Shown: positions 1 to 64,000 of the stretch, in pieces
Position numbering within the stretch: the first letter of the stretch is position 1
Layout: each line of letters opens with the position of its first letter
From: Candidatus Nitrosocosmicus agrestis
Lineage (GTDB): Archaea > Thermoproteota > Nitrososphaeria > Nitrososphaerales > Nitrososphaeraceae
Direction: 5' to 3'
Length of the DNA stretch: 64,000 nucleotides
Assembly (NCBI RefSeq): GCF_008389435.1
Contig: NZ_VUYS01000002.1
Location: 62,001 to 126,000, forward strand
Program-made: the position numbers and the translations under genes
Notes under the pieces: generated by a model
Told to the model about the DNA's origin: nothing
Database searches by the model: none
What the model saw: only the letters and a program-made list of their open reading frames with translations

Positions 1-1732
1 CATTCTCAGATGAACCCACTTGTAAAAACTCATTGGTTAACAGTCGACCTTTCCTATCTTTCCCTAATGTAACAGATTCCAAAACATTTTCAGTGGTAAC
101 ACCAGCCGTCCATATTACAGTATAAGTCGAGATATTGTCTTGATCACCTAAATAAACATACAGGGAGGTTTCATCAATACTATCATTTTCTTTAGAGATA
201 GAATAATATGTTGCAAGGGGGCTTCTATCAATAGTATTATGTACAAATAGACTTTCATTAGTTTTAACAATGGAACCTCTTTGAATATTGTGAACCCTAT
301 TCGATAATAAGACATTGACTCCATTTTTTCGTAACTCCTTTAATGCGAAAGCCCCAAGTCGTTCATCCATTTCAGGAATAATCTTTGGTCCAGAATTAAC
401 AAGAACAATTTCGATCTCAGAAATATCTATGCTATGATAGAATTCTTTGATACATCCTCTTACAAATTCGTTGATTTCTCCAGCTGTTTCAACTCCAGAA
501 AAACCTCCACCAACTATAACATACCTTAGCAGATTCCTCTTTCGTCTATACTCAGTCGGATTGTTATTGTCAAGTATATCAGCTTGCTCTAAAGTACTTA
601 TTATATGGCTTCGAATTAGATTTGCATCTTCTAGGCTCTTCATGCTAAATGTAACTTGTTTTAATTTTTCATTACCATGATAGTTAGTTTTACCCCCTAA
701 GCCAAACAAGAGATAATCATAACAAATCTTAAAATGATTAAAAGGATCAACATCTTGCTCAGATGAATTATTCCCATTTCTATTCTGCATGGTACGACCA
801 CCAATGACCCTGTTTTTTAGATAAATGATCTTTTTTACGGTATCTATATTTTCAACCTCGGCTTCTATAAAGCGAGCCCGTTTACAAAAAGATCTGATAG
901 GAACTGCGATATGTGAAGTTTCAATCATACCAGAAACCACTTCATGAAGCATAGGAGTAAATAAAAAGAAATTATCTTTATTGACGATGGTAATATCGAC
1001 TTGTATTTCATTTTCAAAATCTCGTTGCAATTTTTTTAATGCTTCAATGCCTCCAAAACCTCCACCTAGTATTACAATCCTTATTTGAGGAATTTTTTCA
1101 CTATGGATTTGACTTAGATGTTTATTCATTAGATCAATTCTTGAAAAAGATATATTACATCTTGGACACCTAAACCGTTTTCCTAGTTTGATAGTCAAAT
1201 AAGAAGAAACAAGTCCAAGAGAAATTCCAAAAATAAGGTTTCTAATGAAACTTTGAACTAATGCAATTACCAAGTTCTTGTGGATATTTTCTAACACTTG
1301 TTGCTCGGTTAATCCAGGATTCATAGAAACTAATGTTTTAGAAGTTTCAGGATCAAGTATAAACTGTTGGACTGGTATAGCCCAGAACAGGAAAACAACC
1401 GTAGCTGTGAATAAACCATATAGTAACCCATTTACTGGTTTACTGATTTCTAACAATCCTGTTTTGTAAAGGAAAACTCCTAATACAATTCCAATAGATA
1501 ATGCAGTTACAAAATGAATTAGAATACCTGCCAAAACAGTATACTGAGAATATACACCTACCACATGTCCAAAAATTATCCAAACAGTGTGATAATTACC
1601 TTGTGAGATTATACCATAAATTGTGTCAGGTAGCATCATTAGCACACCACCCACCATTGCACCCACTATAACAAAGAATACCTCCCTGCGAAATGAAAAA
1701 TCAATGCGGACTTTTTCTATAGGCTTTGTCAT
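1..1732 (-). CDS. NDH-2-type FAD/NAD oxidoreductase with N-terminal membrane domain and C2H2 zinc finger (3' end outside window)
   Basis: Reading the minus strand from ATG at 1732 gives 577 open codons that leave the window at position 1, so the C-terminus is missing. Order of parts: about four hydrophobic helices in residues 15-180; a perfect C2H2 finger near residues 189-210 (CPRC, 12 residues, H, 4 residues, H, with the usual Phe three residues after the second Cys); then two Rossmann nucleotide sites, GGGFGGIEAL near residue 223 and GGGFSGVETAGEI near residue 407, and WTAGV near the end. The last part is the type II NADH:quinone dehydrogenase family, which passes electrons from NAD(P)H through FAD to quinone without pumping protons. 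The membrane and finger modules are not part of standard NDH-2, so the substrate is uncertain. The gene is divergent from the DoxX gene. Confidence 0.85.
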   Translation of the reverse strand, partial: MTKPIEKVRIDFSFRREVFFVIVGAMVGGVLMMLPDTIYGIISQGNYHTVWIIFGHVVGVYSQYTVLAGILIHFVTALSIGIVLGVFLYKTGLLEISKPVNGLLYGLFTATVVFLFWAIPVQQFILDPETSKTLVSMNPGLTEQQVLENIHKNLVIALVQSFIRNLIFGISLGLVSSYLTIKLGKRFRCPRCNISFSRIDLMNKHLSQIHSEKIPQIRIVILGGGFGGIEALKKLQRDFENEIQVDITIVNKDNFFLFTPMLHEVVSGMIETSHIAVPIRSFCKRARFIEAEVENIDTVKKIIYLKNRVIGGRTMQNRNGNNSSEQDVDPFNHFKICYDYLLFGLGGKTNYHGNEKLKQVTFSMKSLEDANLIRSHIISTLEQADILDNNNPTEYRRKRNLLRYVIVGGGFSGVETAGEINEFVRGCIKEFYHSIDISEIEIVLVNSGPKIIPEMDERLGAFALKELRKNGVNVLLSNRVHNIQRGSIVKTNESLFVHNTIDRSPLATYYSISKENDSIDETSLYVYLGDQDNISTYTVIWTAGVTTENVLESVTLGKDRKGRLLTNEFLQVGSSEN

Positions 1733-1839
1733 GGAGAAGTATTAGTAAAAAATTATAAATCATTGCACATGATTCATTTTAAATCACAATTTAAACATAC
1801 ATACAGATCCAAAAGATATCGAGGTCGTCGATGATGAAC

Positions 1840-1847
1840 TATAAAAA
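1840..1847 (+). promoter_or_regulatory. TATA box of the DoxX gene
   Basis: The AT-rich box TATAAAAA is centred about 25 bases before the GTG at 1869. This is the usual archaeal spacing from TATA box to transcription start, so the mRNA is probably leaderless and the GTG start is supported. Confidence 0.5.
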
Positions 1848-1868
1848 GCATTATTAATCTCTTTTATT

Positions 1869-2312
1869 GTGTATGCAGAAAAAATTTCATCCTTTGCTCC
1901 ATTACCCTTAAGAATTATGGCAGGAATTGCCTTTATACTACATGGATTACCAAAGTTTGGAGATTTGTTGGGAACTCAAGGCTTTTTTGCTTCTGTTGGT
2001 ATACCGGCTGAAATGGCACTAATAATTGGATTATTAGAAGTAGTTGGAGGAATCTTGTTAATTGTTGGTTTAATAACAAGAATAACAGCAATACTTTTTA
2101 CTATAGAGATGATTTGTGCCATTCTCATTGTTAAGGCGGGTAATGGCTTTATGGGTCAAGGAGGCTTTGAAGTTGATTTGTTGTTAATGTCTATTGCAAT
2201 TAGTCTAGCACTATCTGGACCAGGTAGAGTATCGATAGAACGGGATATAATAAAGCGAGAAATATTTCCGAAAATATCATACAGAAAGATACCAGATAAG
2301 AACTTGACTTGA
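1869..2312 (+). CDS. DoxX family membrane protein
   Basis: 147 residues starting at GTG 1869. Four hydrophobic segments follow the DoxX pattern: LRIMAGIAFILHGLPKF at the start, a Gly-rich second helix (EVVGGILLIVGL), a third around residues 75-95, and a last one with a short basic tail. DoxX-like proteins are small inner-membrane proteins. Some are the quinone-oxidase subunit of thiosulfate:quinone oxidoreductase, but most act in unknown redox or stress roles, so no reaction is assigned. It is divergent from the quinone-linked oxidoreductase at 1-1732, which suits a membrane redox context, though this is only inference from position. Confidence 0.8.
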   Translation: MYAEKISSFAPLPLRIMAGIAFILHGLPKFGDLLGTQGFFASVGIPAEMALIIGLLEVVGGILLIVGLITRITAILFTIEMICAILIVKAGNGFMGQGGFEVDLLLMSIAISLALSGPGRVSIERDIIKREIFPKISYRKIPDKNLT

Positions 2313-2376
2313 AATTTTGATTATTCTAATCAACCATTCTTATTCCTATGTCGATACCGTAATTAGTATTGGATTC

Positions 2377-2399
2377 GATGGGATGAGTAGTAAATTTCA
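2377..2399 (+). repeat. 23-base repeat, copy 1
   Basis: The word GATGGGATGAGTAGTAAATT followed by TCA occurs here and again, identically, at 8103-8125. Both copies lie in the spacer just downstream of a plus-strand membrane-protein gene (DoxX here, aquaporin there). The function is unknown; a 3'-UTR element or repeat remnant is possible. Confidence 0.55.
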
Positions 2400-2606
2400 C
2401 ATATTTTTATAACTTTAAGCGGTTAATGCATCCAATTTCGTCCTTTTTAAGAAGACTCTGAAATCAACTAGTTTATATTCCTGCATAAAGCACATAAATC
2501 TTTCAATTTCATGCCCATAGTCTGTTTAAAAGATACTATAGGTAGGACTGCTATATTAATATTAGAATGATAATTGCTCATTTCATTGAAAGTACTTACG
2601 GGTTAG

Positions 2607-2888
2607 TTATTCATAGATAGATGAATGATTTCTTTGCGAAGGATTATTGAATTTTAGACCTTTAGAAGCCTTTCTTATATCCTCGTTAGTTAATACCTTT
2701 TTTTTCTTACGTATTTCATTCAAATTATTGACATCTATCGCTCCGGTATCATCACCTACTACCTCATCGTTAGGAGAAGCTTTTGCATTTTGAGTAGAAG
2801 ATATGCCAGTATCATCTGATACGAAAGTATAATTATCGTCATTTTTCTGATTATCTTTTAATATTCTAATTTTTGATTTCTTTTTCAT
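2607..2888 (-). CDS. small charged hypothetical protein
   Basis: I chose ATG at 2888 (93 residues, MKKKSKIRIL) rather than the TTG at 2939, because GGTGA lies a few bases before this ATG. The protein is soluble and highly charged, with a basic N-terminus. Two short internal repeats share the core DDTG (VSDDTGISS and VGDDTGAID). The basic stretch IRKKKKVLTNEDIRKASKG precedes a polar tail. I recognise no family. The low-complexity composition suggests a disordered protein, and its long AT-rich spacers do not tie it to a neighbour. Confidence 0.5.
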   Translation of the reverse strand: MKKKSKIRILKDNQKNDDNYTFVSDDTGISSTQNAKASPNDEVVGDDTGAIDVNNLNEIRKKKKVLTNEDIRKASKGLKFNNPSQRNHSSIYE

Positions 2889-3141
2889 TATTTTCACCTT
2901 TCTGAACAATTTTAGATTTTCTTTGAATTTGTTTAGCAATCGGTAATCAAATAAAAATTAGACCTTCAAAGGAATAATTACAATGACAATTAGATTACTA
3001 GATAAAATATACTAAACAGAAAAACTCAAGGAAGAAAGTCTAACAAATTATTCTAACTTGTAATAGATCCAAATATATTTAAAATTTGCTATTTCTTTTT
3101 AGATTATACTTACTTAATGCTTATGGTTAGGTAAATATTGA

Positions 3142-4449
3142 TTGGCTGGCGAAAAAGGTGCAAATAACAATAATAATGATAGTGATAATGATAAACCACT
3201 CACACTTGGTTTACGTCCAAACATCAATCAATTCTTAATCCTTGTATTGGTTAATGCTTTCGTTGGTTCCATGATTGGAATGGAACAAACCGTAGTTCCT
3301 CTAATAGGAGCAAAGGAATTCGATATTCAATCTAACGCTTTGATAGTATCTTTTATTGCAAGCTTTGGATTAGTCAAAGCAATTCTAAATCTTTTTGCAG
3401 GTAAAATCTCTGATAAATGGAGTAGAAAAAATGTATTAATTCTGGGGTGGCTGTTTGGGATACCTGTTCCCATCATATTGTTAGTAGCGCCAGATTGGAA
3501 CTGGATTATAGTTGCAAATGTATTTCTCGGTATCAATCAAGGACTGGCATGGTCAATGACAGTTAATATGAAGATAGATCTTGTAGGAAAAGAGAAGAGA
3601 GGATTTGCCCTTGGATTCAACGAGTTTTCAGGATACTTTGCTGTATCTATCGTGGGTTTTGTAACTGGATATATTGCATCCATATACGGCTTAAAGCCAT
3701 ACCCATTTTACTTTGGAATTGTTTTTGCTGTTCTCGGACTTTTGATATCGTGGTTAATAGTGAAAGATACAAGAAAATTTACTCTATTAGAGATAAGGAG
3801 GCAAGATGAAGATACGCCTGTTGAGAGTAACGACGATGTTAACTTGAATCGAAATTTGGATTTTGTTAAAGTATTTTTGTATACTTCATGGAAAGATCGT
3901 TCCTTGTTTGCTATTAGTCAATCTGGATTAGTAAACAATTTAATATTTGGAGTTTCATGGGGTTTATTTACCTTATATTTTTCATCCTACGGTTTGGGCA
4001 CATCTGATGTCGGGTTTTTGAAAGCATTGCATCCAGGTATATGGGGAATTTTGCAACTTGTTACAGGATTTATGTCTGACAAGATAGGGAGGAAAATTCT
4101 CATTTTTCCAGGAATGTTCATTCAGAGCATAGGAGTGTGGATCATTCTATACTCGCAAGAATTCGTGGGTTGGGTTTTAGGAATGGCATTGTTAGGTTCA
4201 GGAACCGCGTTAGTGTATCCTACTTTACTTGCAGCAATTGGTGATATAGCGCACCCTAACTGGCGAGCAACATCACTGGGAGTTTACAGATTTTGGAGAG
4301 ATATGGGATTTGTTATTGGAGCAATTGGAATTGGATATATTGCCGATTTATTTGGCATGTTTATTGCAATTCAGATAGTTGCATTAATTGGAATAGCATC
4401 GGGTATTGTTGTTATATTTTTAATGAAGGAAACAAAAAATAAGAAATAA
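3142..4449 (+). CDS. MFS transporter, 12 TM (paralogue of the gene at 56168)
   Basis: 435 residues from TTG 3142. The Asn/Asp-rich N-terminus is followed by two six-helix halves split by a charged cytoplasmic loop near residues 205-235. The loop after helix 2 carries the MFS motif A form GKISDKWSRKNV, and a matching DKIGRK loop lies in the second half. The substrate cannot be read from sequence; drug or metabolite efflux is the usual guess for this type. It is closely similar to the 441-residue protein at 56168-57493 from the segment LGLRPNINQFLILVLVNAF onward. The two differ mainly at the N-terminus and in the central loop, which marks an old duplication. It is convergent with the YnfA pair. 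Confidence 0.85.
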   Translation: MAGEKGANNNNNDSDNDKPLTLGLRPNINQFLILVLVNAFVGSMIGMEQTVVPLIGAKEFDIQSNALIVSFIASFGLVKAILNLFAGKISDKWSRKNVLILGWLFGIPVPIILLVAPDWNWIIVANVFLGINQGLAWSMTVNMKIDLVGKEKRGFALGFNEFSGYFAVSIVGFVTGYIASIYGLKPYPFYFGIVFAVLGLLISWLIVKDTRKFTLLEIRRQDEDTPVESNDDVNLNRNLDFVKVFLYTSWKDRSLFAISQSGLVNNLIFGVSWGLFTLYFSSYGLGTSDVGFLKALHPGIWGILQLVTGFMSDKIGRKILIFPGMFIQSIGVWIILYSQEFVGWVLGMALLGSGTALVYPTLLAAIGDIAHPNWRATSLGVYRFWRDMGFVIGAIGIGYIADLFGMFIAIQIVALIGIASGIVVIFLMKETKNKK

Positions 4450-4465
4450 TTTATTTCAATATTTA

Positions 4466-4825
4466 TTATCTAGGAGCATAAAATATCACTGCCGCTCCTA
4501 CAAGAACTATCATCCCTCCAATGATTTCATATTTATCAGGTCTTTTTTTGTCAATCAATAAACCCCAAATAATTGCCATAACCACAAATACTCCACCATA
4601 TGATGCGTATACTCTACCAAAATTGGACGGCTGAAGTGTTGGAATGATTCCATAAATAAATAGAATGGCTCCTCCAACTAAAGCTAAACTTTTGTTCCTT
4701 TTCTCTCTTAACCACAGCCATACAAGATATCCACCGCCAATTTCACACAGTGCAGCAATTACAAACAGCCCGAATGTGGATGCGATAAATGAGATATTAT
4801 AGTCAGTTAGAGGGATCGATTCCAA
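4466..4825 (-). CDS. YnfA/UPF0060-like small membrane protein, second of tandem pair
   Basis: 119 residues from TTG 4825, four predicted membrane helices. It carries the family signature [15 protein letters not shown] near residues 27-41, a [17 protein letters not shown] segment and the tail VIFYAPR. YnfA-family proteins resemble SMR exporters in topology, but their substrate is not established. The start lies inside the end of the preceding gene (overlap 4803-4825), so translation is probably coupled. The pair may form a heterodimer, as paired SMR proteins do; that is inference. Confidence 0.8.
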
Positions 4826-5180
4826 TCTCTTCTTTCTCTTTCCTTGGATAGTAGAATATGATAATGACGCCTATAATTGCAGTTATCGTTCCAGCTATAT
4901 CGTATATATCAGGAATAATTCCTTCAAAAAAATATCCCCAACCTATAGCCATTACAATAAAAATTCCTCCATACGCGGCATAAGTTCTATGAAAATTAGC
5001 TTTTTGGAAAGTTGGGATAACTCCATACATAAACAATACCATTCCTCCGAATACCCCAAAAATCCAACTGTAACTTTCTCTTAACCACAGCCATACAAGA
5101 TATCCACCGCCAATTTCACACAGTCCTGCCATGAGAAAGAGAAAAATAGAATAAATTACATTTCTATGCTTGGATAACAA
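4803..5180 (-). CDS. YnfA/UPF0060-like small membrane protein, first of tandem pair
   Basis: 125 residues from TTG 5180, four predicted helices with the same [15 protein letters not shown] signature, then [17 protein letters not shown] and FYYPR. A 48-base stretch covering the signature is identical to the neighbouring copy (5077-5124 and 4704-4751) while the rest of the two genes has diverged. This implies recent gene conversion or strong constraint. The C-terminal tail is short and acidic ([12 protein letters not shown]) and contains the start of the next gene. A regulator is not evident; the HxlR gene upstream faces the same way but is about 360 bases off. Confidence 0.8.
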
Positions 5181-5544
5181 CTTTTTGCTAAATGATATTT
5201 GATATTTTAGTTTACCTACTTTTTCTTATAATTCTCATATGAAGAGTTTAACTCACAAAATAAGCTATTTAATTCTAAACTACTATTTTTCATATGATTT
5301 AATGAACAACTGTTCTTTAACCTACGACTCAAAGTGTACAATGCTACAATCAAAATATCTAATGAAATTAGTCTTAGTGGATCTGATAATTTGTAAGAAA
5401 TGACGTAGCAATGATGCCTGCACTTCCAAAAGTAGAAATTATTTCAAACCCTATTGAAGAACAACTAGCACAGAAGCTAGCTATTATTGTCAAAAACGAA
5501 CTGGATATCAAGACTATGTGTGATTAGGCAAAATGGAATTCCAA
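5181..5544. other. intergenic spacer with one tiny ORF
   Basis: The spacer is AT-rich. Apart from the small ORF at 5411-5527 I see no conserved gene, RNA or repeat in it. Confidence 0.5.
5411..5527 (+). CDS. possible 38-residue mini-ORF or gene remnant
   Basis: ATG-ATG start, 38 codons, encoding MMPALPKVEIISNP and an amphipathic EEQLAQKLAIIVKNELD stretch before a TAG. Base composition is richer in GC than the surrounding spacer, which suggests it is or was coding. No family is recognised, and it could be the N-terminal relic of a longer gene. Confidence 0.25.
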   Translation: MMPALPKVEIISNPIEEQLAQKLAIIVKNELDIKTMCD

Positions 5545-5979
5545 CTATTTTGTGTTTGACCATTTTCTCATCCATTGAAGTAAGTTAATTATAGACTCTA
5601 CTAGTTCTTGTCCTTTAGTCGTAAGACGATATTCGACTCTGGGGGGAATTTCATTAAAATATTGCCTATGTAGAATCCTATTCTTTTCAAGATCCCTTAA
5701 GCGAGTGGTAAGAGTTTTGCTACTAAAGCCTTTCATTGAATTCTTAAAAGTCAAATATCTTACAGGATCAGTGGAGCAACAAAGAGGTATCAGGATTTCT
5801 AAAGTTCCTCTTTTGGTAATAATATTTCTCAACTCCGATGTTTCTTTCATTAAACTTTCTATACTATATCCATGAAAATTACATGCATTAGTATTGTCAT
5901 TATCAAGTATGGGTAATTTTTTAGAAGATTTTCCTCTAATTACAGCGGAGTTTTCTCCTATTAGTTTCTCTGATTGCAC
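5545..5979 (-). CDS. HxlR-type winged-helix regulator of the arsenic module
   Basis: 144 residues from GTG 5979. After a divergent N-terminal 45 residues comes the HxlR core: a helix-turn-helix with FSSKTLTTRLRDLEKNRIL and a wing with PRVEYRLTTKGQELV. HxlR proteins are dimeric DNA-binding switches. A vicinal pair CCSTDP lies ahead of the recognition helix, where typical HxlR proteins have no Cys pair, with another Cys near residue 33, so direct arsenite sensing is plausible but unproved. The gene is divergent from arsM with start codons about 60 bases apart, which points to control of the arsM-arsC-aquaporin operon. Confidence 0.8.
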   Translation of the reverse strand: MQSEKLIGENSAVIRGKSSKKLPILDNDNTNACNFHGYSIESLMKETSELRNIITKRGTLEILIPLCCSTDPVRYLTFKNSMKGFSSKTLTTRLRDLEKNRILHRQYFNEIPPRVEYRLTTKGQELVESIINLLQWMRKWSNTK

Positions 5980-6036
5980 TTACTTTACCAAATTACTCTT
6001 GCTAACTTAAATAGTTTCTTTAGTAAACCTATACCT

Positions 6037-6837
6037 ATGGATAAACAATTACATTTAAAAGAAAAAATCAAAGAGCAATACGGAAAGATTGCTGTTGATG
6101 GAAATTCAAACTCTTGTTGTATGCCATCTAGCGATTGTTGCAGTACTTCATCCGAGGTTGTCCTTACTCCATTCGAATCATCAAAAGCTGTTGGATATGA
6201 ATCTGACAAATTAAAGCTTGTTCCTGAATCTTCTGTGTTAGGTGTGGGTTGTGGAAATCCTACAAGGTTTGCAGATATAGGAGAAGGTGATAGCGTAGTC
6301 GACCTGGGTTCAGGGGCAGGAATAGATGTGTTCCTTGCAGCTAATATTGTAAAGGAAAGAGGAAAAGTCATTGGAATTGATATGACAGAAAATATGCTCA
6401 AAAAGGCTAGGGAGAATGCTAAGAAACATGGTTATACAAATGTTGAGTTTAGACATGGGGATATTGAACAAAGTATACCTGTAGAAGATAATTCGGTTGA
6501 TCTAGTCATAAGTAACTGTGTTATTAATTTGACAACAAATAAAGTGAATACCTTTAGGGAAGTATACAGAATTCTGAAATCCGGAGGAAAAGGAAAAATG
6601 ATAATATCTGATTTGATTACGTCTAAAGAAATAGACGAGGATTTAGTAAATACAGAAAACTGGTGTAGTTGTATCGATGGTGCACTTACAAAAGAAAATT
6701 ATTTAGATAGTATTAAAAAAGCTGGATTTACCAACATCGAGATACTTGATGAGAAACTGTATATGGAGTTAGAAGACAAGACAGGTCTAGAAAAAAGAAA
6801 AATTAGTAGTATTTCCATTAGAGCTGTTAAAGAGTAG
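6037..6837 (+). CDS. arsM: arsenite S-adenosylmethionine methyltransferase
   Basis: 266 residues from ATG 6037. An upstream in-frame start would overlap the divergent regulator, and a TATA-like AAATAG lies about 27 bases before this ATG. The SAM-binding motif VVDLGSGAGIDV is followed by an acidic GIDM strand. The three arsenite-binding Cys regions of ArsM are present: GVGCGNP, ISNCVINL and WCSCIDGAL. An extra Cys-rich N-terminus (CCMPSSDCCS) is common in prokaryotic ArsM. The enzyme methylates As(III) stepwise to volatile or exported methylarsenicals in the cytosol. It is the first gene of a three-gene plus-strand set. Confidence 0.93.
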   Translation: MDKQLHLKEKIKEQYGKIAVDGNSNSCCMPSSDCCSTSSEVVLTPFESSKAVGYESDKLKLVPESSVLGVGCGNPTRFADIGEGDSVVDLGSGAGIDVFLAANIVKERGKVIGIDMTENMLKKARENAKKHGYTNVEFRHGDIEQSIPVEDNSVDLVISNCVINLTTNKVNTFREVYRILKSGGKGKMIISDLITSKEIDEDLVNTENWCSCIDGALTKENYLDSIKKAGFTNIEILDEKLYMELEDKTGLEKRKISSISIRAVKE

Positions 6838-6862
6838 ATAGATTGAGAAAGAAGCGATTTAT

Positions 6863-7315
6863 TTGAATTTCTCTTTTGGTAAACAAGATCATGAGGATAC
6901 AAACAAAATTATCCTTTTTGTTTGTGTTCAAAATGCTGGAAGAAGCCAGATGGCAGAAGGTTTTTTCAAAAAGTATGCTCCGAAAGGTTATGAGGCTGTA
7001 AGTGCTGGTACAGTTCCCACCTCTCAAATCAATCCAATCGCGGTAGATGTTATGGAGGAGGTTGGAATAGATATTAGTAAACAAAAACCCAAGGATTTGA
7101 CAGAAGATATGATGCGGAATGCAACGGCGATTATCAATATGGGTTGTATGGATGATAAATTCTGTCCGGCTTTAATTGTTCCCAAAGTCCTAGACTGGGG
7201 GATAGATGATCCAAAAGGTAAACCAATAGAGAAAGTAAGAGAAATAAGAGATGAAATTGAAAAAAGGGTATTGGAAATAGTTAAGGCTGCGGAGAATGAT
7301 GAAATTCCAATCTAG
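6863..7315 (+). CDS. arsC: arsenate reductase, low-molecular-weight phosphatase fold
   Basis: 150 residues from TTG 6863, 25 bases after arsM. The P-loop CVQNAGRSQ (C-x5-R) lies near residues 19-27, with VLDWGIDDPKG giving the general-acid Asp loop near residues 108-118. This is the thioredoxin-coupled ArsC/LMW-PTP fold. A second Cys (MGCMDDKFC, near residues 90-97) is where thioredoxin-type ArsC proteins keep their relay cysteines. The reaction is As(V) to As(III), supplying the substrate for ArsM or for export. A protein phosphatase role cannot be excluded from sequence, but the neighbours favour arsenate. Confidence 0.88.
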   Translation: MNFSFGKQDHEDTNKIILFVCVQNAGRSQMAEGFFKKYAPKGYEAVSAGTVPTSQINPIAVDVMEEVGIDISKQKPKDLTEDMMRNATAIINMGCMDDKFCPALIVPKVLDWGIDDPKGKPIEKVREIRDEIEKRVLEIVKAAENDEIPI

Positions 7316-7363
7316 CATAATCGAAGCTAGTTGTATTGCCATCATATTCATGAATGGATTTTT

Positions 7364-8056
7364 ATGTCAAAGGAATCTACTTTTGAATCAGTAGTCAATA
7401 AACTAACTGTTGATCAAAAAAGGTTTGTTGCAGAGATCATAGGAACATTTATCGTAGTTGTTCTAGCCACAGGTTCAGTTGTCATTGATTCAAAATTGGA
7501 TGGTATTCTTGGTCTGCCATTTATCGTATTTGCTCCTTTTGTAGGAGTTGCAGTAGGTGTATATCTATTTGGTAAAATTTCTATGGCTCATTTTAATCCT
7601 GCTGTATCGATTGGTTTTCTAATCACAAAGCACATCACAAAGAAGCAATTAGGTTTGTACCTTCTAGCTGAGATTGTTGGTGCTCTATTAGCAAGCTTTT
7701 TTGTAAGTATAATAATTGGAAAGGAAGCAAATCTCGGCGCTAATGCACCCAATTATTCATATCCTCTACCTATGATATTTGGAGTAGAAGTTTTAGCATC
7801 AGCTTTTTTGATGGCAGTAATATTGATTGTCGTTTATACAAAAGGCTTGAAAGGATTTGGAGGTATTGCTATCGGAGGTATCGTTGGATTAGACATATTC
7901 TTTTTGGCTTTTATATCAGGCGCATCCATGAACCCTGCTCGTTCACTAGCTCCAGCATTGCTATCTGGAGTATGGGATGATCTATGGCTATACTGGACTG
8001 CAACATTTGCAGGTACTTCAATTATTGCATTAATATTTAGAAAAAGGTTTGAATGA
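7364..8056 (+). CDS. MIP/aquaglyceroporin-type channel, probable arsenite exit channel
   Basis: I prefer ATG 7364 (230 residues, MSKESTFES) to an upstream in-frame start at 7331. Six helices are visible with the two half-helix boxes: HFNPAVSIGF near residue 75 and SGASMNPARSLAPA near residue 187. Both NPA motifs are intact. Aquaglyceroporins conduct As(OH)3. In Sinorhizobium, AqpS stands in for ArsB behind ArsC, and the order regulator / arsM-arsC-channel here suggests the same downhill exit of arsenite. Glycerol or water transport remains possible. The spacing to arsC is about 50 bases. Confidence 0.88.
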   Translation: MSKESTFESVVNKLTVDQKRFVAEIIGTFIVVVLATGSVVIDSKLDGILGLPFIVFAPFVGVAVGVYLFGKISMAHFNPAVSIGFLITKHITKKQLGLYLLAEIVGALLASFFVSIIIGKEANLGANAPNYSYPLPMIFGVEVLASAFLMAVILIVVYTKGLKGFGGIAIGGIVGLDIFFLAFISGASMNPARSLAPALLSGVWDDLWLYWTATFAGTSIIALIFRKRFE

Positions 8057-8102
8057 TAAATATTATCCCACTAGTAGCCACATTTAGAACATAATCTCCT
8101 GT

Positions 8103-8125
8103 GATGGGATGAGTAGTAAATTTCA
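8103..8125 (+). repeat. 23-base repeat, copy 2
   Basis: Identical to 2377-2399. It lies about 45 bases after the stop of the aquaporin gene. See copy 1. Confidence 0.55.
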
Positions 8126-8211
8126 TACTAGTTCACAATTATTTTTGAAGGGATTACAATGCTAATTGCAATTATTACATCATCAAAGATTATTATTAAA
8201 CAAAATTATTC

Positions 8212-8355
8212 ATGAGGTATCATTACGAACCGAGTTGGATAAAGATATCAAATAATAATTGGATTAAGGTTTCTATTTATCGGAAACCATTCTCAACACA
8301 TTTGGGATTCACTCTAAAGACGATTAAGATTTGGAAAAAAAATGAAAAATTCTAA
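8212..8355 (+). CDS. possible 47-residue basic mini-protein
   Basis: ATG to TAA, beginning MRYHYEPSWIKIS and ending KTIKIWKKNEKF. It is rich in Trp, Lys and Ile. A TATA-like AT stretch precedes it. No family is recognised; it may be chance. Confidence 0.25.
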   Translation: MRYHYEPSWIKISNNNWIKVSIYRKPFSTHLGFTLKTIKIWKKNEKF

Positions 8356-8379
8356 ATCCCAAAAGGATAAAACAATTAC

Positions 8380-9528
8380 TTAGCAGACCTTATATGATTC
8401 AAAAATATTTTTTTCAAAATTCTCCCACAATAAATGACTTCGTGCATACTGATATGACTTCACACGTTTAGAATAAAGATCATCCATATTGTTGCTTAAA
8501 TTTTCTAATTTATTTATCAGTTCATCAAAATCATCAAATAAAATGCAATGTTCTTTAAGATTCTCTGCTACCGAGGCTAAATCAGAAGTCAGGGATACAT
8601 ATAGACCCGAGTGAGCATATTCATATGCTTTATTTGGATTACTATAAGGATGAAACCAATGTTTCTTAAAAGGAATCAATCCAATTGAATTTCTATGCAT
8701 TTCATCATACATTTGACTCCTGCTTAAGTATCCATGATAAATTACTCTATTAGTTGATCGTTTGTTCCAGCCTAACACATTTAACTTTCCCACATTAAAT
8801 TTTTCAAAGATGTTAAAAAAGCCATCCAAATCCATGTGCAGTGATTTAATAGGATTAGTGAGTTGTATACCTGCATAAACTGAAGACAATTTATCATGAT
8901 AAATTGGTTCTCTTATATTCTCAATTTCTTTAAAGGCAGGAAAGTTTGGAACCAAAAATATTCGTTTGCCGATCTTTTTAAATTCATTTAGGATCGTATT
9001 TGACACTGTAATCGTAGGGTGATTCATTATCAAATCATTTTCTGCTTTTGACCAAGATCTAGCAAATTTACTATTTAAAAAATTTACTACTAATTTTCTG
9101 GCTAAACTCTTGGTGCTCAAAGATCCCGCTTTTACGCTTTTTATATAAAAAGAGTAAGCCTCGATTTTTATTTTTGCATACATTGACCAATATTCATGAT
9201 CGTCATAAACAAGAGGGTAATCACCTATTTCAGTAGCCATTTTTGCGGAAAAAATGTTGTGAGCATGTATTATGTCAGGTTGGACTTCTTTTATGATTTT
9301 TGTCATTTGTTTTTTAACCAAGCCCCAATAGTACGGTAACTTGTTCCTAGCATGGGAAGTCCATGTAATCCCATATTGTTTTTCAAAATTGGAATGTGAA
9401 TTGGAATTGGAAATTAGTGAATTAGGACCACAAAAATAAACCAAATCACCCCTTTTCCTCGAACTAGAAGCTGATTTCTCTACTCGCCAGTCTGGTAAAG
9501 GTGTATCGGACAGGTGCAGAATTTTCAT
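8380..9528 (-). CDS. glycosyltransferase, GT-B fold (GT4-like)
   Basis: 382 residues from ATG 9528. The N-terminal MKILHLSDTPLPDWR and the segment DIIHAHNIFSA are typical of the acceptor half of GT4 enzymes. NPNKAYEYAHSGLYV near residue 300 is the C-terminal donor-sugar-binding half, with the E of the usual E-x7-E region. It transfers a sugar from a nucleotide-sugar donor in the cytosol; donor and acceptor are unknown. No membrane segment is seen. It is probably part of surface-glycan or glycolipid synthesis with the GT2 at 10315 and the GT4 at 24386, although these are not one operon. Confidence 0.82.
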   Translation of the reverse strand: MKILHLSDTPLPDWRVEKSASSSRKRGDLVYFCGPNSLISNSNSHSNFEKQYGITWTSHARNKLPYYWGLVKKQMTKIIKEVQPDIIHAHNIFSAKMATEIGDYPLVYDDHEYWSMYAKIKIEAYSFYIKSVKAGSLSTKSLARKLVVNFLNSKFARSWSKAENDLIMNHPTITVSNTILNEFKKIGKRIFLVPNFPAFKEIENIREPIYHDKLSSVYAGIQLTNPIKSLHMDLDGFFNIFEKFNVGKLNVLGWNKRSTNRVIYHGYLSRSQMYDEMHRNSIGLIPFKKHWFHPYSNPNKAYEYAHSGLYVSLTSDLASVAENLKEHCILFDDFDELINKLENLSNNMDDLYSKRVKSYQYARSHLLWENFEKNIFESYKVC

Positions 9529-9586
9529 TTTAGGCTTTCATATTTCATTTGTTTATTCCAGGGTTTAAGTCAAAGATAAAGTAGAA

Positions 9587-10006
9587 TTATTTATTAATCA
9601 AAAGTGGAAACATTTCTGAATTCATAAATTTATGAAATAAGGGGTCAAAATAATGTTGCAACTCAGCATCTTCCCATATTTTGATCATTGATTTATGTTG
9701 AATAGATAGGCTCATCCAACTTTTCCATGATTGCCATTGTAAATCGTCAATTTCCATATTCTTTCGCTTTTCAAAGACTTCAGCAAATGTATTAAGAAGA
9801 TGATATCCCAAAGCTTCATCGTGAGTGCATTTCTCAGGTATACTGAGTATTTTCATTCTTTCATTATTTTTCATTATCATGCGATTGTATCCGAAATAAC
9901 TTACACCAAAAAAAGAATAATTGGAACTATTAATTTCAGCATCTCTTGCGGATTTATTAAAAAAATTAGATAAAATTGATATAGCTTTATTGCACCTCCA
10001 ATCCAA
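9587..10006 (-). CDS. hypothetical protein
   Basis: 139 residues from TTG 10006; the true start could be further in, near the Met pair around residue 43. The C-terminal 90 residues are rich in Trp, His and Met (DDLQWQSWKSWMSLSIQHK) and look like a helical soluble domain. I do not recognise the family. It lies about 60 bases upstream of the glycosyltransferase on the same strand and may share its transcript. Confidence 0.5.
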   Translation of the reverse strand: MDWRCNKAISILSNFFNKSARDAEINSSNYSFFGVSYFGYNRMIMKNNERMKILSIPEKCTHDEALGYHLLNTFAEVFEKRKNMEIDDLQWQSWKSWMSLSIQHKSMIKIWEDAELQHYFDPLFHKFMNSEMFPLLINK

Positions 10007-10314
10007 ATAACCGGAATATCACACTAAACATAATGGTAAAACATGAAATTGATATATCTCAATTTGTATTAATTATTTTACAATAAACCTATCACAATTT
10101 AACATATTAAAAAATCAAGCTTATCTAATCTCTAACTATATTTTATAAATTTACCATAGATAACTTTTTTTATAATTATCATGAAAAAATATTTTGTAAT
10201 TATTATCTATTGATTGAATGCTGAATTATTTTTGGTAGATTATAAAGCATAATTAAATGCGTATCTTGTTACTTGTTTTTGATACCTAGTTGATAAATAT
10301 ATATTCTATTTGTT
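10007..10314. other. AT-rich spacer, divergent promoters
   Basis: Very AT-rich DNA between divergent genes. A TATA-like GATAAATATATA near 10292-10303 fits a leaderless start of the GT2 gene. No other feature is seen. Confidence 0.45.
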
Positions 10315-11214
10315 GTGTTATCATTGGGAACATACTATTCAATAATTACCTGCAGAAATTCAGAAAATGACATTGAGAATAGCATAGTTTCGATTTACGA
10401 TCAATCGATAAAACCTGAATATATCATCGTAATTGACGATGGCTCTAAAGACAGTACACCTACAATATTGAATCGATTAAAGCAAGAAATTCCAGTATTA
10501 CACATCATTACAAACCCAGATCTTGGATACGACATCACTAGGGTGCCATTCAACTACAACAAAGCATTAAGATACATTAATGAAAATAATTTAGTTGATA
10601 CTGATTATCACATGATAGCAAGTGATGATTGCATCTATGAAAAAGATTATGCCAGCAAAGTCATTTCCTATATGGACAATAATCAAGACAAGGTATTTGT
10701 TTCAGGAAATTATGAAAGAAGTAAATATAATGTACCCAGAGGATCAGGAAGATTTGTAAGGTCGTCCTATTTCAAAAGACATCATAAATTTTATCCAGAA
10801 AGAATGGGCTATGAAACAGTCATACTGTATGAATCGGAGATGAAAGGCTATAATTATGCTGTTTTAGACTATGCAAAGTATACTCATAATAGAGCTCTTG
10901 GATCAAATCATGGTTTTTCTGAAACTGGTCCTATGATGAAAATTTTAGGATATCACCCATTATTTGCCTTTAATAGGTTTTTAGTTTACTTTATCTCTGG
11001 AAAACCAATAGGAAGAAAAGGAGCTATTAGGATGTTATATGATTTCGTTTTCTATAAGCCACATAGAAACACCTTTGATATGATCTACAGCAAAGAATTA
11101 AGGGATCATATACGAAAAAAACAGTTAAAGAGATTAAGAAATGTTCAAAATAAAATTAGGACTTTATCGAGAAATTCACTACCTTACAGGGAAACTACCC
11201 TCATGGAAAAGTAG
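10315..11214 (+). CDS. GT2 family glycosyltransferase (GT-A fold)
   Basis: 299 residues from GTG 10315; a TTG at 10324 is an alternative start. The N-terminal sequence YYSIITCRNSENDIENSI with VIDDGSKDSTPTIL is the GT2 nucleotide-binding start, and MIASDDCIYEKDY near residue 100 gives the metal-binding DxD-like acidic group. The C-terminal third is basic and has no clear membrane anchor, so the enzyme is probably peripheral. Product unknown. It stands alone between long spacers. Confidence 0.82.
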   Translation: MLSLGTYYSIITCRNSENDIENSIVSIYDQSIKPEYIIVIDDGSKDSTPTILNRLKQEIPVLHIITNPDLGYDITRVPFNYNKALRYINENNLVDTDYHMIASDDCIYEKDYASKVISYMDNNQDKVFVSGNYERSKYNVPRGSGRFVRSSYFKRHHKFYPERMGYETVILYESEMKGYNYAVLDYAKYTHNRALGSNHGFSETGPMMKILGYHPLFAFNRFLVYFISGKPIGRKGAIRMLYDFVFYKPHRNTFDMIYSKELRDHIRKKQLKRLRNVQNKIRTLSRNSLPYRETTLMEK

Positions 11215-11391
11215 AGTGTTCGAATCTAATTATGTTCTTATTTGAAACAATTTGGATTATTCAACATTTGATACGTGTTTAACAAGTCAAGGTCGATTGC
11301 ACACAAGCAATCCATGACAATTTACACGATAACGGTAAGATTTCCTATCACATAAAGTATATATTAAAATGATTTACTTTTTTGTAGCCAA

Positions 11392-11775
11392 TCACAGTAG
11401 CTTTAAAACAGCAACCAAGTGTTCAATTGTGTTCCTTTTTATTGGTCCGAAAGCCAAGACTGTGGGAGTACTTTCAATAGTCTTTATTTTTTGATCATCC
11501 TTTACAATCTTGATTGGAAAACTTAGTTCGTGAGATAAATCAACTAACTTTGAATATAAATCATAAAATTCTTTATGAGAATTTACTTTTAAAATAATTT
11601 TTTGAGAAGCATGGAATTTCTTCCATGTTATATAAGGAATGTATTTTCTTTGGATGCATTCCTCTATAACAAATTGGGTAACATCTGCTACTTTACCTGC
11701 AATTTGTCCTTTGCTCATTTTCAAATCTGATCGTACTAAATAAATCATCACCACATTATTACCCTCCAGACTCAT
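11392..11775 (-). CDS. Pth2-family peptidyl-tRNA hydrolase, divergent
   Basis: 127 residues from ATG 11775. This start is supported by a TATA box (ACTATAAAC) about 25 bases upstream, giving a leaderless transcript. The fold signature of archaeal/eukaryotic Pth2 is present: YLVRSDLKMSKGQIAGKVAD at the N-terminus, KIILKV in the middle, and TPTVLAFGP ... LKLL at the end. Pth2 releases tRNA from stalled peptidyl-tRNA. However, the usual DAG-T-x-APGT loop is replaced by KDDQKIKTIEST and the conserved His-Ala pair after the first helix is absent. This may therefore be a second, specialised copy rather than the housekeeping enzyme. Confidence 0.75.
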   Translation of the reverse strand: MSLEGNNVVMIYLVRSDLKMSKGQIAGKVADVTQFVIEECIQRKYIPYITWKKFHASQKIILKVNSHKEFYDLYSKLVDLSHELSFPIKIVKDDQKIKTIESTPTVLAFGPIKRNTIEHLVAVLKLL

Positions 11776-11808
11776 ACCATCCAATTCTCAAATCGACTAT
11801 AAACTCGT

Positions 11809-12045
11809 TTAGTATACCAAGTAAGATAGTTCCAAAAGTTTGGCACATTTTTGTTCCAATGATCCTTCAAAATTTAAGAAGCATAAAAATTTGTTTAATA
11901 GTGAAGGATATTGTCTTTTCGATACTTTAGACTTTAAAGCATAGGTAAAGTTTTCTAATGGAGAGATATAACTTTCCTCTCGAATACCCAAGTTATGCGA
12001 ATCACTTAGTTGTGATACGTTAGGATGATTATCGTTGTATTTCAA
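11809..12045 (-). pseudogene. N-terminal fragment of a tyrosine recombinase (integrase)
   Basis: 78 codons. The core ENFTYALKSKVSKRQYPSLL, continuing FLCFLNFEGSLEQK, matches my memory of the N-terminal SAM-like core-binding domain of thaumarchaeal integrases. The reading frame stops just after that domain, and the catalytic R-H-R-Y half is not found downstream, where pth2 follows immediately. I read it as the remnant of an integrase gene. It could also be expressed as a short DNA-binding protein. The R1 repeat lies just upstream. Confidence 0.55.
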
Positions 12046-12454
12046 CTCTTATTTGACTAATATAGTCAAAAACCACTATTAATAGTACGCAATTGAACGC
12101 GGGTTCGGTGGTATGTGAAACAAATTTGACTCATTTTTGTCACTCAATTTTGTCATATAACAATGATATTCAAAGGTGAAATCATGAGAATATCCATAGG
12201 AGTCCAAAACAAGTTAGAAATTTTTTTTGAAATTAAAGGTGAATTAATTCCAAGGGCTACGAAAATTAATAGACGTGAATGTCATAATTATTAATCTATG
12301 AATTAACCTGTAAATATTAAACCATCTTACATGAATAATATTTTCAATATGATTAGCTGACTAGCAATCAAAATTCTATGTCAAAATAAACAAATGTTCT
12401 CCAAATTGGGTTAAAGTAAAATATTTTATATTACCATCATAATCCATTTCATAA
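12046..12454. other. intergenic spacer holding R1 repeat copy A
   Basis: Between the integrase remnant and the repeat protein. It contains R1 copy A (12099-12194) and a 36-codon ORF 12184-12294 beginning MRISIGVQNK just after CAAAGGTGAAATC. The rest is AT-rich and unremarkable. Confidence 0.5.
12099..12194 (+). repeat. dispersed repeat R1, copy A
   Basis: Starts GCGGGTTCGGTGG, continues GTATGTGAAAC, then a core (12117-12142) identical over 26 bases to 17473-17498, and ends with CAAAGGTGAAA-x-ATGAG, also present at 17531-17550. Related pieces occur at 13813-13825, 17654-17684 and 26685-26772. Confidence 0.6.
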
Positions 12455-13636
12455 TTGTCTAATCATTGTAATTTATCTCCAATTATATTAAGTATTTTTG
12501 TTGTTATCTTGCTTGTGTTTAATTCTACTTTAGCAGGAATTTCTTCTACGTTATTTTTTCCTAATGGTGGAGGCGAGATTACCCAGAATAATTTAATGAC
12601 ATCGTATGTTTTTGCATCCCTGGATGAGGAAGATGATGTCAGCAACAACAACAACGAAGATGCTGGTGAAGATAGTCAAGGATTATCGGAAGAGGAATCG
12701 GGTGACAGCAACAACAACAACGAAGATGCTGGTGAAGATAGTCAAGGATTATCGGAAGAGGAATCGGGTGACAGCAGCAACAACAACGAAGATGCTGGTG
12801 AAGATAGTCAAGGATTATCGGAAGAGGAATCGGGTGACAGCAGCAACAACAACGAAGATGCTGGTGAAGATAGTCAAGGATTATCGGAAGTAGCAGAGAA
12901 CGTAACCACTGTCAACCCTTCTTTAACCGCTTTGTCTGAGCCACCGCAAAATGAACAATGTCCAGCTGGATCACCAGAAGGATGCTATGTGAAACCAGCT
13001 CCTCTAAATGCTAGAGTATCATGTCAACCAGGCGAAATGGAACTAAAGAACGTTCCAGGCGGTCCTAAGGGTATCATGTGTGCACCTATTCCACCAGAGG
13101 AATGTCCAGCTGGATCACCAGAAGGATGCTATGTGAAACCAGCTCCTCTAAATGCTAGAGTATCATGTCAACCAGGCGAAATGGAACTAAAGAACGTTCC
13201 AGGCGGTCCTAAGGGTATCATGTGTGCACCTATTCCACCAGAGGAATGTCCAGCTGGATCACCAGAAGGATGCTATGTGAAACCAGCTCCTCTAAATGCT
13301 AGAGTATCATGTCAACCAGGCGAAATGGAACTAAAGAACGTTCCAGGCGGTCCTAAGGGTATCATGTGTGCACCCATCCAATCCACACAAAATCAAGAGA
13401 ATCCAAACAATCCTATTGGAGAAAAGGAAATGCTATCACAAAATAACATACCGACTCTTGATGAATCCAATTCCGAAACCACAGTAACAAAATCTTCTCC
13501 AGCATCCTGTAATTCTCAAGGAATGCCATTTGATCCGATTACGGGTATGTGTAAAAATCCTCAAAGTATACAAGATTGTGCGAAGATTATGCAAAGATAT
13601 GATCCAAACCAAGGAAAATGTATTAGATTTTTTTAG
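12455..13636 (+). CDS. secreted tandem-repeat protein, acidic and Cys-rich
   Basis: 393 residues from TTG 12455. A Sec-type signal or anchor (LSPIILSIFVVILLVFNST) is followed by four 22-residue acidic repeats (core EDAGEDSQGLSEEESGDS with Asn runs), three 48-residue repeats each with four Cys (starting CPAGSPEGCYVKPAPLNAR), and a Cys-containing tail (MPFDPITGMCKNP). The repeats are almost identical at DNA level, so they expanded recently or are kept uniform. An extracellular, disulfide-stabilised surface or matrix protein is likely. The acidic part may bind cations. No family is recognised. It stands alone, with the integrase remnant and R1 upstream. Confidence 0.75.
   Translation: MSNHCNLSPIILSIFVVILLVFNSTLAGISSTLFFPNGGGEITQNNLMTSYVFASLDEEDDVSNNNNEDAGEDSQGLSEEESGDSNNNNEDAGEDSQGLSEEESGDSSNNNEDAGEDSQGLSEEESGDSSNNNEDAGEDSQGLSEVAENVTTVNPSLTALSEPPQNEQCPAGSPEGCYVKPAPLNARVSCQPGEMELKNVPGGPKGIMCAPIPPEECPAGSPEGCYVKPAPLNARVSCQPGEMELKNVPGGPKGIMCAPIPPEECPAGSPEGCYVKPAPLNARVSCQPGEMELKNVPGGPKGIMCAPIQSTQNQENPNNPIGEKEMLSQNNIPTLDESNSETTVTKSSPASCNSQGMPFDPITGMCKNPQSIQDCAKIMQRYDPNQGKCIRFF
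12656..12890 (+). repeat. 66-base coding tandem repeat, about 3.6 copies
   Basis: Copies begin at 12656, 12722, 12788 and 12854, exactly 66 bases apart and nearly identical. The period is a multiple of three, so copy number can change without breaking the frame. Confidence 0.95.
12959..13374 (+). repeat. 144-base coding tandem repeat, three copies
   Basis: Copies begin at 12959, 13103 and 13247, exactly 144 bases apart and almost base-identical, each coding a 48-residue unit with four Cys. Confidence 0.95.
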
Positions 13637-14082
13637 GCTAAACAGATATGATAACCAGTTAAGAGGAAATATATTTCATAAATCCATGTTTATTATTTCA
13701 TATCTATGATAGTTCGGTGGTATATTGTATTACTACCCAAAATAATTAACGCCATCATTCATGTACGTGGAAAAAAAGATTAATTGTCTTATATCGTTAC
13801 TCTCTATTGGTAGCGGGTTCGGTGGAAATCGTGTGGATATCCACATGGGTTCAAAATTCAACTATAGTGGTAGTATACAATCATAATAATCATCAACCTC
13901 CTTAACAGATATGTCAGTAAAGGATTCGGCAGTATTGATTTTTAAATGTCATATCATAGGATAGCAAAAAGAAAGGACATATTTCTATACGTGGCCATAA
14001 ATAAAACCCATTTTGGTCAATTATACGAGAGGTAGAATGTTTCCAAATATAGCCTTATAACAGATCATGGATTAATTTATTG
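13637..14082. other. intergenic spacer with R1-related pieces and a palindrome
   Basis: Contains GTTCGGTGGTAT (about 13711), GCGGGTTCGGTGG (13813-13825, as in R1 copy A) and the perfect 14-base palindrome TGTGGATATCCACA at 13832-13845. A TATA-like CTTATAAC (13054 bases after 1000, that is near 14054-14061) lies about 25 bases before the ATG of the next gene. No gene is seen. Confidence 0.5.
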
Positions 14083-15129
14083 ATGACAAATAAAATAATC
14101 AGTATTTCGTCTTTATCAACACATGTATTAATAATATGGCCGTTGATTTTGATGGCATCATTTATTACATTTAGCATACAGTTTGAGTCAATACTGGCCC
14201 AATCAAATATTCAGCAGGCGCCTTCACAAAAAGGTACAAATTCATCTGAAATTATATCCAATAGTATCTACACAACCCAAAGAATGGATAATTCCTTGTA
14301 CGATTTATATAAAAATATGACGGTTCCTGCAGGAAAGGATATGACTTATGTAGATGTAACCACCGATGGAAAAATTGTGGCTGCAACAAGCAGTGCAGAT
14401 AATCAAACATTTATCGTTAATGGGACAAATGATCAGATGATAGCGAAAATCAATGTAGGAGATGTTCCAAAAGGTGTCAAAATAAGTCCAGACAAAAAAT
14501 ATGTATTTGTTGCAAATGAACTACCAGGTTCTGTAAGCATTATTGATCTTGCTGATTTAAATGTTATAAAAGAGGTCAAAGTTGGCCCTGTACCACATAA
14601 TATAGTGTTCTCTCCTGATGGTATAAGAGCGTATGTAACTGTTCAAGGCGGTGACAAAATTGTTATTCTCGATACAAAAACTTTTGAAATAATAGGTGAA
14701 ATTCAAGACAGCAAAGGCCCGCATAACCTAGACATAACAAGTGATGGAAAACTACTCTTTGTTGCAAATGCAGGTTCAAGCGATGTTTCAGTTATAGATA
14801 CAACCTCTTTGCAAATAATCAAGAAAATCCCTGTCAGTTTGGGTCATCATGGAATTGATGTTTCTCCAGACGATAAGCGTGTATATGTGTCGGGAATAGG
14901 CTCAGACAAAGTAAATGTTATTGATGCAAAGAAAATTGAACTTGTAAAACAGATTGTTGTTGGAAAGGGACCTCATGGAATACGTGCAACATCTGATGGA
15001 AAGTTTCTCCTTGTAGATGTTTCTTCTGAAAACAAAATTGTAGTAGTAGATACAAATAGCCTGGAAGTGATAAAACAAATACCAACCGGAAAAACGCCAT
15101 TCTGGTTGGCCGTTCCGGGAAATCATTAA
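14083..15129 (+). CDS. exported YVTN-type beta-propeller protein
   Basis: 348 residues from ATG 14083, chosen over the adjacent TTG because the TATA box lies about 25 bases upstream of the ATG. A signal peptide (residues about 10-40, ending near SILAQSN) precedes six to seven repeats of about 42 residues with the pattern DGK-x-hFVAN-x4-VSVID and inter-blade GPHN/GHHG/GPHG loops. YVTN propellers are extracytoplasmic scaffolds, and some relatives are redox-protein partners. The regularly placed His in the loops could bind metal, but this is inference. No ligand can be assigned, and no operon partner is seen. Confidence 0.85.
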   Translation: MTNKIISISSLSTHVLIIWPLILMASFITFSIQFESILAQSNIQQAPSQKGTNSSEIISNSIYTTQRMDNSLYDLYKNMTVPAGKDMTYVDVTTDGKIVAATSSADNQTFIVNGTNDQMIAKINVGDVPKGVKISPDKKYVFVANELPGSVSIIDLADLNVIKEVKVGPVPHNIVFSPDGIRAYVTVQGGDKIVILDTKTFEIIGEIQDSKGPHNLDITSDGKLLFVANAGSSDVSVIDTTSLQIIKKIPVSLGHHGIDVSPDDKRVYVSGIGSDKVNVIDAKKIELVKQIVVGKGPHGIRATSDGKFLLVDVSSENKIVVVDTNSLEVIKQIPTGKTPFWLAVPGNH

Positions 15130-15797
15130 ATTTTTAATTCGACATCTAAAAAATATTTTAATTTCAATTATTTTATGCTTTGTTATACAACTCGTTTGTT
15201 TCCTAAAATATTTAGATAACTTTGTTTCATAAACTATGCGAAATGATCAGACTACAATGAGCGTCTTATAATATGAGTGAAAATGCTACCTTGTTTTGAT
15301 GCTTAGACAACTGGGATAAATAATTAGCAAATATGATATAAGTAAATAAGGAAGAACAACAGCCATTTTACTATTCTGATATCTTGCTTCTGTTAATAGG
15401 AGGTACAGAGGTATTTTTCATCGACTACCACATACAGACTAATAGAGAAGATGTTGTTAAAGTGTATAAAAAATAAAAACAAATTTCTATCTTTAACTTT
15501 GGTACAATAAATCTTGCATAACTGTACAGACTTGAAATTTCATAAAGCATTCGGTTCATTTGTAATATTTGTAAAGGGAAAAGTCAATTTCTGATCAAAA
15601 ACTATCAATCTATTATCCAAATTGCAATCGGAGCTAATCACTCAAGATCTAATGAAGCCAAAGTTTGAATTCAAAAGAGATTTTTTCAATGAAATTTCTT
15701 TATTTATTTACCATGCGATATATGTGAAACTTTTCATTTTACACATCTCTATGTAGGATATCCAATTAAACATGGAAGATGCTTTTTAATAATTCCA
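15130..15797. other. intergenic spacer, no gene seen
   Basis: 668 AT-rich bases. Near 15355-15476 one frame stays open for about 40 codons (ending REDVVKVYKK) but lacks a good start. I treat it as a relic or chance. No RNA signature is found. Confidence 0.4.
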
Positions 15798-16196
15798 TTA
15801 GGGTATGACAATACTAACCGTTTCCGGAATAGAGGATGGAGAATTTTTTCCATCAACCCTTTTGAATATATCGTCGCCATAAACTACTTCAGTAGTAAAT
15901 GAACTGCCTGGAGGTATATCACTTGTTAGAAATGTAAATGTATGAGTTACAGTTTGTTTTGCCGGAAAATACACATCATTTAGCCATTTAGAAATGGCAA
16001 CACCTTCAGATCTAAATACGTGTATTGTACCGTGCTCATCATGGTTTCCGTTGTTTGTTACCTTGACATCTATCTTTAAAACTGTTTGGGTACCCTGTGC
16101 ATAAGCATCTACGTTAAACGGACAAGCAGATGCAAATAAGGCTGCAGTAACAATTGTCGAAAGGGCAAATACAAAAGAATATTTTTTGCATAACAT
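15798..16196 (-). CDS. exported hypothetical protein
   Basis: 132 residues from ATG 16196, chosen because a clear signal peptide (KKYSFVFALSTIVTAALFASA) begins right after it; in-frame starts at 16256/16262 would add a Cys-rich 20-residue leader. The mature part is a beta-rich domain (LKIDVKVTNNGNHDEHGTIHVF, then TVTHTFTF and PPGSSFTTEVVYG), like a small Ig-like or CARDB-type extracellular domain. Function unknown. It probably sits on the outer face of the membrane. Both flanks are long spacers. Confidence 0.65.
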   Translation of the reverse strand: MLCKKYSFVFALSTIVTAALFASACPFNVDAYAQGTQTVLKIDVKVTNNGNHDEHGTIHVFRSEGVAISKWLNDVYFPAKQTVTHTFTFLTSDIPPGSSFTTEVVYGDDIFKRVDGKNSPSSIPETVSIVIP

Positions 16197-16521
16197 AGAT
16201 AGAGGACCTACAGAGAGTTTATTAGAATATGTCAGATGACAACGACAACATTCCATACACAATATGAAACTATAATAGCCTTAAAACTTGTTTAATTTAA
16301 TACTAAAAAACTATAATATAACAAATATTTATAATTTTTTATGTTTATTTATGAGTTTATTGGATGAACCATATGTTTTTGTGAAACTATAATTCTATTC
16401 TATAAAATCAAGGATGTTTGTTTAATATGCCATATAATTTATAGTCATTTCAACAGATGACATTTTAACTCCGAAATATACGGCCCATAAGAATTTTATT
16501 TAGCAATTTAACATCAAGAAT

Positions 16522-16956
16522 ATGAAAGCTTTTGATTTAATGTCTACAGACCTTGAGGCTGCGAGAGAAAATGCTACCATTACAGAAATTGGTACAAGGT
16601 TAATTTTACGATCTATTAATGGACTACCAATTATAGAAGAAGATGGTAAAGTTATAGGTATACTGACCATTATTGACATTCTTAGAGCAATTAAAGAAAA
16701 TAAAGACCTAGATACACTTAAAGCAAAAGATTTGATGACAAGCAATCCAAAAACTGTAAATCAACAAACTGATATGATAGAAATAATCAAACTAATGGAT
16801 AATGAAGGAATTGAAATGGTTCCAGTGGTAGATGAAAATAACGATAACAGGTTAATAGGAGTGGTGTCCAGAAAAGACATATTAGAAGAAAAATTTAACG
16901 AAAGATTTGTTACATTAGGTATGAAAAAAACCATTACAAAATCCATGGGAGAATAA
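16522..16956 (+). CDS. two-CBS-domain protein
   Basis: 144 residues from ATG 16522. Two CBS units: residues about 1-60 (INGLPIIEEDGKVIGILTIIDIL) and about 70-130 (GIEMVPVVDENNDNRLIGVVSRKDIL). Paired CBS domains form a Bateman module that binds adenine nucleotides or SAM and usually regulates a partner enzyme or channel. No catalytic domain is attached and no partner is adjacent. It is a stand-alone cytosolic sensor. Confidence 0.88.
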   Translation: MKAFDLMSTDLEAARENATITEIGTRLILRSINGLPIIEEDGKVIGILTIIDILRAIKENKDLDTLKAKDLMTSNPKTVNQQTDMIEIIKLMDNEGIEMVPVVDENNDNRLIGVVSRKDILEEKFNERFVTLGMKKTITKSMGE

Positions 16957-18136
16957 AATAAGAGTTTGATCATTTTTAGTCTTTTATTAGGGTCAGCTCA
17001 ATGATATGTATTTAATAAGTAGCGATCTCAACTGAACAGTTTCGGAGTTTATGAGCAATTATAATACTCTTGTTGCTTTCTACAACAACCAATTGACATC
17101 GAACCATTTTTTTTCTACTCCATGAGGTTTACATGCTAAGTGATACTATGATCTAGATTATTCGTAATATCCATTAGTTTTAATCATAATTATAATTATA
17201 ATTTTAGTTTTAGTTTTAGTTTTATTCGATTTAAAATCTGTAGATGCAAATGTGTTATATTATTTGATTTTAGATATTCGTGAAATGCAAATATGAGATC
17301 TTAATTGAAAGGATTCTTACAATCTCATATTTTTTATAATTGTATGAGTCCTATTGGTAACGACATCATTCTTCAATCGTATATTGGCAGAGTGAAATCA
17401 ATTTTGGTATAATGGCTAGATTATGAAAAACTAGTGTATAGACAGGTATCCACTACAGATTCGATTGTAAGCGAAACAAATTTGACTCATTTTTGTCATC
17501 TAGATTTATAATAATAATAATAAAGATACTCAAAGGTGAAAATTATGAGGATATTGCTACTACAAATCCCTTATTTGGGTTCGATATTATCCAGACCCGT
17601 GTTTTCCCTACAACCAACCACTATTCTGTGGGATTAAGTTCCGTATGGTATAAGGGTTCGGCGGTATGTGAAACAAAATTGGACACTAAAACCTTTTTTA
17701 TTTTTGTATTTATAAATAACGATCATCGATGGGATTAAGATTTATTTACGGGGTTGGTAGTATGGGTTTAGTTAGAGAACAGATAAGATTCCATTAATTC
17801 AAAAATTAGATAATAACACCTCTACACGATTGGAGATTATTATAATTATTGTCATATCTTCAATTGTATTATCAAAGTATTAGTCCTGAATCTTTGTTAG
17901 CAACTAATTTACCAAGATGGGTTGGAGGTTCAGTTATACAATTGAATGAAAATTGTAGGATTTACTAATATCTTAGTTAGAATTTTTGAATAATTTTATT
18001 GATGGAGTTGGCATATGTCGCAGTAATATGAATTTTCATTTAATTATTAGGGCGATATAAATTGTAATTCATTGGTAATCGTGAAACTAAACATAGACTT
18101 AGGCTCTTACTTAAATAAAATCAAGTAGATGATATC
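16957..18136. other. 1.2-kb spacer with simple repeats and R1 copy B
   Basis: Contains a TTTTAG/TAATTA microsatellite-like run near 17187-17226 and R1 copy B (17473-17690) with a 30-codon ORF. A further piece near 17347-17384 (CCTATTGGTAACGACATCAT) resembles sequence at 13750-13810. No credible full gene. Confidence 0.5.
17473..17690 (+). repeat. dispersed repeat R1, copy B (longest)
   Basis: Left end 17473-17498 matches copy A exactly. The middle holds ATG 17545 to TAA 17637, a 30-codon ORF ending TTILWD. The right part 17574-17661 aligns without gaps to 26685-26772. The right end repeats the left (GTATGTGAAACAAA at both), so the unit is flanked by direct repeats. Confidence 0.6.
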
Positions 18137-19480
18137 ATGATTGTGGGTTATTACAATTTCCTATGTATAGATATTGTTGGATCATCGATAGAAATAGATT
18201 TTCAGTTAAAAAATATAGAGGATTTACTTGCAGGAATAAAAGATTTTCTGTCTATTGCTGCTACAGAAGAAGAATTACAAACATCATTTACTGGCGATGG
18301 TGCAATAATTTGGTTCAAAAAAGATTCATTACTACCTTTACAATTAGCATTAAAGATTCATGAAAAATTTCCACCCTGTATTGAACAACAAAATTTTGGG
18401 CTAAAGATTGGTATTGCACGTAATACAGCAATAGAAATAGAATCTGCTAAATCAATTCTAGGTATTCCGGTTTGGGGTAAGGGTCCAACCTTTGCTAGGA
18501 GACTATGTGATCTATGTGATGAGGGTCATATACTACTTGATGAAAATGCCTACAAACTCTTTACTGAAAATTACAGAAAGATGACTCATGACCTGTTCGG
18601 TTTTAATATCGTTGCTGCCAGATTCTTTCAGGACCTTGGAGAATTCTTTGTAAAGCACAGAAAACCGGTTCATGTCTACAATTATTGCAATACTAAGAAA
18701 GATAAAGAATTGTTCAGTTTCGGAAATATGGATATTCCAAGAGATAAAAGAGGGTTAATTGACAGGATAGACATAAATTCGAATCTAGTAGTCCCTTTCG
18801 ATCTTTTTTTAGAATCTGAAGCATTATCGTTAAAGAAGAAAATTGATAACGGTAGGGAAATAGTAATACTTGATGAATCAATAACAAATCTTTATCATGC
18901 ATTATTTGAGGACGCCAATCAGTATGATTCTACCAATTTACTTCTTCCAAGTAAATTTCAAGAATATCAATTAAGAACATCTTACTTAAGCTGTCAGGCA
19001 AATATGATACGTCGGTCTAGACACGAGAACTGTAGGAGTGTAAGAATTATGGTTCTTGATAAATTATTAATCTTAAAAGACTGGCAGAATTCTAAAACCA
19101 GAGATCTAAGTACTGATTTTTTTAGGTGGCATAAGGAATGGGGTGTCACGTTATTACAGATAGATCCAGATAGATCTTTAGAGATTGTCAGAATATTGGA
19201 GGATAGATTTCCTACATTCTATCTTAAAAGTATTCAAATAGGATTTTGGAAAGAAAAATATGTAATACAATTTGAGAATTTTGGGACAACCGAGGATAAT
19301 AACAGCGACAAAAGAAACAGAATCTGGATCTCTGATTCCAATGCTATGTATTACAAGAATTCCAAATTATTTTTGCAGGAATTGCTGTCAAGTAAAGAGT
19401 TATGGGAGATCCAATTTGAGGATAAGGTAGGAGTAGATTTTGTTAAATGGGATCACGAATATTGGAAACCTAAACTCTAA
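18137..19480 (+). CDS. predicted class III nucleotidyl cyclase fused to a C-terminal unknown domain
   Basis: 447 residues from ATG 18137. The N-terminal 180 residues fit a class III cyclase catalytic domain: CIDIVGSS with Asp12 and FTGDGAIIWF with Asp54 are the two metal-binding aspartates. They are followed by LKIGIARNTA and GKGPTFARRLCDLCDEGHILL, the usual helix after the substrate loop. Whether the product is cAMP, cGMP or another cyclic nucleotide cannot be told. The remaining 260 residues have no family I recognise: a mixed alpha/beta region, Trp-rich near the end (FFRWHKEWGV, WKEKYVIQFENF). No membrane segment. It is single, with a 1.2-kb spacer upstream. Confidence 0.72.
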   Translation: MIVGYYNFLCIDIVGSSIEIDFQLKNIEDLLAGIKDFLSIAATEEELQTSFTGDGAIIWFKKDSLLPLQLALKIHEKFPPCIEQQNFGLKIGIARNTAIEIESAKSILGIPVWGKGPTFARRLCDLCDEGHILLDENAYKLFTENYRKMTHDLFGFNIVAARFFQDLGEFFVKHRKPVHVYNYCNTKKDKELFSFGNMDIPRDKRGLIDRIDINSNLVVPFDLFLESEALSLKKKIDNGREIVILDESITNLYHALFEDANQYDSTNLLLPSKFQEYQLRTSYLSCQANMIRRSRHENCRSVRIMVLDKLLILKDWQNSKTRDLSTDFFRWHKEWGVTLLQIDPDRSLEIVRILEDRFPTFYLKSIQIGFWKEKYVIQFENFGTTEDNNSDKRNRIWISDSNAMYYKNSKLFLQELLSSKELWEIQFEDKVGVDFVKWDHEYWKPKL

Positions 19481-19592
19481 TGACCAATTCAAAAAATAAA
19501 TGTACAATACTTTCTAAAAGATTTTAAGAATTGAGAGTAAAAAGATGAATAAATAGAACGGCGGAAGCCAATTAACTACAATTATCTTCATG

Positions 19593-20561
19593 TTATGTAT
19601 TCTTTAGTCCTTGTGCTACTAGTATTGAATAACAACCAACACCACATTTTTCACATATTGGCTTTAGTGCCTTAGAATCAGAACTCCCTATGCAACAAGG
19701 ATGCTTTGTCTTTCCTTTATGATCTAAAGAGAGAATAGCCCAAGACGGGCAGTCAACTGGAGTAGTTTTGATTCCACCCCAGGATCCTTTCATTAGTTGA
19801 AGTTGTTTTTCGGTATTCATTATGAATTCAGGATATTTTTTGTGTAATTTGATTATTGTATCAATTACTTTATTCCTAATCTCACCAAAGGGAAGCCATA
19901 GAGGATCATTATCCGCAAATGGAGTATGGAACTGGAATCCAATCTTATTTATAGTCCCTTTCCATTCTGCTATCAGATCCTCTATAGTTTTGTAGTTTAG
20001 GGAATTAATAGTCATTGTGATCCATATATCTTTCCACGCAGGTTTGCCATTTCTTGACGGTCCTTTAACATAGTCAAGGATATTCTTCTTTGTTTTTTCA
20101 TAGGATCCTTTTCCCCTTATGCTATCGTGTATTTGTTCAGTACCGTCTAAAGAGACCCAGTAAAAATAGAGGTTATCAAAACGTGGGAGCGGATAAGTAC
20201 CATTTGTGACTACACAAACACGTCTAGGCATTTCATTGCAAAAGGTTTCAATAACATCTGGTCTCATTAATGGTTCTCCTCCTACTAAAGTTACCACATA
20301 GACATTATGCTTCTTGAATGTTTCATTAATTAACTTTCTCCAATCTTCTACACTTAATTCGTCTTTTTCATTTCTTCTTGTTTTCCACCAATAACAATGA
20401 GAGCAATGGAGGTTACATACATTGATAATATCTGCAGAACCGTAAATGAAAGGCTTTGATTTTAAAAGTTTTATGGCCAGGTATTTAGTTAACATATTAA
20501 AATGAGCCGGAAAATCTCTAATAATGTCGGTTATGCCCATTCCATAGATGAGATCTACCAA
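19593..20561 (-). CDS. radical SAM protein with SPASM-like Cys tail
   Basis: 322 residues from TTG 20561, with an AT-rich TATA-like box about 30 bases upstream. C49-x3-C53-x2-C56 (VCNLHCSHCYWW) binds the SAM-cleaving 4Fe-4S cluster. VTLVGGEPLMRPD is the GGE motif and VSLDGTEQIHDSIRGKGSY the later strand typical of peptide-modifying and HpnH-like families. The C-terminus has seven Cys (from DCPSWAIL to CEKCGVGCYS), consistent with an auxiliary cluster as in SPASM proteins. Substrate unknown; no precursor-peptide gene is evident beside it. The divergent neighbour is the zinc-ribbon gene. Confidence 0.85.
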   Translation of the reverse strand: MVDLIYGMGITDIIRDFPAHFNMLTKYLAIKLLKSKPFIYGSADIINVCNLHCSHCYWWKTRRNEKDELSVEDWRKLINETFKKHNVYVVTLVGGEPLMRPDVIETFCNEMPRRVCVVTNGTYPLPRFDNLYFYWVSLDGTEQIHDSIRGKGSYEKTKKNILDYVKGPSRNGKPAWKDIWITMTINSLNYKTIEDLIAEWKGTINKIGFQFHTPFADNDPLWLPFGEIRNKVIDTIIKLHKKYPEFIMNTEKQLQLMKGSWGGIKTTPVDCPSWAILSLDHKGKTKHPCCIGSSDSKALKPICEKCGVGCYSILVAQGLKNT

Positions 20562-20704
20562 TAATAATCGTACACTAATAGATTTTATATTATATTAATA
20601 ATATCTCTTATACTGGGTGAATAAATTAGGCCAACTGCTAAAAGGATTCATGATTTAAGAAATGTTATGACTGTTTATTACCAAGAATAGCTATATTACT
20701 AGTA

Positions 20705-20926
20705 ATGAATATGAATTGTCCCCATTGTCAAAACGAATATCAAGTCGCCTTTCAACGCATAACAGGCTTTACCAAAGGTATTAAATCGGCTTATGAAATT
20801 TATTATCAAACTTGTCCCCATTGTGACAAACCAATCGTAGGCATCTATCAACATCCTGTTCCTGGATACGAATTTGATTTTGAAAAGAGAAAGAAACTAA
20901 TAAAATTCTATGGTGAGCCAGCATAG
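20705..20926 (+). CDS. small zinc-ribbon protein
   Basis: 73 residues from ATG 20705. Two CPHC knuckles (residues 5-8 and about 38-41) frame a short beta region, a typical four-Cys zinc ribbon, and a charged tail follows. Such small proteins bind nucleic acid or protein partners; no specific role is known. It is divergent from the radical SAM gene and could share its promoter region. Confidence 0.7.
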   Translation: MNMNCPHCQNEYQVAFQRITGFTKGIKSAYEIYYQTCPHCDKPIVGIYQHPVPGYEFDFEKRKKLIKFYGEPA

Positions 20927-21100
20927 TAAGTCAATTCTAATGCTAATCAATCTACTTTGCGATAGAGATGAGTTAACTGATCAAGTAGCACTGTAAAGTA
21001 AATTTCTTTCACGATACCTACGCCCTCTAGATGTCTGCAATATCTTTTACATGTTCTATCATTACAAGCAAGGACCATATGAATACATTACAAATTTAAC

Positions 21101-21607
21101 TCACCTTTTCTTAGTAAATAGATGAATATATTTTACTATTAAGTTAATGATTGCATACGAAAGCACTGAAGCAACAAGTGATGATAATGTAGCAGCCTCT
21201 ATAGCAGAGTATTCTAACTTTAGTAGTTGTATTATGAGAAGAAACCTTGTTAGATTGTTAACAGTATCAAATAGGGTGCTAGCAAATATCATTTTAATCA
21301 ATATTCTCCTTAATGCAATAAAGTTGATTTTTCCAGTTAATCGCTTTGTGTAATCTCGTTTATTGTCAATATGAAAAAGAATTGCAAAAATAACCTTGTA
21401 AGTCAAGAATCCTGTGATAACAGTTATTGCAGAATTTAGGACATGACTAGTAGAAAATTCTGCAACAAAGTGTGCAATAATAATACTGGATAGAAAGCCT
21501 GCTGAACCTGAAATTAGTAAATTTTTGTTTAGAGAGATTGTATTATGATACTTTTCGTACGTTTTTATGAAGAATCCGTTAACTGTCTTCTGAGTAATTG
21601 GTTTCAC
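21101..21607 (-). CDS. hypothetical four-helix membrane protein
   Basis: 168 residues from ATG 21607. Hydrophobic stretches at about residues 30-50, 58-78, 105-130 and 140-160 suggest four membrane helices. Short basic loops (HIDNKRDYTKRL) are probably cytoplasmic. No conserved motif tells the function; the size and topology are like GtrA-type flippase subunits, but I see no signature. Standing alone between spacers. Confidence 0.6.
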   Translation of the reverse strand: MKPITQKTVNGFFIKTYEKYHNTISLNKNLLISGSAGFLSSIIIAHFVAEFSTSHVLNSAITVITGFLTYKVIFAILFHIDNKRDYTKRLTGKINFIALRRILIKMIFASTLFDTVNNLTRFLLIIQLLKLEYSAIEAATLSSLVASVLSYAIINLIVKYIHLFTKKR

Positions 21608-21899
21608 GTGATATAATTAAATATGTTTATTAAGTTATTTAAGCCTGCAAAGTCTTTGAATTCATTTTTTGTTGAGCTGCAACTTTATCGCATCAAGGTT
21701 TAGGACCCATGTAAAAATATTCCGAGTCTCCAAATTTTACCCATTACAAACAAGGATTCATTAGAATCAAAGTTAAAGAGGACCTTTTATCAATAAGCAC
21801 TATGCATCAGTATATCTACCATTGAATATACTTATTATATGATTGATTTTGACTTCATTCTAACTATAAAAAAAGTTACACTTCCACATATTAAGAATA

Positions 21900-22154
21900 T
21901 TAGTTGAGCTTTAGAATTTCATCCCATGTACCTGTCGTAGATAACATATAATATTTAATACTATTTCCGTACTCTAGTTCTATTATATCACCTGGAGTGA
22001 TATGAGTTTTGAATAAATTATCCAAAAATTGCAAAAAGCTAGGACCTGCTACGATACTCTTTGTTTCTCTCTCTATAGGTTTGTTAAAGTATTTTTCTAG
22101 CGCATTTGTTAAACCTAATTGACTTAGATTTTCTATTAACTGTGTGATATCCAT
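21900..22154 (-). CDS. small hypothetical protein
   Basis: 84 residues from ATG 22154 (MDITQLIENLSQLGLTNAL). Upstream in-frame ATG and TTG codons would add up to 48 hydrophobic residues, but a TATA box (TATATAATAA, near 22205-22213) lies within that stretch, so I exclude it; ATG 22193 is also possible. Residues about 30-75 have the look of a small alpha/beta domain (PGDIIELEYGNSIKYYML). Family unknown. Confidence 0.5.
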   Translation of the reverse strand: MDITQLIENLSQLGLTNALEKYFNKPIERETKSIVAGPSFLQFLDNLFKTHITPGDIIELEYGNSIKYYMLSTTGTWDEILKLN

Positions 22155-22423
22155 AAAAGTGGAATTTCTCTTGTATACTCTTAATATTGCCATATATGTT
22201 ATTATATACGGTAAACTAGTATATAACCATGACAAATGTAATACAAATATGGCAATCACTGCCGGATTGTATTTGTAGCATATTTGTTTACATAGCAATC
22301 TAAGTTCGGATTTTGATACTTACGCAGGAATCATGCAAAATAATATCTAAAACGATGATTAACGTTGATTTATAACGAGTTACTTGTTGATAATCTTAAA
22401 AGGAACAAAATGTATATAATGGT

Positions 22424-22897
22424 ATGTCAATTGTAAAAAACCATATTAAAGACCCTTCATCCACTTTATCAACAAATTTTAATTATCCGATAATTAATGA
22501 TATAGAATCCTCAGAGTCTAAAAATCAAACAGGATCAAATGATAATAGAATTATGAACGTGCAAGGTGAAAAAGATAACGAGAATGAGCGCTCTAATAAG
22601 ATATTAGATGATTTATTGAATTATACTCTCGAAATTCAAAGATCGAATAATCCTAAAATATATGGTGGATGGAAAGCAACGATTGAAAGAGTTATTGAAA
22701 AAACCTATGGAAGTGACTCAAAAGAGCTAAGACAAATAAAAGATGCAATGAAACTTAATTTTCTAACAACTAGTGGACAGTCTAAGGAACAAAGAGGCAT
22801 CTACTTTGATGACCTATATGAAAAGAGATTTAACAGAATAGAAAAACTGAATAATGACTTCAAGTTGAAGAGACAAATTAAAACTTATCATCAGTGA
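22424..22897 (+). CDS. hypothetical protein with disordered N-terminus
   Basis: 157 residues from ATG 22424. The first 60 residues are polar and Asn/Ser-rich; the remaining 95 form a probable helical basic domain (NPKIYGGWKATIERVIEKTY, then FLTTSGQSKEQRGIYFDDLY). No family recognised. The basic, Arg-rich C-terminus would suit nucleic-acid binding, but that is a guess. The next gene follows 150 bases on in the same direction. Confidence 0.5.
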   Translation: MSIVKNHIKDPSSTLSTNFNYPIINDIESSESKNQTGSNDNRIMNVQGEKDNENERSNKILDDLLNYTLEIQRSNNPKIYGGWKATIERVIEKTYGSDSKELRQIKDAMKLNFLTTSGQSKEQRGIYFDDLYEKRFNRIEKLNNDFKLKRQIKTYHQ

Positions 22898-23050
22898 CTT
22901 AATTCAAATACCCGTACAAACAAATCGCTTGCGTTAAAAGCCCTTCAAACCTTGTCTTTATTACCTTTGTTGTATAAGAAGAATTATGCATATACTTAAT
23001 TCAAGCAAGACCGATTTGAACAAAAAGTCTGATACTAACGATTTATCCCT

Positions 23051-24028
23051 TTGAATTCTAACGGATCTGAAATCTTAAAAAGATCTTCCAATAACCCTAT
23101 ACTTATTCCTAATAAGAATAACTGGTGGGAATCAGAAGCTGTTTTTAACTGTGCGATACTATATGATGGAAAAAGAATTCACATGTTATATCGTGCAATA
23201 GGAGAGTATGAACACTATTTTTCGAGGATCGGTTATGCATCAAGTGATGATGGCTACGTCTTTAGAAGGCGTAATGGGGTAGCGATTAATCCCATATTAG
23301 ACTACGAAAAATTTGGTATCGAGGATCCTCGATTAACTGAAATTGATAATCAAGTTTACATCACTTATGTGGTATTACCTGACCGTCCAAAAAAAGGTCC
23401 AATGGTATCGACTGCATTAGCAACTACTTTAGATTATTCAAGATTTGATAGACTAGGTATTATTACAAGTGAAGGGACGGATAACAAAGATGTAGTTTTG
23501 TTTCCAACCAAATTGAGATCTAAAAATAATTTAAGTATTAAAAATATGAAATATTTCTGTTTACATAGACCTAGTTCTTGGGTAGGGGGTACATATGGAA
23601 TTGATAAACCCAGTATATGGATCGGAGAGGGTAATACACTGACAAAGTTTGAAACCCATACATTGCTTATGAAACCTGAACAAAAATGGGAAGAATTAAA
23701 GATTGGTGCTGGATCTCCGCCCATAAGGACAAAATATGGATGGTTAGTAATTTATCACGGAGTTAGCGCTAACAAAACATATAGTGCTGGTGCTGCACTT
23801 CTTGATCTGGAGGATCCTTACAAAATATTATGCAGAAGCAAAGAACCCATCCTTGTGCCTACAGAACAATATGAAAAGTACGGTGATGTTAGTAACGTAG
23901 TTTTTCCAACCGGTGCTTGCATTATTGATGAAGAAATACTTGTCTATTATGGGGGTGCAGATAAGGTATGTTGTGTTGCTACAGCCAAAATAGATGAATT
24001 TGTTGATTATCTTTTTCAAAACAATTAA
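23051..24028 (+). CDS. GH130 family beta-mannoside phosphorylase/hydrolase
   Basis: 325 residues from TTG 23051. The five-bladed propeller family is recognisable from NNPILIPNKNNWWESEAVFNC, RIGYASSDDGYVF, FGIEDPRLTEI (with the catalytic-region Glu-Asp-Pro-Arg) and WLVIYHGV. GH130 enzymes phosphorolyse or hydrolyse beta-1,2- or beta-1,4-mannosides. The two phosphate-binding groups cannot be judged reliably by eye, so phosphorylase versus mannosidase is open. It faces the GT4 gene at 24386 tail to tail; both point to mannose-type glycans. Confidence 0.88.
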   Translation: MNSNGSEILKRSSNNPILIPNKNNWWESEAVFNCAILYDGKRIHMLYRAIGEYEHYFSRIGYASSDDGYVFRRRNGVAINPILDYEKFGIEDPRLTEIDNQVYITYVVLPDRPKKGPMVSTALATTLDYSRFDRLGIITSEGTDNKDVVLFPTKLRSKNNLSIKNMKYFCLHRPSSWVGGTYGIDKPSIWIGEGNTLTKFETHTLLMKPEQKWEELKIGAGSPPIRTKYGWLVIYHGVSANKTYSAGAALLDLEDPYKILCRSKEPILVPTEQYEKYGDVSNVVFPTGACIIDEEILVYYGGADKVCCVATAKIDEFVDYLFQNN

Positions 24029-24385
24029 CCTTCACGGGTCACTAATTCCATCATATTGATTGCTAAAAGCCAAATTATTTTAAAATACAAGAAAGAGTCG
24101 ATTTATGACTTGATTATTGCGTCCATAATTACTATCTTGATCTAAAAGAATTAATCAAATTTCAAACCGTTGTACTATTCATCTCCTGTTATGTGTTTAT
24201 ATTCAATGATGTAATCTCAAAATATGTCTCACCTAATCTTCTGACATGTTCAAGGTCAAATAATTTCTCATAAAAATTGAATCTGGAACATCATTAACCA
24301 CATAACAAATTGATTGTACACGTAAGTTGACTCGAGACTTAAATCGGTTCTTGAATCAAATTGAACTTATCGAAATTCTATTAGC
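24029..24385. other. spacer between convergent genes
   Basis: 357 AT-rich bases between the stop codons of two convergent genes. No gene, repeat or hairpin stands out. Confidence 0.4.
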
Positions 24386-25714
24386 TTATGTACTCGGAAA
24401 TGGAAATGGGGTGTTCTTAATTCTATTGTTTTTGTCCAAAATATTCCTATAAAGGTCAAAGTGCTGTAATGCAACATTCTCCCATGTTAATTCTTTATTG
24501 AAGTTTTCGATTCTTTGAGTATAATGCAAATATTCTGATTCTAGTTTCTTTATTGCTTTTGCAAATTCATTGGGCCTTCTTTTTACTACTATTCCTAACC
24601 CCTTATCGGCAAATTCCTTAAAGAAACCTAGATCAGTTGCAATAAAAGGTAATCCGTGAGCAAGAGCATCAAACATTACACCTGAACCTGAGGTTACTGT
24701 ATATGGAAGGACAATAATATCAGATGAATAAAATAGAACTGAAAGTTCTTTATCTGTTAGAAATCCTCGATTCAAATTGATTATCTTACCATTCTGTGAG
24801 TTTTTGTTATCTGTGTGACTAAGTATTTTTTGACTCTTTTGATCATTGATTGGTGATGGCTTTGTTAAGTTAAACAAATTCTCAGATTGATTAACTACTA
24901 CAACCCAATCATCCGGAATATCCAAATTATCTAAAATGTCCCAACCTTTAGTATGAGTCATGAATCCAAAGAAAAGTGCTATTTTACGATTCAATGGTAA
25001 GGAAAAAAATTGTCTTGCTTCCCTTTTCTTTACATATTTGTTCATATTTGGTTCTGCTCCATGATATATCACAGAAAAATTACTCAACGATTTCTGATCT
25101 TTTATTGCATTTTCATTTTCAGATATTAATTGGGCTAAATAACTCGAAAAAGCTATGTTGGCCTGACTCGCTTGCATTTTTTGTTTATTGGCTAAATTAA
25201 AAGATCTGTAGTTTATGAACCGTTTCCAATAGTCACCTATCTGATTAAGGAGGTTAATTGAAACAGTAATCAGGTTTTTATTCAGGAGATTCGGATGTTT
25301 TGATAGCTCCATCCATTGATGAAGAGGATACGCGGAATGAAATGTCGTTATTATGGGTATCTTGCATTCTTTATAGAATTTATCTATGTTGGTACTCAAA
25401 CTTCTTGGATTAAAAGAGTTCATTTTTAGTCCATAAAGTCCATGTTCTAATTGAATATGTACAAGATCGGGATCATATTCATCAAGCACCTCGAATATTA
25501 TTTTTGAATTATTTTCATTTTTAGGATCAATACCTATAAAATCCCCTCCTCCTTTCTCATTACATAAAACAGAAACCTTGATTCCAATTTTTTTTAATCC
25601 ATCTGTAAGGTTCTTAGTATATCTTCCAACTCCTCCAGGAATAGGCGGGAACTCGGTGGAAATCATAAGAATTTTTAATGTAGATTTATTATAATTATCT
25701 AATTTGTAGGACAC
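24386..25714 (-). CDS. GT4 family glycosyltransferase
   Basis: 442 residues from ATG 25714. The N-terminal ILMISTEFPPIPGGVGRYTK carries the Gly-rich loop of GT4 enzymes, and DLVHIQLEHGLYGLK follows at about residue 95. The donor half has FFGFMTHTKGWD and later TSGSGVMFDALAHGLPFIATD, matching the nucleotide-sugar region of GT4. It is cytosolic or membrane-peripheral. The donor is probably GDP- or UDP-sugar, not specified by sequence. Surface glycan or glycolipid assembly is the likely role. Confidence 0.87.
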   Translation of the reverse strand: MSYKLDNYNKSTLKILMISTEFPPIPGGVGRYTKNLTDGLKKIGIKVSVLCNEKGGGDFIGIDPKNENNSKIIFEVLDEYDPDLVHIQLEHGLYGLKMNSFNPRSLSTNIDKFYKECKIPIITTFHSAYPLHQWMELSKHPNLLNKNLITVSINLLNQIGDYWKRFINYRSFNLANKQKMQASQANIAFSSYLAQLISENENAIKDQKSLSNFSVIYHGAEPNMNKYVKKREARQFFSLPLNRKIALFFGFMTHTKGWDILDNLDIPDDWVVVVNQSENLFNLTKPSPINDQKSQKILSHTDNKNSQNGKIINLNRGFLTDKELSVLFYSSDIIVLPYTVTSGSGVMFDALAHGLPFIATDLGFFKEFADKGLGIVVKRRPNEFAKAIKKLESEYLHYTQRIENFNKELTWENVALQHFDLYRNILDKNNRIKNTPFPFPST

Positions 25715-25818
25715 TATAGTAACAAATAATATATTACACCGGACACATATAAGGAAATGTAATAGTATTTCAAATTTCTGTCTACTATAACTAATTGCCG
25801 GTAATTACTATTTTTTGG

Positions 25819-26289
25819 TCACCTTACCAAAACAACCGGGCATGTCGCGACTTCTGAAATCCATCTAGAGACACTTCCAATACCTTTTCTATCATGCCTT
25901 TTTTTCAATGAACCACTACTACCAATTATAATCATGCTTACATTTTCTTCTTTAGACACAGTGAGGATCTCATCTGCTGGATGACCTACTCGTATTATAG
26001 ATTTAGCCATTATACCCTCTTCGACTAGACTATCCATCTGCTTCTTAATCATGATCTCCGCTCCCTCCCTTATTGATTTTTCATAATTGTGCCTCATTTT
26101 GTCAAAATCATCCATATTTGAAATAAACTTTGCAATTTCTTTAGGATAGAAACTTGTGTCATCAATGACATATAGTACAATTATGTTAGAATTCTGATTT
26201 ACGGCAATCTCTTTAGCTTTATCTAAAGCTTTAACCGATAACTCAGTCGCATCAAACGGGATTAAAATATTAGATTTATTGTCATTCAT
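25819..26289 (-). CDS. universal stress protein, UspA family
   Basis: 156 residues from ATG 26289. The N-terminal strand NILIPFDATELSVKALDKA and the C-terminal IIIGSSGSLKKRHDRKGIGS with VSRWISEVATCPVVLVR match the ATP-binding Usp fold (G-x2-G-x9-G-S type). A soluble dimer that senses or buffers stress; partners unknown. Its end is about 100 bases from the start of the GT4 gene on the same strand. Confidence 0.9.
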   Translation of the reverse strand: MNDNKSNILIPFDATELSVKALDKAKEIAVNQNSNIIVLYVIDDTSFYPKEIAKFISNMDDFDKMRHNYEKSIREGAEIMIKKQMDSLVEEGIMAKSIIRVGHPADEILTVSKEENVSMIIIGSSGSLKKRHDRKGIGSVSRWISEVATCPVVLVR

Positions 26290-26910
26290 CTACACTTACC
26301 ATTAATTTTTGTGTGTACAGACATCCATTTTAACCATTTTGTATAAGCCCCTTTTTCCCTCTAAATGAAAGGGAATAGTTACTTTTCGAATCCCAAATAA
26401 TTTATATTTTTTTGAAACTATGATCAAAAGTCTTTGCGTTTCTGGTATTGTAATCGATTTTGTAAATGATGACATACTGAAAAAGTTGTTATCTAAATTT
26501 TTATTTCCCCACTATCTTGGAAACCTATACAACTAATTGAGTAGTTTTAATAATACTCCATTTTGGTTCTCCGGTTTGCTTTTTAGAGGAGATCCTTTCA
26601 GGTTTGGTCATTTCAATGGAAGCTCCAGTACTCATATTATCTTATGCTAAATTAATTCAACATATTGTTACCATAAATATGATGTTTGGGTCCGATAGTA
26701 TCTAGACCCCTCTTTTCTTTATGCTCAACATCTATTCTGTGGGATTAAGTCCCGTATGGTATAAGGGTTCGGTTACGGACTATAATTTCTCTACATATCT
26801 TATTATATTCTGTTAAAACTAATATTTTATCTGAATATACATAACATCTGTTATTGATATTAACAATAAGATGCATAAATGAACGATTCTTTGAGTATGC
26901 GATTAATATT
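26290..26910. other. spacer holding R1 repeat copy C
   Basis: Between divergent genes. It contains R1 copy C (26685-26772) and AT-rich TATA-like DNA near 26831-26843 before the next gene. No other gene is seen. Confidence 0.45.
26685..26772 (+). repeat. dispersed repeat R1, copy C
   Basis: Aligns without gaps to 17574-17661. In both copies one frame ends with the codons for ILWD and a TAA, and both then read CCGTATGGTATAAGGGTTCGG. A TGA six bases upstream of this part shows the copy is only a fragment. Confidence 0.6.
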
Positions 26911-28155
26911 ATGAAAGTACAAAATACTCTAAACCATTATCAAGAGCTAAATAGTATTTTTGGAGTATACATTCAGAAAAAAGTTAGTCAAAATAATGAA
27001 CTTACAAATAGTCCGGGAAATATTATAATGAGATATGCCAAAAATAATCATTCAATTTTATTAAATAAGATTAATACTGCCTTGTCCAGTTTACATATGA
27101 AAATAAAAAGTAATCATTTAGAAGAACTAAGAAAAAGATTGATTAGTGAGGATAATTTTGTTTGTTATTCAGCAATTATAGAACTTTGTATTTATTATGA
27201 AGTAGGAATAAAATTAGGTTTTGAAAATGTCGACTATGGGAAAACACTAGCGGAGACCAAGAAGAACCCCGATTTATTCTTTAAAGTAGGAGTTAAAGAG
27301 GTTTTCTTAGAAATAACCGCTTTAAATAAACGAAAATCAGAAGAGACTATTGAATCTTGTTTCAACAGAATAATAAACAAGTATATTGATAGCGCTTATA
27401 AGAATTATTTTTTACATATCCTTATTGAGCCCACCAGTATTAAGAATGATGATAAAGGCAGAATAGACATTACCCACCTGGATAATTCAATTGCAAATGG
27501 AATAGAACGATTATGTATTTTTGAGTCTGCGAAAAGTTATTCTCTTCCCATATCAAGCATAAAATATTTTTGTAGAAACCAGGTTTTCGACGTAGAAACT
27601 TTACTAGATATCAAATTTGAAGCCAGTGTTTTATCCCATCCCATACACAATTTACTTGATCATATAGACGACAAGACTGCCGAACTAATCAGAATAAAAG
27701 ACATCATGACTTCACCATTCGTAAGTCTTTCGGTAGGTAGAATAACAAATAAAAAATGTATCGAGATCTCATTACCCGAGTATGATTTTCCGGTTACTAA
27801 TGTAAATGATCTAGAAGGCATGTTGTCATCAACCATTAGGAAGGCGATATTAGATCATTTAAGTCGTCGCTTAGTCGACAAAATAAAACATGGTCAAGCA
27901 GATGGCAGTAAATCCTTTATTTTAGCAATTCATTTCGATGATATATTCAGATATCCCCTTAACGAAGAGGAAAGTTATAAAGAAATTGAGAATCTAGTTA
28001 AGAATGTCTTATCTATGAACGAAAACAGTTTTCTAATATCTGGTGTATGGATTTTCTCGTGTAATTCACTTTTTTACGGCAAATTTATTGCCAACACCAA
28101 TGCAATTCATCATATATCAAACAAAGAACTTCTAGACTTAAATTTATTAAGATAA
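26911..28155 (+). CDS. hypothetical protein with PD...ExT nuclease-like pattern
   Basis: 414 residues from ATG 26911; an in-frame TTG at 26854 is possible. The segment NPDLFFKVGVKEVFLEITAL, preceded by a helix with a conserved-looking Glu, has the layout of a PD-(D/E)xK nuclease core, with Thr in place of the last Lys. No family is recognised with confidence. The rest is alpha/beta, without membrane helices, and lacks an evident partner. The convergent neighbour at 28416 is also unknown. Base use is as AT-rich as the surroundings. Restriction or defence is one possible reading, at low confidence. Confidence 0.5.
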   Translation: MKVQNTLNHYQELNSIFGVYIQKKVSQNNELTNSPGNIIMRYAKNNHSILLNKINTALSSLHMKIKSNHLEELRKRLISEDNFVCYSAIIELCIYYEVGIKLGFENVDYGKTLAETKKNPDLFFKVGVKEVFLEITALNKRKSEETIESCFNRIINKYIDSAYKNYFLHILIEPTSIKNDDKGRIDITHLDNSIANGIERLCIFESAKSYSLPISSIKYFCRNQVFDVETLLDIKFEASVLSHPIHNLLDHIDDKTAELIRIKDIMTSPFVSLSVGRITNKKCIEISLPEYDFPVTNVNDLEGMLSSTIRKAILDHLSRRLVDKIKHGQADGSKSFILAIHFDDIFRYPLNEEESYKEIENLVKNVLSMNENSFLISGVWIFSCNSLFYGKFIANTNAIHHISNKELLDLNLLR

Positions 28156-28415
28156 TGATTATCCATAAGGATTAGTTTTTAAAAAAAATAATATTAAGTT
28201 CTGTATAATTCTCAGATTAGGTAGCATGTTATAAGGCTCACTTATTTTTGACCTTCATATGGAGTTGGTAGTATAATTTTTTTAGATTTGTTCAGAAATT
28301 TTCACATACAGACTCAATGAAAAAATCAATTCTGAATAAATCATATCTTAATTAAATGTCACAGAAAATATCCAGAACAGGTCACAAATGCATTATAAGA
28401 TGATTCTACCCCATA

Positions 28416-29369
28416 TCAGATTTTCCTTTGTAATTTTAATTCCAAGGCAACCAAGAAATTTGAGAGTAGAATTAATAACAGATAAATAATCTGAGATTGT
28501 CTAAAAAATTCACTATATTTTATTTGTATGGTACCTGAATCATATTTGAATTTAATTTCCTTAATTGTAGGAATTCTCTGTACTTTTTTATGTTTTATTG
28601 AATTCCATATGTTAGTATTGAAAGGACCTAACAATACCCCATAGTTGGTATCTATTTGTTTTAACTCGGATTTTATTTTATAGGTATTTGTATTAATTAT
28701 TTTTTCAAAATTGATGTTTTTATTATCAATTATTTGTTCAATTCCATATATGATTTTGATATATGTCTCTATCGACCCCGCGCATTCGTCATAAAGATCA
28801 AGATATTTATCTAAATCATCAGTGGGAATATCGGTTGACGTAATGTCAAGTTCGGAGGTAAGGACGTATACCCTAGCAGTTTGTTGTTTTAAAGTTATAA
28901 TATTTTCGTCCGAAATACTTTTTACAAATTTATTAATTTCATTAGTTTTCTTTTTAGTTGCTATTCTATTAATTATCTCAAAAAGACTATGTCTATATTG
29001 TAAGATTTCAGTCTTAAATAATGGGTATTTTGTTTCTAATTCCAAACCCTTTTTTAATTCGTCATGATAATATTCCTTTATTGGTTTAGTACCCTGAGTA
29101 TTTAGAAAATAGTTTGAATACGCAAAGAGAGCTGCAAATATCTGATAAAATTTATCACCTTTGTCTTCTATTACATTCTTCAGCAAATTTAAATTATTTG
29201 GAACCTTTTCTAACTGTCCTAGTATTTCTTCTGCTAGCGTACGCATCTCTTGTTCGGAGATTAAATGGATTTCATATCCATATTCATCTATAAACTTTTT
29301 GTTAAGATTTTCAAACATCCTAACCAGCTTATCCCTGTTTTCGATGCGATCTGTATTATTGATACTCAA
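28416..29369 (-). CDS. hypothetical protein with C-terminal hydrophobic helix
   Basis: 317 residues from TTG 29369. Mostly alpha-helical and charged, with long amphipathic helices over residues 10-200, then a beta-rich part (VQRIPTIKEIKFKYDSGTIQ), and near the end one hydrophobic helix (IIYLLLILLSNFLVALEL) that would anchor it to the membrane as a tail-anchored protein. No family recognised. It is convergent with the gene at 26911; the 260-base spacer between them shows no shared promoter. Confidence 0.5.
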   Translation of the reverse strand: MSINNTDRIENRDKLVRMFENLNKKFIDEYGYEIHLISEQEMRTLAEEILGQLEKVPNNLNLLKNVIEDKGDKFYQIFAALFAYSNYFLNTQGTKPIKEYYHDELKKGLELETKYPLFKTEILQYRHSLFEIINRIATKKKTNEINKFVKSISDENIITLKQQTARVYVLTSELDITSTDIPTDDLDKYLDLYDECAGSIETYIKIIYGIEQIIDNKNINFEKIINTNTYKIKSELKQIDTNYGVLLGPFNTNIWNSIKHKKVQRIPTIKEIKFKYDSGTIQIKYSEFFRQSQIIYLLLILLSNFLVALELKLQRKI

Positions 29370-29962
29370 ATTAAAATCCTTTATTCCTATATAGTTAATT
29401 AGTTTCCTTTACTTTGATAATATAAATTCATCAAAATATAAGTAAGAATATTATGATCTATGAACATTTACATGAATGTTTTATATAATAATTCATATTC
29501 TAACTATTCAGTTGTCAAAACAAATTAAAATTTGGGATTCCATTTAAGGTTTTGTAGGTGTTTCATAATATCTATTCATCTTACAAATAATCCAGCAATT
29601 TTTCCTTGAGACTAAAGAGATCACCACAGTAGGGAGTTTCTGTATTTAGATATCTTCAGCAACTCATAACTGATTTAATCGTTCGATCGGAGCAATGCAA
29701 TTATTTCTCAATGTTTCTGATCTTTTATTTAATAATGAACACTCTAAGGCAGTTCCTAAATTGAGGAAATCGGAAGCTGTTAGGCAATGTTTAACATAAA
29801 CCTTATGTCATACATTAACACATAATTGGTAGACAAATAATAACCTTTTATTGTAATATCATTTCCAGTTATAATCGGCCAAATTTAACAAATATGTTAT
29901 ACCTGAATACTTGTTATTTGTTCCAGTAATATTTTTATACAATTTATAGTCCATTTCAAAGT
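29370..29962. other. spacer between divergent genes, nothing seen
   Basis: 593 AT-rich bases. No ORF, RNA or repeat is convincing. AT-rich runs just before 29963 could be a TATA box. Confidence 0.4.
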
Positions 29963-30637
29963 ATGTTTTCCTTTAAAACAGAACAAGATGGATCAGATAT
30001 GTCAGTTAGGATGAGAAATAATATTACAGACTATGTCAATTTTATGTTTCCAGAAAAAAGTTTCAAAGAAAGGGAAAAACCAATTTTGTATTTAATTAAA
30101 AGTTGTGAGAATTACGATCTTAACGAAAGAGAATCGATTGAATCAATTAACAAGGTTTTAGGAGATAAGAGTATATCCAGAAGAACATACTACAACTATA
30201 AGAAAAAATTGTATGACAGTCAGACTTTTGATTTAATAAAAAATAGTTGCTATAATACAATTGGTGTAAAGTTGTTCATATTAGATGGCATTTTAGATGA
30301 TGGAGAACAAACTATGAAAGCAGACAAATTAATAGGTCAACAATTTCCAAAACGAAAACAAGTTCTTGAAGATGAAGAAAAACAAAAAGAGGAACTAGAC
30401 AGTGTTATGGAAAGAGCTCGATCCGATATAAACAGATTTCAAGAAATGGAAACTAGACAAGCATATTTAGAGTCTACATTCTCATCAAATCATACAATAA
30501 GAGAAGAGTTTGTCAAGTGCGGAAAAGAATTTTGTTTGCAGTGTCCACATGGACCATATTATTATGCCTATTGGAAAGATTCAACAACCAAAAAATTAAA
30601 GAAAAAGTATCTAGGAGTCATAGATCCGAGACAATGA
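29963..30637 (+). CDS. HTH protein with C-terminal DUF6788-like Cys/His domain
   Basis: 224 residues from ATG 29963. A helix-turn-helix-like stretch (GDKSISRRTYYNYKKKLYD) lies near residues 70-90, a coiled coil of Glu/Lys/Arg around residues 115-165, and the C-terminal domain CGKEFCLQCPHGPYYYAYW followed by KKKYLG. The latter pattern (C-x4-C-x2-C-x-HGPY) is the DUF6788-type module seen in many archaeal small proteins and elements; it may bind DNA or a metal. I infer a DNA-binding role; the target is unknown. The AbrB pseudogene cassette follows directly downstream. Confidence 0.6.
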   Translation: MFSFKTEQDGSDMSVRMRNNITDYVNFMFPEKSFKEREKPILYLIKSCENYDLNERESIESINKVLGDKSISRRTYYNYKKKLYDSQTFDLIKNSCYNTIGVKLFILDGILDDGEQTMKADKLIGQQFPKRKQVLEDEEKQKEELDSVMERARSDINRFQEMETRQAYLESTFSSNHTIREEFVKCGKEFCLQCPHGPYYYAYWKDSTTKKLKKKYLGVIDPRQ

Positions 30638-30710
30638 ACTATTTATTTAATTCATGATCTAGATCTCAATTGATCGAATTAAGCGTAGTATTTATTCCTA
30701 ATAGTAAAAT

Positions 30711-31035
30711 TTGCACTTTTTAAAATTTCTTATGCAATAAATGATCCAACAATTTTACAATGAAACGTTTTGTTCTGCTAAATTCAGAATATCTTTAACT
30801 TAAGATATTAAGGTGTTATTGTGGGAGATGTTAATAATGGTACAAATGCTCCTATCATAGGTAAGATAATTCAGGATATTAATGGTGGTAATTCTACAGA
30901 CTTGGTTATTCCTAATGAATAAGATAAGTAATTGTAAATTAAGAACTCCAAGACATCAATATATTTAATTAAAAAGCAGATGGAAAAAAACTTTTACTTG
31001 TTTCAGAAGCTTGTGTAAAGATAGTTCTAAAGGAG
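30711..31035 (+). repeat. AbrB-cassette, copy 1 (decayed)
   Basis: Leader TTGCACTTTTTAAAATTTCT at 30711, as at 32628, then the dead mini-ORF at 30821-31035. The trailing inverted repeat found after copy 2 is not recognisable here. Confidence 0.65.
30821..31035 (+). pseudogene. broken copy of the AbrB-like mini-gene
   Basis: From GTG 30821 the frame reads VGDVNNGTNAPIIGK as in the intact gene at 32735, then meets TAA at 30920 just where the intact protein continues VIPKEF. Further downstream, in shifted frames, pieces equivalent to ENSK, DGNKHLLVS and the tail can still be traced to about 31035. Point changes and indels have killed it. It shows that the gene was duplicated and one copy was lost. 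Confidence 0.75.
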
Positions 31036-31379
31036 AATTTTGTTATTCAATAAACCGTTATAATTTACATGTTATGACTATCTTCTACATTATCTGTATT
31101 TTTTTAGTAAATCAGGTCAACTCTTTACAATTTAAATTGTTGTTCATATAGTCATGATTAACGTTAATGTCAATGTCACAAAAGAGAACACGGAAAATTT
31201 AGATGTATAAAATGAATAGATAAATATATTATTTCTGTGATTCGAATTATTTATTGTTTTAGAAAAAATTAGCCTGACTGTCAAATATAGATTTACACTG
31301 CTATGAAAATTGCTAGCTATTGTCGTTATAACACAATAAACACCAATATTTAAATATCGAGCAGATCATTGTGAACTAG
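31036..31379. other. spacer, nothing seen
   Basis: Contains only AT-rich DNA. A TATA-like AATATTTAAATATC near 31347-31360 could serve the gene at 31380. Confidence 0.35.
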
Positions 31380-32291
31380 ATGATTGCTAAATTACCGCGC
31401 CAAGTAATTGAGGAAATGGCTCAAAGATCACAAAGACTACATCATTGGTTTTTTCACGAAATAAGAAATAATTGGAATTTTTATGATGATACAACTAAAG
31501 ATAAACTTGAAGAAATAGGATGGAAACCACCTCATCCCGCCATAAAGGAGGATCCATCTAGTTCCACAGGATGGTCACCAATTTATGATAATTATTCTGG
31601 TGAAGACTTTCTATACATGCATAGAGAAATGATCAAAAATGTTAACGAAACTTTGAATCAGATTCACGATCCAAATTATCCAAAAATAGAAGGTTGGCTT
31701 CACATTCCTCCTCCGGGAGATCCAGACTATCCTGTATCCCCTCCTTTAATAGGTATTAAATCAGATGAAAGTTTTACAACACGCTTTCTTCCATGGGAAA
31801 ATCAGTTTACAGATCCAAACTATCTTGCCGGAGTTGACTTGAGTATGTTGGGCGCAGACATTGAATTTTCAATTCATAATGCGATGCATGGGAGATGGGC
31901 AACGGTACCCGCTATGGGGGTTAGACCGGGTGCTCAAGATGATCCATTGCATCCTGAGTTGATTTCTACACAATGGGACAATCCTGAATATGATTATCTT
32001 GGAGATACTTACTCTAGCCATGTAAATCCGATATTCTGGAAACTGCATGGATGGATAGATGACCGGATTAACGACTGGAAAAAAGCACATGGCATTACGG
32101 GAGAAATTCAATGGAAGGGAACATGGGTTGGAAATACACATGGACACGAACATCCAATGATGATGTTAAAAGAACTATCTTTATCAAGAAAAGAACAAGA
32201 TGACAATTTATCAAATGTATTGAAAATCATTACAGGAAAAGGTAAGATAAAAGGTTTTCCAGTTATAGGCACGTTTGCGGAGAAACATTAA
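31380..32291 (+). CDS. tyrosinase-like type 3 copper protein
   Basis: 303 residues from ATG 31380. His residues fall in the pattern of a dinuclear copper site: RLHHWFFHEIRN at residues 19-30 and FLYMHREM near residue 81 as a CuA-like group; IHNAMHGRW near residue 165 and SSHVNPIFWKLHGWIDDRI near residues 212-230 as the CuB-like group. The latter matches the tyrosinase P-x-F-x2-H-x2-hD-R layout. Tyrosinases oxidise phenols with O2. No signal peptide or membrane helix is seen, so it would be cytosolic. Catechol-oxidase activity or only oxygen binding are both possible. Confidence 0.65.
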   Translation: MIAKLPRQVIEEMAQRSQRLHHWFFHEIRNNWNFYDDTTKDKLEEIGWKPPHPAIKEDPSSSTGWSPIYDNYSGEDFLYMHREMIKNVNETLNQIHDPNYPKIEGWLHIPPPGDPDYPVSPPLIGIKSDESFTTRFLPWENQFTDPNYLAGVDLSMLGADIEFSIHNAMHGRWATVPAMGVRPGAQDDPLHPELISTQWDNPEYDYLGDTYSSHVNPIFWKLHGWIDDRINDWKKAHGITGEIQWKGTWVGNTHGHEHPMMMLKELSLSRKEQDDNLSNVLKIITGKGKIKGFPVIGTFAEKH

Positions 32292-32627
32292 GTTTACCTA
32301 GGATCAAGTGAAGCCATAATCCCCACCTTTAACTATATGAACTAATATTTGATCTAGGTATAATACGTGTTAACCTATAATGTTTTCATTTTAATTAGGG
32401 TTAACTACAATCGAATTAAAAAGGTAAATTCTATTATTTTATATGAATATGTCAAGGATAAATTAGTAAATGCCTTTGTTAATGGTAAAGAGGTGTATAA
32501 TTATCAAGAATTTTTTGCTAGACGTTAGCCAACGGATCAATCTTTACATCCGCTGTGAAAAACAGGTCTAATCAACCATTAATTCCTCAAACATAATCTC
32601 TACTGGATTGTTACTGTAGGAAGTCAT
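32292..32627. other. spacer, nothing clear
   Basis: AT-rich. One short open stretch around 32440-32528 (ending in a TAG) lacks a start and is probably a relic. Confidence 0.35.
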
Positions 32628-32734
32628 TTGCATCTTCTAAAATTTCTTATGTAACAAGTGCTAGCATGTTATCACTTAGTCTTTTTCCTATCTCGTAATT
32701 CCAGAATATTTTTAACTGAAGGGTTCAAAGTTCT

Positions 32735-32953
32735 ATGATGGGAGATGTGAATAATGGTACAAATGCTCCTATCATAGGTAAGACTATTCAAGATATCAAT
32801 GATAATAGTTCCTCAGCATTGGTTATTCCAAAAGAGTTTGCTAATGAATTGCAAATTGAAAACTCCAAAGTGTCAATGTCTTTGATCAAGGATTTAGATG
32901 GAAATAAACATCTGTTAGTTTCAAAAGCTTATGTAGAGATCGTTTTGGAGTAG
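32735..32953 (+). CDS. AbrB/MazE-like small DNA-binding protein
   Basis: 72 residues from ATG 32735 (a second ATG follows directly); an AT box about 24 bases upstream fits a leaderless start. After a polar N-terminus the segment SALVIPKEFANELQIENSKV with a hydrophobic strand pair (MSLIKDL, KHLLVSKAYVEIVL) is the swapped-hairpin AbrB fold, normally a dimeric DNA-binding domain for transition-state regulators or antitoxins. No toxin gene adjoins it. A broken paralogue sits 1.9 kb upstream. Confidence 0.7.
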   Translation: MMGDVNNGTNAPIIGKTIQDINDNSSSALVIPKEFANELQIENSKVSMSLIKDLDGNKHLLVSKAYVEIVLE

Positions 32954-33386
32954 TTTGTTATTTGGCATACTATATTATTTGAATGCCTTTGCCCTGTTTA
33001 ATATTACCTTCTATTCATTCAAATTTAGATCGTCTCTCTCATCACTTAAAGATTGGAGCATGTGACAGTATTTGATAAATAATTGTCACATGAACTAACT
33101 AACTAGAGTAAGGAGAGAGATTAAACTAGAAATTAGAAGAAAAGTTTAGGTCCACGTTATTATTTTAAGTTATCCACTTTATCTTTCAACTAATATCTTC
33201 CCTTATGGGAATACAAATATCAGTAGATTGCTTTGTAACTATAATTACGAATTTTTTGTTATGGAAGAATAATCAACTACTTAGACTAGTTGCAAAATGC
33301 TATACTGTTGCTTTAGACAATGGAAAACTTGCTAGACAATTACATCGGATAATAATTTAAAGGAATGAAATTCGAATTTTTAATAT
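32954..33386. other. spacer with the cassette's trailing hairpin
   Basis: Contains the inverted repeat at 33059-33092. The rest is AT-rich. A short AT stretch before 33387 may be the promoter of the next gene. Confidence 0.4.
33059..33092 (+). repeat. inverted repeat trailing the AbrB-like gene
   Basis: Perfect 9-base arms CATGTGACA (33059-33067) and TGTCACATG (33084-33092) with a 16-base loop. Near-copies occur at 40721-40757 (arms reduced to seven paired bases) and 61331-61339 (left arm only). It could be an operator for the AbrB-like protein, an RNA hairpin or an element end. Confidence 0.6.
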
Positions 33387-33917
33387 ATGTGGATTGTGTC
33401 AAAGTTAATGTTAATATTATTTTCGGGTTTTGTTATACTTCTTTTTAATTCATACTGGACATACAATGATTTAAACTCTTTTTCACAGATTGCATCTGAA
33501 CAATCTATTTCTAACAAAACTAAAGACTGGATTAGTGAGCGAGATAATCTGAATATCACAATGAGTCTTGAACCCACAGTGCCCATAATAGACAAGAATA
33601 CCAAAATTATTTTTAAAGTAAAGAAGATAAATGACACTAAACAAATTGAGGAGTTAAAAGCAAAGGTCACTATGACAGACCACGATGGGAGACTATACAA
33701 ATTTGAAAATAAATCGATTCCGGTTATAAACGGACAATTCCTTGTAGATTATGTATTCCCAGATGATGGAGAACACCGAATTATTTTGCAAATATATAAA
33801 AACGATACTCCTTTTGCAGTAACCTCATTCGATATCCTAATACCTCATGCTGCTCCCCAATCAACTCAAGATAAATTGCTGGGTCCACTTTCAAATCTTT
33901 TTGATTTCTTCCAATAA
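33387..33917 (+). CDS. membrane-anchored extracytoplasmic domain protein
   Basis: 176 residues from ATG 33387. A single N-terminal hydrophobic segment (LMLILFSGFVILLFNSYW) acts as signal or anchor. The mature part has a beta-sandwich pattern: VPIIDKNTKIIFKVKKI, then INGQFLVDYVFPDDGEHRII, similar in layout to FixH/YtkA-like domains found beside copper or oxidase genes. The neighbourhood contains metal genes, so a metal or redox accessory role is possible, not shown. Confidence 0.6.
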   Translation: MWIVSKLMLILFSGFVILLFNSYWTYNDLNSFSQIASEQSISNKTKDWISERDNLNITMSLEPTVPIIDKNTKIIFKVKKINDTKQIEELKAKVTMTDHDGRLYKFENKSIPVINGQFLVDYVFPDDGEHRIILQIYKNDTPFAVTSFDILIPHAAPQSTQDKLLGPLSNLFDFFQ

Positions 33918-34031
33918 AATCGAATTTCGATGAAAGGACTGGGTTTCCTGAACCTTATACATCACAATATCAATTAGATCAGAAGTTGAATAATACAATC
34001 AATCAACAATTTTTTTTCAATTATAAAAAAT

Positions 34032-34292
34032 TCAGAGAATCTTAGATACAGTATCTTTTATTTCGATAGCAATTTCCTTACCAACTTTATCAGTTGTTTG
34101 GCTAACATAATATTCAACCAGATCTTGGACTATCAATTCGGTTACACCATCTAATGCAGCCCTAACTGCAGAAACCTGTTGGACTATTTCGGGGTATCCC
34201 CTATCATCATCAAGCATCTTATTTATTGCTCTTACATGTCCTTCTATTCTTGCCAATCTTCTCTTTAACTCTGGTTTCTTGTGATGGGTCAA
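34032..34292 (-). CDS. CsoR/FrmR-family repressor lacking the usual metal ligands
   Basis: 86 residues from ATG 34292. The all-helical DUF156 fold is clear: RRLARIEGHVRAINKML, then PEIVQQVSAVRAALDGV and a C-terminal helix. CsoR and FrmR proteins bind operator DNA as tetramers and release it on copper, nickel or aldehyde binding through Cys and His. Here the first ligand position is Tyr33 and the later His-x3-Cys is replaced by Asp57 and Tyr, so no Cys is left in the protein. The inducer must differ. It is divergent from the DMT exporter, with a CsoR-type operator between. Confidence 0.85.
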   Translation of the reverse strand: MTHHKKPELKRRLARIEGHVRAINKMLDDDRGYPEIVQQVSAVRAALDGVTELIVQDLVEYYVSQTTDKVGKEIAIEIKDTVSKIL

Positions 34293-34335
34293 TTGCTTTA
34301 GAGTAGTGTCAAACCTTAATTAAGGTATTTTTAGT

Positions 34336-34359
34336 TATCCTATACTGGGGGATAGGATA
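34336..34359. promoter_or_regulatory. CsoR/RcnR-type operator
   Basis: TATCCTAT-ACTGGGGG-ATAGGATA: eight-base inverted arms around a five-G tract, the layout of known CsoR/RcnR operators. It lies directly upstream of the TATA box (ATATATAT, about 24 bases before GTG 34385), so it probably represses the exporter gene and perhaps the regulator itself. Confidence 0.7.
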
Positions 34360-34384
34360 TATATATCAAAGATCAACTAAAGCT

Positions 34385-35260
34385 GTGAGGCAAGAATACT
34401 ATTATTTATTGTTCTCAGCAGTTTTATATGGTTCAATTTCTACAGTTGCCAAACCGGCACTGACGAATATTCATCCCATTCTTCTAAGTTCGGTGGTATA
34501 TTTGATTATGGGTCTTTCGTTACTAGTCGTTAATGTGTTATCCAGAAACAATTATTCAATAAATGCAAAGTCTTTTGGCTTAATCGTTCTTGTTGCACTA
34601 TTTGGTGGAACGCTTGGACCAATATCGTATTTTATGGGATTGAGCTTAACTAATGCTTCCTTCGCCTCTATTCTTATAAATGCAGAATTCATGTTTACCA
34701 TAATTTTAGCCATTTTCATACTAAAGGAGAGAGTAACTTCGTTTACCGTTGGTGGAATTATATGTATTATTATTGGTCTTTTAACTCTTCATTTAAATGA
34801 ATTACAGGCTTTTACAGGATTTCAAAATCAATATTTAGTTGGTAATATTTTGATTGTTTTTTCGACTTTATTTTGGGCGTCAGATAACACTATCAGCAAA
34901 TTAATTTTAGATAAAGGCACACCCATACTAAATCTATTATACTTAAAGTCACTAATCGGCGGAGCAATTTCACTCTTGATAGTTATATTCTTGAATATTT
35001 CCTTTGACATTGCTATTTTAGATATACCAATGTTACTCTTTTTGAGTCTAGGTGGATTCGCCGGATCTTTGTTCTTATTTATGGTAGGACTCAGAAGGGT
35101 GGGAGCAATAAGATCCGTTATGATATTTGCCACCTCGTCATTTTTCGGGTTGATATTTGCTACAACAGTATTAGGGGAACGTAATGATATGCTAAAGTTA
35201 GGTATATCATTAGGATTTATGTTTGTAGGAATTTTCTTAATTACAAGGGAAAATGCTTAA
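34385..35260 (+). CDS. DMT/EamA family transporter
   Basis: 291 residues from GTG 34385. Ten hydrophobic helices form two EamA halves; GPISYFMGLSLTNASFASIL and FIILKERV-type segments (here FILKERVTS) end the first half, and the second closes with FATTVLGERND. EamA proteins export amino acids or other metabolites, or may move divalent cations. The substrate is unknown, but the CsoR-like repressor and its operator suggest an inducible efflux or metal-linked role. Confidence 0.88.
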   Translation: MRQEYYYLLFSAVLYGSISTVAKPALTNIHPILLSSVVYLIMGLSLLVVNVLSRNNYSINAKSFGLIVLVALFGGTLGPISYFMGLSLTNASFASILINAEFMFTIILAIFILKERVTSFTVGGIICIIIGLLTLHLNELQAFTGFQNQYLVGNILIVFSTLFWASDNTISKLILDKGTPILNLLYLKSLIGGAISLLIVIFLNISFDIAILDIPMLLFLSLGGFAGSLFLFMVGLRRVGAIRSVMIFATSSFFGLIFATTVLGERNDMLKLGISLGFMFVGIFLITRENA

Positions 35261-35731
35261 GAAATCTTATCTAATTGTATCAAATCAATTTTTATTATAG
35301 TATCAATTAAGCACCTTGTAACAATTATTATATAACTTCTTAAAAACTGAATATCTTTACGTAGGAATGATTTTGACGTAACAAATGAAAAAAGTTATTT
35401 AATAAAAACAACATAGTAAATTTTCGTATTCATAAGATGCTAATTATCACTCATGGTGTGAGTATGATTCAACCACTGAAGGATATCTATGTTAGTAATT
35501 GTCAATGTTTCATAGATATATCTCAAGGTGATACTAGTGGATTTTTAACACTAGCATTGTAAGGATCATCATTGTTTAGGCGGATGGATATATTGATTTT
35601 CCAGACTGATTAAGATTTTGACAATAAAAATAAAAGATAATCTCTAATAGATTGATTGATTGATTGATTTTTATTTATTTATTTATTTGAGGACTTCATT
35701 AATGACTTGTAGGAAATAAGAGAATTTAGAA
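35261..35731. other. spacer with simple-sequence repeats
   Basis: A run of about five ATTG units (35650-35669) passes into about five TTTA units (35667-35688), slippage-prone DNA downstream of the CDF gene. Nothing else is seen. Confidence 0.6.
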
Positions 35732-36736
35732 TTAATCACTATTTGTAGGATGAAATTTTTCTATTTGGATAGTAGAATGTGTAATTTTGAATCTGTTTTC
35801 AAGCACAGAATTGATATCATGTAGAACTTGATAAGAACTGCTTGTATCCATTACAACTATATGAGCAGATAATGCGTGAATTCCAGAAGATATGCTCCAA
35901 ATATGTAAGTCAAATACGCCTGTAACACCTTTTGTCTGCAATAAAGATTGTTGAATCATTTCATATGATATATTTGACGGAACGCCTTCCATTAATATAT
36001 GAACAGATTTCTTTAACAAACTCCATAACCGTGGTAAAATAAATATTGCTAATCCTATACTTAAAATAGGATCTATAATCTTCAGGTTTGTTGCAGCTAT
36101 GATTATCCCACCAACGATAACTCCTACTGAGCCTATTGTATCGCTTAATAGCTCCAGTCGAGCACCTTTCATGTTTAAATCTTCAATCTCATCATTGTTT
36201 TTAATTTTGTCAGGATGAGGATCCATTGAGATATCAGAATGTTCTACTGTTGAGGAGGAAAACAGATGTTTTGTATGCTCATCGTTTTTAGTACCATGAT
36301 TATGTATGTGTTCTCCGCGGAGAAAATACATTCCAGCAATATTTATAAGTAATCCAACCACAGCCACTACAATCATAGGTAAACTCTGTATTTCCGTAGG
36401 TTCAAAAAAGCGTCTATAGGCTTCGTAAATAATAATTATCGACAATAATGATAATATTATGCTATTAACAAGGGAAGCAAGTATCTCGGTTCTAAAAAAA
36501 CCAAAAGTATGAATCGGAGTCGCTTCCTTTTTGCTGTAAATTGCAGCTATTAAAGCTATACCTATTCCAAAAGTATCAGTAAACATATGACCTGCATCAG
36601 CAAGTAGAGCCAAACTACCTGTATAAAATCCAGCAATGACTTCTATAACTAGATAAGTAGAGATTAGAATTAGAACTATCCTTAATTTCTTAATTTTTGT
36701 ATTCGTCTTAATTATTTCTATAGTGTTAGAATGCAA
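35732..36736 (-). CDS. cation diffusion facilitator (Zn/Co/Cd exporter)
   Basis: 334 residues from ATG 36736. Six helices with HMFTDTFGIGIAL (helix 2, H-x3-D) and LELLSDTIGSVGV (helix 5, here D with Leu/Glu before it) giving the transport site. A His-rich loop (GEHIHNHGTKNDEHTKH) lies near residues 140-160. The C-terminal ferredoxin-like domain contains VFDLHIWSISSGIHALSAH. CDF proteins exchange Zn2+, Cd2+ or Co2+ for protons and export the metal from the cytosol. Adjacent to the copper oxidase gene set but with its own promoter. Confidence 0.92.
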   Translation of the reverse strand: MHSNTIEIIKTNTKIKKLRIVLILISTYLVIEVIAGFYTGSLALLADAGHMFTDTFGIGIALIAAIYSKKEATPIHTFGFFRTEILASLVNSIILSLLSIIIIYEAYRRFFEPTEIQSLPMIVVAVVGLLINIAGMYFLRGEHIHNHGTKNDEHTKHLFSSSTVEHSDISMDPHPDKIKNNDEIEDLNMKGARLELLSDTIGSVGVIVGGIIIAATNLKIIDPILSIGLAIFILPRLWSLLKKSVHILMEGVPSNISYEMIQQSLLQTKGVTGVFDLHIWSISSGIHALSAHIVVMDTSSSYQVLHDINSVLENRFKITHSTIQIEKFHPTNSD

Positions 36737-36871
36737 AACGACTCTACTCCTTCGTAATATTGCTGAATGCTATTCAAAATGTTAAAAAGAGGTTATGAAA
36801 AGTCAACGACGGTTCATAATTTCCATTACTTTCCTAATATAAACACGAAAGGGTTAGACAAAGAGCACTCA

Positions 36872-38110
36872 CTATGATCTTCCTTTCACTTTAAAATATC
36901 CCATCCACCCCAAATCAGAAAATTCATTGATATGAGAATGGAACATGTATTGACCAGTATATGGATAATTGAATTCAATAATTCCTCTATCTCCTTGTCC
37001 CAATGTAACAATGTCATTAGTCATAGGAGCATCTTTAGATGTACCACTTGGAATATATTTATACAAATTTCCATGCAAATGAAATGAATTTACCTGGTCA
37101 AATTCTAGCATATTGATTAGGTATATCCTATAGTTGGTATTTTGTTGAATGGGTATGGGATTTTCCACATAATCAAACGCTTTTCCATTTACTGTGTATA
37201 CCTCGTTTACGTGTTCAAATGCTTGAGGCATGTAATCTTCTTCATATTCCTCTGGTGTTGGAATTCGGCTAGGTCCTACTCCTTCTTTTTCATAATCTAG
37301 ATCATATCCATTCATCATCATGACCATTTCGGTCATATTTTGTCTTGGTGTTTTTGGATCTATGATCAATGCACCATAGAGTCCTTTGTTTATGTGCTGA
37401 TCAATAGGCGTTACATGACAATGATATGGATATACACCATAGGGACCTGCTTTAAAAATATATGTAAAGCTTTGTCCTGGTTTTATGTATCCACCCGGCC
37501 CATCAACCCCATCCATATCTCCAGGATGAATGGAATGCATATGCATTGAATGAGTATGATTATTCTCCGGTGGATTGATTACTTTTATTTTTACAATGTC
37601 TCCTTCAGTTACTCTTATTGTGGGACCTGGAATAGTGCCGTTAAATGTCCATGCAGGACTAAAAACCAATCCATTACTAGCAATAGGTATAGAGCTATTC
37701 TCATTTATGATTAGTGTAAATTCTCTAGTTGTTTGATTTTTATTGATGTTGTTACTACTATTTTTGGTATCAGCAATTATATGACCACAGTTAAAAAATG
37801 TTAAATACTCTAAGGAAGTTGGCCTCTTGTCAGTGTCGGTAGTGCAATTTTTAAGTTTGTCGTATTCGGATATTGAAAGAGATTTATTATTATCATTATC
37901 ATTAGATTCGCCAACAATATTAGAGTTGTTTTGGTTAAGGATATTTTTTAATTTTATCATGTCGGTGTAAGTTGAATTTTCGGTTCCAGTTTTACTGAGA
38001 TTAGTAATGGAAGCAAAAACAGAATTACAAGGAATTACTATTACAAAAACCAACAGGATTGCAAACAGTGTAATATCACACTGTTTCGCATCCGGGATGT
38101 GATTTCTCAT
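36872..38110 (-). CDS. two-domain multicopper oxidase, exported
   Basis: 412 residues from ATG 38110. A signal peptide (residues about 14-33) and an Asn/Ser-rich, low-complexity region to residue 120 precede two cupredoxin domains. Domain 1: HSMHMHSIHPGDMDG and YPYHCHVTPIDQHINKG (type 1 copper Cys with His ligands). Domain 2: SFHLHGNLYK and YMFHSHINEFSDLGWMG (trinuclear-site His). This is the thaumarchaeal two-domain type with the type 1 site in domain 1. It oxidises a metal ion or small molecule with O2, or acts like NirK; the substrate is unresolved. Last gene of the 40328-36872 cluster. Confidence 0.9.
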   Translation of the reverse strand: MRNHIPDAKQCDITLFAILLVFVIVIPCNSVFASITNLSKTGTENSTYTDMIKLKNILNQNNSNIVGESNDNDNNKSLSISEYDKLKNCTTDTDKRPTSLEYLTFFNCGHIIADTKNSSNNINKNQTTREFTLIINENSSIPIASNGLVFSPAWTFNGTIPGPTIRVTEGDIVKIKVINPPENNHTHSMHMHSIHPGDMDGVDGPGGYIKPGQSFTYIFKAGPYGVYPYHCHVTPIDQHINKGLYGALIIDPKTPRQNMTEMVMMMNGYDLDYEKEGVGPSRIPTPEEYEEDYMPQAFEHVNEVYTVNGKAFDYVENPIPIQQNTNYRIYLINMLEFDQVNSFHLHGNLYKYIPSGTSKDAPMTNDIVTLGQGDRGIIEFNYPYTGQYMFHSHINEFSDLGWMGYFKVKGRS

Positions 38111-38151
38111 GATTTATTACCTACGATTTGATTGGCACGCATATGTGTGAG

Positions 38152-39024
38152 TTATTTGTATGGCAATTTAGATCCAATATCTTCTAATGCCGATGTAATC
38201 ATATCAGTAGTCATACTTGGTCCAGCAGTCCATACTAACATTGTTTGCTCCGATCCGGTATCTCGAGCTATACCTCTCAGGTCCTTAAATGAATATGTGC
38301 TTTCAATTGAAAATCCTTTTTCTGTGAAATCCTTTGTATAGTCGTCAATATCTTTCGTAGGTACCATAAATACACCGACGCTTTCTACATTAGCATTTGG
38401 ATTAGTGTTTAATTTGTTTGGCTGATCAATTGCCTTGATATCGCCTCTCATCACAAAACCCTTTTGCACAGCTTCTTGATCTATATCGGGACTATAGTAA
38501 CCAAAGTTTCCAACGGTATTAAAAACCATAGGGTTTGATGCAGAGTATTCCGGCAGGACACCACTATCAAATAGACTTTCATCGTTGTTGATTATTATTC
38601 TGTGCTCGTGACTAACATCGCCACTAAACCATATAACATTGGTACCTTTGTTAATAATTACATTTTGTGGTAGGAATGATTGTTCAATGAACCTATTCTC
38701 TTTTGCTTCGCCGTTACCGTGATGCGCCTCATCTGGAATAAGTATGAATAAATTTTTAATATCATTTCCTAGAACTGCAGTTTTGGTGTCAAATATATGC
38801 TTGGCGTCTATGTTGGGAGTGTCACTAGACAAATTCCCATTTTCACTCTGGGAATGTGCAATCAAAGTATGACTTGGGATTATGAGGATAACGGTTAATG
38901 AAAATATCAATAAAAAGATTCTCAAACCTGTGCAGACGTGACTAGAATCCTTCTCTAATGTCGAGAGGTTATTAAATAAACAGCAGAAAGCGCTTATGTT
39001 TTTGATACTCAAAGTATTATTCAT
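38152..39024 (-). CDS. exported cupredoxin-fold protein, type 1 Cys missing
   Basis: 290 residues from ATG 39024, 41 bases before the oxidase gene and co-oriented. A signal peptide (IFLLIFSLTVILIIPSH) leads to a plastocyanin-like domain: QNVIINKGTNVIWFSGDVSH, then FNTVGNFGYYSPDIDQEA. The position of the copper Cys reads Tyr-Ser-Pro instead of Cys-x-Pro, so a standard blue-copper site cannot form; HEH and HHGNG groups could still bind metal. The C-terminal 90 residues form an extra alpha/beta domain (DDYTKDFTEKGFSIESTYSF). Probably a partner of the oxidase. Confidence 0.78.
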   Translation of the reverse strand: MNNTLSIKNISAFCCLFNNLSTLEKDSSHVCTGLRIFLLIFSLTVILIIPSHTLIAHSQSENGNLSSDTPNIDAKHIFDTKTAVLGNDIKNLFILIPDEAHHGNGEAKENRFIEQSFLPQNVIINKGTNVIWFSGDVSHEHRIIINNDESLFDSGVLPEYSASNPMVFNTVGNFGYYSPDIDQEAVQKGFVMRGDIKAIDQPNKLNTNPNANVESVGVFMVPTKDIDDYTKDFTEKGFSIESTYSFKDLRGIARDTGSEQTMLVWTAGPSMTTDMITSALEDIGSKLPYK

Positions 39025-39192
39025 TGCTATATATGAATAGATAAGGGGATTGGTACAGTTCTATGATCAAATAAAGGCAACTTCACCTCTCCAGTAATCT
39101 ATAAATTATATGTGGATAATCTAAATCAGACATTTAGTGAAAACCTGACACTATCAAACAACAAAAAGTAAAATCAATCGTCGATTGGCACA

Positions 39193-39618
39193 CTACTTAA
39201 AATAATGATTTGTGTTGGTCTTCCATAACTTGAACCTCCCCATTTGGAAAATTGCAACCACAAAAAATACCAATCCACCAAAACTCAGAATCGATAGGAA
39301 AATTTCCAGAGTTTCAGGTTGAACTAGATCAAATATTGAGAATATTGACCTAGTAAAAAACAACGTAAAAGCTATAGAAATAAGAATTATTCTTTTTGAT
39401 CTCAGATTTCTATATGCAACAAGAGTAATTGCAATAATGAAAGCGGAAAAAACAGCACTTCCTAAATCAAACACTTCAGTAATATGTTCTTGAAAGTCCG
39501 TGAAATCGCTGTGATGGGGGCCTTCTGTTAAAACTGCAAAAGATGGAGAAATAGTGATTGACAAGGCGATTATTATCATATTTAAACTGATAAAGGATAG
39601 GCTAAAAGAAGAATTCAA
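39193..39618 (-). CDS. hypothetical four-helix membrane protein
   Basis: 141 residues from ATG 39618, overlapping the end of the regulator gene by four bases. The N-terminal helix may be a signal, and three more helices follow (VFSAFIIAITLVAY, IILISIAFTLFFTRSIF, ILSFGGLVFFVVAIF). The external loop TEGPHHSDFTDFQEH holds a His pair. Such small proteins commonly pair with two-wHTH regulators next to copper genes in archaea; it could be a signal transducer for the regulator. Confidence 0.7.
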   Translation of the reverse strand: MNSSFSLSFISLNMIIIALSITISPSFAVLTEGPHHSDFTDFQEHITEVFDLGSAVFSAFIIAITLVAYRNLRSKRIILISIAFTLFFTRSIFSIFDLVQPETLEIFLSILSFGGLVFFVVAIFQMGRFKLWKTNTNHYFK

Positions 39619-40328
39619 TTCTTTTCTTCCTCTTTCTTTATTTTATGTATATTCGAATTAAACACCTTTGGTTCTCCTATTAAAAAAGGATTATCAGGAT
39701 GGTCGTTTTTATCGGTGTTTAAAATGGTAACTGATGATAATTCTATAAAAACATCCATCAATGTGTTAGATAATCTAGATAACAATGATGGATGATACGA
39801 CTGCATCATTTTTATAAAATCCATATTATCACCACTTAAAAAACATTTTAGTGTTCTACCTTCTTTATGGAAATGGATTAATTCCATTTCGAATAGCTTT
39901 GAAATATGCCATTTAATGGTAGGGATAGACAATCCCAAATTCTGAGATATTTCTTTCTGAGACAATCCAGGAAATTCAAGAAGACACAAAATAATTGCTC
40001 GCGGAGTTTCCTGTTGCAGTATAGCCAAAACTAACTCATTTCTATTTCCAAAAACATATTTTACATAATAGTGTTTATAGATACTAATCCTTCTATATTT
40101 GATGAGATCTGATTTCTCAAGAACATTTAGATTATATTGAATGTCTCCCATGGCTAGACCTAAATCTTTCTTAATTTTTCTCAAATGTGTTCCGGGATTG
40201 TTTTTGATATATTGATATATTCGGTCTTTATTGGTTATTATCTGAGCATTTAAAATATTTTTATCCTTATTTTTAAAACTGTAATAATCGAAATTCAAAG
40301 TCTTGATCCCATTGTTTTTGAACTGCAA
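39615..40328 (-). CDS. regulator with two winged-helix domains
   Basis: 237 residues from ATG 40328. First wHTH at about residues 30-95 (NNPGTHLRKIKKDLGLAMGD), second at about 105-170 (PGLSQKEISQNLGLSIPTIK then WHISKLFEMELIHFHKEG). This is the ArsR/MarR-like tandem-wHTH type common in archaea. Its gene overlaps the membrane protein gene, and the set continues with cupredoxin and multicopper oxidase genes on the same strand, so it probably controls them in response to copper, oxygen or membrane signals. The C-terminal tail is polar. Confidence 0.82.
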   Translation of the reverse strand: MQFKNNGIKTLNFDYYSFKNKDKNILNAQIITNKDRIYQYIKNNPGTHLRKIKKDLGLAMGDIQYNLNVLEKSDLIKYRRISIYKHYYVKYVFGNRNELVLAILQQETPRAIILCLLEFPGLSQKEISQNLGLSIPTIKWHISKLFEMELIHFHKEGRTLKCFLSGDNMDFIKMMQSYHPSLLSRLSNTLMDVFIELSSVTILNTDKNDHPDNPFLIGEPKVFNSNIHKIKKEEEKN

Positions 40329-40803
40329 AACCGTTGAATCTCTATTAATATAGACTTAATTAAGATTTGCGTCCTTTTTATGGTTGTGGTACACTTCTAT
40401 TGTATTACAAAATACATAGAATAAATTCTTCTACTATAATATAATAGTCATATAAATTAAATCTTGAATTATCAATTACGCTTCCATATGGGAATCCAAC
40501 TTTAACAAATTGTTTTGCACTTTTGGAATAGCTTGTGTAACAAGTTACACTAAGCATTTACTAGGTTCAAAAGCATATCTAATGATAGTTTCAGAGCGGA
40601 ACTTTCTTATTTGACAGATATTATCCAGATTAGTGCTTTTATTATGTTCAATACTTATTCTTTTTTTAATTTCATCATGAATTTAGGACGTACACCTCTC
40701 CCCACTCCAAAATGTTTGAATGTGTGACAATAATTGATGTAGACGTTGTGTCACATGAACTAATTATTTAGAGTCCGGCGAGGTATCGTTAAAAGAGGAG
40801 GAA
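40329..40803. other. spacer holding AbrB-cassette copy 3
   Basis: Between the promoter of the regulator gene at 40328 and a gene remnant. Contains decayed cassette copy 3 (40515-40790). AT-rich otherwise. Confidence 0.5.
40515..40790 (+). repeat. AbrB-cassette, copy 3 (decayed)
   Basis: Leader TTGCACTTTTGGAATAGCTT, then GTTCAAAAGCATATCTAATG matching the 3' end of the mini-ORF, then an inverted repeat TGTGACA (40723-40729) / TGTCACA (40749-40755) followed by TGAACTAATTATTTAGAGT as after copy 2. The mini-ORF itself is largely deleted. Confidence 0.6.
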
Positions 40804-41100
40804 CTATGTACTTATTCCACAAGAGTTTGGTCCTGATTCCAAATCCTTTTGATCCACTATTTCACAGGAAGTCAGATTCTTATTAAATAGAACAATTTTC
40901 TCATAGTTCATTGGTTGAGGAGGCATATTTGCTGTTACAAACTTTACAAACTCAATTTCTGAGTTGGTTATAGATGTTAACTCTTGTTTAATAGATCCAA
41001 TAGGATTGTATATTGGTTTTTCAAGTCTGATTTTTCTATACATATGTTCTAAGGAACGAGTAATTGTGAATCTTGTATTTTGGTCTAGATACTTAATCAT
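40804..41100 (-). pseudogene. C-terminal fragment of an MBL-fold metallo-hydrolase
   Basis: 98 codons. The segment EFVKFVTANMPPQPMNYEKI and the end GPNSCGIST match the tail of the persulfide-dioxygenase-like MBL family. The metal-binding H-x-H-x-D-H half and the rest are gone; the previous gene ends only about 115 bases upstream. I read it as a deletion remnant, with about 90 residues still open. Confidence 0.55.
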
Positions 41101-41216
41101 GTAAATATAGTCATTAATACCATTTCTCTAGGATGTAATATTATATTCATAACTAAACCATCTAAAATTTAAAATCAGATATCACAACAAGCTCATTGAT
41201 TTGCGCATAACCGAAA

Positions 41217-41813
41217 TTAAAGATCGGTTCTAACATCTTCACAATTATTGGATGCAACATCTTTGGAGGGATCAAAATCTATGATTATATCGTAGTCGTC
41301 GCCACAATCGAAGTAGTTAGATCCTGGACCGCCTTCGAGAAGATCTTCTCCGGCACCTGCGTATAATTCATCATTACCTTTTCCACCTACCAAGTAATCA
41401 CCATCTAAGCCACCATACAGCAAATCATTACCATCCTCTCCATAGATGTTGTCACTTCCCTCGCCACCTTGTACATCGTCATCGCCATCTCCGCCGAATA
41501 TATCGTCAGCAGAAGCTCTGCCTTGCAAAGCATCATCAGAACCTTTGCCTTTGATAAAGTCCTCCTGTACCGTACCAATTATAATATCACTTCGAGACGT
41601 TCCTTCACATAATGGAGCTTTTACCTCTTGATTAAAGGTGCAGTAAATCATCTTTTCCTGGGAATCTCCTTGATTAAGGGGTCCTGTATATCTTTCTCCG
41701 TCTCCATCTCCTCCAGCATATACTGCCCAATTATGATTTAGAAAAACATTTGAAAATAGCAAGAGAACTAAAATATTTGTAATCATAAAAGCGATTGGTA
41801 ATGGTTTCGTCAT
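41217..41813 (-). CDS. exported RTX-like Ca-binding repeat protein, copy 1
   Basis: 198 residues from ATG 41813. A signal peptide (IAFMITNILVLLLFSNVF) leads to about seven nonapeptide-type repeats of the form GG-x-G-x-D-x (GGDGDDDVQGGEGSDNIYGE, then YGGLDGDYLVGGKGNDELYA), and ends with a conserved module YFDCGDDYDIIIDF...NNCED with two Cys. Such repeats form a calcium-filled beta-roll on export. The same architecture occurs at 49141 and 49905. There is no RTX toxin domain; a surface or matrix role is likelier. Lies beside the TetR gene, but no CTGAC site is seen in its promoter. Confidence 0.88.
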   Translation of the reverse strand: MTKPLPIAFMITNILVLLLFSNVFLNHNWAVYAGGDGDGERYTGPLNQGDSQEKMIYCTFNQEVKAPLCEGTSRSDIIIGTVQEDFIKGKGSDDALQGRASADDIFGGDGDDDVQGGEGSDNIYGEDGNDLLYGGLDGDYLVGGKGNDELYAGAGEDLLEGGPGSNYFDCGDDYDIIIDFDPSKDVASNNCEDVRTDL

Positions 41814-41935
41814 AACTGTATCTCTTCTTTATACCTTATAAGGAATTGATAAATATATTATGAGAAACATTTCGCTACTATTTCTAAGAATTACTTCAGG
41901 TTGATACTTTATTCTTTGATAAGTCATCATAACCC

Positions 41936-42541
41936 CTACGTTGATTTAATGCCATCCAAAATCAATTGATTAATTTCCACCCATACTTTTTTGTTATATG
42001 TTTCAGGAATACCTAAGATTCTTCCTATTGTCAGTCCATCAAATAATGAGACAACTCCGGCAGCAATCAACTCCAAGTTTATATCTTCTTTAAACCATCC
42101 TTTTTTAATCTGAAGTTGCATATGATCATAAGAAATTTTGTAAAGTTTTTTTCTATGATCTCTCAAGATCTTTTGAAGTTTGGGATTTCTTGAGGATTCT
42201 GCGATTGCTTCAAAAAAAACCTTTTCACTTCCTTCTCTCTGTATCTTTCGAAATTCATCGTAGAAGCGTTCAGTATTAGATATTATATCTTCTCTGTTTT
42301 TTGTGAAAGTGTTTCTAAGTTGTAAGTAGAATAAATTCAAACTATCTTCAGCAATCGCCTGAAATAAGTCTTCTTTGCTACTAAAATAGTTGTATAAAGT
42401 TCCCTTGCTTAATTCGGATTCATTAACAATGTCCTCCATACGTGTCTTATCAAATCCATATTTTGAAAAACACTTAATTGCAGAGCGTAATATCTGGCTC
42501 TTTTTTTCTTTCTTGTATTCAATGGTGACTCTTGGACACAA
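41936..42541 (-). CDS. TetR family transcriptional regulator
   Basis: 201 residues from TTG 42541. The N-terminal helix-turn-helix is clear (KKSQILRSAIKCFSKYGFDK, RMEDIVNESELSKGTLYNYF, KEDLFQAI), and a ligand-binding helical domain follows. TetR repressors leave a palindromic operator when a small ligand binds. It is divergent from the ABC operon; the CTGAC-N2-GTCAG element in front of that operon, repeated at three further promoters, is its probable target, inferred from position. Its own promoter has no copy. Confidence 0.88.
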   Translation of the reverse strand: MCPRVTIEYKKEKKSQILRSAIKCFSKYGFDKTRMEDIVNESELSKGTLYNYFSSKEDLFQAIAEDSLNLFYLQLRNTFTKNREDIISNTERFYDEFRKIQREGSEKVFFEAIAESSRNPKLQKILRDHRKKLYKISYDHMQLQIKKGWFKEDINLELIAAGVVSLFDGLTIGRILGIPETYNKKVWVEINQLILDGIKST

Positions 42542-42687
42542 CTCTCTCCATCTCTATTAAATCATACCAGTATTTTAAAGAATTCTTTTAATAATATGTT
42601 TGAAAAATCAAACCTGCCAATGTAATCAATGTATATAATAATGCGATAGTTCAATGTTTCCATTATTCGACTGTGTATGTAGATCTA

Positions 42688-42734
42688 CTATATATACATG
42701 TCTGACTGGTCAGTTTCGTTTATTAAGGAGATTG
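42688..42734 (+). promoter_or_regulatory. TATA box, CTGAC-N2-GTCAG operator and leader of the ABC operon
   Basis: TATA box CTATATATACA at 42688-42698, operator CTGACTGGTCAG at 42702-42713, then TTTCGTTTATTAAGGAGATTG to 42734. The operator covers the expected start region, so bound repressor would block transcription. The block from CAG to the end matches the RTX promoter at 49810-49833 at 22 of 24 bases. AAGGAG here is part of the conserved leader, 27 bases before the ATG. Confidence 0.75.
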
Positions 42735-42760
42735 TTTAATCCTGTAGTATCAGATCTCCA

Positions 42761-43672
42761 ATGAATAGCAATAGGGCTCCGCATGACCAGAATGACCTTG
42801 AGGAATCGGAAAATGCAGAGTTTTCGGTTGATTTGAATATTAAACCTTCTTATAGTAATCCTCCGCCACGTGTTAGTCAACAGAATCTTGGACGCGATTT
42901 AGCAGATGACAGCGACGTTGTTGTAGATGATACTGCACGTTCTAATAACGCCAAGAAAACTAATCGTTCTAATATTGCAATGGAAGTAAGGAATCTTCAT
43001 AAAATTTATGAATCACAAGCCGGAAAGTCAGTTGTACTGAAAGGAATAAATTTTATAATAAAGAAGGGTGAATTCGTTTCAATTGTGGGGCCATCAGGAA
43101 GCGGAAAATCTACTCTATTAAACATAATGGGGGCCTTAGATACTCCTTCGTCGGGTAAAATTTTTATCAATAATGTAGACATATTTGCATTATCTAAATC
43201 ACAAATTGCTGATATGAGAAATAAGCTAATTGGATATATTTTTCAATCATATAATCTTATTAACCGAACGACTGTCCAAAAGAATGTTGAAATTCCTGCA
43301 ATAATCGCAGGTATGAGTGACAAACAAAGAAAATCACGCGCACTAAAACTCTTGGACCTATTGGGAATTAAAAACAAATCAAATTATAAACCCACTAATC
43401 TTAGCGGTGGACAGCAGCAAAGAGTAGCTATTGCAAGATCGCTGATGAATAATCCTGCAATCATTTTGGCTGATGAGGCAACCGGTAACCTAGATACAAA
43501 AACAGGTGAAGAAGTTTTCGAGCTTCTTAGAATGTTGACAAAAAGATATAATCGAACTATTGTTTTTGTAACACATAATCCTGAACTAGCCGCAAGAACT
43601 GACCGGACAATATTTATAAAAGATGGACAAGTGGAAAGAGAATCGATTAACCAAAAGTACGCATTAACATAG
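42761..43672 (+). CDS. ABC transporter ATP-binding protein, MacB/LolD type
   Basis: 303 residues from ATG 42761. An unusual polar N-terminal extension of about 70 residues precedes the ABC core: Walker A GPSGSGKSTLL (near residue 112), Q-loop FQSYNL, signature LSGGQQQRVAIARSL, Walker B AIILADEATGNLDT and the H-loop VFVTHN. This subclass powers mechanotransmission complexes (MacB, LolCDE, FtsEX) rather than normal channels. First gene of the three-gene operon behind the TetR-type operator. Confidence 0.93.
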   Translation: MNSNRAPHDQNDLEESENAEFSVDLNIKPSYSNPPPRVSQQNLGRDLADDSDVVVDDTARSNNAKKTNRSNIAMEVRNLHKIYESQAGKSVVLKGINFIIKKGEFVSIVGPSGSGKSTLLNIMGALDTPSSGKIFINNVDIFALSKSQIADMRNKLIGYIFQSYNLINRTTVQKNVEIPAIIAGMSDKQRKSRALKLLDLLGIKNKSNYKPTNLSGGQQQRVAIARSLMNNPAIILADEATGNLDTKTGEEVFELLRMLTKRYNRTIVFVTHNPELAARTDRTIFIKDGQVERESINQKYALT

Positions 43673-43707
43673 AGGATCAGATTCCAAAATTTAGCGAGAT
43701 AAAATAA

Positions 43708-45834
43708 ATGAATTATAAAAAATTATTACATACTAATAAAACAATCTATTCCTTTGCTTTGATGGTATTGATTTTATTTTCTGGTTTACCACTTTATTCT
43801 AATTATTTCGCACATGGCCAATTCGTATCCACTGCAGACACAAGAAATCCTTTGTTTCTTGATTCTTACTGGACCGATACACCTTCTACAAATTCATCAC
43901 CTACGGATTTGACCACACCTAATAGAATAGAAGTGGGACCGGGCGAGGGACCTTCTACTCTTGCGGTCATTATTGTAAACACAGGTAGAACGGATATTAC
44001 TGGGCTAAAAGGATACCTTACTCTGCCTGACCAATTTAGGTCCATTCCAGGTCAGAATGGTGTAAATACATCAAATGTATCGGTAGCAAGTTATAATACC
44101 ATTGTCAAACCCGGTGAGAGTTTTCCACTATATTTTTCTGTCGATGTATTAAGAAATGCAACGGTGGGTCCCTATTCATCTAACTTAGATCTAGTCTATT
44201 CAAAGGTTCAAGAAGTTGGACAAATTTCATCAACCTTGGATATTCCATTCAGAATAACTGGGAAGGTAATATTGGACACCACCTCACTTACTCAAAATCT
44301 TACTACAGGTACTTTGAATAAGGCTACTGTCGCTATAAAGAACAAGGGTTCGGCCGATGCAAATGGAGTGATAGCTACCATCACAAATCTTAACGGTAAC
44401 ACAGTTACAAGTATAGGAGATAGTTCGACCAATCAACAAAACGATAATGACAATATTAGCAATAATCAAAATAATTCTTCCTCTTCTGAAACTCAGACAG
44501 GAACTCAAAGTATAGGGGAGAACAATCAAAATACTTCCAATATTGCAACACTAGAGGCAAATACCTTCGACATAGGAAAAATTAGATCAAATGAACTAGT
44601 TACTATCAACCCATTATTGTATGCGGATTATAATGCTGGCGGAACAATCCAAACAATGAATTTGGAAATTTCCTATAACGATGCATACGGAAACAAAAAA
44701 ACCTTAGATTCCTCTGTAGGGATAGTAGTTTCGCCAAATGCTCCCGAATCAACATTGAGCATAAGACCATTAGAAAACGGAACCTCCTTGGTAAATGCGA
44801 GTTCCAACAATAACGGACAAAACAAAATCGAACAATTACAACCAAATAATGATGACAATTCGAGACAATCAATTACGATTAGTTCTGGCAAGATAGAGAA
44901 AATGAACTTTGTTGTAACCAATACTGGAAGCAGTATTTTACAAAATGCCATATTATCACTTTCCTCGCCGTCAGATTCTGTCAAAATTTTGGGAAATACA
45001 AGATGGTCAATTCCTCTTTTTGTACCTAATATGGAAAAGGAGATATCCACATTGGTTTTTGCTTCTGAGGATATGATAAATAAACCAATATCTTTTACAG
45101 TAAACGCCGAATACATCACGGGGGGAAAAACAAGATCTGATGTTTTAGATCTCGGAGCTTACGTTGAGGGACAAATAAAAGTTACATTGTATGACTTGGC
45201 CATAAATGAGATAGGAGGGTTTCCTAATTTGGTGGGTAATTTGCTAAACGAGGGAAATACGATGGCATTTTTTACGCGAATACAAGCTCAGAATGGTGAA
45301 TCTCTAGATCTCAAATCAAATAATAATACAATTTCTGAGTCAACAGATGGTTTCCAAAATGAAAGTTCAAAACCTATAAACCCTAGTCAGGGATTAAAGG
45401 CCAAATTGTTTTCGAATCTTCCTCCTTCTCAATATTTGGGCGACCTTACAGAAAATTCACCACTTCCCTTTGGTATTCCGATTAACATTACAGAAGGCTT
45501 ACCTTCCGGGGATTATCCAGTTACATTAAAGATAAGCTTTAAGGACAATCTAAGAAATGATCATACTATTATTCTTAACGATTCCTTAACATACAAAGCC
45601 AATACTCAGAAAAAAGAAAACAACAATCAAAGTATCTTTGGTATCAGCTACAATTTATTCATATTACTTATAATACTGTTAGTAGGTATACTTTTAGCTA
45701 TATTTTTAATAAGGGGGAGAAAAAGACAACGAAAAAAATCTAAAGATTCAACAACAAATGACCTGGATAGTGAGAGAGATAACAATAGTACAGATGATTC
45801 GTTATTTGATGATGATGATGAGGACAAAACATGA
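43708..45834 (+). CDS. large exported adhesion/CARDB-like protein with C-terminal anchor
   Basis: 708 residues from ATG 43708. Signal peptide at residues about 10-35, several Ig/CARDB-like beta domains (TTLAVIIVNTGRTDITGL-type starts; here STLAVIIVNTGRTDI), a Gln/Asn/Ser low-complexity loop near residues 240-280, and a membrane helix near 650 (LFILLIILLVGILLAIFLI) with a basic cytosolic tail. This COG1361-like layout is the extracytoplasmic partner between an ABC ATPase and a MacB-type permease. It may act as the adaptor that contacts substrate outside the cell. The spacing of 35 bases to the ATPase gene supports one operon. Confidence 0.78.
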   Translation: MNYKKLLHTNKTIYSFALMVLILFSGLPLYSNYFAHGQFVSTADTRNPLFLDSYWTDTPSTNSSPTDLTTPNRIEVGPGEGPSTLAVIIVNTGRTDITGLKGYLTLPDQFRSIPGQNGVNTSNVSVASYNTIVKPGESFPLYFSVDVLRNATVGPYSSNLDLVYSKVQEVGQISSTLDIPFRITGKVILDTTSLTQNLTTGTLNKATVAIKNKGSADANGVIATITNLNGNTVTSIGDSSTNQQNDNDNISNNQNNSSSSETQTGTQSIGENNQNTSNIATLEANTFDIGKIRSNELVTINPLLYADYNAGGTIQTMNLEISYNDAYGNKKTLDSSVGIVVSPNAPESTLSIRPLENGTSLVNASSNNNGQNKIEQLQPNNDDNSRQSITISSGKIEKMNFVVTNTGSSILQNAILSLSSPSDSVKILGNTRWSIPLFVPNMEKEISTLVFASEDMINKPISFTVNAEYITGGKTRSDVLDLGAYVEGQIKVTLYDLAINEIGGFPNLVGNLLNEGNTMAFFTRIQAQNGESLDLKSNNNTISESTDGFQNESSKPINPSQGLKAKLFSNLPPSQYLGDLTENSPLPFGIPINITEGLPSGDYPVTLKISFKDNLRNDHTIILNDSLTYKANTQKKENNNQSIFGISYNLFILLIILLVGILLAIFLIRGRKRQRKKSKDSTTNDLDSERDNNSTDDSLFDDDDEDKT

Positions 45835-45912
45835 TTATTATTACACAATTAATATCTCAAAATAAAATAAATGACAAGTGCTCTCGACTTAAAATAAATG
45901 GGATAAATTCAA

Positions 45913-47166
45913 ATGAACTTTAAGCAAATATTTATTCTCTCTTTTGATGCCATCAAAGAAAGAAAAGTCAAATCTATATTGACTATAATTATGGTAATGG
46001 TCGGTAGCAGTCTGATGGTGGCTGTAGGTGGAATTGGATCTGGATTTTCTGAATTCTTTAGCAAACAAACAAGTAACCTAGCGGGGAATATCATGTTCGT
46101 CAGTCCTGCACAACAAACATCATCAGGAGGCGCAGGAGCTGGTCCGTCTACAGGAGCATCCACCCCACCTAAAATCACTTTAAACGATGCCGTAGAAAAT
46201 CGATTAAAGTCTTTACCCTACGTTAAAGAAACTATCCCCGTATACCAGGCTTCTGTGACACTCACATCCCAAGGAAAGACAAAGGATTATTCAGTATTTG
46301 CTATTAATCCGGAGAAACTATCTGTACTATCGCCCACCTTGGAATATGTAGAAGGATCTGCAGTAAGACAAAATGACCCTTCTTCAGTCATCATCTCCGA
46401 AGATATTGCACAACCCCCAGGTGACGAAGTGCCATATTTATCTTTAGGACAGACAGTGAGGATGTCATATTCTTTTGTAGATCCTGTAACAGGGGACGAA
46501 GATGAGGAGGTCAAAAGCTTTGTAGTAAGAGCTATCATGAAATCAACTGGTAATCCAAATATAGATAATGCCGTGGTCATTAATCCTGATGTGGCTAACA
46601 CACTGTTTCATAAATCTGGAAAATTTGATGCTATTATTATTGTAGGGCGTTCTGCAGAACTAATAGACGCGATAGAACAGGAAATTCGAAAACTATATGG
46701 AAATAACATAGGCATTACCACTGTAAAAGCTATTATAGAAACAATAAAGAAGTTTACCAGTGGAATAAGTTCATTCTTACTAAGCATAGCTTTAGTTTCC
46801 TTAATTGTAGGAGCAGTTGGAATAATTACAACTCTATATACCTCAGTTGTTGAAAGAACGAGAGAAATAGGAACGCTTAAGGCGATTGGAGCTAGAGATT
46901 CGTATGTTTTATCATTATTTTTAGTAGAAGCGCTATTAATCGGTATATTGGGTGCGACGTCGGGATTGAGTTCTGGTATGGTATTTGGATATTTGCTAAG
47001 TTCAGGGATGGGATCAGGTGGCCAGCCGCCCATTGTGCCAGTATATACTTTACCTGATTTAACTAGAGTATGGTTTATTACGGTGGGTTTAAGCTTTATG
47101 GCGGGGCTCTTTCCATCACTAAAAGCAGCTAGATTACTTCCTGTTTTAGCACTTAAAAGAGATTAA
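45913..47166 (+). CDS. MacB/FtsX-type ABC permease
   Basis: 417 residues from ATG 45913. N-terminal helix (SILTIIMVMVGSSLMVAVGG), then a large extracytoplasmic MacB_PCD domain (residues about 45-270), then three helices of the FtsX core ending in a typical VVERTREIGTLKAIGARDSY coupling segment near residue 310 and SLKAARLLPVLALKRD at the end. It works with the ATPase at 42761 and the 708-residue protein. Such complexes push or pull substrates on the outer face of the membrane, here perhaps peptides, lipids or the RTX-like proteins. Confidence 0.92.
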   Translation: MNFKQIFILSFDAIKERKVKSILTIIMVMVGSSLMVAVGGIGSGFSEFFSKQTSNLAGNIMFVSPAQQTSSGGAGAGPSTGASTPPKITLNDAVENRLKSLPYVKETIPVYQASVTLTSQGKTKDYSVFAINPEKLSVLSPTLEYVEGSAVRQNDPSSVIISEDIAQPPGDEVPYLSLGQTVRMSYSFVDPVTGDEDEEVKSFVVRAIMKSTGNPNIDNAVVINPDVANTLFHKSGKFDAIIIVGRSAELIDAIEQEIRKLYGNNIGITTVKAIIETIKKFTSGISSFLLSIALVSLIVGAVGIITTLYTSVVERTREIGTLKAIGARDSYVLSLFLVEALLIGILGATSGLSSGMVFGYLLSSGMGSGGQPPIVPVYTLPDLTRVWFITVGLSFMAGLFPSLKAARLLPVLALKRD

Positions 47167-47280
47167 ACTACAAATACACAAGAACCTGGAACCTTGAGAC
47201 TGTAGATGTTACCAAGCCAAACCTTAACAGAGACATTTTTTGATCGCTACAATAGCGGATGAAATTGCAATCGTAATATT

Positions 47281-47326
47281 AAAACCAGCCCATCTGGAGG
47301 CATGAAATTAACGGCTGATTTTTTTT
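47281..47326 (+). terminator. possible terminator of the ABC operon
   Basis: Short inverted repeats (CCAG...CTGG and AGCC...GGCT) run into eight T at 47319-47326, about 115 bases after the permease stop. T-runs end transcription in archaea; the stem may be incidental. Confidence 0.3.
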
Positions 47327-47408
47327 ATTTAATCTAGATACCAAAATCGATATGGTGTCTTCACTACAAAATCTAATACTTTCGAGTATCTGTATCCACT
47401 TTCTAGAT

Positions 47409-47603
47409 CTATTTTAATTCCTCGTCTATCTGAGATAACTTATTCCCATCATCTGAACTTCTATATATCCGTCGAATTTCGTTTCTTAAATTTAAATAAT
47501 AACTTCTAATATTGTCTGAATCACTCAAATTGGCAATGGCCATATTTCCTTTCTTATCATTATCCAAGTTATAAGAATCATCAAAATCATGTTCTGAATC
47601 CAT
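47409..47603 (-). CDS. small acidic hypothetical protein
   Basis: 64 residues from ATG 47603, polar and acidic (MDSEHDFDDSYNLDNDKK) with a helical second half (SYYLNLRNEIRRIYRSSDDG). No family is recognised. It lies between the ABC operon and the sugar dehydrogenase pseudogene. Confidence 0.4.
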   Translation of the reverse strand: MDSEHDFDDSYNLDNDKKGNMAIANLSDSDNIRSYYLNLRNEIRRIYRSSDDGNKLSQIDEELK

Positions 47604-47793
47604 AAATACTATTTCTGTATATCACGTATTTCTTTTATTAATCTATATATGTAATCCCTATGACGACTTTTACATCTCAAATTAGTTTAGATATGTAATT
47701 TGGGTAACACAACTTGACGGATCTATTCGTTGACTAATGCGTTGCTTACTTTAGTTTATTATGAAGATACTCTCTAGCCCTTATCAACTCCCA

Positions 47794-48797
47794 TTACAGT
47801 TTAATGATTTCACTTTTTATAGTATTAGAATAATTGATAAACATTTTAGTGTCTTTTGGAAGATCTTGACCACTTATTCCATCTCTTGGTTCAAGAATGT
47901 CAACATTCCATTTAGTATTAAGAGCTTCACGTAATTCTGTAAAACTAATATTATTAGAGATGCAGTACAAAAGAAGTTCCTGAGCAAATGCAATCTGGAG
48001 GTATCTGTGGGAGTTTTCTACAATCTTTGTAACCTCTGCAACGTCACGATGAAACAGAACTTATTGGAATTAACAATGAAGGCCGCATATCATCATTGTC
48101 ATGAATGTTCACCAACATAATCACAAGGATGGTTGTTTTTTTCATCAATCAAATTGTCACCTGATATCGAGGTGGGTACATAACGCATCATTGTATTGGG
48201 TGCCGAGATAGATGAAAAGTCTGCTCCCTCAAAAGAGGGTTTAGAGACTAAAGTCCCACCATCATAAAAATTAAGGCCATGCTGTAAGCAACAATTGCTA
48301 ACACCACCAACTATTCGGAGTTGGTTGACACCATGAATCTCTTCTTCTAAAGCATACCATCTATGTGGTGCATGTACTACATGCAGTCTATGATCTACTT
48401 TTTCAAATACCTTTTTGGATGTACCTTTTGGAATTGTACTTTCAATTGAAATAAGTGCACCTGATTTAGCTTCTCGTGATATTTTTTCAACAACCGACAT
48501 TAAACCATCAACTTGAGGTGAAAACATGTCATTTGGTACGTGTGTTGATACACAGATAATTAATACATCAAATTCGCCAAAGTTTGTTGCTTGTTTTATT
48601 CCATAGTTGGTTTCAGCTGATTGCATGGCTTTTTGATTGATATCATAACCATAAGTATCAAAGCCATGTTCTTTGATATATCTAGCAACTGGAAGCCCAA
48701 GCTGACCAAGGCCAATTACTATAACCTTCTCGAATCTGTTTTGAAATGATCTATTCTTTTGAGCCTGAATTGCGTTCCTCATCAAAAGAGTTTGCAT
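47794..48797 (-). pseudogene. broken UDP-sugar (UDP-ManNAc-type) dehydrogenase
   Basis: From ATG 48797 the frame encodes a Rossmann NAD-binding half (KVIVIGLGQLGLPVARYI, IICVSTHVP, ISIESTIPKGTSKK) and stops at 48099. Past that stop, in another frame, lies a stretch encoding the central helix (EVTKIVENSHRYLQIAFAQE), the segment DGISGQDLPKDTKMFIN, which corresponds to the catalytic Gly-Gly-x-Cys loop but has Gln-Asp in place of the usual Cys, and an end at 47794. The C-terminal UDP-binding domain is absent. Thus a frameshift plus deletion has inactivated it. The promoter still has the operator. Confidence 0.75.
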
Positions 48798-49140
48798 TAT
48801 TTGAATGAAGCGCAGACGAATTATCGCATTTCATATGCTAAAGTTGAAGATATCCATATAATAAATAAACTGACTGGTCAGGTGAGATCGATTAATACAC
48901 TTTCTAATATTTCTTTTATTTAAACCTAGAAGTAATAGAAATGTTAATTTAGCTTCTCATTTTTTCATTAAACTAGTCTAAAAGGCTCCAAACGTATTTC
49001 AAAAGTTGACCGGGTAAATTTTATGATATTAAAGTAAATTATGAATAAAACAAAACTAAATCAGAGATAATTATATTCCAGTTCTAAGGGTATTATTTGT
49101 TAAAAATAAATAAATTTTAGAAGTAAAAGAATTCATTAAT
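48798..49140. other. spacer with operator, otherwise empty
   Basis: Holds the operator at 48870-48881. The rest is AT-rich, between the pseudogene and the RTX-like gene on the same strand. Confidence 0.45.
48870..48881 (-). promoter_or_regulatory. CTGAC-N2-GTCAG operator of the sugar dehydrogenase pseudogene
   Basis: CTGACTGGTCAG, identical to 42702-42713, followed on the minus strand by TTTATTTATTA. It lies about 75 bases before the pseudogene's ATG. An AT box (TTTAAATAAAA) is about 30 bases further upstream. Confidence 0.7.
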
Positions 49141-49794
49141 TTAATTCTGAATTTCTTCACAATTGCCTGCATTGTCATCACCTTCGTCTAAATTGAAATC
49201 AGTGATAACGTCTATTCCGTCACCACAATCAAAGTAGTCCGCTCCTGGTCCACCAATCAAAATATCGTCGCCTACATCTCCGTAAAGTTTGTCATTCCCG
49301 GACTCTCCTACTAAATAATCATCATCTATACCACCCGCTAACACATCATGTCCCTCATTCCCATTGAGTTGATCGCTTCCCGTTCCGCCTTGTAAAACAT
49401 CGTTACCATTTTCGCCGGATAATTGGTCTGCTCCTTCGTTGCCTTGAATCTTATCATCACCACCCATTCCATGAACATTGTCTGAACCATCTAAGGCTAC
49501 GATCAAATCGACTCCGTCTGTTCCTGTTATTCTATCATTACCAAACGATGCGGGTATGAAATTTACGCCGCTAATATCATTACCATTTCCGCTCTGTGCA
49601 ACAGACGAATTAGAAATAGAGGTGGGGAGACTAGAATTTGAGAATGAAGGATTAAACGTCATTGATTCATTATCTCCAGATGTTATTGCAGGGGCGCTAA
49701 TTCTTGCCGTGGCGTATGCATCCTCATAAATAATTAGGTTAGTGAGCATAGCAAAGGAGAGGAATATTGCCGGTATTAAGTTATTTAAAAACAT
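49141..49794 (-). CDS. exported RTX-like Ca-binding repeat protein, copy 2
   Basis: 217 residues from ATG 49794. Signal peptide (NLIPAIFLSFAMLTNLIIY), a Ser/Asn-rich linker, then about eight repeats (GMGGDDKIQGNEGADQLSGE, then GNDVLQGGTGSDQLNGNEGH) and the end module YFDCGDGIDVITDF...NCEEI. Exported calcium beta-roll protein. The shared end module with the copies at 41217 and 49905 marks one paralogous family, probably a surface coat or Ca-dependent adhesin. The promoter contains the CTGAC operator. Confidence 0.88.
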   Translation of the reverse strand: MFLNNLIPAIFLSFAMLTNLIIYEDAYATARISAPAITSGDNESMTFNPSFSNSSLPTSISNSSVAQSGNGNDISGVNFIPASFGNDRITGTDGVDLIVALDGSDNVHGMGGDDKIQGNEGADQLSGENGNDVLQGGTGSDQLNGNEGHDVLAGGIDDDYLVGESGNDKLYGDVGDDILIGGPGADYFDCGDGIDVITDFNLDEGDDNAGNCEEIQN

Positions 49795-49809
49795 ACTTAA
49801 AAAATCAAC

Positions 49810-49854
49810 ATTCTCCTTAATAAAGGAAACTGACTAGTCGGGCTATTTATAAAA
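49810..49854 (-). promoter_or_regulatory. TATA box, operator and leader of RTX-like copy 2
   Basis: On the minus strand: TATA box TTTTATAAATAG (49854-49843), operator CCGACTAGTCAG (49841-49830), then TTTCCTTTATTAAGGAGAATG to about 49810, close to the leader of the ABC operon. 36 bases (49818-49853) are identical to 50549-50584. Confidence 0.75.
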
Positions 49855-49904
49855 GTGGTAATGATGTATATTTTATACAATATTCATATTGATAATTTTT
49901 TTCA

Positions 49905-50450
49905 TTATAGATTGACTCTGATTTCCTCACAATTATTTTGTGCTACGTCACCCTCATTTTTTCTAAAATCAACTATAACGTCATATCCTCCACCGCAATC
50001 AAAATAATCTTTGCCCATTTCACCCTCTAGTACGTCATCTCCATCATCACCATACAATCGGTCATTTCCTAAACCACCATTTAAATAGTCCTCATCTACA
50101 CCTGCATAAATAAGATCATTGCCATCATCCCCAAATATGACATCTGCTCCCGAATTACCTTGCATAATGTCATTACCTTTGTCGCCATACAGTTGATCAT
50201 TGTCCTGTCGTCCCATCACAATATCATCTGCGTCTTTTCCTTTGATAGTGTTGACAATACTATTTCCTATGATAATATCGCTTTTATCGGTGCCCTTTGT
50301 GTTATTGGAATCACCTGGTTCAGGAATAATTTTAAGATTTTCTCTAGTATCTTCTCCCATTACAAGCACTGTATTAGAATTAATAAAATATAGAATAATC
50401 AATCCAAATATAAAACAGTATAATATAGGACTTCTAAAAGTACTCTTCAT
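49905..50450 (-). CDS. exported RTX-like Ca-binding repeat protein, copy 3
   Basis: 181 residues from ATG 50450. Signal peptide (ILYCFIFGLIILYFI) then about seven repeats (YGDKGNDIMQGNSGADVIFG, then DYLNGGLGNDRLYGDDGDDV) and the end module YFDCGGGYDVIVDF...NNCEEI. Same calcium beta-roll architecture as copies 1 and 2. The leader is longer, about 110 bases, and it has the same 36-base promoter-operator block as copy 2. Copies 2 and 3 arose by tandem duplication including the promoter. Confidence 0.88.
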   Translation of the reverse strand: MKSTFRSPILYCFIFGLIILYFINSNTVLVMGEDTRENLKIIPEPGDSNNTKGTDKSDIIIGNSIVNTIKGKDADDIVMGRQDNDQLYGDKGNDIMQGNSGADVIFGDDGNDLIYAGVDEDYLNGGLGNDRLYGDDGDDVLEGEMGKDYFDCGGGYDVIVDFRKNEGDVAQNNCEEIRVNL

Positions 50451-50548
50451 TTTTATGTTAAAAGTATTAAAATTCTATTTATAGATTTGAAAGAAATCTT
50501 ATGGTGTGATCTATGAGGTTAATTACTTATTGAATTATTCAAAATTAC

Positions 50549-50585
50549 TAATAAAGGAAACTGACTAGTCGGGCTATTTATAAAT
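50549..50585 (-). promoter_or_regulatory. TATA box and operator of RTX-like copy 3
   Basis: Minus strand: TATA box TTTATAAATAG, operator CCGACTAGTCAG (50572-50561), TTTCCTTTATTA. Identical to copy 2 over 36 bases, but the AAGGAG part of the leader is missing here. Confidence 0.75.
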
Positions 50586-51456
50586 AATATTATATCATAT
50601 ATACGGTAACATTCAGACAATCATATTCTGTTTATCGTCATATTTATAAAATTGTCGTAGCCTACTCAATATTTAGATGGCTAATAATTAAAATATTATA
50701 TAATTAATTGTGTTAAAACAGTAAGACGTATTAATGTCATGTGACATCCATTTTATAAACCGACTTGACCTATCTTCAGTTATTGTCCGACAGGATATGC
50801 AATGTCTACGATAAAATGAGATGCACCGTATGCTGGTTTGTTCACTTTAAAAAAATTGCAGTCATATTCTTCATCATATAGACAAAAACATACATGACAA
50901 AATCCTTATAGATTAATTCATAGCATCAAAAGTCTTGGTTAAGGACGAGAATAGAATGGTCAACTGAAACCCTGACAATTTACATGTATAGAGTATTGCA
51001 CTATTTTTAGAGTTTCTAAAGTATACTTTTTCTCAATTAGTTTTGATTCAAAATTTTTAATTGGATTTGAAGTTCCCCATTGAGCGGAATCTAGCCTAAA
51101 AACATGGATGAGATTTCACTTTGTCAACTACTTTTTTGCAATCACTTTGAGTAAAGGTTGATGTACATCATTATTGAGATGACATTATCATTAGTGTGGA
51201 TTCACTCTTTCCTAATAATTATCTTCCACATCTTGTCATTGTAAAAATATCTTTTTAATCAATGTATGTTTATTCCCTAAAGAACAGAAGAATATTTGAT
51301 GTATAAAAGAAGATGAGAATCATGAATTATAAACAATTTGAGTACGCCAAAAGATTTGGTTATAAATATATAGAATATTCTTAAATTTATAATATACGTT
51401 CACTCATAGCGAGTATACAAATAATTTATATATTATTAATTGGCATATGGACTATT
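50586..51456. other. 0.9-kb spacer, no gene seen
   Basis: AT-rich, without ORFs over 60 codons except shadows. An imperfect palindrome ATGTCA-TG-TGACAT lies at 50736-50749. Near 51402-51414, ACTC-ATAGC-GAGT in front of the MarR gene might be a weak operator. Confidence 0.4.
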
Positions 51457-52041
51457 GTGAGTGAAAATAGTGAGAAAATTGAGTTTGACTTTGAAAATTC
51501 CATTCTATTTATAATTAACAAGACTGCAAAAGCGTTAATTCATACAGTTGATCAAATGTTACGAGCCAAACTTGGTATAACATACGGTCAATGGCGGGTC
51601 ATCACGGTTTTGGTTAAAAACGACAATGAGAATAAACATGAAAACAATGGCATGACTCAGAAAGAGATTGCATCCAAGATCGGTATTGAGGATTCTACCA
51701 TTATTCCGATCATCGATAAATTGGAAAAAAATGGATTAGTTCTAAGGCAATCGGATAGTTACGATAGACGCAATAATAGGATCATGTTAACTAGGAAATC
51801 TGATGATGTGCTAGATGTAGTAATGAATTACGGGGAAAAAGTAAAAAACATTTTATTGATGAATATTTCCGATGACGAATTATCCATAACCAAAAATACA
51901 TTAGAGAAAATGTGGAATAATATACAATCTAAAAGACATCAAGAATGTCATTCTAATACATCATCAAAAGAAATTCTCGGCAACAAATCTAATATGGAAG
52001 TAAATACCTTTGACGAAGGCACCTACAATTCCCTACAGTAG
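51457..52041 (+). CDS. MarR family regulator
   Basis: 194 residues from GTG 51457. The winged-helix core is present: LGITYGQWRVITVLVKND, MTQKEIASKIGIEDSTIIPI and IDKLEKNGLVLRQSDSYDRR with the wing DRRNNRIML. MarR proteins are dimers that are released from DNA by phenolic or other ligands. A Ser/Asn-rich C-terminal tail follows. The drug-exporter gene starts 35 bases downstream in the same direction, so it most probably controls this pair, including itself. Confidence 0.9.
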   Translation: MSENSEKIEFDFENSILFIINKTAKALIHTVDQMLRAKLGITYGQWRVITVLVKNDNENKHENNGMTQKEIASKIGIEDSTIIPIIDKLEKNGLVLRQSDSYDRRNNRIMLTRKSDDVLDVVMNYGEKVKNILLMNISDDELSITKNTLEKMWNNIQSKRHQECHSNTSSKEILGNKSNMEVNTFDEGTYNSLQ

Positions 52042-52076
52042 ATCTACTGCCTTTAGAAATATTTGGAATAACGAAG

Positions 52077-53723
52077 TTGAAATATATGGTTTCAAATAAA
52101 ACAAAACCCAAGAATAATAATAACAAATATGAAATGAAAAAAAAATCACCTGTTCCTAATAGCATTGCTTCCATACAACATCAAGAAAAAGTTCCTTTTT
52201 CGTCTTGGAAAGTCCTCATCATATTAAGTTTTATTGCTACAATGGTTATGTACGCAGAAACGATGTTGATACCTGCAATTCCTACACTCGTTAAAGATTT
52301 TCATATAAATTATGGTTTATCGTCTTGGCTTTTGACAGCTTATCTTGTGTCAGCAGCGGTCATGACTCCTATAGCTGGAAAACTTTCTGATATTTATGGA
52401 CGAAAGAAAGTGTTACTCGTTATCATGGCAATATATACTACAGGAGTAGTTGTCGGAGCAATTTCAAATGATATCTATTTGATGATATTTGGAAGAGCGA
52501 TACAAGGTATTGGAATGTCAATGTTTCCAATAGCATTTGGTATGGTAAGGGATCAGTTTCCGCTTAATAAATTGTCCATAGCCCAAGGATTAATTACATC
52601 CATGTTTGCAATAGGTGCGGTAATAGGTCTATCTGTTGGAGGTATTATTATCCAATACTTTGGATGGCGTATGACATTCATAACGATAATTCCAATTTCG
52701 ATAATACTTTTGTTAGTAATAAAGAAGTATATTTGTGAAAGTAATTATTACGGCTATGAAAATCAGAATTTGAAATCAGAAATCAAAACAGGTAATAAAA
52801 AAAATAAAATAAAAACTAAGCATCAAAATTTAGAAAAGGTAGAAAAGGCTAGTAAAGGTCAAATTGACATTAAGGGTTCGGCATTACTTGCGATACTTAT
52901 TACTTCACTTCTTCTTGGAATTACTTTATTACAACCTGACTCTTCTAAGGGTAATGTTTCTCCAAACGGCGATACTGTCTTAACTGTTTTACCTATTTTT
53001 GTAGTGTCCTTAGTATCCCTCATACTGTTTATACTAGTTGAAAGGCGTAGTATGCATCCACTTATGAACTTTAAAATATTTTTAGAATCCAAGATTTTGT
53101 TTTCTAGCATCATAATAATGATCGTAGGATTGTCAATGTTTATGGTGTTTCAGACTATTCCAATCCTTGTACAAACTCCAAAACCAATTGGGTTTAGTGG
53201 AAATCCATCTGACACTGGACAAATTCAATTACCATTTGCGATTGTACTATTGTTATTTGGACCAACATCTGGACTAATCATATCTAAATTGGGTTCCATG
53301 AAACCAACAATCTTAGGCTCTGTTTTGACAACCACAGGCTTTATGATAATATTGTTATTACATTCCTCGGAGATATTGATTTCCGTTGGATTAACGATCG
53401 TGTCCGCAGGCTTATCCTTAGCTGCAGTCGGCGCTATGAACATTATCCTTGTTGCAACACCTAGAGAGTTTTCAGGAGTAACCATAGGGATGAGCAGTAT
53501 GTTGAGGATAGTAGGTAGCTCTATCGGTCCTGCCCTGGCTGCAATGTATATGCAAACAAATCAGTCAACGATCGCCACCACAAATGGGATTACTGAAATG
53601 CTGCCATCATCTCTTTCTTTTGACCTTATTTTTCTTACAGCAGTGATATTGTCAAGCATTTCAATTTTCATATCACTATTCCTCATGAAAAAAGCAAAAT
53701 CGCCATCTAAAATTATTGTTTGA
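52077..53723 (+). CDS. DHA2-type MFS drug exporter, 14 TM
   Basis: 548 residues from TTG 52077; ATG at 52086 is an equally good start. A basic N-terminal tail of about 45 residues leads to 14 predicted helices in two halves separated by a long basic loop (residues about 220-260, KKNKIKTKHQNLEKVEKASK). Motif A is GKLSDIYGRKKVL; motif C-like segments contain FAIGAVIGLSVGGIIIQ. The EmrB/QacA family exports drugs or toxic organics by proton antiport. Regulated probably by the MarR gene directly upstream. Confidence 0.9.
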   Translation: MKYMVSNKTKPKNNNNKYEMKKKSPVPNSIASIQHQEKVPFSSWKVLIILSFIATMVMYAETMLIPAIPTLVKDFHINYGLSSWLLTAYLVSAAVMTPIAGKLSDIYGRKKVLLVIMAIYTTGVVVGAISNDIYLMIFGRAIQGIGMSMFPIAFGMVRDQFPLNKLSIAQGLITSMFAIGAVIGLSVGGIIIQYFGWRMTFITIIPISIILLLVIKKYICESNYYGYENQNLKSEIKTGNKKNKIKTKHQNLEKVEKASKGQIDIKGSALLAILITSLLLGITLLQPDSSKGNVSPNGDTVLTVLPIFVVSLVSLILFILVERRSMHPLMNFKIFLESKILFSSIIIMIVGLSMFMVFQTIPILVQTPKPIGFSGNPSDTGQIQLPFAIVLLLFGPTSGLIISKLGSMKPTILGSVLTTTGFMIILLLHSSEILISVGLTIVSAGLSLAAVGAMNIILVATPREFSGVTIGMSSMLRIVGSSIGPALAAMYMQTNQSTIATTNGITEMLPSSLSFDLIFLTAVILSSISIFISLFLMKKAKSPSKIIV

Positions 53724-54620
53724 GCAACATTCCACAAATGATGTAATGGGCCAAATAAATACGGAATGCCTTAGTTCTAATCGTGGAGAATCATACGAAA
53801 TGTTAGATTTGTCTATAATCCCAAAAATATTTTATTTGCCATCAAACAACTGAAAAAATAAATTATATTGTCATAACATTTGATTCTGAACATGATCTAG
53901 AGACGTGCCCTATTAGGGATTGATTGATGTGTAACCTTTATAATGTTTTTATAAGGTGAAAATACGCTATGAGTCATTGTATGAATCTTACAATACATTA
54001 AGAATATATTTCACAACAAAAATTACAATTTTTTAATGGGATCTCTTACTAAAATTTCTCTGTTAATATGAACCTTATGTTCATTGTAATTTCTTCTATC
54101 ACTTGTCGATACAAATTTTTCTCAGTTTTTAATTCTCACATAATTATTGACCATTGATGATATAATTAGTTTATTCTGTTTTTTGATTTTATATATAGAG
54201 TAAAAATCGGCAATGGAATTTCAGTAAATTATCAAAAGCAAAATCATCCAATGTTCTTTAGTAGATATACTAGTGCGATACCAATACCTCAAATTTATTG
54301 TAGTGTTGCATGTATCATTGATCAAGACCTTAGGTATTTATTGCCTAAAATGGACAACGGAGCAGAAATATAGTTATTCTATTGATTTCTCTTACTAACG
54401 ACATTTCAATTTCAGTTGAACTTAATTAAAACTTGTCCAATTAAAGTGTGATGAAACATTTCACTATGCTATCGAATCGCAAAATATTGATGGCTTATTG
54501 TCATTATGAAATTATCATTAAAGAACCAGTGTCTCATATCAAAAAGAAAATGGCTGTAATCAGTTGTTTTTATTTAAAGTTCAATGATATATCATTGCAT
54601 CTGAAACATACGTTCCACGT
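53724..54620. other. 0.9-kb spacer, no gene seen
   Basis: AT-rich. The 68-codon plus-strand ORF at 54448-54654 runs into the 3' end of the sensor gene and I reject it. No RNA signature is seen. Confidence 0.4.
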
Positions 54621-55634
54621 TCATGATATTGAGTTCATTTCAATTTCAGATTGATTCCATAGGTTCTCAAATATTATGGAATTGGTGTCGGCAATTGACT
54701 GGCTATTAGAATAAATTGCAATGCTAGTTGAATCTTCAAATGTATCATTTTCGATGTAAGATTTCATCTCGATGACCAATGATAATGTTGAATCTATTAG
54801 CAAGGCAGTCACCTTTGATTTGAATGAGTTCTTTGATATGTATCTAAAATGCAATGAAATTAATTTTTCAGATATCTCTTCCTTAAAATTTGATAATTCT
54901 TTTTGTATTTTTTTTATTTCGTTCCCATCTTTTATACATATTAAAATGTTTATATCTATATTATGCCCTGATTGCAAATTTTTCAAAAGTTCTATTAAAC
55001 CTATTCTCATCAGCCTATGAAGCGTAGCAAAATTATAGAAAATTATTTGAATATTTTCTGACGCAGAATTAATAATATTGAAAATAGTTTCTAGTATATC
55101 ATCTGGATCCCTAATAGTGTCTATGAATTCTCTTTTAAGTCCTTTCTCTATTTCTTTAAACCGATGCTTTGCAGGTATAGCTTTATCCCATAGTAGGTTG
55201 AATATGTGCTGCTGCTGCTGGACTATTGTCTTAACATTGCTTATGATTAATTCTGATGGGAATATCTTGTCTTCTCTCAATACAATTGTTGATGCTAGGT
55301 AGTAAGTATTATCGTGAATTCCAAAAGCACCCTTAATTCCGTCAATATGACGAACCTGGACAATTTTCACAAATTTTTTAGACCACTTTAGGTTTTCTCT
55401 CGTGATATCAGTTATGCACCTTAATTTAATGCCCTTATTTTTTAATACATTCATTCCCTCCCATATCGGTTTTGTATTGATTATTACCTCTACCCCCTTC
55501 TCGTCGCAAATGATATCCATATGACTAGCTGTTTGTGAATATACTCGTAAAGTAGTACTAATCATTCTTTCAGGTTGATACAATACCTTTGTTTTCTCGT
55601 TAGACGAGTGTTGAGACATAATAGACAATAGCAA
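54621..55634 (-). CDS. orphan two-module sensor protein (TrmB/PLD-like), no kinase
   Basis: 337 residues from ATG or TTG at 55634. Two tandem modules of about 150 residues: the first with IWEGMNVLKNKGIKLRCIT, VRHIDGIKGAFGI and IISNVKTIVQQQQHIFNLLW then KAIPAKHRFKEIE; the second with LIELLKNLQSGHNIDINILI and SNSQSIADTNSIIFENLW. This is the sensor part I know from thaumarchaeal histidine kinases, related to the ligand-binding domain of TrmB. The HisKA and ATPase domains that normally follow are absent. It may be a free sensor or decoy. Confidence 0.72.
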   Translation of the reverse strand: MLLSIMSQHSSNEKTKVLYQPERMISTTLRVYSQTASHMDIICDEKGVEVIINTKPIWEGMNVLKNKGIKLRCITDITRENLKWSKKFVKIVQVRHIDGIKGAFGIHDNTYYLASTIVLREDKIFPSELIISNVKTIVQQQQHIFNLLWDKAIPAKHRFKEIEKGLKREFIDTIRDPDDILETIFNIINSASENIQIIFYNFATLHRLMRIGLIELLKNLQSGHNIDINILICIKDGNEIKKIQKELSNFKEEISEKLISLHFRYISKNSFKSKVTALLIDSTLSLVIEMKSYIENDTFEDSTSIAIYSNSQSIADTNSIIFENLWNQSEIEMNSIS

Positions 55635-56167
55635 GAATCAATTTCCTAAGCAATTAAACATTACTATAGATACTGAATGATCGATAAAGAATAGCAACAA
55701 AATCTAAATAATTAAAGAAAATAAGATAATTAAGATAATCGGCATTTTTAGATAGGTTATAATGCTAATGGCATACGACACAGAAATTTAAGGGCGACCT
55801 TGCGCCTTGATAACTCAAACGCAACTATAAGACGTCATGGAATGAATAGATTTATTTTTGTTATTGGTTTAACTTGTTGTATTGGTGTTGGTAAATAGAT
55901 CTTATATGTAGGGCCGATATTTATTCAGTTTTCTTAAAGTTGTTTTCAGCGTATGAGCATAGTTTATATTATAATTTACAATTATGCTTCCGTTATATAA
56001 AACATAATTCCCATTTCAGAAATATGATAACGGCATTATCGAAAATGATAGTATGCAAAACAATAGCAAGCTAATATACAATAAATAAAGTTTTAATTTG
56101 TATTTGATATGATAAATTACTCATTCATAGAATCATCATCTTCGTATAATGTGATATCTTATGATAG
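55635..56167. other. spacer between divergent genes
   Basis: AT-rich, with a TATA-like TATAATG near 56145-56151, before the MFS gene. No gene seen. Confidence 0.4.
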
Positions 56168-57493
56168 GTGTATTTGTTGACTATAGACAGAGACACTAAT
56201 ATTGATTCTAAAATAAAACTTGGTCTAAGACCCAACATTAATCAGTTCCTGATTCTTGTTCTAGTTAATGCTTTTGTAGGGTCAATGATTGGATTGGAAC
56301 AAACAGTGGTTCCACTTATTGGTGTAGAAGACTTCGGAATTCAATCCAATACATTAGTTGTTTCTTTTATCGCAAGTTTTGGATTAATTAAAGCTATCTT
56401 GAATCTTTTTGCTGGAAAATTGTCTGATAAATGGAGCAGAAAAAACGTTCTAATTTTGGGATGGATATTTGGAATTCCAGTTCCTATCATTTTATTAATA
56501 GCGCCCGATTGGAACTGGGTTATAGTTGCTAATGTATTTCTGGGAATTAATCAAGGACTAGCATGGTCAATGACTGTCAACATGAAAATTGACCTTGTGG
56601 GAAAAGAAAAAAGAGGATTTGCATTAGGATTTAATGAATTTTCAGGGTATTTTTCTGTAGCCATTGTAGGTATTATAACAGGCTATCTTGCATCCCTATA
56701 TGGATTAAAGCCATATCCATTTTATCTTGGAATTGCTTTTGCAGTTCTAGGTCTGTTAATTTCGTGGTTAATTGTCAAGGACACAAAAAAGTTTACGATT
56801 TTAGAGATAAAGAATCATGAACGAGATAACCCTGAACAAAGAGAAGGGGAAACTGGATCCAACGAGAATTCCAGCGACGGAAGTCTAAGCTTTGTTACAG
56901 TTTTTTTTGAAACCTCTTGGAAGAATCGGTCTTTACTTGCAATTAGTCAAGCAGGATTAGTCAACAATTTGATATTTGGTGTATCATGGGGATTATTCAC
57001 CATTTATTTTTCTTCTTACGCTTTGAATGCATCTGACATAGGTTTATTGAAAGCTTTGCATCCTGGCATATGGGGTGTTTTGCAATTAGCCACAGGATTA
57101 CTTAGTGATAGAATAGGTAGAAAGATTCTCATATTTCCAGGAATGTTTACACAAGCAATTGGGATTTGGGTGATTCTTTATTCACATGATTACATAGGTT
57201 GGATTGTGGGAATGTCTCTTTTAGGTATCGGAACTGCGATGGTATATCCAACCTTACTTGCTGCAATAAGTGATATTTCGCATCCGAACTGGCGAGCATC
57301 TTCGTTAGGTGTTTATAGATTTTGGAGAGATATCGGATTTGTTTTTGGTGCAGTTGGAATTGGATTTATAGCTGATATGGTTAACATGTTTACAGCAATA
57401 CAAGTAGTAGCTTGGCTTGGCTTGGCATCCGGTATTGTTGTAGTGCTCCTAATGAAGGAAACCAAAACCAACCCCAAAAAGAGTAAAAATTAA
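56168..57493 (+). CDS. MFS transporter, 12 TM (paralogue of the gene at 3142)
   Basis: 441 residues from GTG 56168; TTG codons at 56174 and 56177 are also possible and one lies about 27 bases after a TATA box. Motif A is GKLSDKWSRKNV, with DRIGRK in the second half; the charged central loop (residues about 210-235) is Glu/Asn/Ser-rich. Highly similar to 3142-4449 apart from the ends and the loop. Substrate unknown. No regulator gene adjoins it. Confidence 0.86.
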   Translation: MYLLTIDRDTNIDSKIKLGLRPNINQFLILVLVNAFVGSMIGLEQTVVPLIGVEDFGIQSNTLVVSFIASFGLIKAILNLFAGKLSDKWSRKNVLILGWIFGIPVPIILLIAPDWNWVIVANVFLGINQGLAWSMTVNMKIDLVGKEKRGFALGFNEFSGYFSVAIVGIITGYLASLYGLKPYPFYLGIAFAVLGLLISWLIVKDTKKFTILEIKNHERDNPEQREGETGSNENSSDGSLSFVTVFFETSWKNRSLLAISQAGLVNNLIFGVSWGLFTIYFSSYALNASDIGLLKALHPGIWGVLQLATGLLSDRIGRKILIFPGMFTQAIGIWVILYSHDYIGWIVGMSLLGIGTAMVYPTLLAAISDISHPNWRASSLGVYRFWRDIGFVFGAVGIGFIADMVNMFTAIQVVAWLGLASGIVVVLLMKETKTNPKKSKN

Positions 57494-57833
57494 AGAGCAT
57501 TACATGCTTTAGAACTGATCAACTAGAACCTTAACTTTCGAATACATCTTATAGTTTGAATTAAGCATCATGTTATGGAAGATTGTGAAACTAATACACT
57601 GATTAATTTTTTATGCATTGTAGTTCACCACATTATTAAGCACAATTATGTTGATATATCTAGCAAAAATTGTACTTTTCAAAATATCTTGGGTACAAAA
57701 TGAGCATACAGATTTAGAAACAGTCTGCTTTTCACACAAGCATTGGTTTTATTCAGGCTCATATTGAAATATTCGGTTTTGTTTCTTAGAATTCCTTTTG
57801 AGCTTATGGTATTTATGTCATGTCTGTTTTTTT
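57494..57833. other. spacer with faint AbrB-cassette copy 5
   Basis: Between convergent genes. At 57670 TTGTACTTTTCAAAATATCT resembles the leader of the AbrB cassette; no mini-ORF follows. Nothing else is seen. Confidence 0.4.
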
Positions 57834-60065
57834 TTAAATTTTAAATTTCCTCAGTAGTAATGAATTACCAAAAACAAGTGAATCGCTTACCACCCATCCT
57901 AATGCTGCTAACGCCGGTGTCAGTATTAGGGAATTTGTAGACCCGAATAATATCCCAGCCGCAATAGGAATGGTAATAGAGTTATAAGCAAAAGAAATCG
58001 TCAGGTTTTGTTTTATTTTTTTCAGCGAAAATGCAGATAGTTGTAGAATGAATGAGATGTCAGATAAATTATTTTTTATCAAAATAATATGTCCTGCTTC
58101 CTTTGCGACATCAGTTCCTGATCCGATTGCTATTCCAACATCGGCTTGAATTAAAGCTGGTGCATCGTTAATACCATCTCCAATCATTGCTACAACGCGG
58201 TTTTCCTTCTCCTGTAGATACTTAATTTTTTCTACCTTTTGTTGTGGCAACATTTCTGAAAATATGTCAACTATTCCTATTTGTTGGGCAATTGCAAGAG
58301 TAGTCCTTTCGTTATCTCCACTCAGAAGAATTACTTTCTTTCCCATAGATCTAATTTTTTTAACTATGGATAAGGCATCCTCTCTTATCATATCTGCTAC
58401 TGCTATGATACCAATAAAATTTCCTTCCACAAAAATTGTTACTACGGTTTTGCCTTCTGATTCTAAATCCGTAATTCTTTGTTCAAATTCTATTGGAATT
58501 TTTGACTTAAACCTCGATATGGAATTTTCATTGATTTTAGGAGTATTTTGTGTATTTGAGCGTGGACTGGTAATCAATATCTGTTTTTGGTTATATTTAG
58601 CTATAATTCCATGACCAGTCATTGTATTGAATTCATTAACTTCAAAGAGGGATATCTTTCTCTCGTTAGCCTTTTTCACTATTGCTCTTGCTATTGGATG
58701 TTCCGATTTAATTTCCGTAGAAGCAGCCATCTGCAACAAATGGTGTTCATCAAATCCAGAAGATGGAATAACATTTGTTACTTCAGGTTTACCCTTAGTT
58801 AATGTGCCTGTTTTATCAAATACCACTGTATCAACAGACGCCAATCTCTCAAGATATATTCCACCTTTAACTATGATACCTTGTTTGGCAGCTTTACCAA
58901 TGGCTAAGGATATCACCATTGGGGTCGCAATGCCTAAGGCGCATGGACATGATACTACCAGTATGGTGGCAAATACTGTTACACTGAATTGAATTGGCGC
59001 TTGCACTACTAATAACCAATAAAGAGAAGAGATAATGGCTATTGAGAACACAATAGGGATAAAATACTTGGCACATCTGTCTGCAATCTTTTGAATAGAA
59101 GGTTTGTTTGTTTTTGCCTTTGAGACTAATTCTATTATACTTGCTAATACTGTTTGACTTCCGACACTCGTTGCTTTAACATGAACATATCCATTTTTGT
59201 TTATGGTACCTCCAATGACCTTGTCTTTTACTCTTTTTTCAACTGGAATTGATTCACCTGTAATCATTGATTCATCTATTGAGGTTTCACCTAAAGTAAC
59301 AATGCCGTCAGTTGCAATGTTTTCGCCAGGTTTAACGATAAAAATATCATTTACCTTTAAATTTTCAATAGTAATAGTTTCCTGTTTTCCATTATCTCTT
59401 ATTACAATAGTCTTTTGTGGTTTTAGGGCAACCAGACTCTTAATAGATTCAGAAGTTGTTCTTAATACCTTACTTTCAACAAATTCACCTATTGTAAATA
59501 TTGTCATGACAGAGGCAGATGCTTCAAAAAATCTAATATCTTGATTTGTCAAAAGTGCAATAACACTATAGCCATATGCAACTGACGTGCTTAATACCAC
59601 CAAGGCGTCTACGGTAAAGTTTTTTCTCTTTCTGATAGAATCGTAAAAGCGTTTGTAAAATGGTCTACCTAGTAGAATCTGTACAGGAGTAGCTAAAAGT
59701 AGTAAAATAAAACCGAGAATAAAACTATCTCCGACTAAATTATAGAACTCTAGTAATTCTAGAATTACTAAAGGAATGGTTAATGTTAACCCTACTAATA
59801 TGAGGATCTTTGCTTCTTTGTTTTCTTTTCTTTCAATTTTCTCAATAATTTTTAGGTCTTCTAAATCTGACTTTCCGTTTGTTGATCCTATTGATGATAA
59901 TCTTTGGGAAAGTTCGGAATTGCTAGAACAACAGCTGCAACTATCCTCTGCTGCTTCTACTTCTACTTCTTTTTGCAGTTTTATATTGCAATTGATATTT
60001 TCCATCTCTTTATCTCTTAGATTTTCTATTGGATTTTCAACTGAGAGATTAAATTTCCTTTTCAT
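57834..60065 (-). CDS. P1B-type heavy-metal ATPase
   Basis: 743 residues from ATG 60065. No HMA domain; instead a Cys cluster (DSCSCCSSN) near residues 42-50 could deliver metal. Core motifs: TGES (actuator), CPC in VVSCPCALGIATPM (helix 6), DKTGTLTKG (phosphorylation), SEHPIARAIV and MIGDGINDAPAL. Helix 7 has FAYNSITIPIAAG. Helix 8 (GWVVSDSLVFGNSL) differs from the Met-Ser-Ser of Cu+ pumps, so cadmium, lead or zinc is as likely as copper. It follows the CmtR-like repressor by 10 bases, one operon. Confidence 0.92.
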   Translation of the reverse strand: MKRKFNLSVENPIENLRDKEMENINCNIKLQKEVEVEAAEDSCSCCSSNSELSQRLSSIGSTNGKSDLEDLKIIEKIERKENKEAKILILVGLTLTIPLVILELLEFYNLVGDSFILGFILLLLATPVQILLGRPFYKRFYDSIRKRKNFTVDALVVLSTSVAYGYSVIALLTNQDIRFFEASASVMTIFTIGEFVESKVLRTTSESIKSLVALKPQKTIVIRDNGKQETITIENLKVNDIFIVKPGENIATDGIVTLGETSIDESMITGESIPVEKRVKDKVIGGTINKNGYVHVKATSVGSQTVLASIIELVSKAKTNKPSIQKIADRCAKYFIPIVFSIAIISSLYWLLVVQAPIQFSVTVFATILVVSCPCALGIATPMVISLAIGKAAKQGIIVKGGIYLERLASVDTVVFDKTGTLTKGKPEVTNVIPSSGFDEHHLLQMAASTEIKSEHPIARAIVKKANERKISLFEVNEFNTMTGHGIIAKYNQKQILITSPRSNTQNTPKINENSISRFKSKIPIEFEQRITDLESEGKTVVTIFVEGNFIGIIAVADMIREDALSIVKKIRSMGKKVILLSGDNERTTLAIAQQIGIVDIFSEMLPQQKVEKIKYLQEKENRVVAMIGDGINDAPALIQADVGIAIGSGTDVAKEAGHIILIKNNLSDISFILQLSAFSLKKIKQNLTISFAYNSITIPIAAGILFGSTNSLILTPALAALGWVVSDSLVFGNSLLLRKFKI

Positions 60066-60075
60066 TTTCTTGTCT

Positions 60076-60441
60076 TTATTTTCTAATGTTTATCATAGTG
60101 GATTCATCATTGTAATTCACACACTTGTATAACCCACTAATTATCTCTGCAAGAACGATATCGCTTTCTTCTAGGAATTTTGCTACCCTTTCATTATTGA
60201 GATTATAAAAGACTTTTTTTCCTTCTCGTCTATTGCGAACAAGTCCGCAGTCTAGTAAACAGGCTAAGTGGTTTGATATGTTTGATTGATTTTGATTTGT
60301 TTCTCTTACTATTTCTGATGTAGTCCTTTCTCCATTCCTTAGACACTCTAAAATGGAAAGCCTAGTTGTATCTGCTAATCCTCTAAATAACTTGGCTTTT
60401 AATGATAACTTTCGAATATTAATTGATATATTATCACTCAA
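60076..60441 (-). CDS. ArsR/SmtB family regulator, CmtR-like
   Basis: 121 residues from ATG 60441. Winged-helix with LSLKAKLFRGLADTTRLSIL, TTSEIVRETNQNQSNISNHL and YNLNNERVAKFLEESDIV. CLLDCGLV after the recognition helix has the two Cys seen in mycobacterial CmtR (Cd/Pb sensor), and a third Cys lies near the C-terminus (YKCVNY). The repressor is therefore likely to sense Cd2+ or Pb2+ and release the operon. It directly precedes the P1B ATPase; the divergent gene at 60573 may share the operator region. Confidence 0.88.
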   Translation of the reverse strand: MSDNISINIRKLSLKAKLFRGLADTTRLSILECLRNGERTTSEIVRETNQNQSNISNHLACLLDCGLVRNRREGKKVFYNLNNERVAKFLEESDIVLAEIISGLYKCVNYNDESTMINIRK

Positions 60442-60572
60442 TGATATGTTAATATGTAATTGCTAGATACTAAAATCTTTGGATGGTTGTAGTCATATTT
60501 CATCTAAGTATAGTAAAATGGACATGGATTTATTCACCTTTGTATAAAGTTAAGAAAGCTTGATGATATGAG

Positions 60573-61088
60573 ATGAGCAAAAAAAGACAGGTTATAATAA
60601 TAAGTATAGTAGTCGTTGTAGTTACTTCAATTATTATCTACATTGAATTTATGATGAAACCTCAAAACCTGGGTATGAATTCTGAGAAAGTATCTCCATT
60701 TGCGGTCTACTTTCATTCGAATTTGAGCATCTCAATTGAAGGAAAACCAATTAAAATACCAAGTCAAATTGGCATCGACTATAAGTTATGGAATGACCAT
60801 AGTCTTGACAAATTTGGATTTCCAGGAATGCCAATGGATGAAGAAGGAAAAACAACTATGCCAGGAATGGCTCCGCTATACACTACAAATGATAAAGGCA
60901 GAATAACAGTTGGTTCAATTACAGAAAGAGACTACACTCTTGGAGATTTCTTAAGAATATGGGGTGAACTTGATACAGATGACAAAGTAGTAAATGCAAC
61001 AGTTAATGGTAAAGCGGTAACCAATTATACCAATGTCAAATTGGAAGAAGGTCAGCAGATCAAGCTTTACATTCAGAATAAAAAATAG
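60573..61088 (+). CDS. membrane-anchored extracytoplasmic protein, Met-rich
   Basis: 171 residues from ATG 60573. One N-terminal helix (VIIISIVVVVVTSIIIYIEF) anchors a beta-rich domain with FPGMPMDEEG, TMPGMAPLYTTNDKGRITVG and YTLGDFLRIWGELD. The pattern resembles a thaumarchaeal family where the same place has His-rich LHTHD; here Met and Gly replace it. Extracellular metal binding is plausible given the divergent metal-efflux operon 130 bases away; it may share control with it. Confidence 0.62.
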   Translation: MSKKRQVIIISIVVVVVTSIIIYIEFMMKPQNLGMNSEKVSPFAVYFHSNLSISIEGKPIKIPSQIGIDYKLWNDHSLDKFGFPGMPMDEEGKTTMPGMAPLYTTNDKGRITVGSITERDYTLGDFLRIWGELDTDDKVVNATVNGKAVTNYTNVKLEEGQQIKLYIQNKK

Positions 61089-61415
61089 GTTTTAAGATTT
61101 AATGTATAATCATAATTTCTTTAACAATCAAATTTTTGAATTAAATAATTTGCACTTTCCAAAATTTCTTAGGTAACATTTAAGGTATACTTTAATTCTA
61201 AAATATATTCCTGTTATCATATGACCATTAGCTTATTCAAAAAAGAGGTCAATTTAAGAAGTATTAGAATAGCGAGATATTAAGAAGCACAAAAATCATA
61301 TTCATCTGTCCCCATCTAAAAGAATTAGAGCATGTGACATTTGATCTATCATAAATATTATCATCATCCTAACAAATGAAATAAGGATAGAGATACGCAT
61401 TTTTGTCATATAGTG
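61089..61415. other. spacer with AbrB-cassette copy 4
   Basis: Contains decayed cassette copy 4 (61149-61395). The spacer lies between convergent genes. Confidence 0.45.
61149..61395 (+). repeat. AbrB-cassette, copy 4 (decayed)
   Basis: Leader TTGCACTTTCCAAAATTTCT then AATATATTCCTG, no ORF; further on CATGTGACA at 61331-61339 with the flanking AGAGCATGTGACA as after copy 2, but without a right arm. Confidence 0.5.
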
Positions 61416-62534
61416 CTAATTTAACAAATGATACAATTCAGTGTTTTCAGAACTTAATTTGTATAGAGATAACGGTTTGTAATCCTTAACTGCAATCAAT
61501 CTGGTTTTGATTTCTGATTCCATATTAAAGGATATTTTAGAAAGCTTACTACATTTTTCAAGCCACATCTTCAAGATATCAGAACATTTATCTGAGTTTA
61601 GTTTTCTTATGTTAACGAGATATGGAACCAATATACGATATAAACAATATCTTCGAAAGCGAGGTATGGGAGTTTGCAACAATCTTTCTATCCAATAATA
61701 TTTCTTTACTTTATCACTCTTTAAAATAATCTCACACCTTTTGTTTTGAAATCTAGAAGTCTTCTTTCTTTTGAGGTCAATATCTGCAAGCCAGAGTCTA
61801 AAATCTCTAATCAGTTTGATGTTTATTGATTGAACGTTATCCTTATCAAACTCCTGAATTATCTTTATCTGATATCTAATTTGGTCATTTTCATCATTAA
61901 TATTTAGATTTTTTGAGTTGAAAGTATAAGGTATCCTTAGTAATGAGGATTTGAACGAAGGATTATGACTCGAATCCTTTTTCTTCAAACTAAAAGTCAT
62001 TTCAGCATACCTGAGAAACTCCTCTGAAGGTTTTTTAGATAATTCACTTAATTCTTTAATTAATTCTAACGGTCTGGTATCTATCACAATATAGATATGA
62101 TAACCATTTCCTGTCCACAGTATAGTCGGTTGAGAACTATATAATTTTTCTTCGATTGTCTTTATACTCCTATTCTTTGTCTTTTCTAACTTAGTTATTG
62201 CTTCCGGATATGGTAGATTTTTTTCTAAATCAAGATCGATAAAAATAATATTTGGAGCTTGTATGTCTGAATAACTGAGATAATCGTTGTTGTCTAAAAC
62301 TGGGTAAGCATTGATTCTACAATCTATAAAATCTGCTTTAATGTATTCATTTAGTATTTGTTCTTTGTTATAGACTGTAAATTGTCTATTATTACTAAAA
62401 GCCGTTGATATTTTCCTCGGGAATAATTGTTGTCTTCCTTCAAAATGTGAAAGAATAAAATCTATTCCTTCTTTAACTTTGTTGATTCTATCATCCTTTT
62501 TCTTATAGTCAACACCACTATTTCCAGAAATCAT
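61416..62534 (-). CDS. AEP-type (archaeo-eukaryotic) primase-like protein
   Basis: 372 residues from ATG 62534. Visible motifs of the archaeo-eukaryotic primase fold: IIFIDLDL (near residue 100, metal-binding D-x-D) and WTGNGYHIYIVID (near residue 145, the sGxGxH loop). Further down SSLLRIPYTFN and a basic C-terminal helical half. Primases make RNA or DNA primers; plasmid and virus versions are often fused or paired with a polymerase. Its start overlaps the end of the PolB gene (62518-62534), so the two are translated as a unit. Confidence 0.65.
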   Translation of the reverse strand: MISGNSGVDYKKKDDRINKVKEGIDFILSHFEGRQQLFPRKISTAFSNNRQFTVYNKEQILNEYIKADFIDCRINAYPVLDNNDYLSYSDIQAPNIIFIDLDLEKNLPYPEAITKLEKTKNRSIKTIEEKLYSSQPTILWTGNGYHIYIVIDTRPLELIKELSELSKKPSEEFLRYAEMTFSLKKKDSSHNPSFKSSLLRIPYTFNSKNLNINDENDQIRYQIKIIQEFDKDNVQSINIKLIRDFRLWLADIDLKRKKTSRFQNKRCEIILKSDKVKKYYWIERLLQTPIPRFRRYCLYRILVPYLVNIRKLNSDKCSDILKMWLEKCSKLSKISFNMESEIKTRLIAVKDYKPLSLYKLSSENTELYHLLN

Positions 62535-63999
62535 CTAAAGTTGAGTCCCCTTTAACATGCTTATTGTAATTATAACCTAAACATTCTACCTGTTTTTCAA
62601 ATATTGATTGTAATGTTTTGAGGTATTCGCTTCTGTCTATGAATGCGGGATCTGAATGTGCTTTTCCAAGGCAATTAGCTTTGTAATAATGTATGGTATC
62701 TCCCTCCTTAGCATTTTGTTGTTTTCCCACAATATATTGAAATTTATTATCAGAATACTCAGATGGATCTCTTTCTAAAGTAAGACTAATTGCTAACCGT
62801 TCATGTGGAACTTGACCTTTTTCCATATCTTGATATGCTTTTCTTAGTTTGATTGTAGGATTTCTACCATGTTTTAGATCTTCAACAAACCCTCTTTGAA
62901 GATTATTTATCCATGGGGGTCTATCAGATTTTTTACCTTCCATTCCCACTATATCCGGAGCTTTAGTTACATCATCCTGATGTATTCCTATGTAATGCTT
63001 CTTACCTAAAAGTAGAAACTTTTTATAAGTTTTGACTAATTCAATTTCTGTATCCTCGAGCATTATAGAGCATTCTGCGAGAAATTTATCGATATCTAGT
63101 TCACCTTTTACGTCTGTTACAAAAATACTGTCGGTATCTCCATAAATTACGTCAAATCCATAAACTTTCTCTGCAATATGTTTCATATAGTCTAAAGTTC
63201 TTCTACCAAAGGCAGTAGTTAGTTCTGCTACTCGGTAATCAGCAAATTCAAAAAACTTGGTATTAAAAAGACCATAACAACCATTAATCAAAATCTTTAG
63301 TCCTAATTGCATAGCATTATTTCCCAGGTCTTTTTGTCTGAATCGTTCATTTCTATACTGTTCTAGGAGCTTTGGAATTATACCTCTGTATCTTTTGCAA
63401 ATCCAATATTCTTTTTGTCCTTGATGTTGTTCTTTTTCACCTTTGTCATGTATTAAATTCATGATTTCCTTTGGAACTCTAGCTTCGGGGTCATCTTTAC
63501 AACATGAACAGTTAACAGTGTCAAAGCTAATGTTGTAAATTATTATCAAAGTAGGATAAAGCGATCGCACATCAAAAACATACACGAGTTTTTTATCTCT
63601 ATAATAACCTTTTTTAGGATCGAGGACTAATCCACCTTCAATTTTCTTTTTTCCTCTTTGTATAGGATCAAGCGTTGGAGGTTTGCATTCACCGTTGTTA
63701 ATCTTGTCATTGATGACTTTGGTCCACCAACTAGTTAAACTATTGTTACAGACTCTATCAAATGGTACTTTTGTAATTATAGATATGGCATTCATCAAAT
63801 CAAAGATTTCATAGTTATTATGTCTGGAAAGGTCCATAACTAATGATGCATCTTTTATAACATATTCTAGTTGTTTAACATTAGATAATTGTTGTATCTT
63901 TTGTCCATCCATGTATTCAAGCTTTCCTTCACCTAAAATTGTTCTGCATACTGTATCTAGTTTCAGATTTAGATATTTACCATTGTAAATACCCATCAC
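62518..63999 (-). CDS. family B DNA polymerase, 5' part outside the window
   Basis: 493 C-terminal codons, open at the right edge. Seen: the Exo III-type Y-x3-D (YVIKDASLVMDL), palm motif A DVRSLYPTLI, motif B KILINGCYG, motif C YGDTDSIFV with both catalytic Asp. Motif A and B vary from the usual DFxSLYPS and NSxYG. The Cys cluster NCSCCKDDP lies just after motif A. Overlap with the primase gene (62518-62534) suggests a replication module, either an accessory chromosomal polymerase or part of an integrated element. The N-terminal exonuclease lies beyond 64000. Confidence 0.88.
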   Translation of the reverse strand: MMGIYNGKYLNLKLDTVCRTILGEGKLEYMDGQKIQQLSNVKQLEYVIKDASLVMDLSRHNNYEIFDLMNAISIITKVPFDRVCNNSLTSWWTKVINDKINNGECKPPTLDPIQRGKKKIEGGLVLDPKKGYYRDKKLVYVFDVRSLYPTLIIIYNISFDTVNCSCCKDDPEARVPKEIMNLIHDKGEKEQHQGQKEYWICKRYRGIIPKLLEQYRNERFRQKDLGNNAMQLGLKILINGCYGLFNTKFFEFADYRVAELTTAFGRRTLDYMKHIAEKVYGFDVIYGDTDSIFVTDVKGELDIDKFLAECSIMLEDTEIELVKTYKKFLLLGKKHYIGIHQDDVTKAPDIVGMEGKKSDRPPWINNLQRGFVEDLKHGRNPTIKLRKAYQDMEKGQVPHERLAISLTLERDPSEYSDNKFQYIVGKQQNAKEGDTIHYYKANCLGKAHSDPAFIDRSEYLKTLQSIFEKQVECLGYNYNKHVKGDSTLDDFWK

Positions 64000-64000
64000 C

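Follow-up and report, generated by a model that had tools for sequence, protein, structure and literature searches.

A CsoR/RcnR-family repressor without a single cysteine lies divergently beside an EamA/DMT-family exporter in a 64,000-nucleotide stretch of the Candidatus Nitrosocosmicus agrestis genome (the window), with a candidate G-tract operator between the two genes. The family is known, and the fold, the DNA side, and the type of operator are ordinary; what is new, to judge from sequence, is that a clade with coherent partner genes has fixed the loss of its family cysteine. We read the unit as a thiol-free repressor that sits on its operator and would be relieved by a divalent metal, with EamA as part of an efflux response, and we give this reading, in which the repression, the metal, its ligands, and the cargo of EamA are all proposed, a probability of about 0.5. 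Its signal is probably a metal (or another stress), sensed through a chemistry not yet described for the family. The features of the unit and its surroundings are collected in Table 1.

Table 1. Positions in the window of the repressor/EamA unit and of neighboring features
Feature	Position	Strand	Description
72-aa ORF, opposite side of the unit	32735-32953		weak MazE-like match, E = 0.0027, below cut-off
CsoR/RcnR-family repressor, Cys-free (Tyr-type)	34032-34292	minus	86 aa, TTG start, PF02583 match
Candidate operator, TATCCTATACTGGGGGATAGGATA	34336-34359	no strand	perfect 8-nt arms, five-G tract
Candidate TATA box of eamA, ATATATATAT	34357-34366	plus	sequence
EamA/DMT-family exporter	34385-35260	plus	291 aa, GTG start, PF00892
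CDF (cation efflux) transporter beyond EamA	35732-36736	minus	Pfam match
Multicopper oxidase	36872-38110	minus	
Protein without Pfam match	38152-39024	minus	
P1B ATPase with ordinary CPC	about 57876-59882	minus	about 35% identity with the GAC type

The repressor matches the Pfam family Trns_repr_metal (PF02583) with 70.4 bits (E = 1.8e-19; cut-off, 22.8), and no cysteine occurs in its ORF translation, which bears out the description of a CsoR-family repressor without Cys in an earlier note on this DNA. No second PF02583 protein was found in the 3.22-Mb genome of the window (G000; 98.9% complete), and the closest named matches to the repressor, at 93% and 92% identity over the full length, are from Candidatus Nitrosocosmicus MAGs. 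An AlphaFold2 model (pLDDT, 92.9) has the usual three-helix fold (helices 6 to 28, 33 to 65, and 69 to 85), and its top fold matches in the PDB were InrS, CstR, CsoR, and FrmR. By homology, the protein is a member of the CsoR/RcnR (DUF156) family, though the cysteine stated for that family fails. It scored below the cut-offs of the NCBIfam models for RcnR (43 bits; cut-off, 138) and FrmR (34.9 bits; cut-off, 133).

The columns of the sensor pocket were set by the InrS and CsoR PDB chains, with helix 2 aligned free of gaps. In this alignment, the repressor reads Tyr33-Leu58-Tyr62 where the CsoR-type ligands are Cys-His-Cys; Tyr33 occupies the column of CsoR Cys36 and FrmR Cys35, and Tyr62 that of CsoR Cys65. 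The ligand positions had earlier been given as Tyr, Asp, and Tyr. Both tyrosines stand, but the second residue is Leu58 and Asp57 is off by one, because the "DH" of helix 2 in InrS and CsoR pairs with "DL" (Asp57-Leu58) in the repressor. We ruled out Asp57 as a substitute ligand at position Y, the His column, since the alignment is gap-free and an Asp there is ordinary in Cys-type relatives: the residue ahead of the His column is Asp in all 8 of the canonical thaumarchaeal ones and in 33 of the 52 bacterial control rows (the best 52 of 55; see below). Each known subgroup signature is replaced. The Cys-His-Cys of the copper-responsive CsoR subgroup is Tyr-Leu-Tyr; against Cys35 and His64 of RcnR, the repressor has Tyr33 and Tyr62; against Pro2 and Cys35 of FrmR, Thr2 and Tyr33; against C38, H63, and C67 of NreA, Tyr33, Leu58, and Tyr62; and position X, where a Cys is the stated DUF156-wide feature, holds Tyr33.

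The N terminus of the repressor reads Thr2-His3-His4. HH stretches also occur at the N terminus of Cys-keeping members in the bacterial control sample, which weakens the notion of Thr-His-His as a clade-specific invention and suggests that it may simply be inherited. Position 61 varies with the partner gene: it is Tyr in all six aligned repressors that diverge from EamA, and among the other 30 aligned rows it is His in 29 and Gly in one (L016). In G408, the EamA-divergent copy has Tyr61 and the copies beside ATPases have His61, as does the copy in G401. Given this split, the window's repressor may respond to a signal that differs, in level or in kind, from the one that the pump-linked copies sense.

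Other CsoR-like genes with Tyr at position X, which the earlier note had proposed as a check, were found. Tyr33, Asp57, Leu58, Arg12, Gln38, and Gln39 do not vary among the 36 aligned clade rows, several of which come from one genome (those of L042 and L017 are from the same contig). Thr2-His3-His4 is present in 35 of the 36, the exception being a row that begins later (L023), and Arg15 is kept in at least 90% (Ser in L024). Most clade rows were obtained with query peptides containing the Tyr and are biased toward it; that bias does not affect a Pfam search of 398 genomes sampled from the phylum. There, 19 genomes had a PF02583 match: 10 of the Tyr type (G000, G326, G029, G053, G180, G209, G268, G303, G342, and G378), 8 of the Cys-His-Cys type, which all belong to a single, different thaumarchaeal family and have Cys at position X in 8 of 8, and 1 with a broken fragment (G364). 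As a bacterial control, we searched 120 genomes of the phylum around the Rubrivivax genome of L048, of which 44 matched, at 55 places. Among the best 52 of these 55 by score (the 3 weakest were left out), Cys was at position X in 52 of 52 and His at position Y in 46; of the non-His rows, two are shifted by one in the alignment (L138 and L153), one was not reached (L114), and three are without His (L141, L147, and L148). In this sample, then, loss of the His has precedents and loss of the Cys does not.

A tree of 73 short rows unites the Tyr rows as one clade, with support of 98/92; this tree does not settle the place of the clade among the other DUF156 groups, and long branches meet beside it. 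On the sequences compared, the repressor belongs to a thaumarchaeal clade of Nitrosocosmicus, Nitrosotalea, and kin. Estimates for the window's repressor against five relatives (dN of 0.04 to 0.13; dS of 1.8 to 2.3 or saturated) indicate strong purifying selection on the Tyr-type repressor. Some copies are broken. In Nitrosocosmicus WA-bin7 (L023), an EamA gene with frame breaks adjoins an intact repressor frame, and L047 and L020 hold repressor fragments with frame breaks or stops; these may represent repeated loss of the unit or assembly errors.

The operator that the earlier note placed between the repressor and the exporter, with a five-G tract and eight-base arms, is where it was described. 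Its arms (34336 to 34343 and 34352 to 34359) are perfectly inverted, with 8 nt between them. Allowing up to three mismatches, the 24-mer has one site in the window (expected, 0.00 in 100 shuffles) and one in the whole 3.22-Mb genome. A search of that genome for a regulon yielded this one full operator only, and arms-only matches with up to three mismatches numbered 51, little above the 46 of the reversed control. The first three bases of the candidate TATA box are the last three of the operator, and 18 bases separate the box from the GTG of eamA, an arrangement which suggests that the eamA transcript is probably leaderless and that its promoter would be covered by the operator.

The residues expected to face DNA are likewise retained: Arg12, Arg15, and Gln39 of the repressor match NreA R17, R20, and Q44 in the alignment, and the operator ends TATCC...G-tract...GGATA are kept in clade loci. 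The Nitrosotalea-type site TATCCTAGGGGGGAGGATA has the same base in 15 of 19 positions as TATCCTCTCGGGGGGGATA, the published operator of the Ni-responsive Mesorhizobium NreA (PMC12724321, in excerpt), and the window's 24-mer has the same ends as both. These conserved features, together with the replaced pocket, support the earlier view that the predicted DNA-binding half is kept while the sensor is changed.

In 18 of 29 loci, a strict motif, composed after sight of the window and Nitrosotalea sites, lies upstream of the partner gene at a distance of 120 bp or less; the other 11 lack it. It occurs at no other place in 203 kb and in none of 200 shuffles, which preserve base content only. A relaxed motif (2 mismatches, run of 3) is present in 24 of the 29 loci and at 15 places elsewhere, compared with a shuffle mean of 0.28 and maximum of 3. 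The 29 loci exclude L014 and L017, which share contigs with L031 and L042; duplicates of places already counted; loci with an unclear partner or with a partner start beyond the available sequence (L012, L016, L025, L027 to L029, L039, L064, and L073); the broken copies L020 and L047; and EamA genes without an adjoining repressor. By eye, the operator is weak or lacking in L024, L061, L035, and L026, and L021 has perfect arms without a G-tract. Similar sites at the Cys-type canonical loci (L002 to L005 and L007 to L009) suggest that the motif belongs to the family and not to the Tyr clade alone.

The partner genes of the clade point to metal transport. In Nitrosotalea-type genomes, the repressor follows a membrane protein of 213 to 246 aa with the motif HMSAPDH (or close to it) and a His-rich loop. 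We term this partner carrier NicO-like by profile comparison only: a profile of five carriers and seven more distant relatives matched, with 97.5% probability (E = 7.9e-12), a second profile built from eight thaumarchaeal matches to NicO (five over the Pfam cut-off and three below). Two of the carrier proteins had no Pfam match at 1e-3, and at E ≤ 10 the carrier gave only Mntp (0.051), FUSC_2 (0.0076), and weaker matches, all below cut-off; Pfam NicO was absent for three carriers at E ≤ 10, a level at which the HMMER filters drop most weak matches. Bridging relatives gave no useful Pfam match, and the AlphaFold model of the carrier is poor (pLDDT, 46.8). The NicO-like carrier is the partner in 20 of the 29 operator-count loci. 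Its profile had 14 matches in the 398 genomes, and 7 of these, including the six strongest, fall in the 10 Tyr-type genomes, two of them carrying stops (G268 and G378). One further genome, G338, has a good carrier match and no repressor match; the other six matches are distant.

P1B ATPases are a second class of partner, and those beside the Tyr-type clade lack the CPC motif at 10 of 10 distinct places (GAC in 9 and SPA in 1), whereas ATPases beside Cys-containing thaumarchaeal CsoRs read ACPCAL in 8 of 8. In the GAC type, TM4 reads AGACGLAVGTP in place of ACPCAL (L012, L020, L026, L041, L062, L069, L166, L167, and L169), and in L016 it reads TSPAEL; the count covers visible TM4 segments, without the partial ATPases of L025/L063, L028, and L034 or the fragment with which L166 begins. 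The GAC-ATPase of L020 adjoins a broken repressor. Near the ATPase C terminus, in the usual metal-site region, IHVSSEL or IHVASEL occurs in L012, L020, L025, L026, and L041. The occurrence of CPC-free ATPases at some of the same loci suggests that sensor and pump may have changed their metal chemistry together. We found no GAC-type ATPase in the window's own genome, whose two P1B ATPases are both CPC, and no NicO-like carrier there with either the carrier profile or PF03824.

Cation efflux genes also accompany the clade: a CDF gene lies near the repressor in L030, L037, L040, L041, L045, and L046. The window has one as well, which lies in a minus-strand row beside the unit with the multicopper oxidase and the protein without Pfam match; it carries no operator, and a query with this CDF found none in the available DNA of other Nitrosocosmicus loci. 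L030 (4189 to 4767, plus), L041 (4583 to 5161, plus), and L020 (298 to 879, minus) encode a further membrane protein, about 192 aa long (cluster c10) and without a Pfam match over cut-off, which follows the CDF gene in the first two; its EGGEQ (L030 and L020) is reminiscent of iron or manganese permeases.

The window's exporter matches EamA (PF00892) in two stretches (E = 4.4e-32; 111.6 bits; cut-off, 28.2), and 92 bp separate its start from that of the divergent repressor. Within the genus, the 6 of 15 genomes with the repressor are the same 6 that have an EamA at least 49% identical to the window's, kinship being ignored; the remaining nine are without repressor and close EamA, and three of them have an EamA of 35 to 37%. 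The divergent pair occurs at seven places in five genomes, once with a broken EamA (G409 C27). EamA also stands beside pumps. In G401, a GAC-ATPase gene is followed after about 22 bp by EamA (40% identity), in an apparent ATPase-EamA operon, with the repressor 0.7 kb on; G408 has a repressor/EamA pair (49%) and, after 0.5 kb, a GAC-ATPase and a second repressor; and in G415 (L076), the order is EamA (38%), operator, NicO-like gene, and repressor. The simplest view of these arrangements is that EamA takes part in the same efflux response. An EamA gene of G401 without an adjoining repressor (L081) carries the operator with one mismatch, which points to control in trans; no operator was found at the other EamA genes without an adjoining repressor, L080 (G326; 50 to 52%) and L083 to L086.

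Family membership, the lost Cys/His pocket, the conserved clade, the conserved operator, and the partner genes we take as established at the sequence level. In the mechanism that we propose, the repressor would bind the G-tract palindrome between the genes and block the eamA promoter, and perhaps its own. A toxic cation that accumulates, most likely Ni(II) or Co(II), with Zn, Mn, or Fe as less probable candidates, would bind a thiol-free site composed of the N-terminal Thr-His-His and Tyr33 at the dimer interface, and the metal-bound repressor would release DNA, allowing EamA to be expressed as part of an efflux response. Ni and Co are preferred because of the NicO-like partner and the NreA-like operator. 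With Met removed, the Thr-His-His-Lys of the repressor has the form NH2-X-X-His, which is known to hold Ni and Cu. A bolder version, which we put forward tentatively as possible, is that regulator and pump both gave up soft Cys ligands (Cys to Tyr, and CPC to GAC or SPA), so that a hard or borderline cation would be sensed by a Thr-His-His clamp with Tyr33 and exported by a non-thiol path, the Tyr61 sub-branch being tuned to EamA.

According to the earlier note, the signal of the repressor must be neither Cu nor formaldehyde. The Cys-His-Cys site for Cu(I) and the Pro2/Cys35 site of FrmR are indeed absent, but "must" is too strong for a conclusion drawn from missing sites. That the repressor is nevertheless an ordinary sensor of Cu(I) or formaldehyde, with its ligands elsewhere, appears highly improbable. 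The multicopper oxidase near the unit would suit such a sensor, but the repressor has no Cys, no His at position Y, and no Pro2, and CPC is missing from the ATPases of the clade and present in those beside Cys-type CsoRs. The NicO-like carrier, the P1B ATPase, and EamA next to an ATPase in two genomes point to a metal again, probably not Cu(I) and not sensed through a thiol. Alternatively, the sensor may have left metals, with an organic molecule or stress compound lodged in the Tyr/Leu-lined pocket and exported by EamA, and with the pump neighbors marking an older role. We consider this unlikely, if serious: EamA/DMT carriers mostly move organic molecules and metabolites, every classical ligand is gone, and EamA-divergent copies have Tyr61 where others have His, but Tyr33, Asp57, and Leu58 are identical in copies whose neighbors are NicO-like carriers or P1B ATPases, EamA adjoins a GAC-ATPase in G401 and G408, and the operator is common to EamA and pump loci.

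That company of EamA and GAC-ATPases in two genomes would also fit export of a metal chelator or chelator-metal complex rather than the bare ion, with the repressor sensing the metal or the complex. There is a precedent in CntI of P. aeruginosa, a DMT/EamA exporter of the metallophore pseudopaline, but the cnt operon is under zinc via Zur and responds to metal shortage, which is the opposite logic (PMC5719457, in excerpt), and we regard this route as decidedly unlikely. The repressor could, finally, be a dead sensor that silences eamA constitutively or answers only to its own level or to a partner. Alanine changes in the NreA pocket do yield super-repressors (PMC12724321, in excerpt); against this stand a pocket invariant over 36 rows and several kinds of partner gene, strong purifying selection, and repeated pairing with efflux genes, and we allow it a slim chance. 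Relief of the thiol-free repressor by a divalent metal is the reading that we prefer.

A clade with Tyr fixed at position X, strongly selected and with its operator retained, offers a natural way to ask whether allostery in DUF156 proteins depends on a thiol at all. Ammonia-oxidizing archaea depend on copper enzymes, and the repressor-EamA unit would give those of soil a metal-efflux switch. In the open-licence PMC literature, including excerpts of PMC5016687, PMC12724321, PMC7055735, and PMC10318464, we found no description of a Cys-free DUF156 clade, although subscription papers may have one, and no study of the CsoR of these archaea.

Comparison with characterized members shows which parts of the repressor have precedent. 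CstR, which responds to persulfide, has the same fold (7mq1 and others); CstR needs thiols, and the repressor is without them. The best PDB match is InrS, a cyanobacterial Ni sensor (5fmn; sequence E = 3.1e-11, fold E = 5.2e-4), whose Cys53, His78, and Cys82 are all replaced. RcnR shares the family and an N-terminal His (His3 in RcnR; His3/His4 in the repressor), and its Cys35 and His64 are absent. The N terminus of the repressor is about two residues shorter, and its His3/His4 presumably do not fall in the RcnR His3 column. Excerpts of PMC7055735 list the N-terminal amine, His3, Glu34, Cys35, Glu63, and His64 as the Co(II) ligands of RcnR and place the InrS ligand His21 at the N terminus; such N-terminal ligands have precedent in the family. 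The Cys at position X is described as conserved in all DUF156 proteins, or in all characterized members, and as common to every known effector site (PMC5016687, in excerpt). FrmR, alike in family and fold, needs Pro2 and Cys35 to sense formaldehyde, both absent here, and FrmR H60L, the same change as Leu58 of the window's repressor, no longer retains Zn (PMC5016687, in excerpt).

NreA resembles the repressor in its TATCC...G-tract...GGATA operator and its DNA-side Arg/Arg/Gln, and it controls Ni efflux genes from a leaderless promoter (PMC12724321, in excerpt). According to the same excerpt, Ala changes at R17, R20, Q44, and K91 result in mostly or completely constitutive expression, while C38A, H63A, and C67A repress strongly and are no longer relieved by Ni; H66 is peripheral to the pocket and needed in part. 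The repressor differs in having Tyr33, Leu58, and Tyr62 (and Tyr61) where NreA needs C38, H63, and C67 (and, partly, H66). Since the NreA pocket mutants stay repressing under Ni, such a pocket would not, on bacterial experience, respond to metal; this, with the loss of Zn from FrmR H60L, is why we hold our preferred reading at about even odds. NreA is partnered with Ni efflux genes, and the Tyr-type repressors with EamA, the NicO-like carrier, and the GAC-ATPase.
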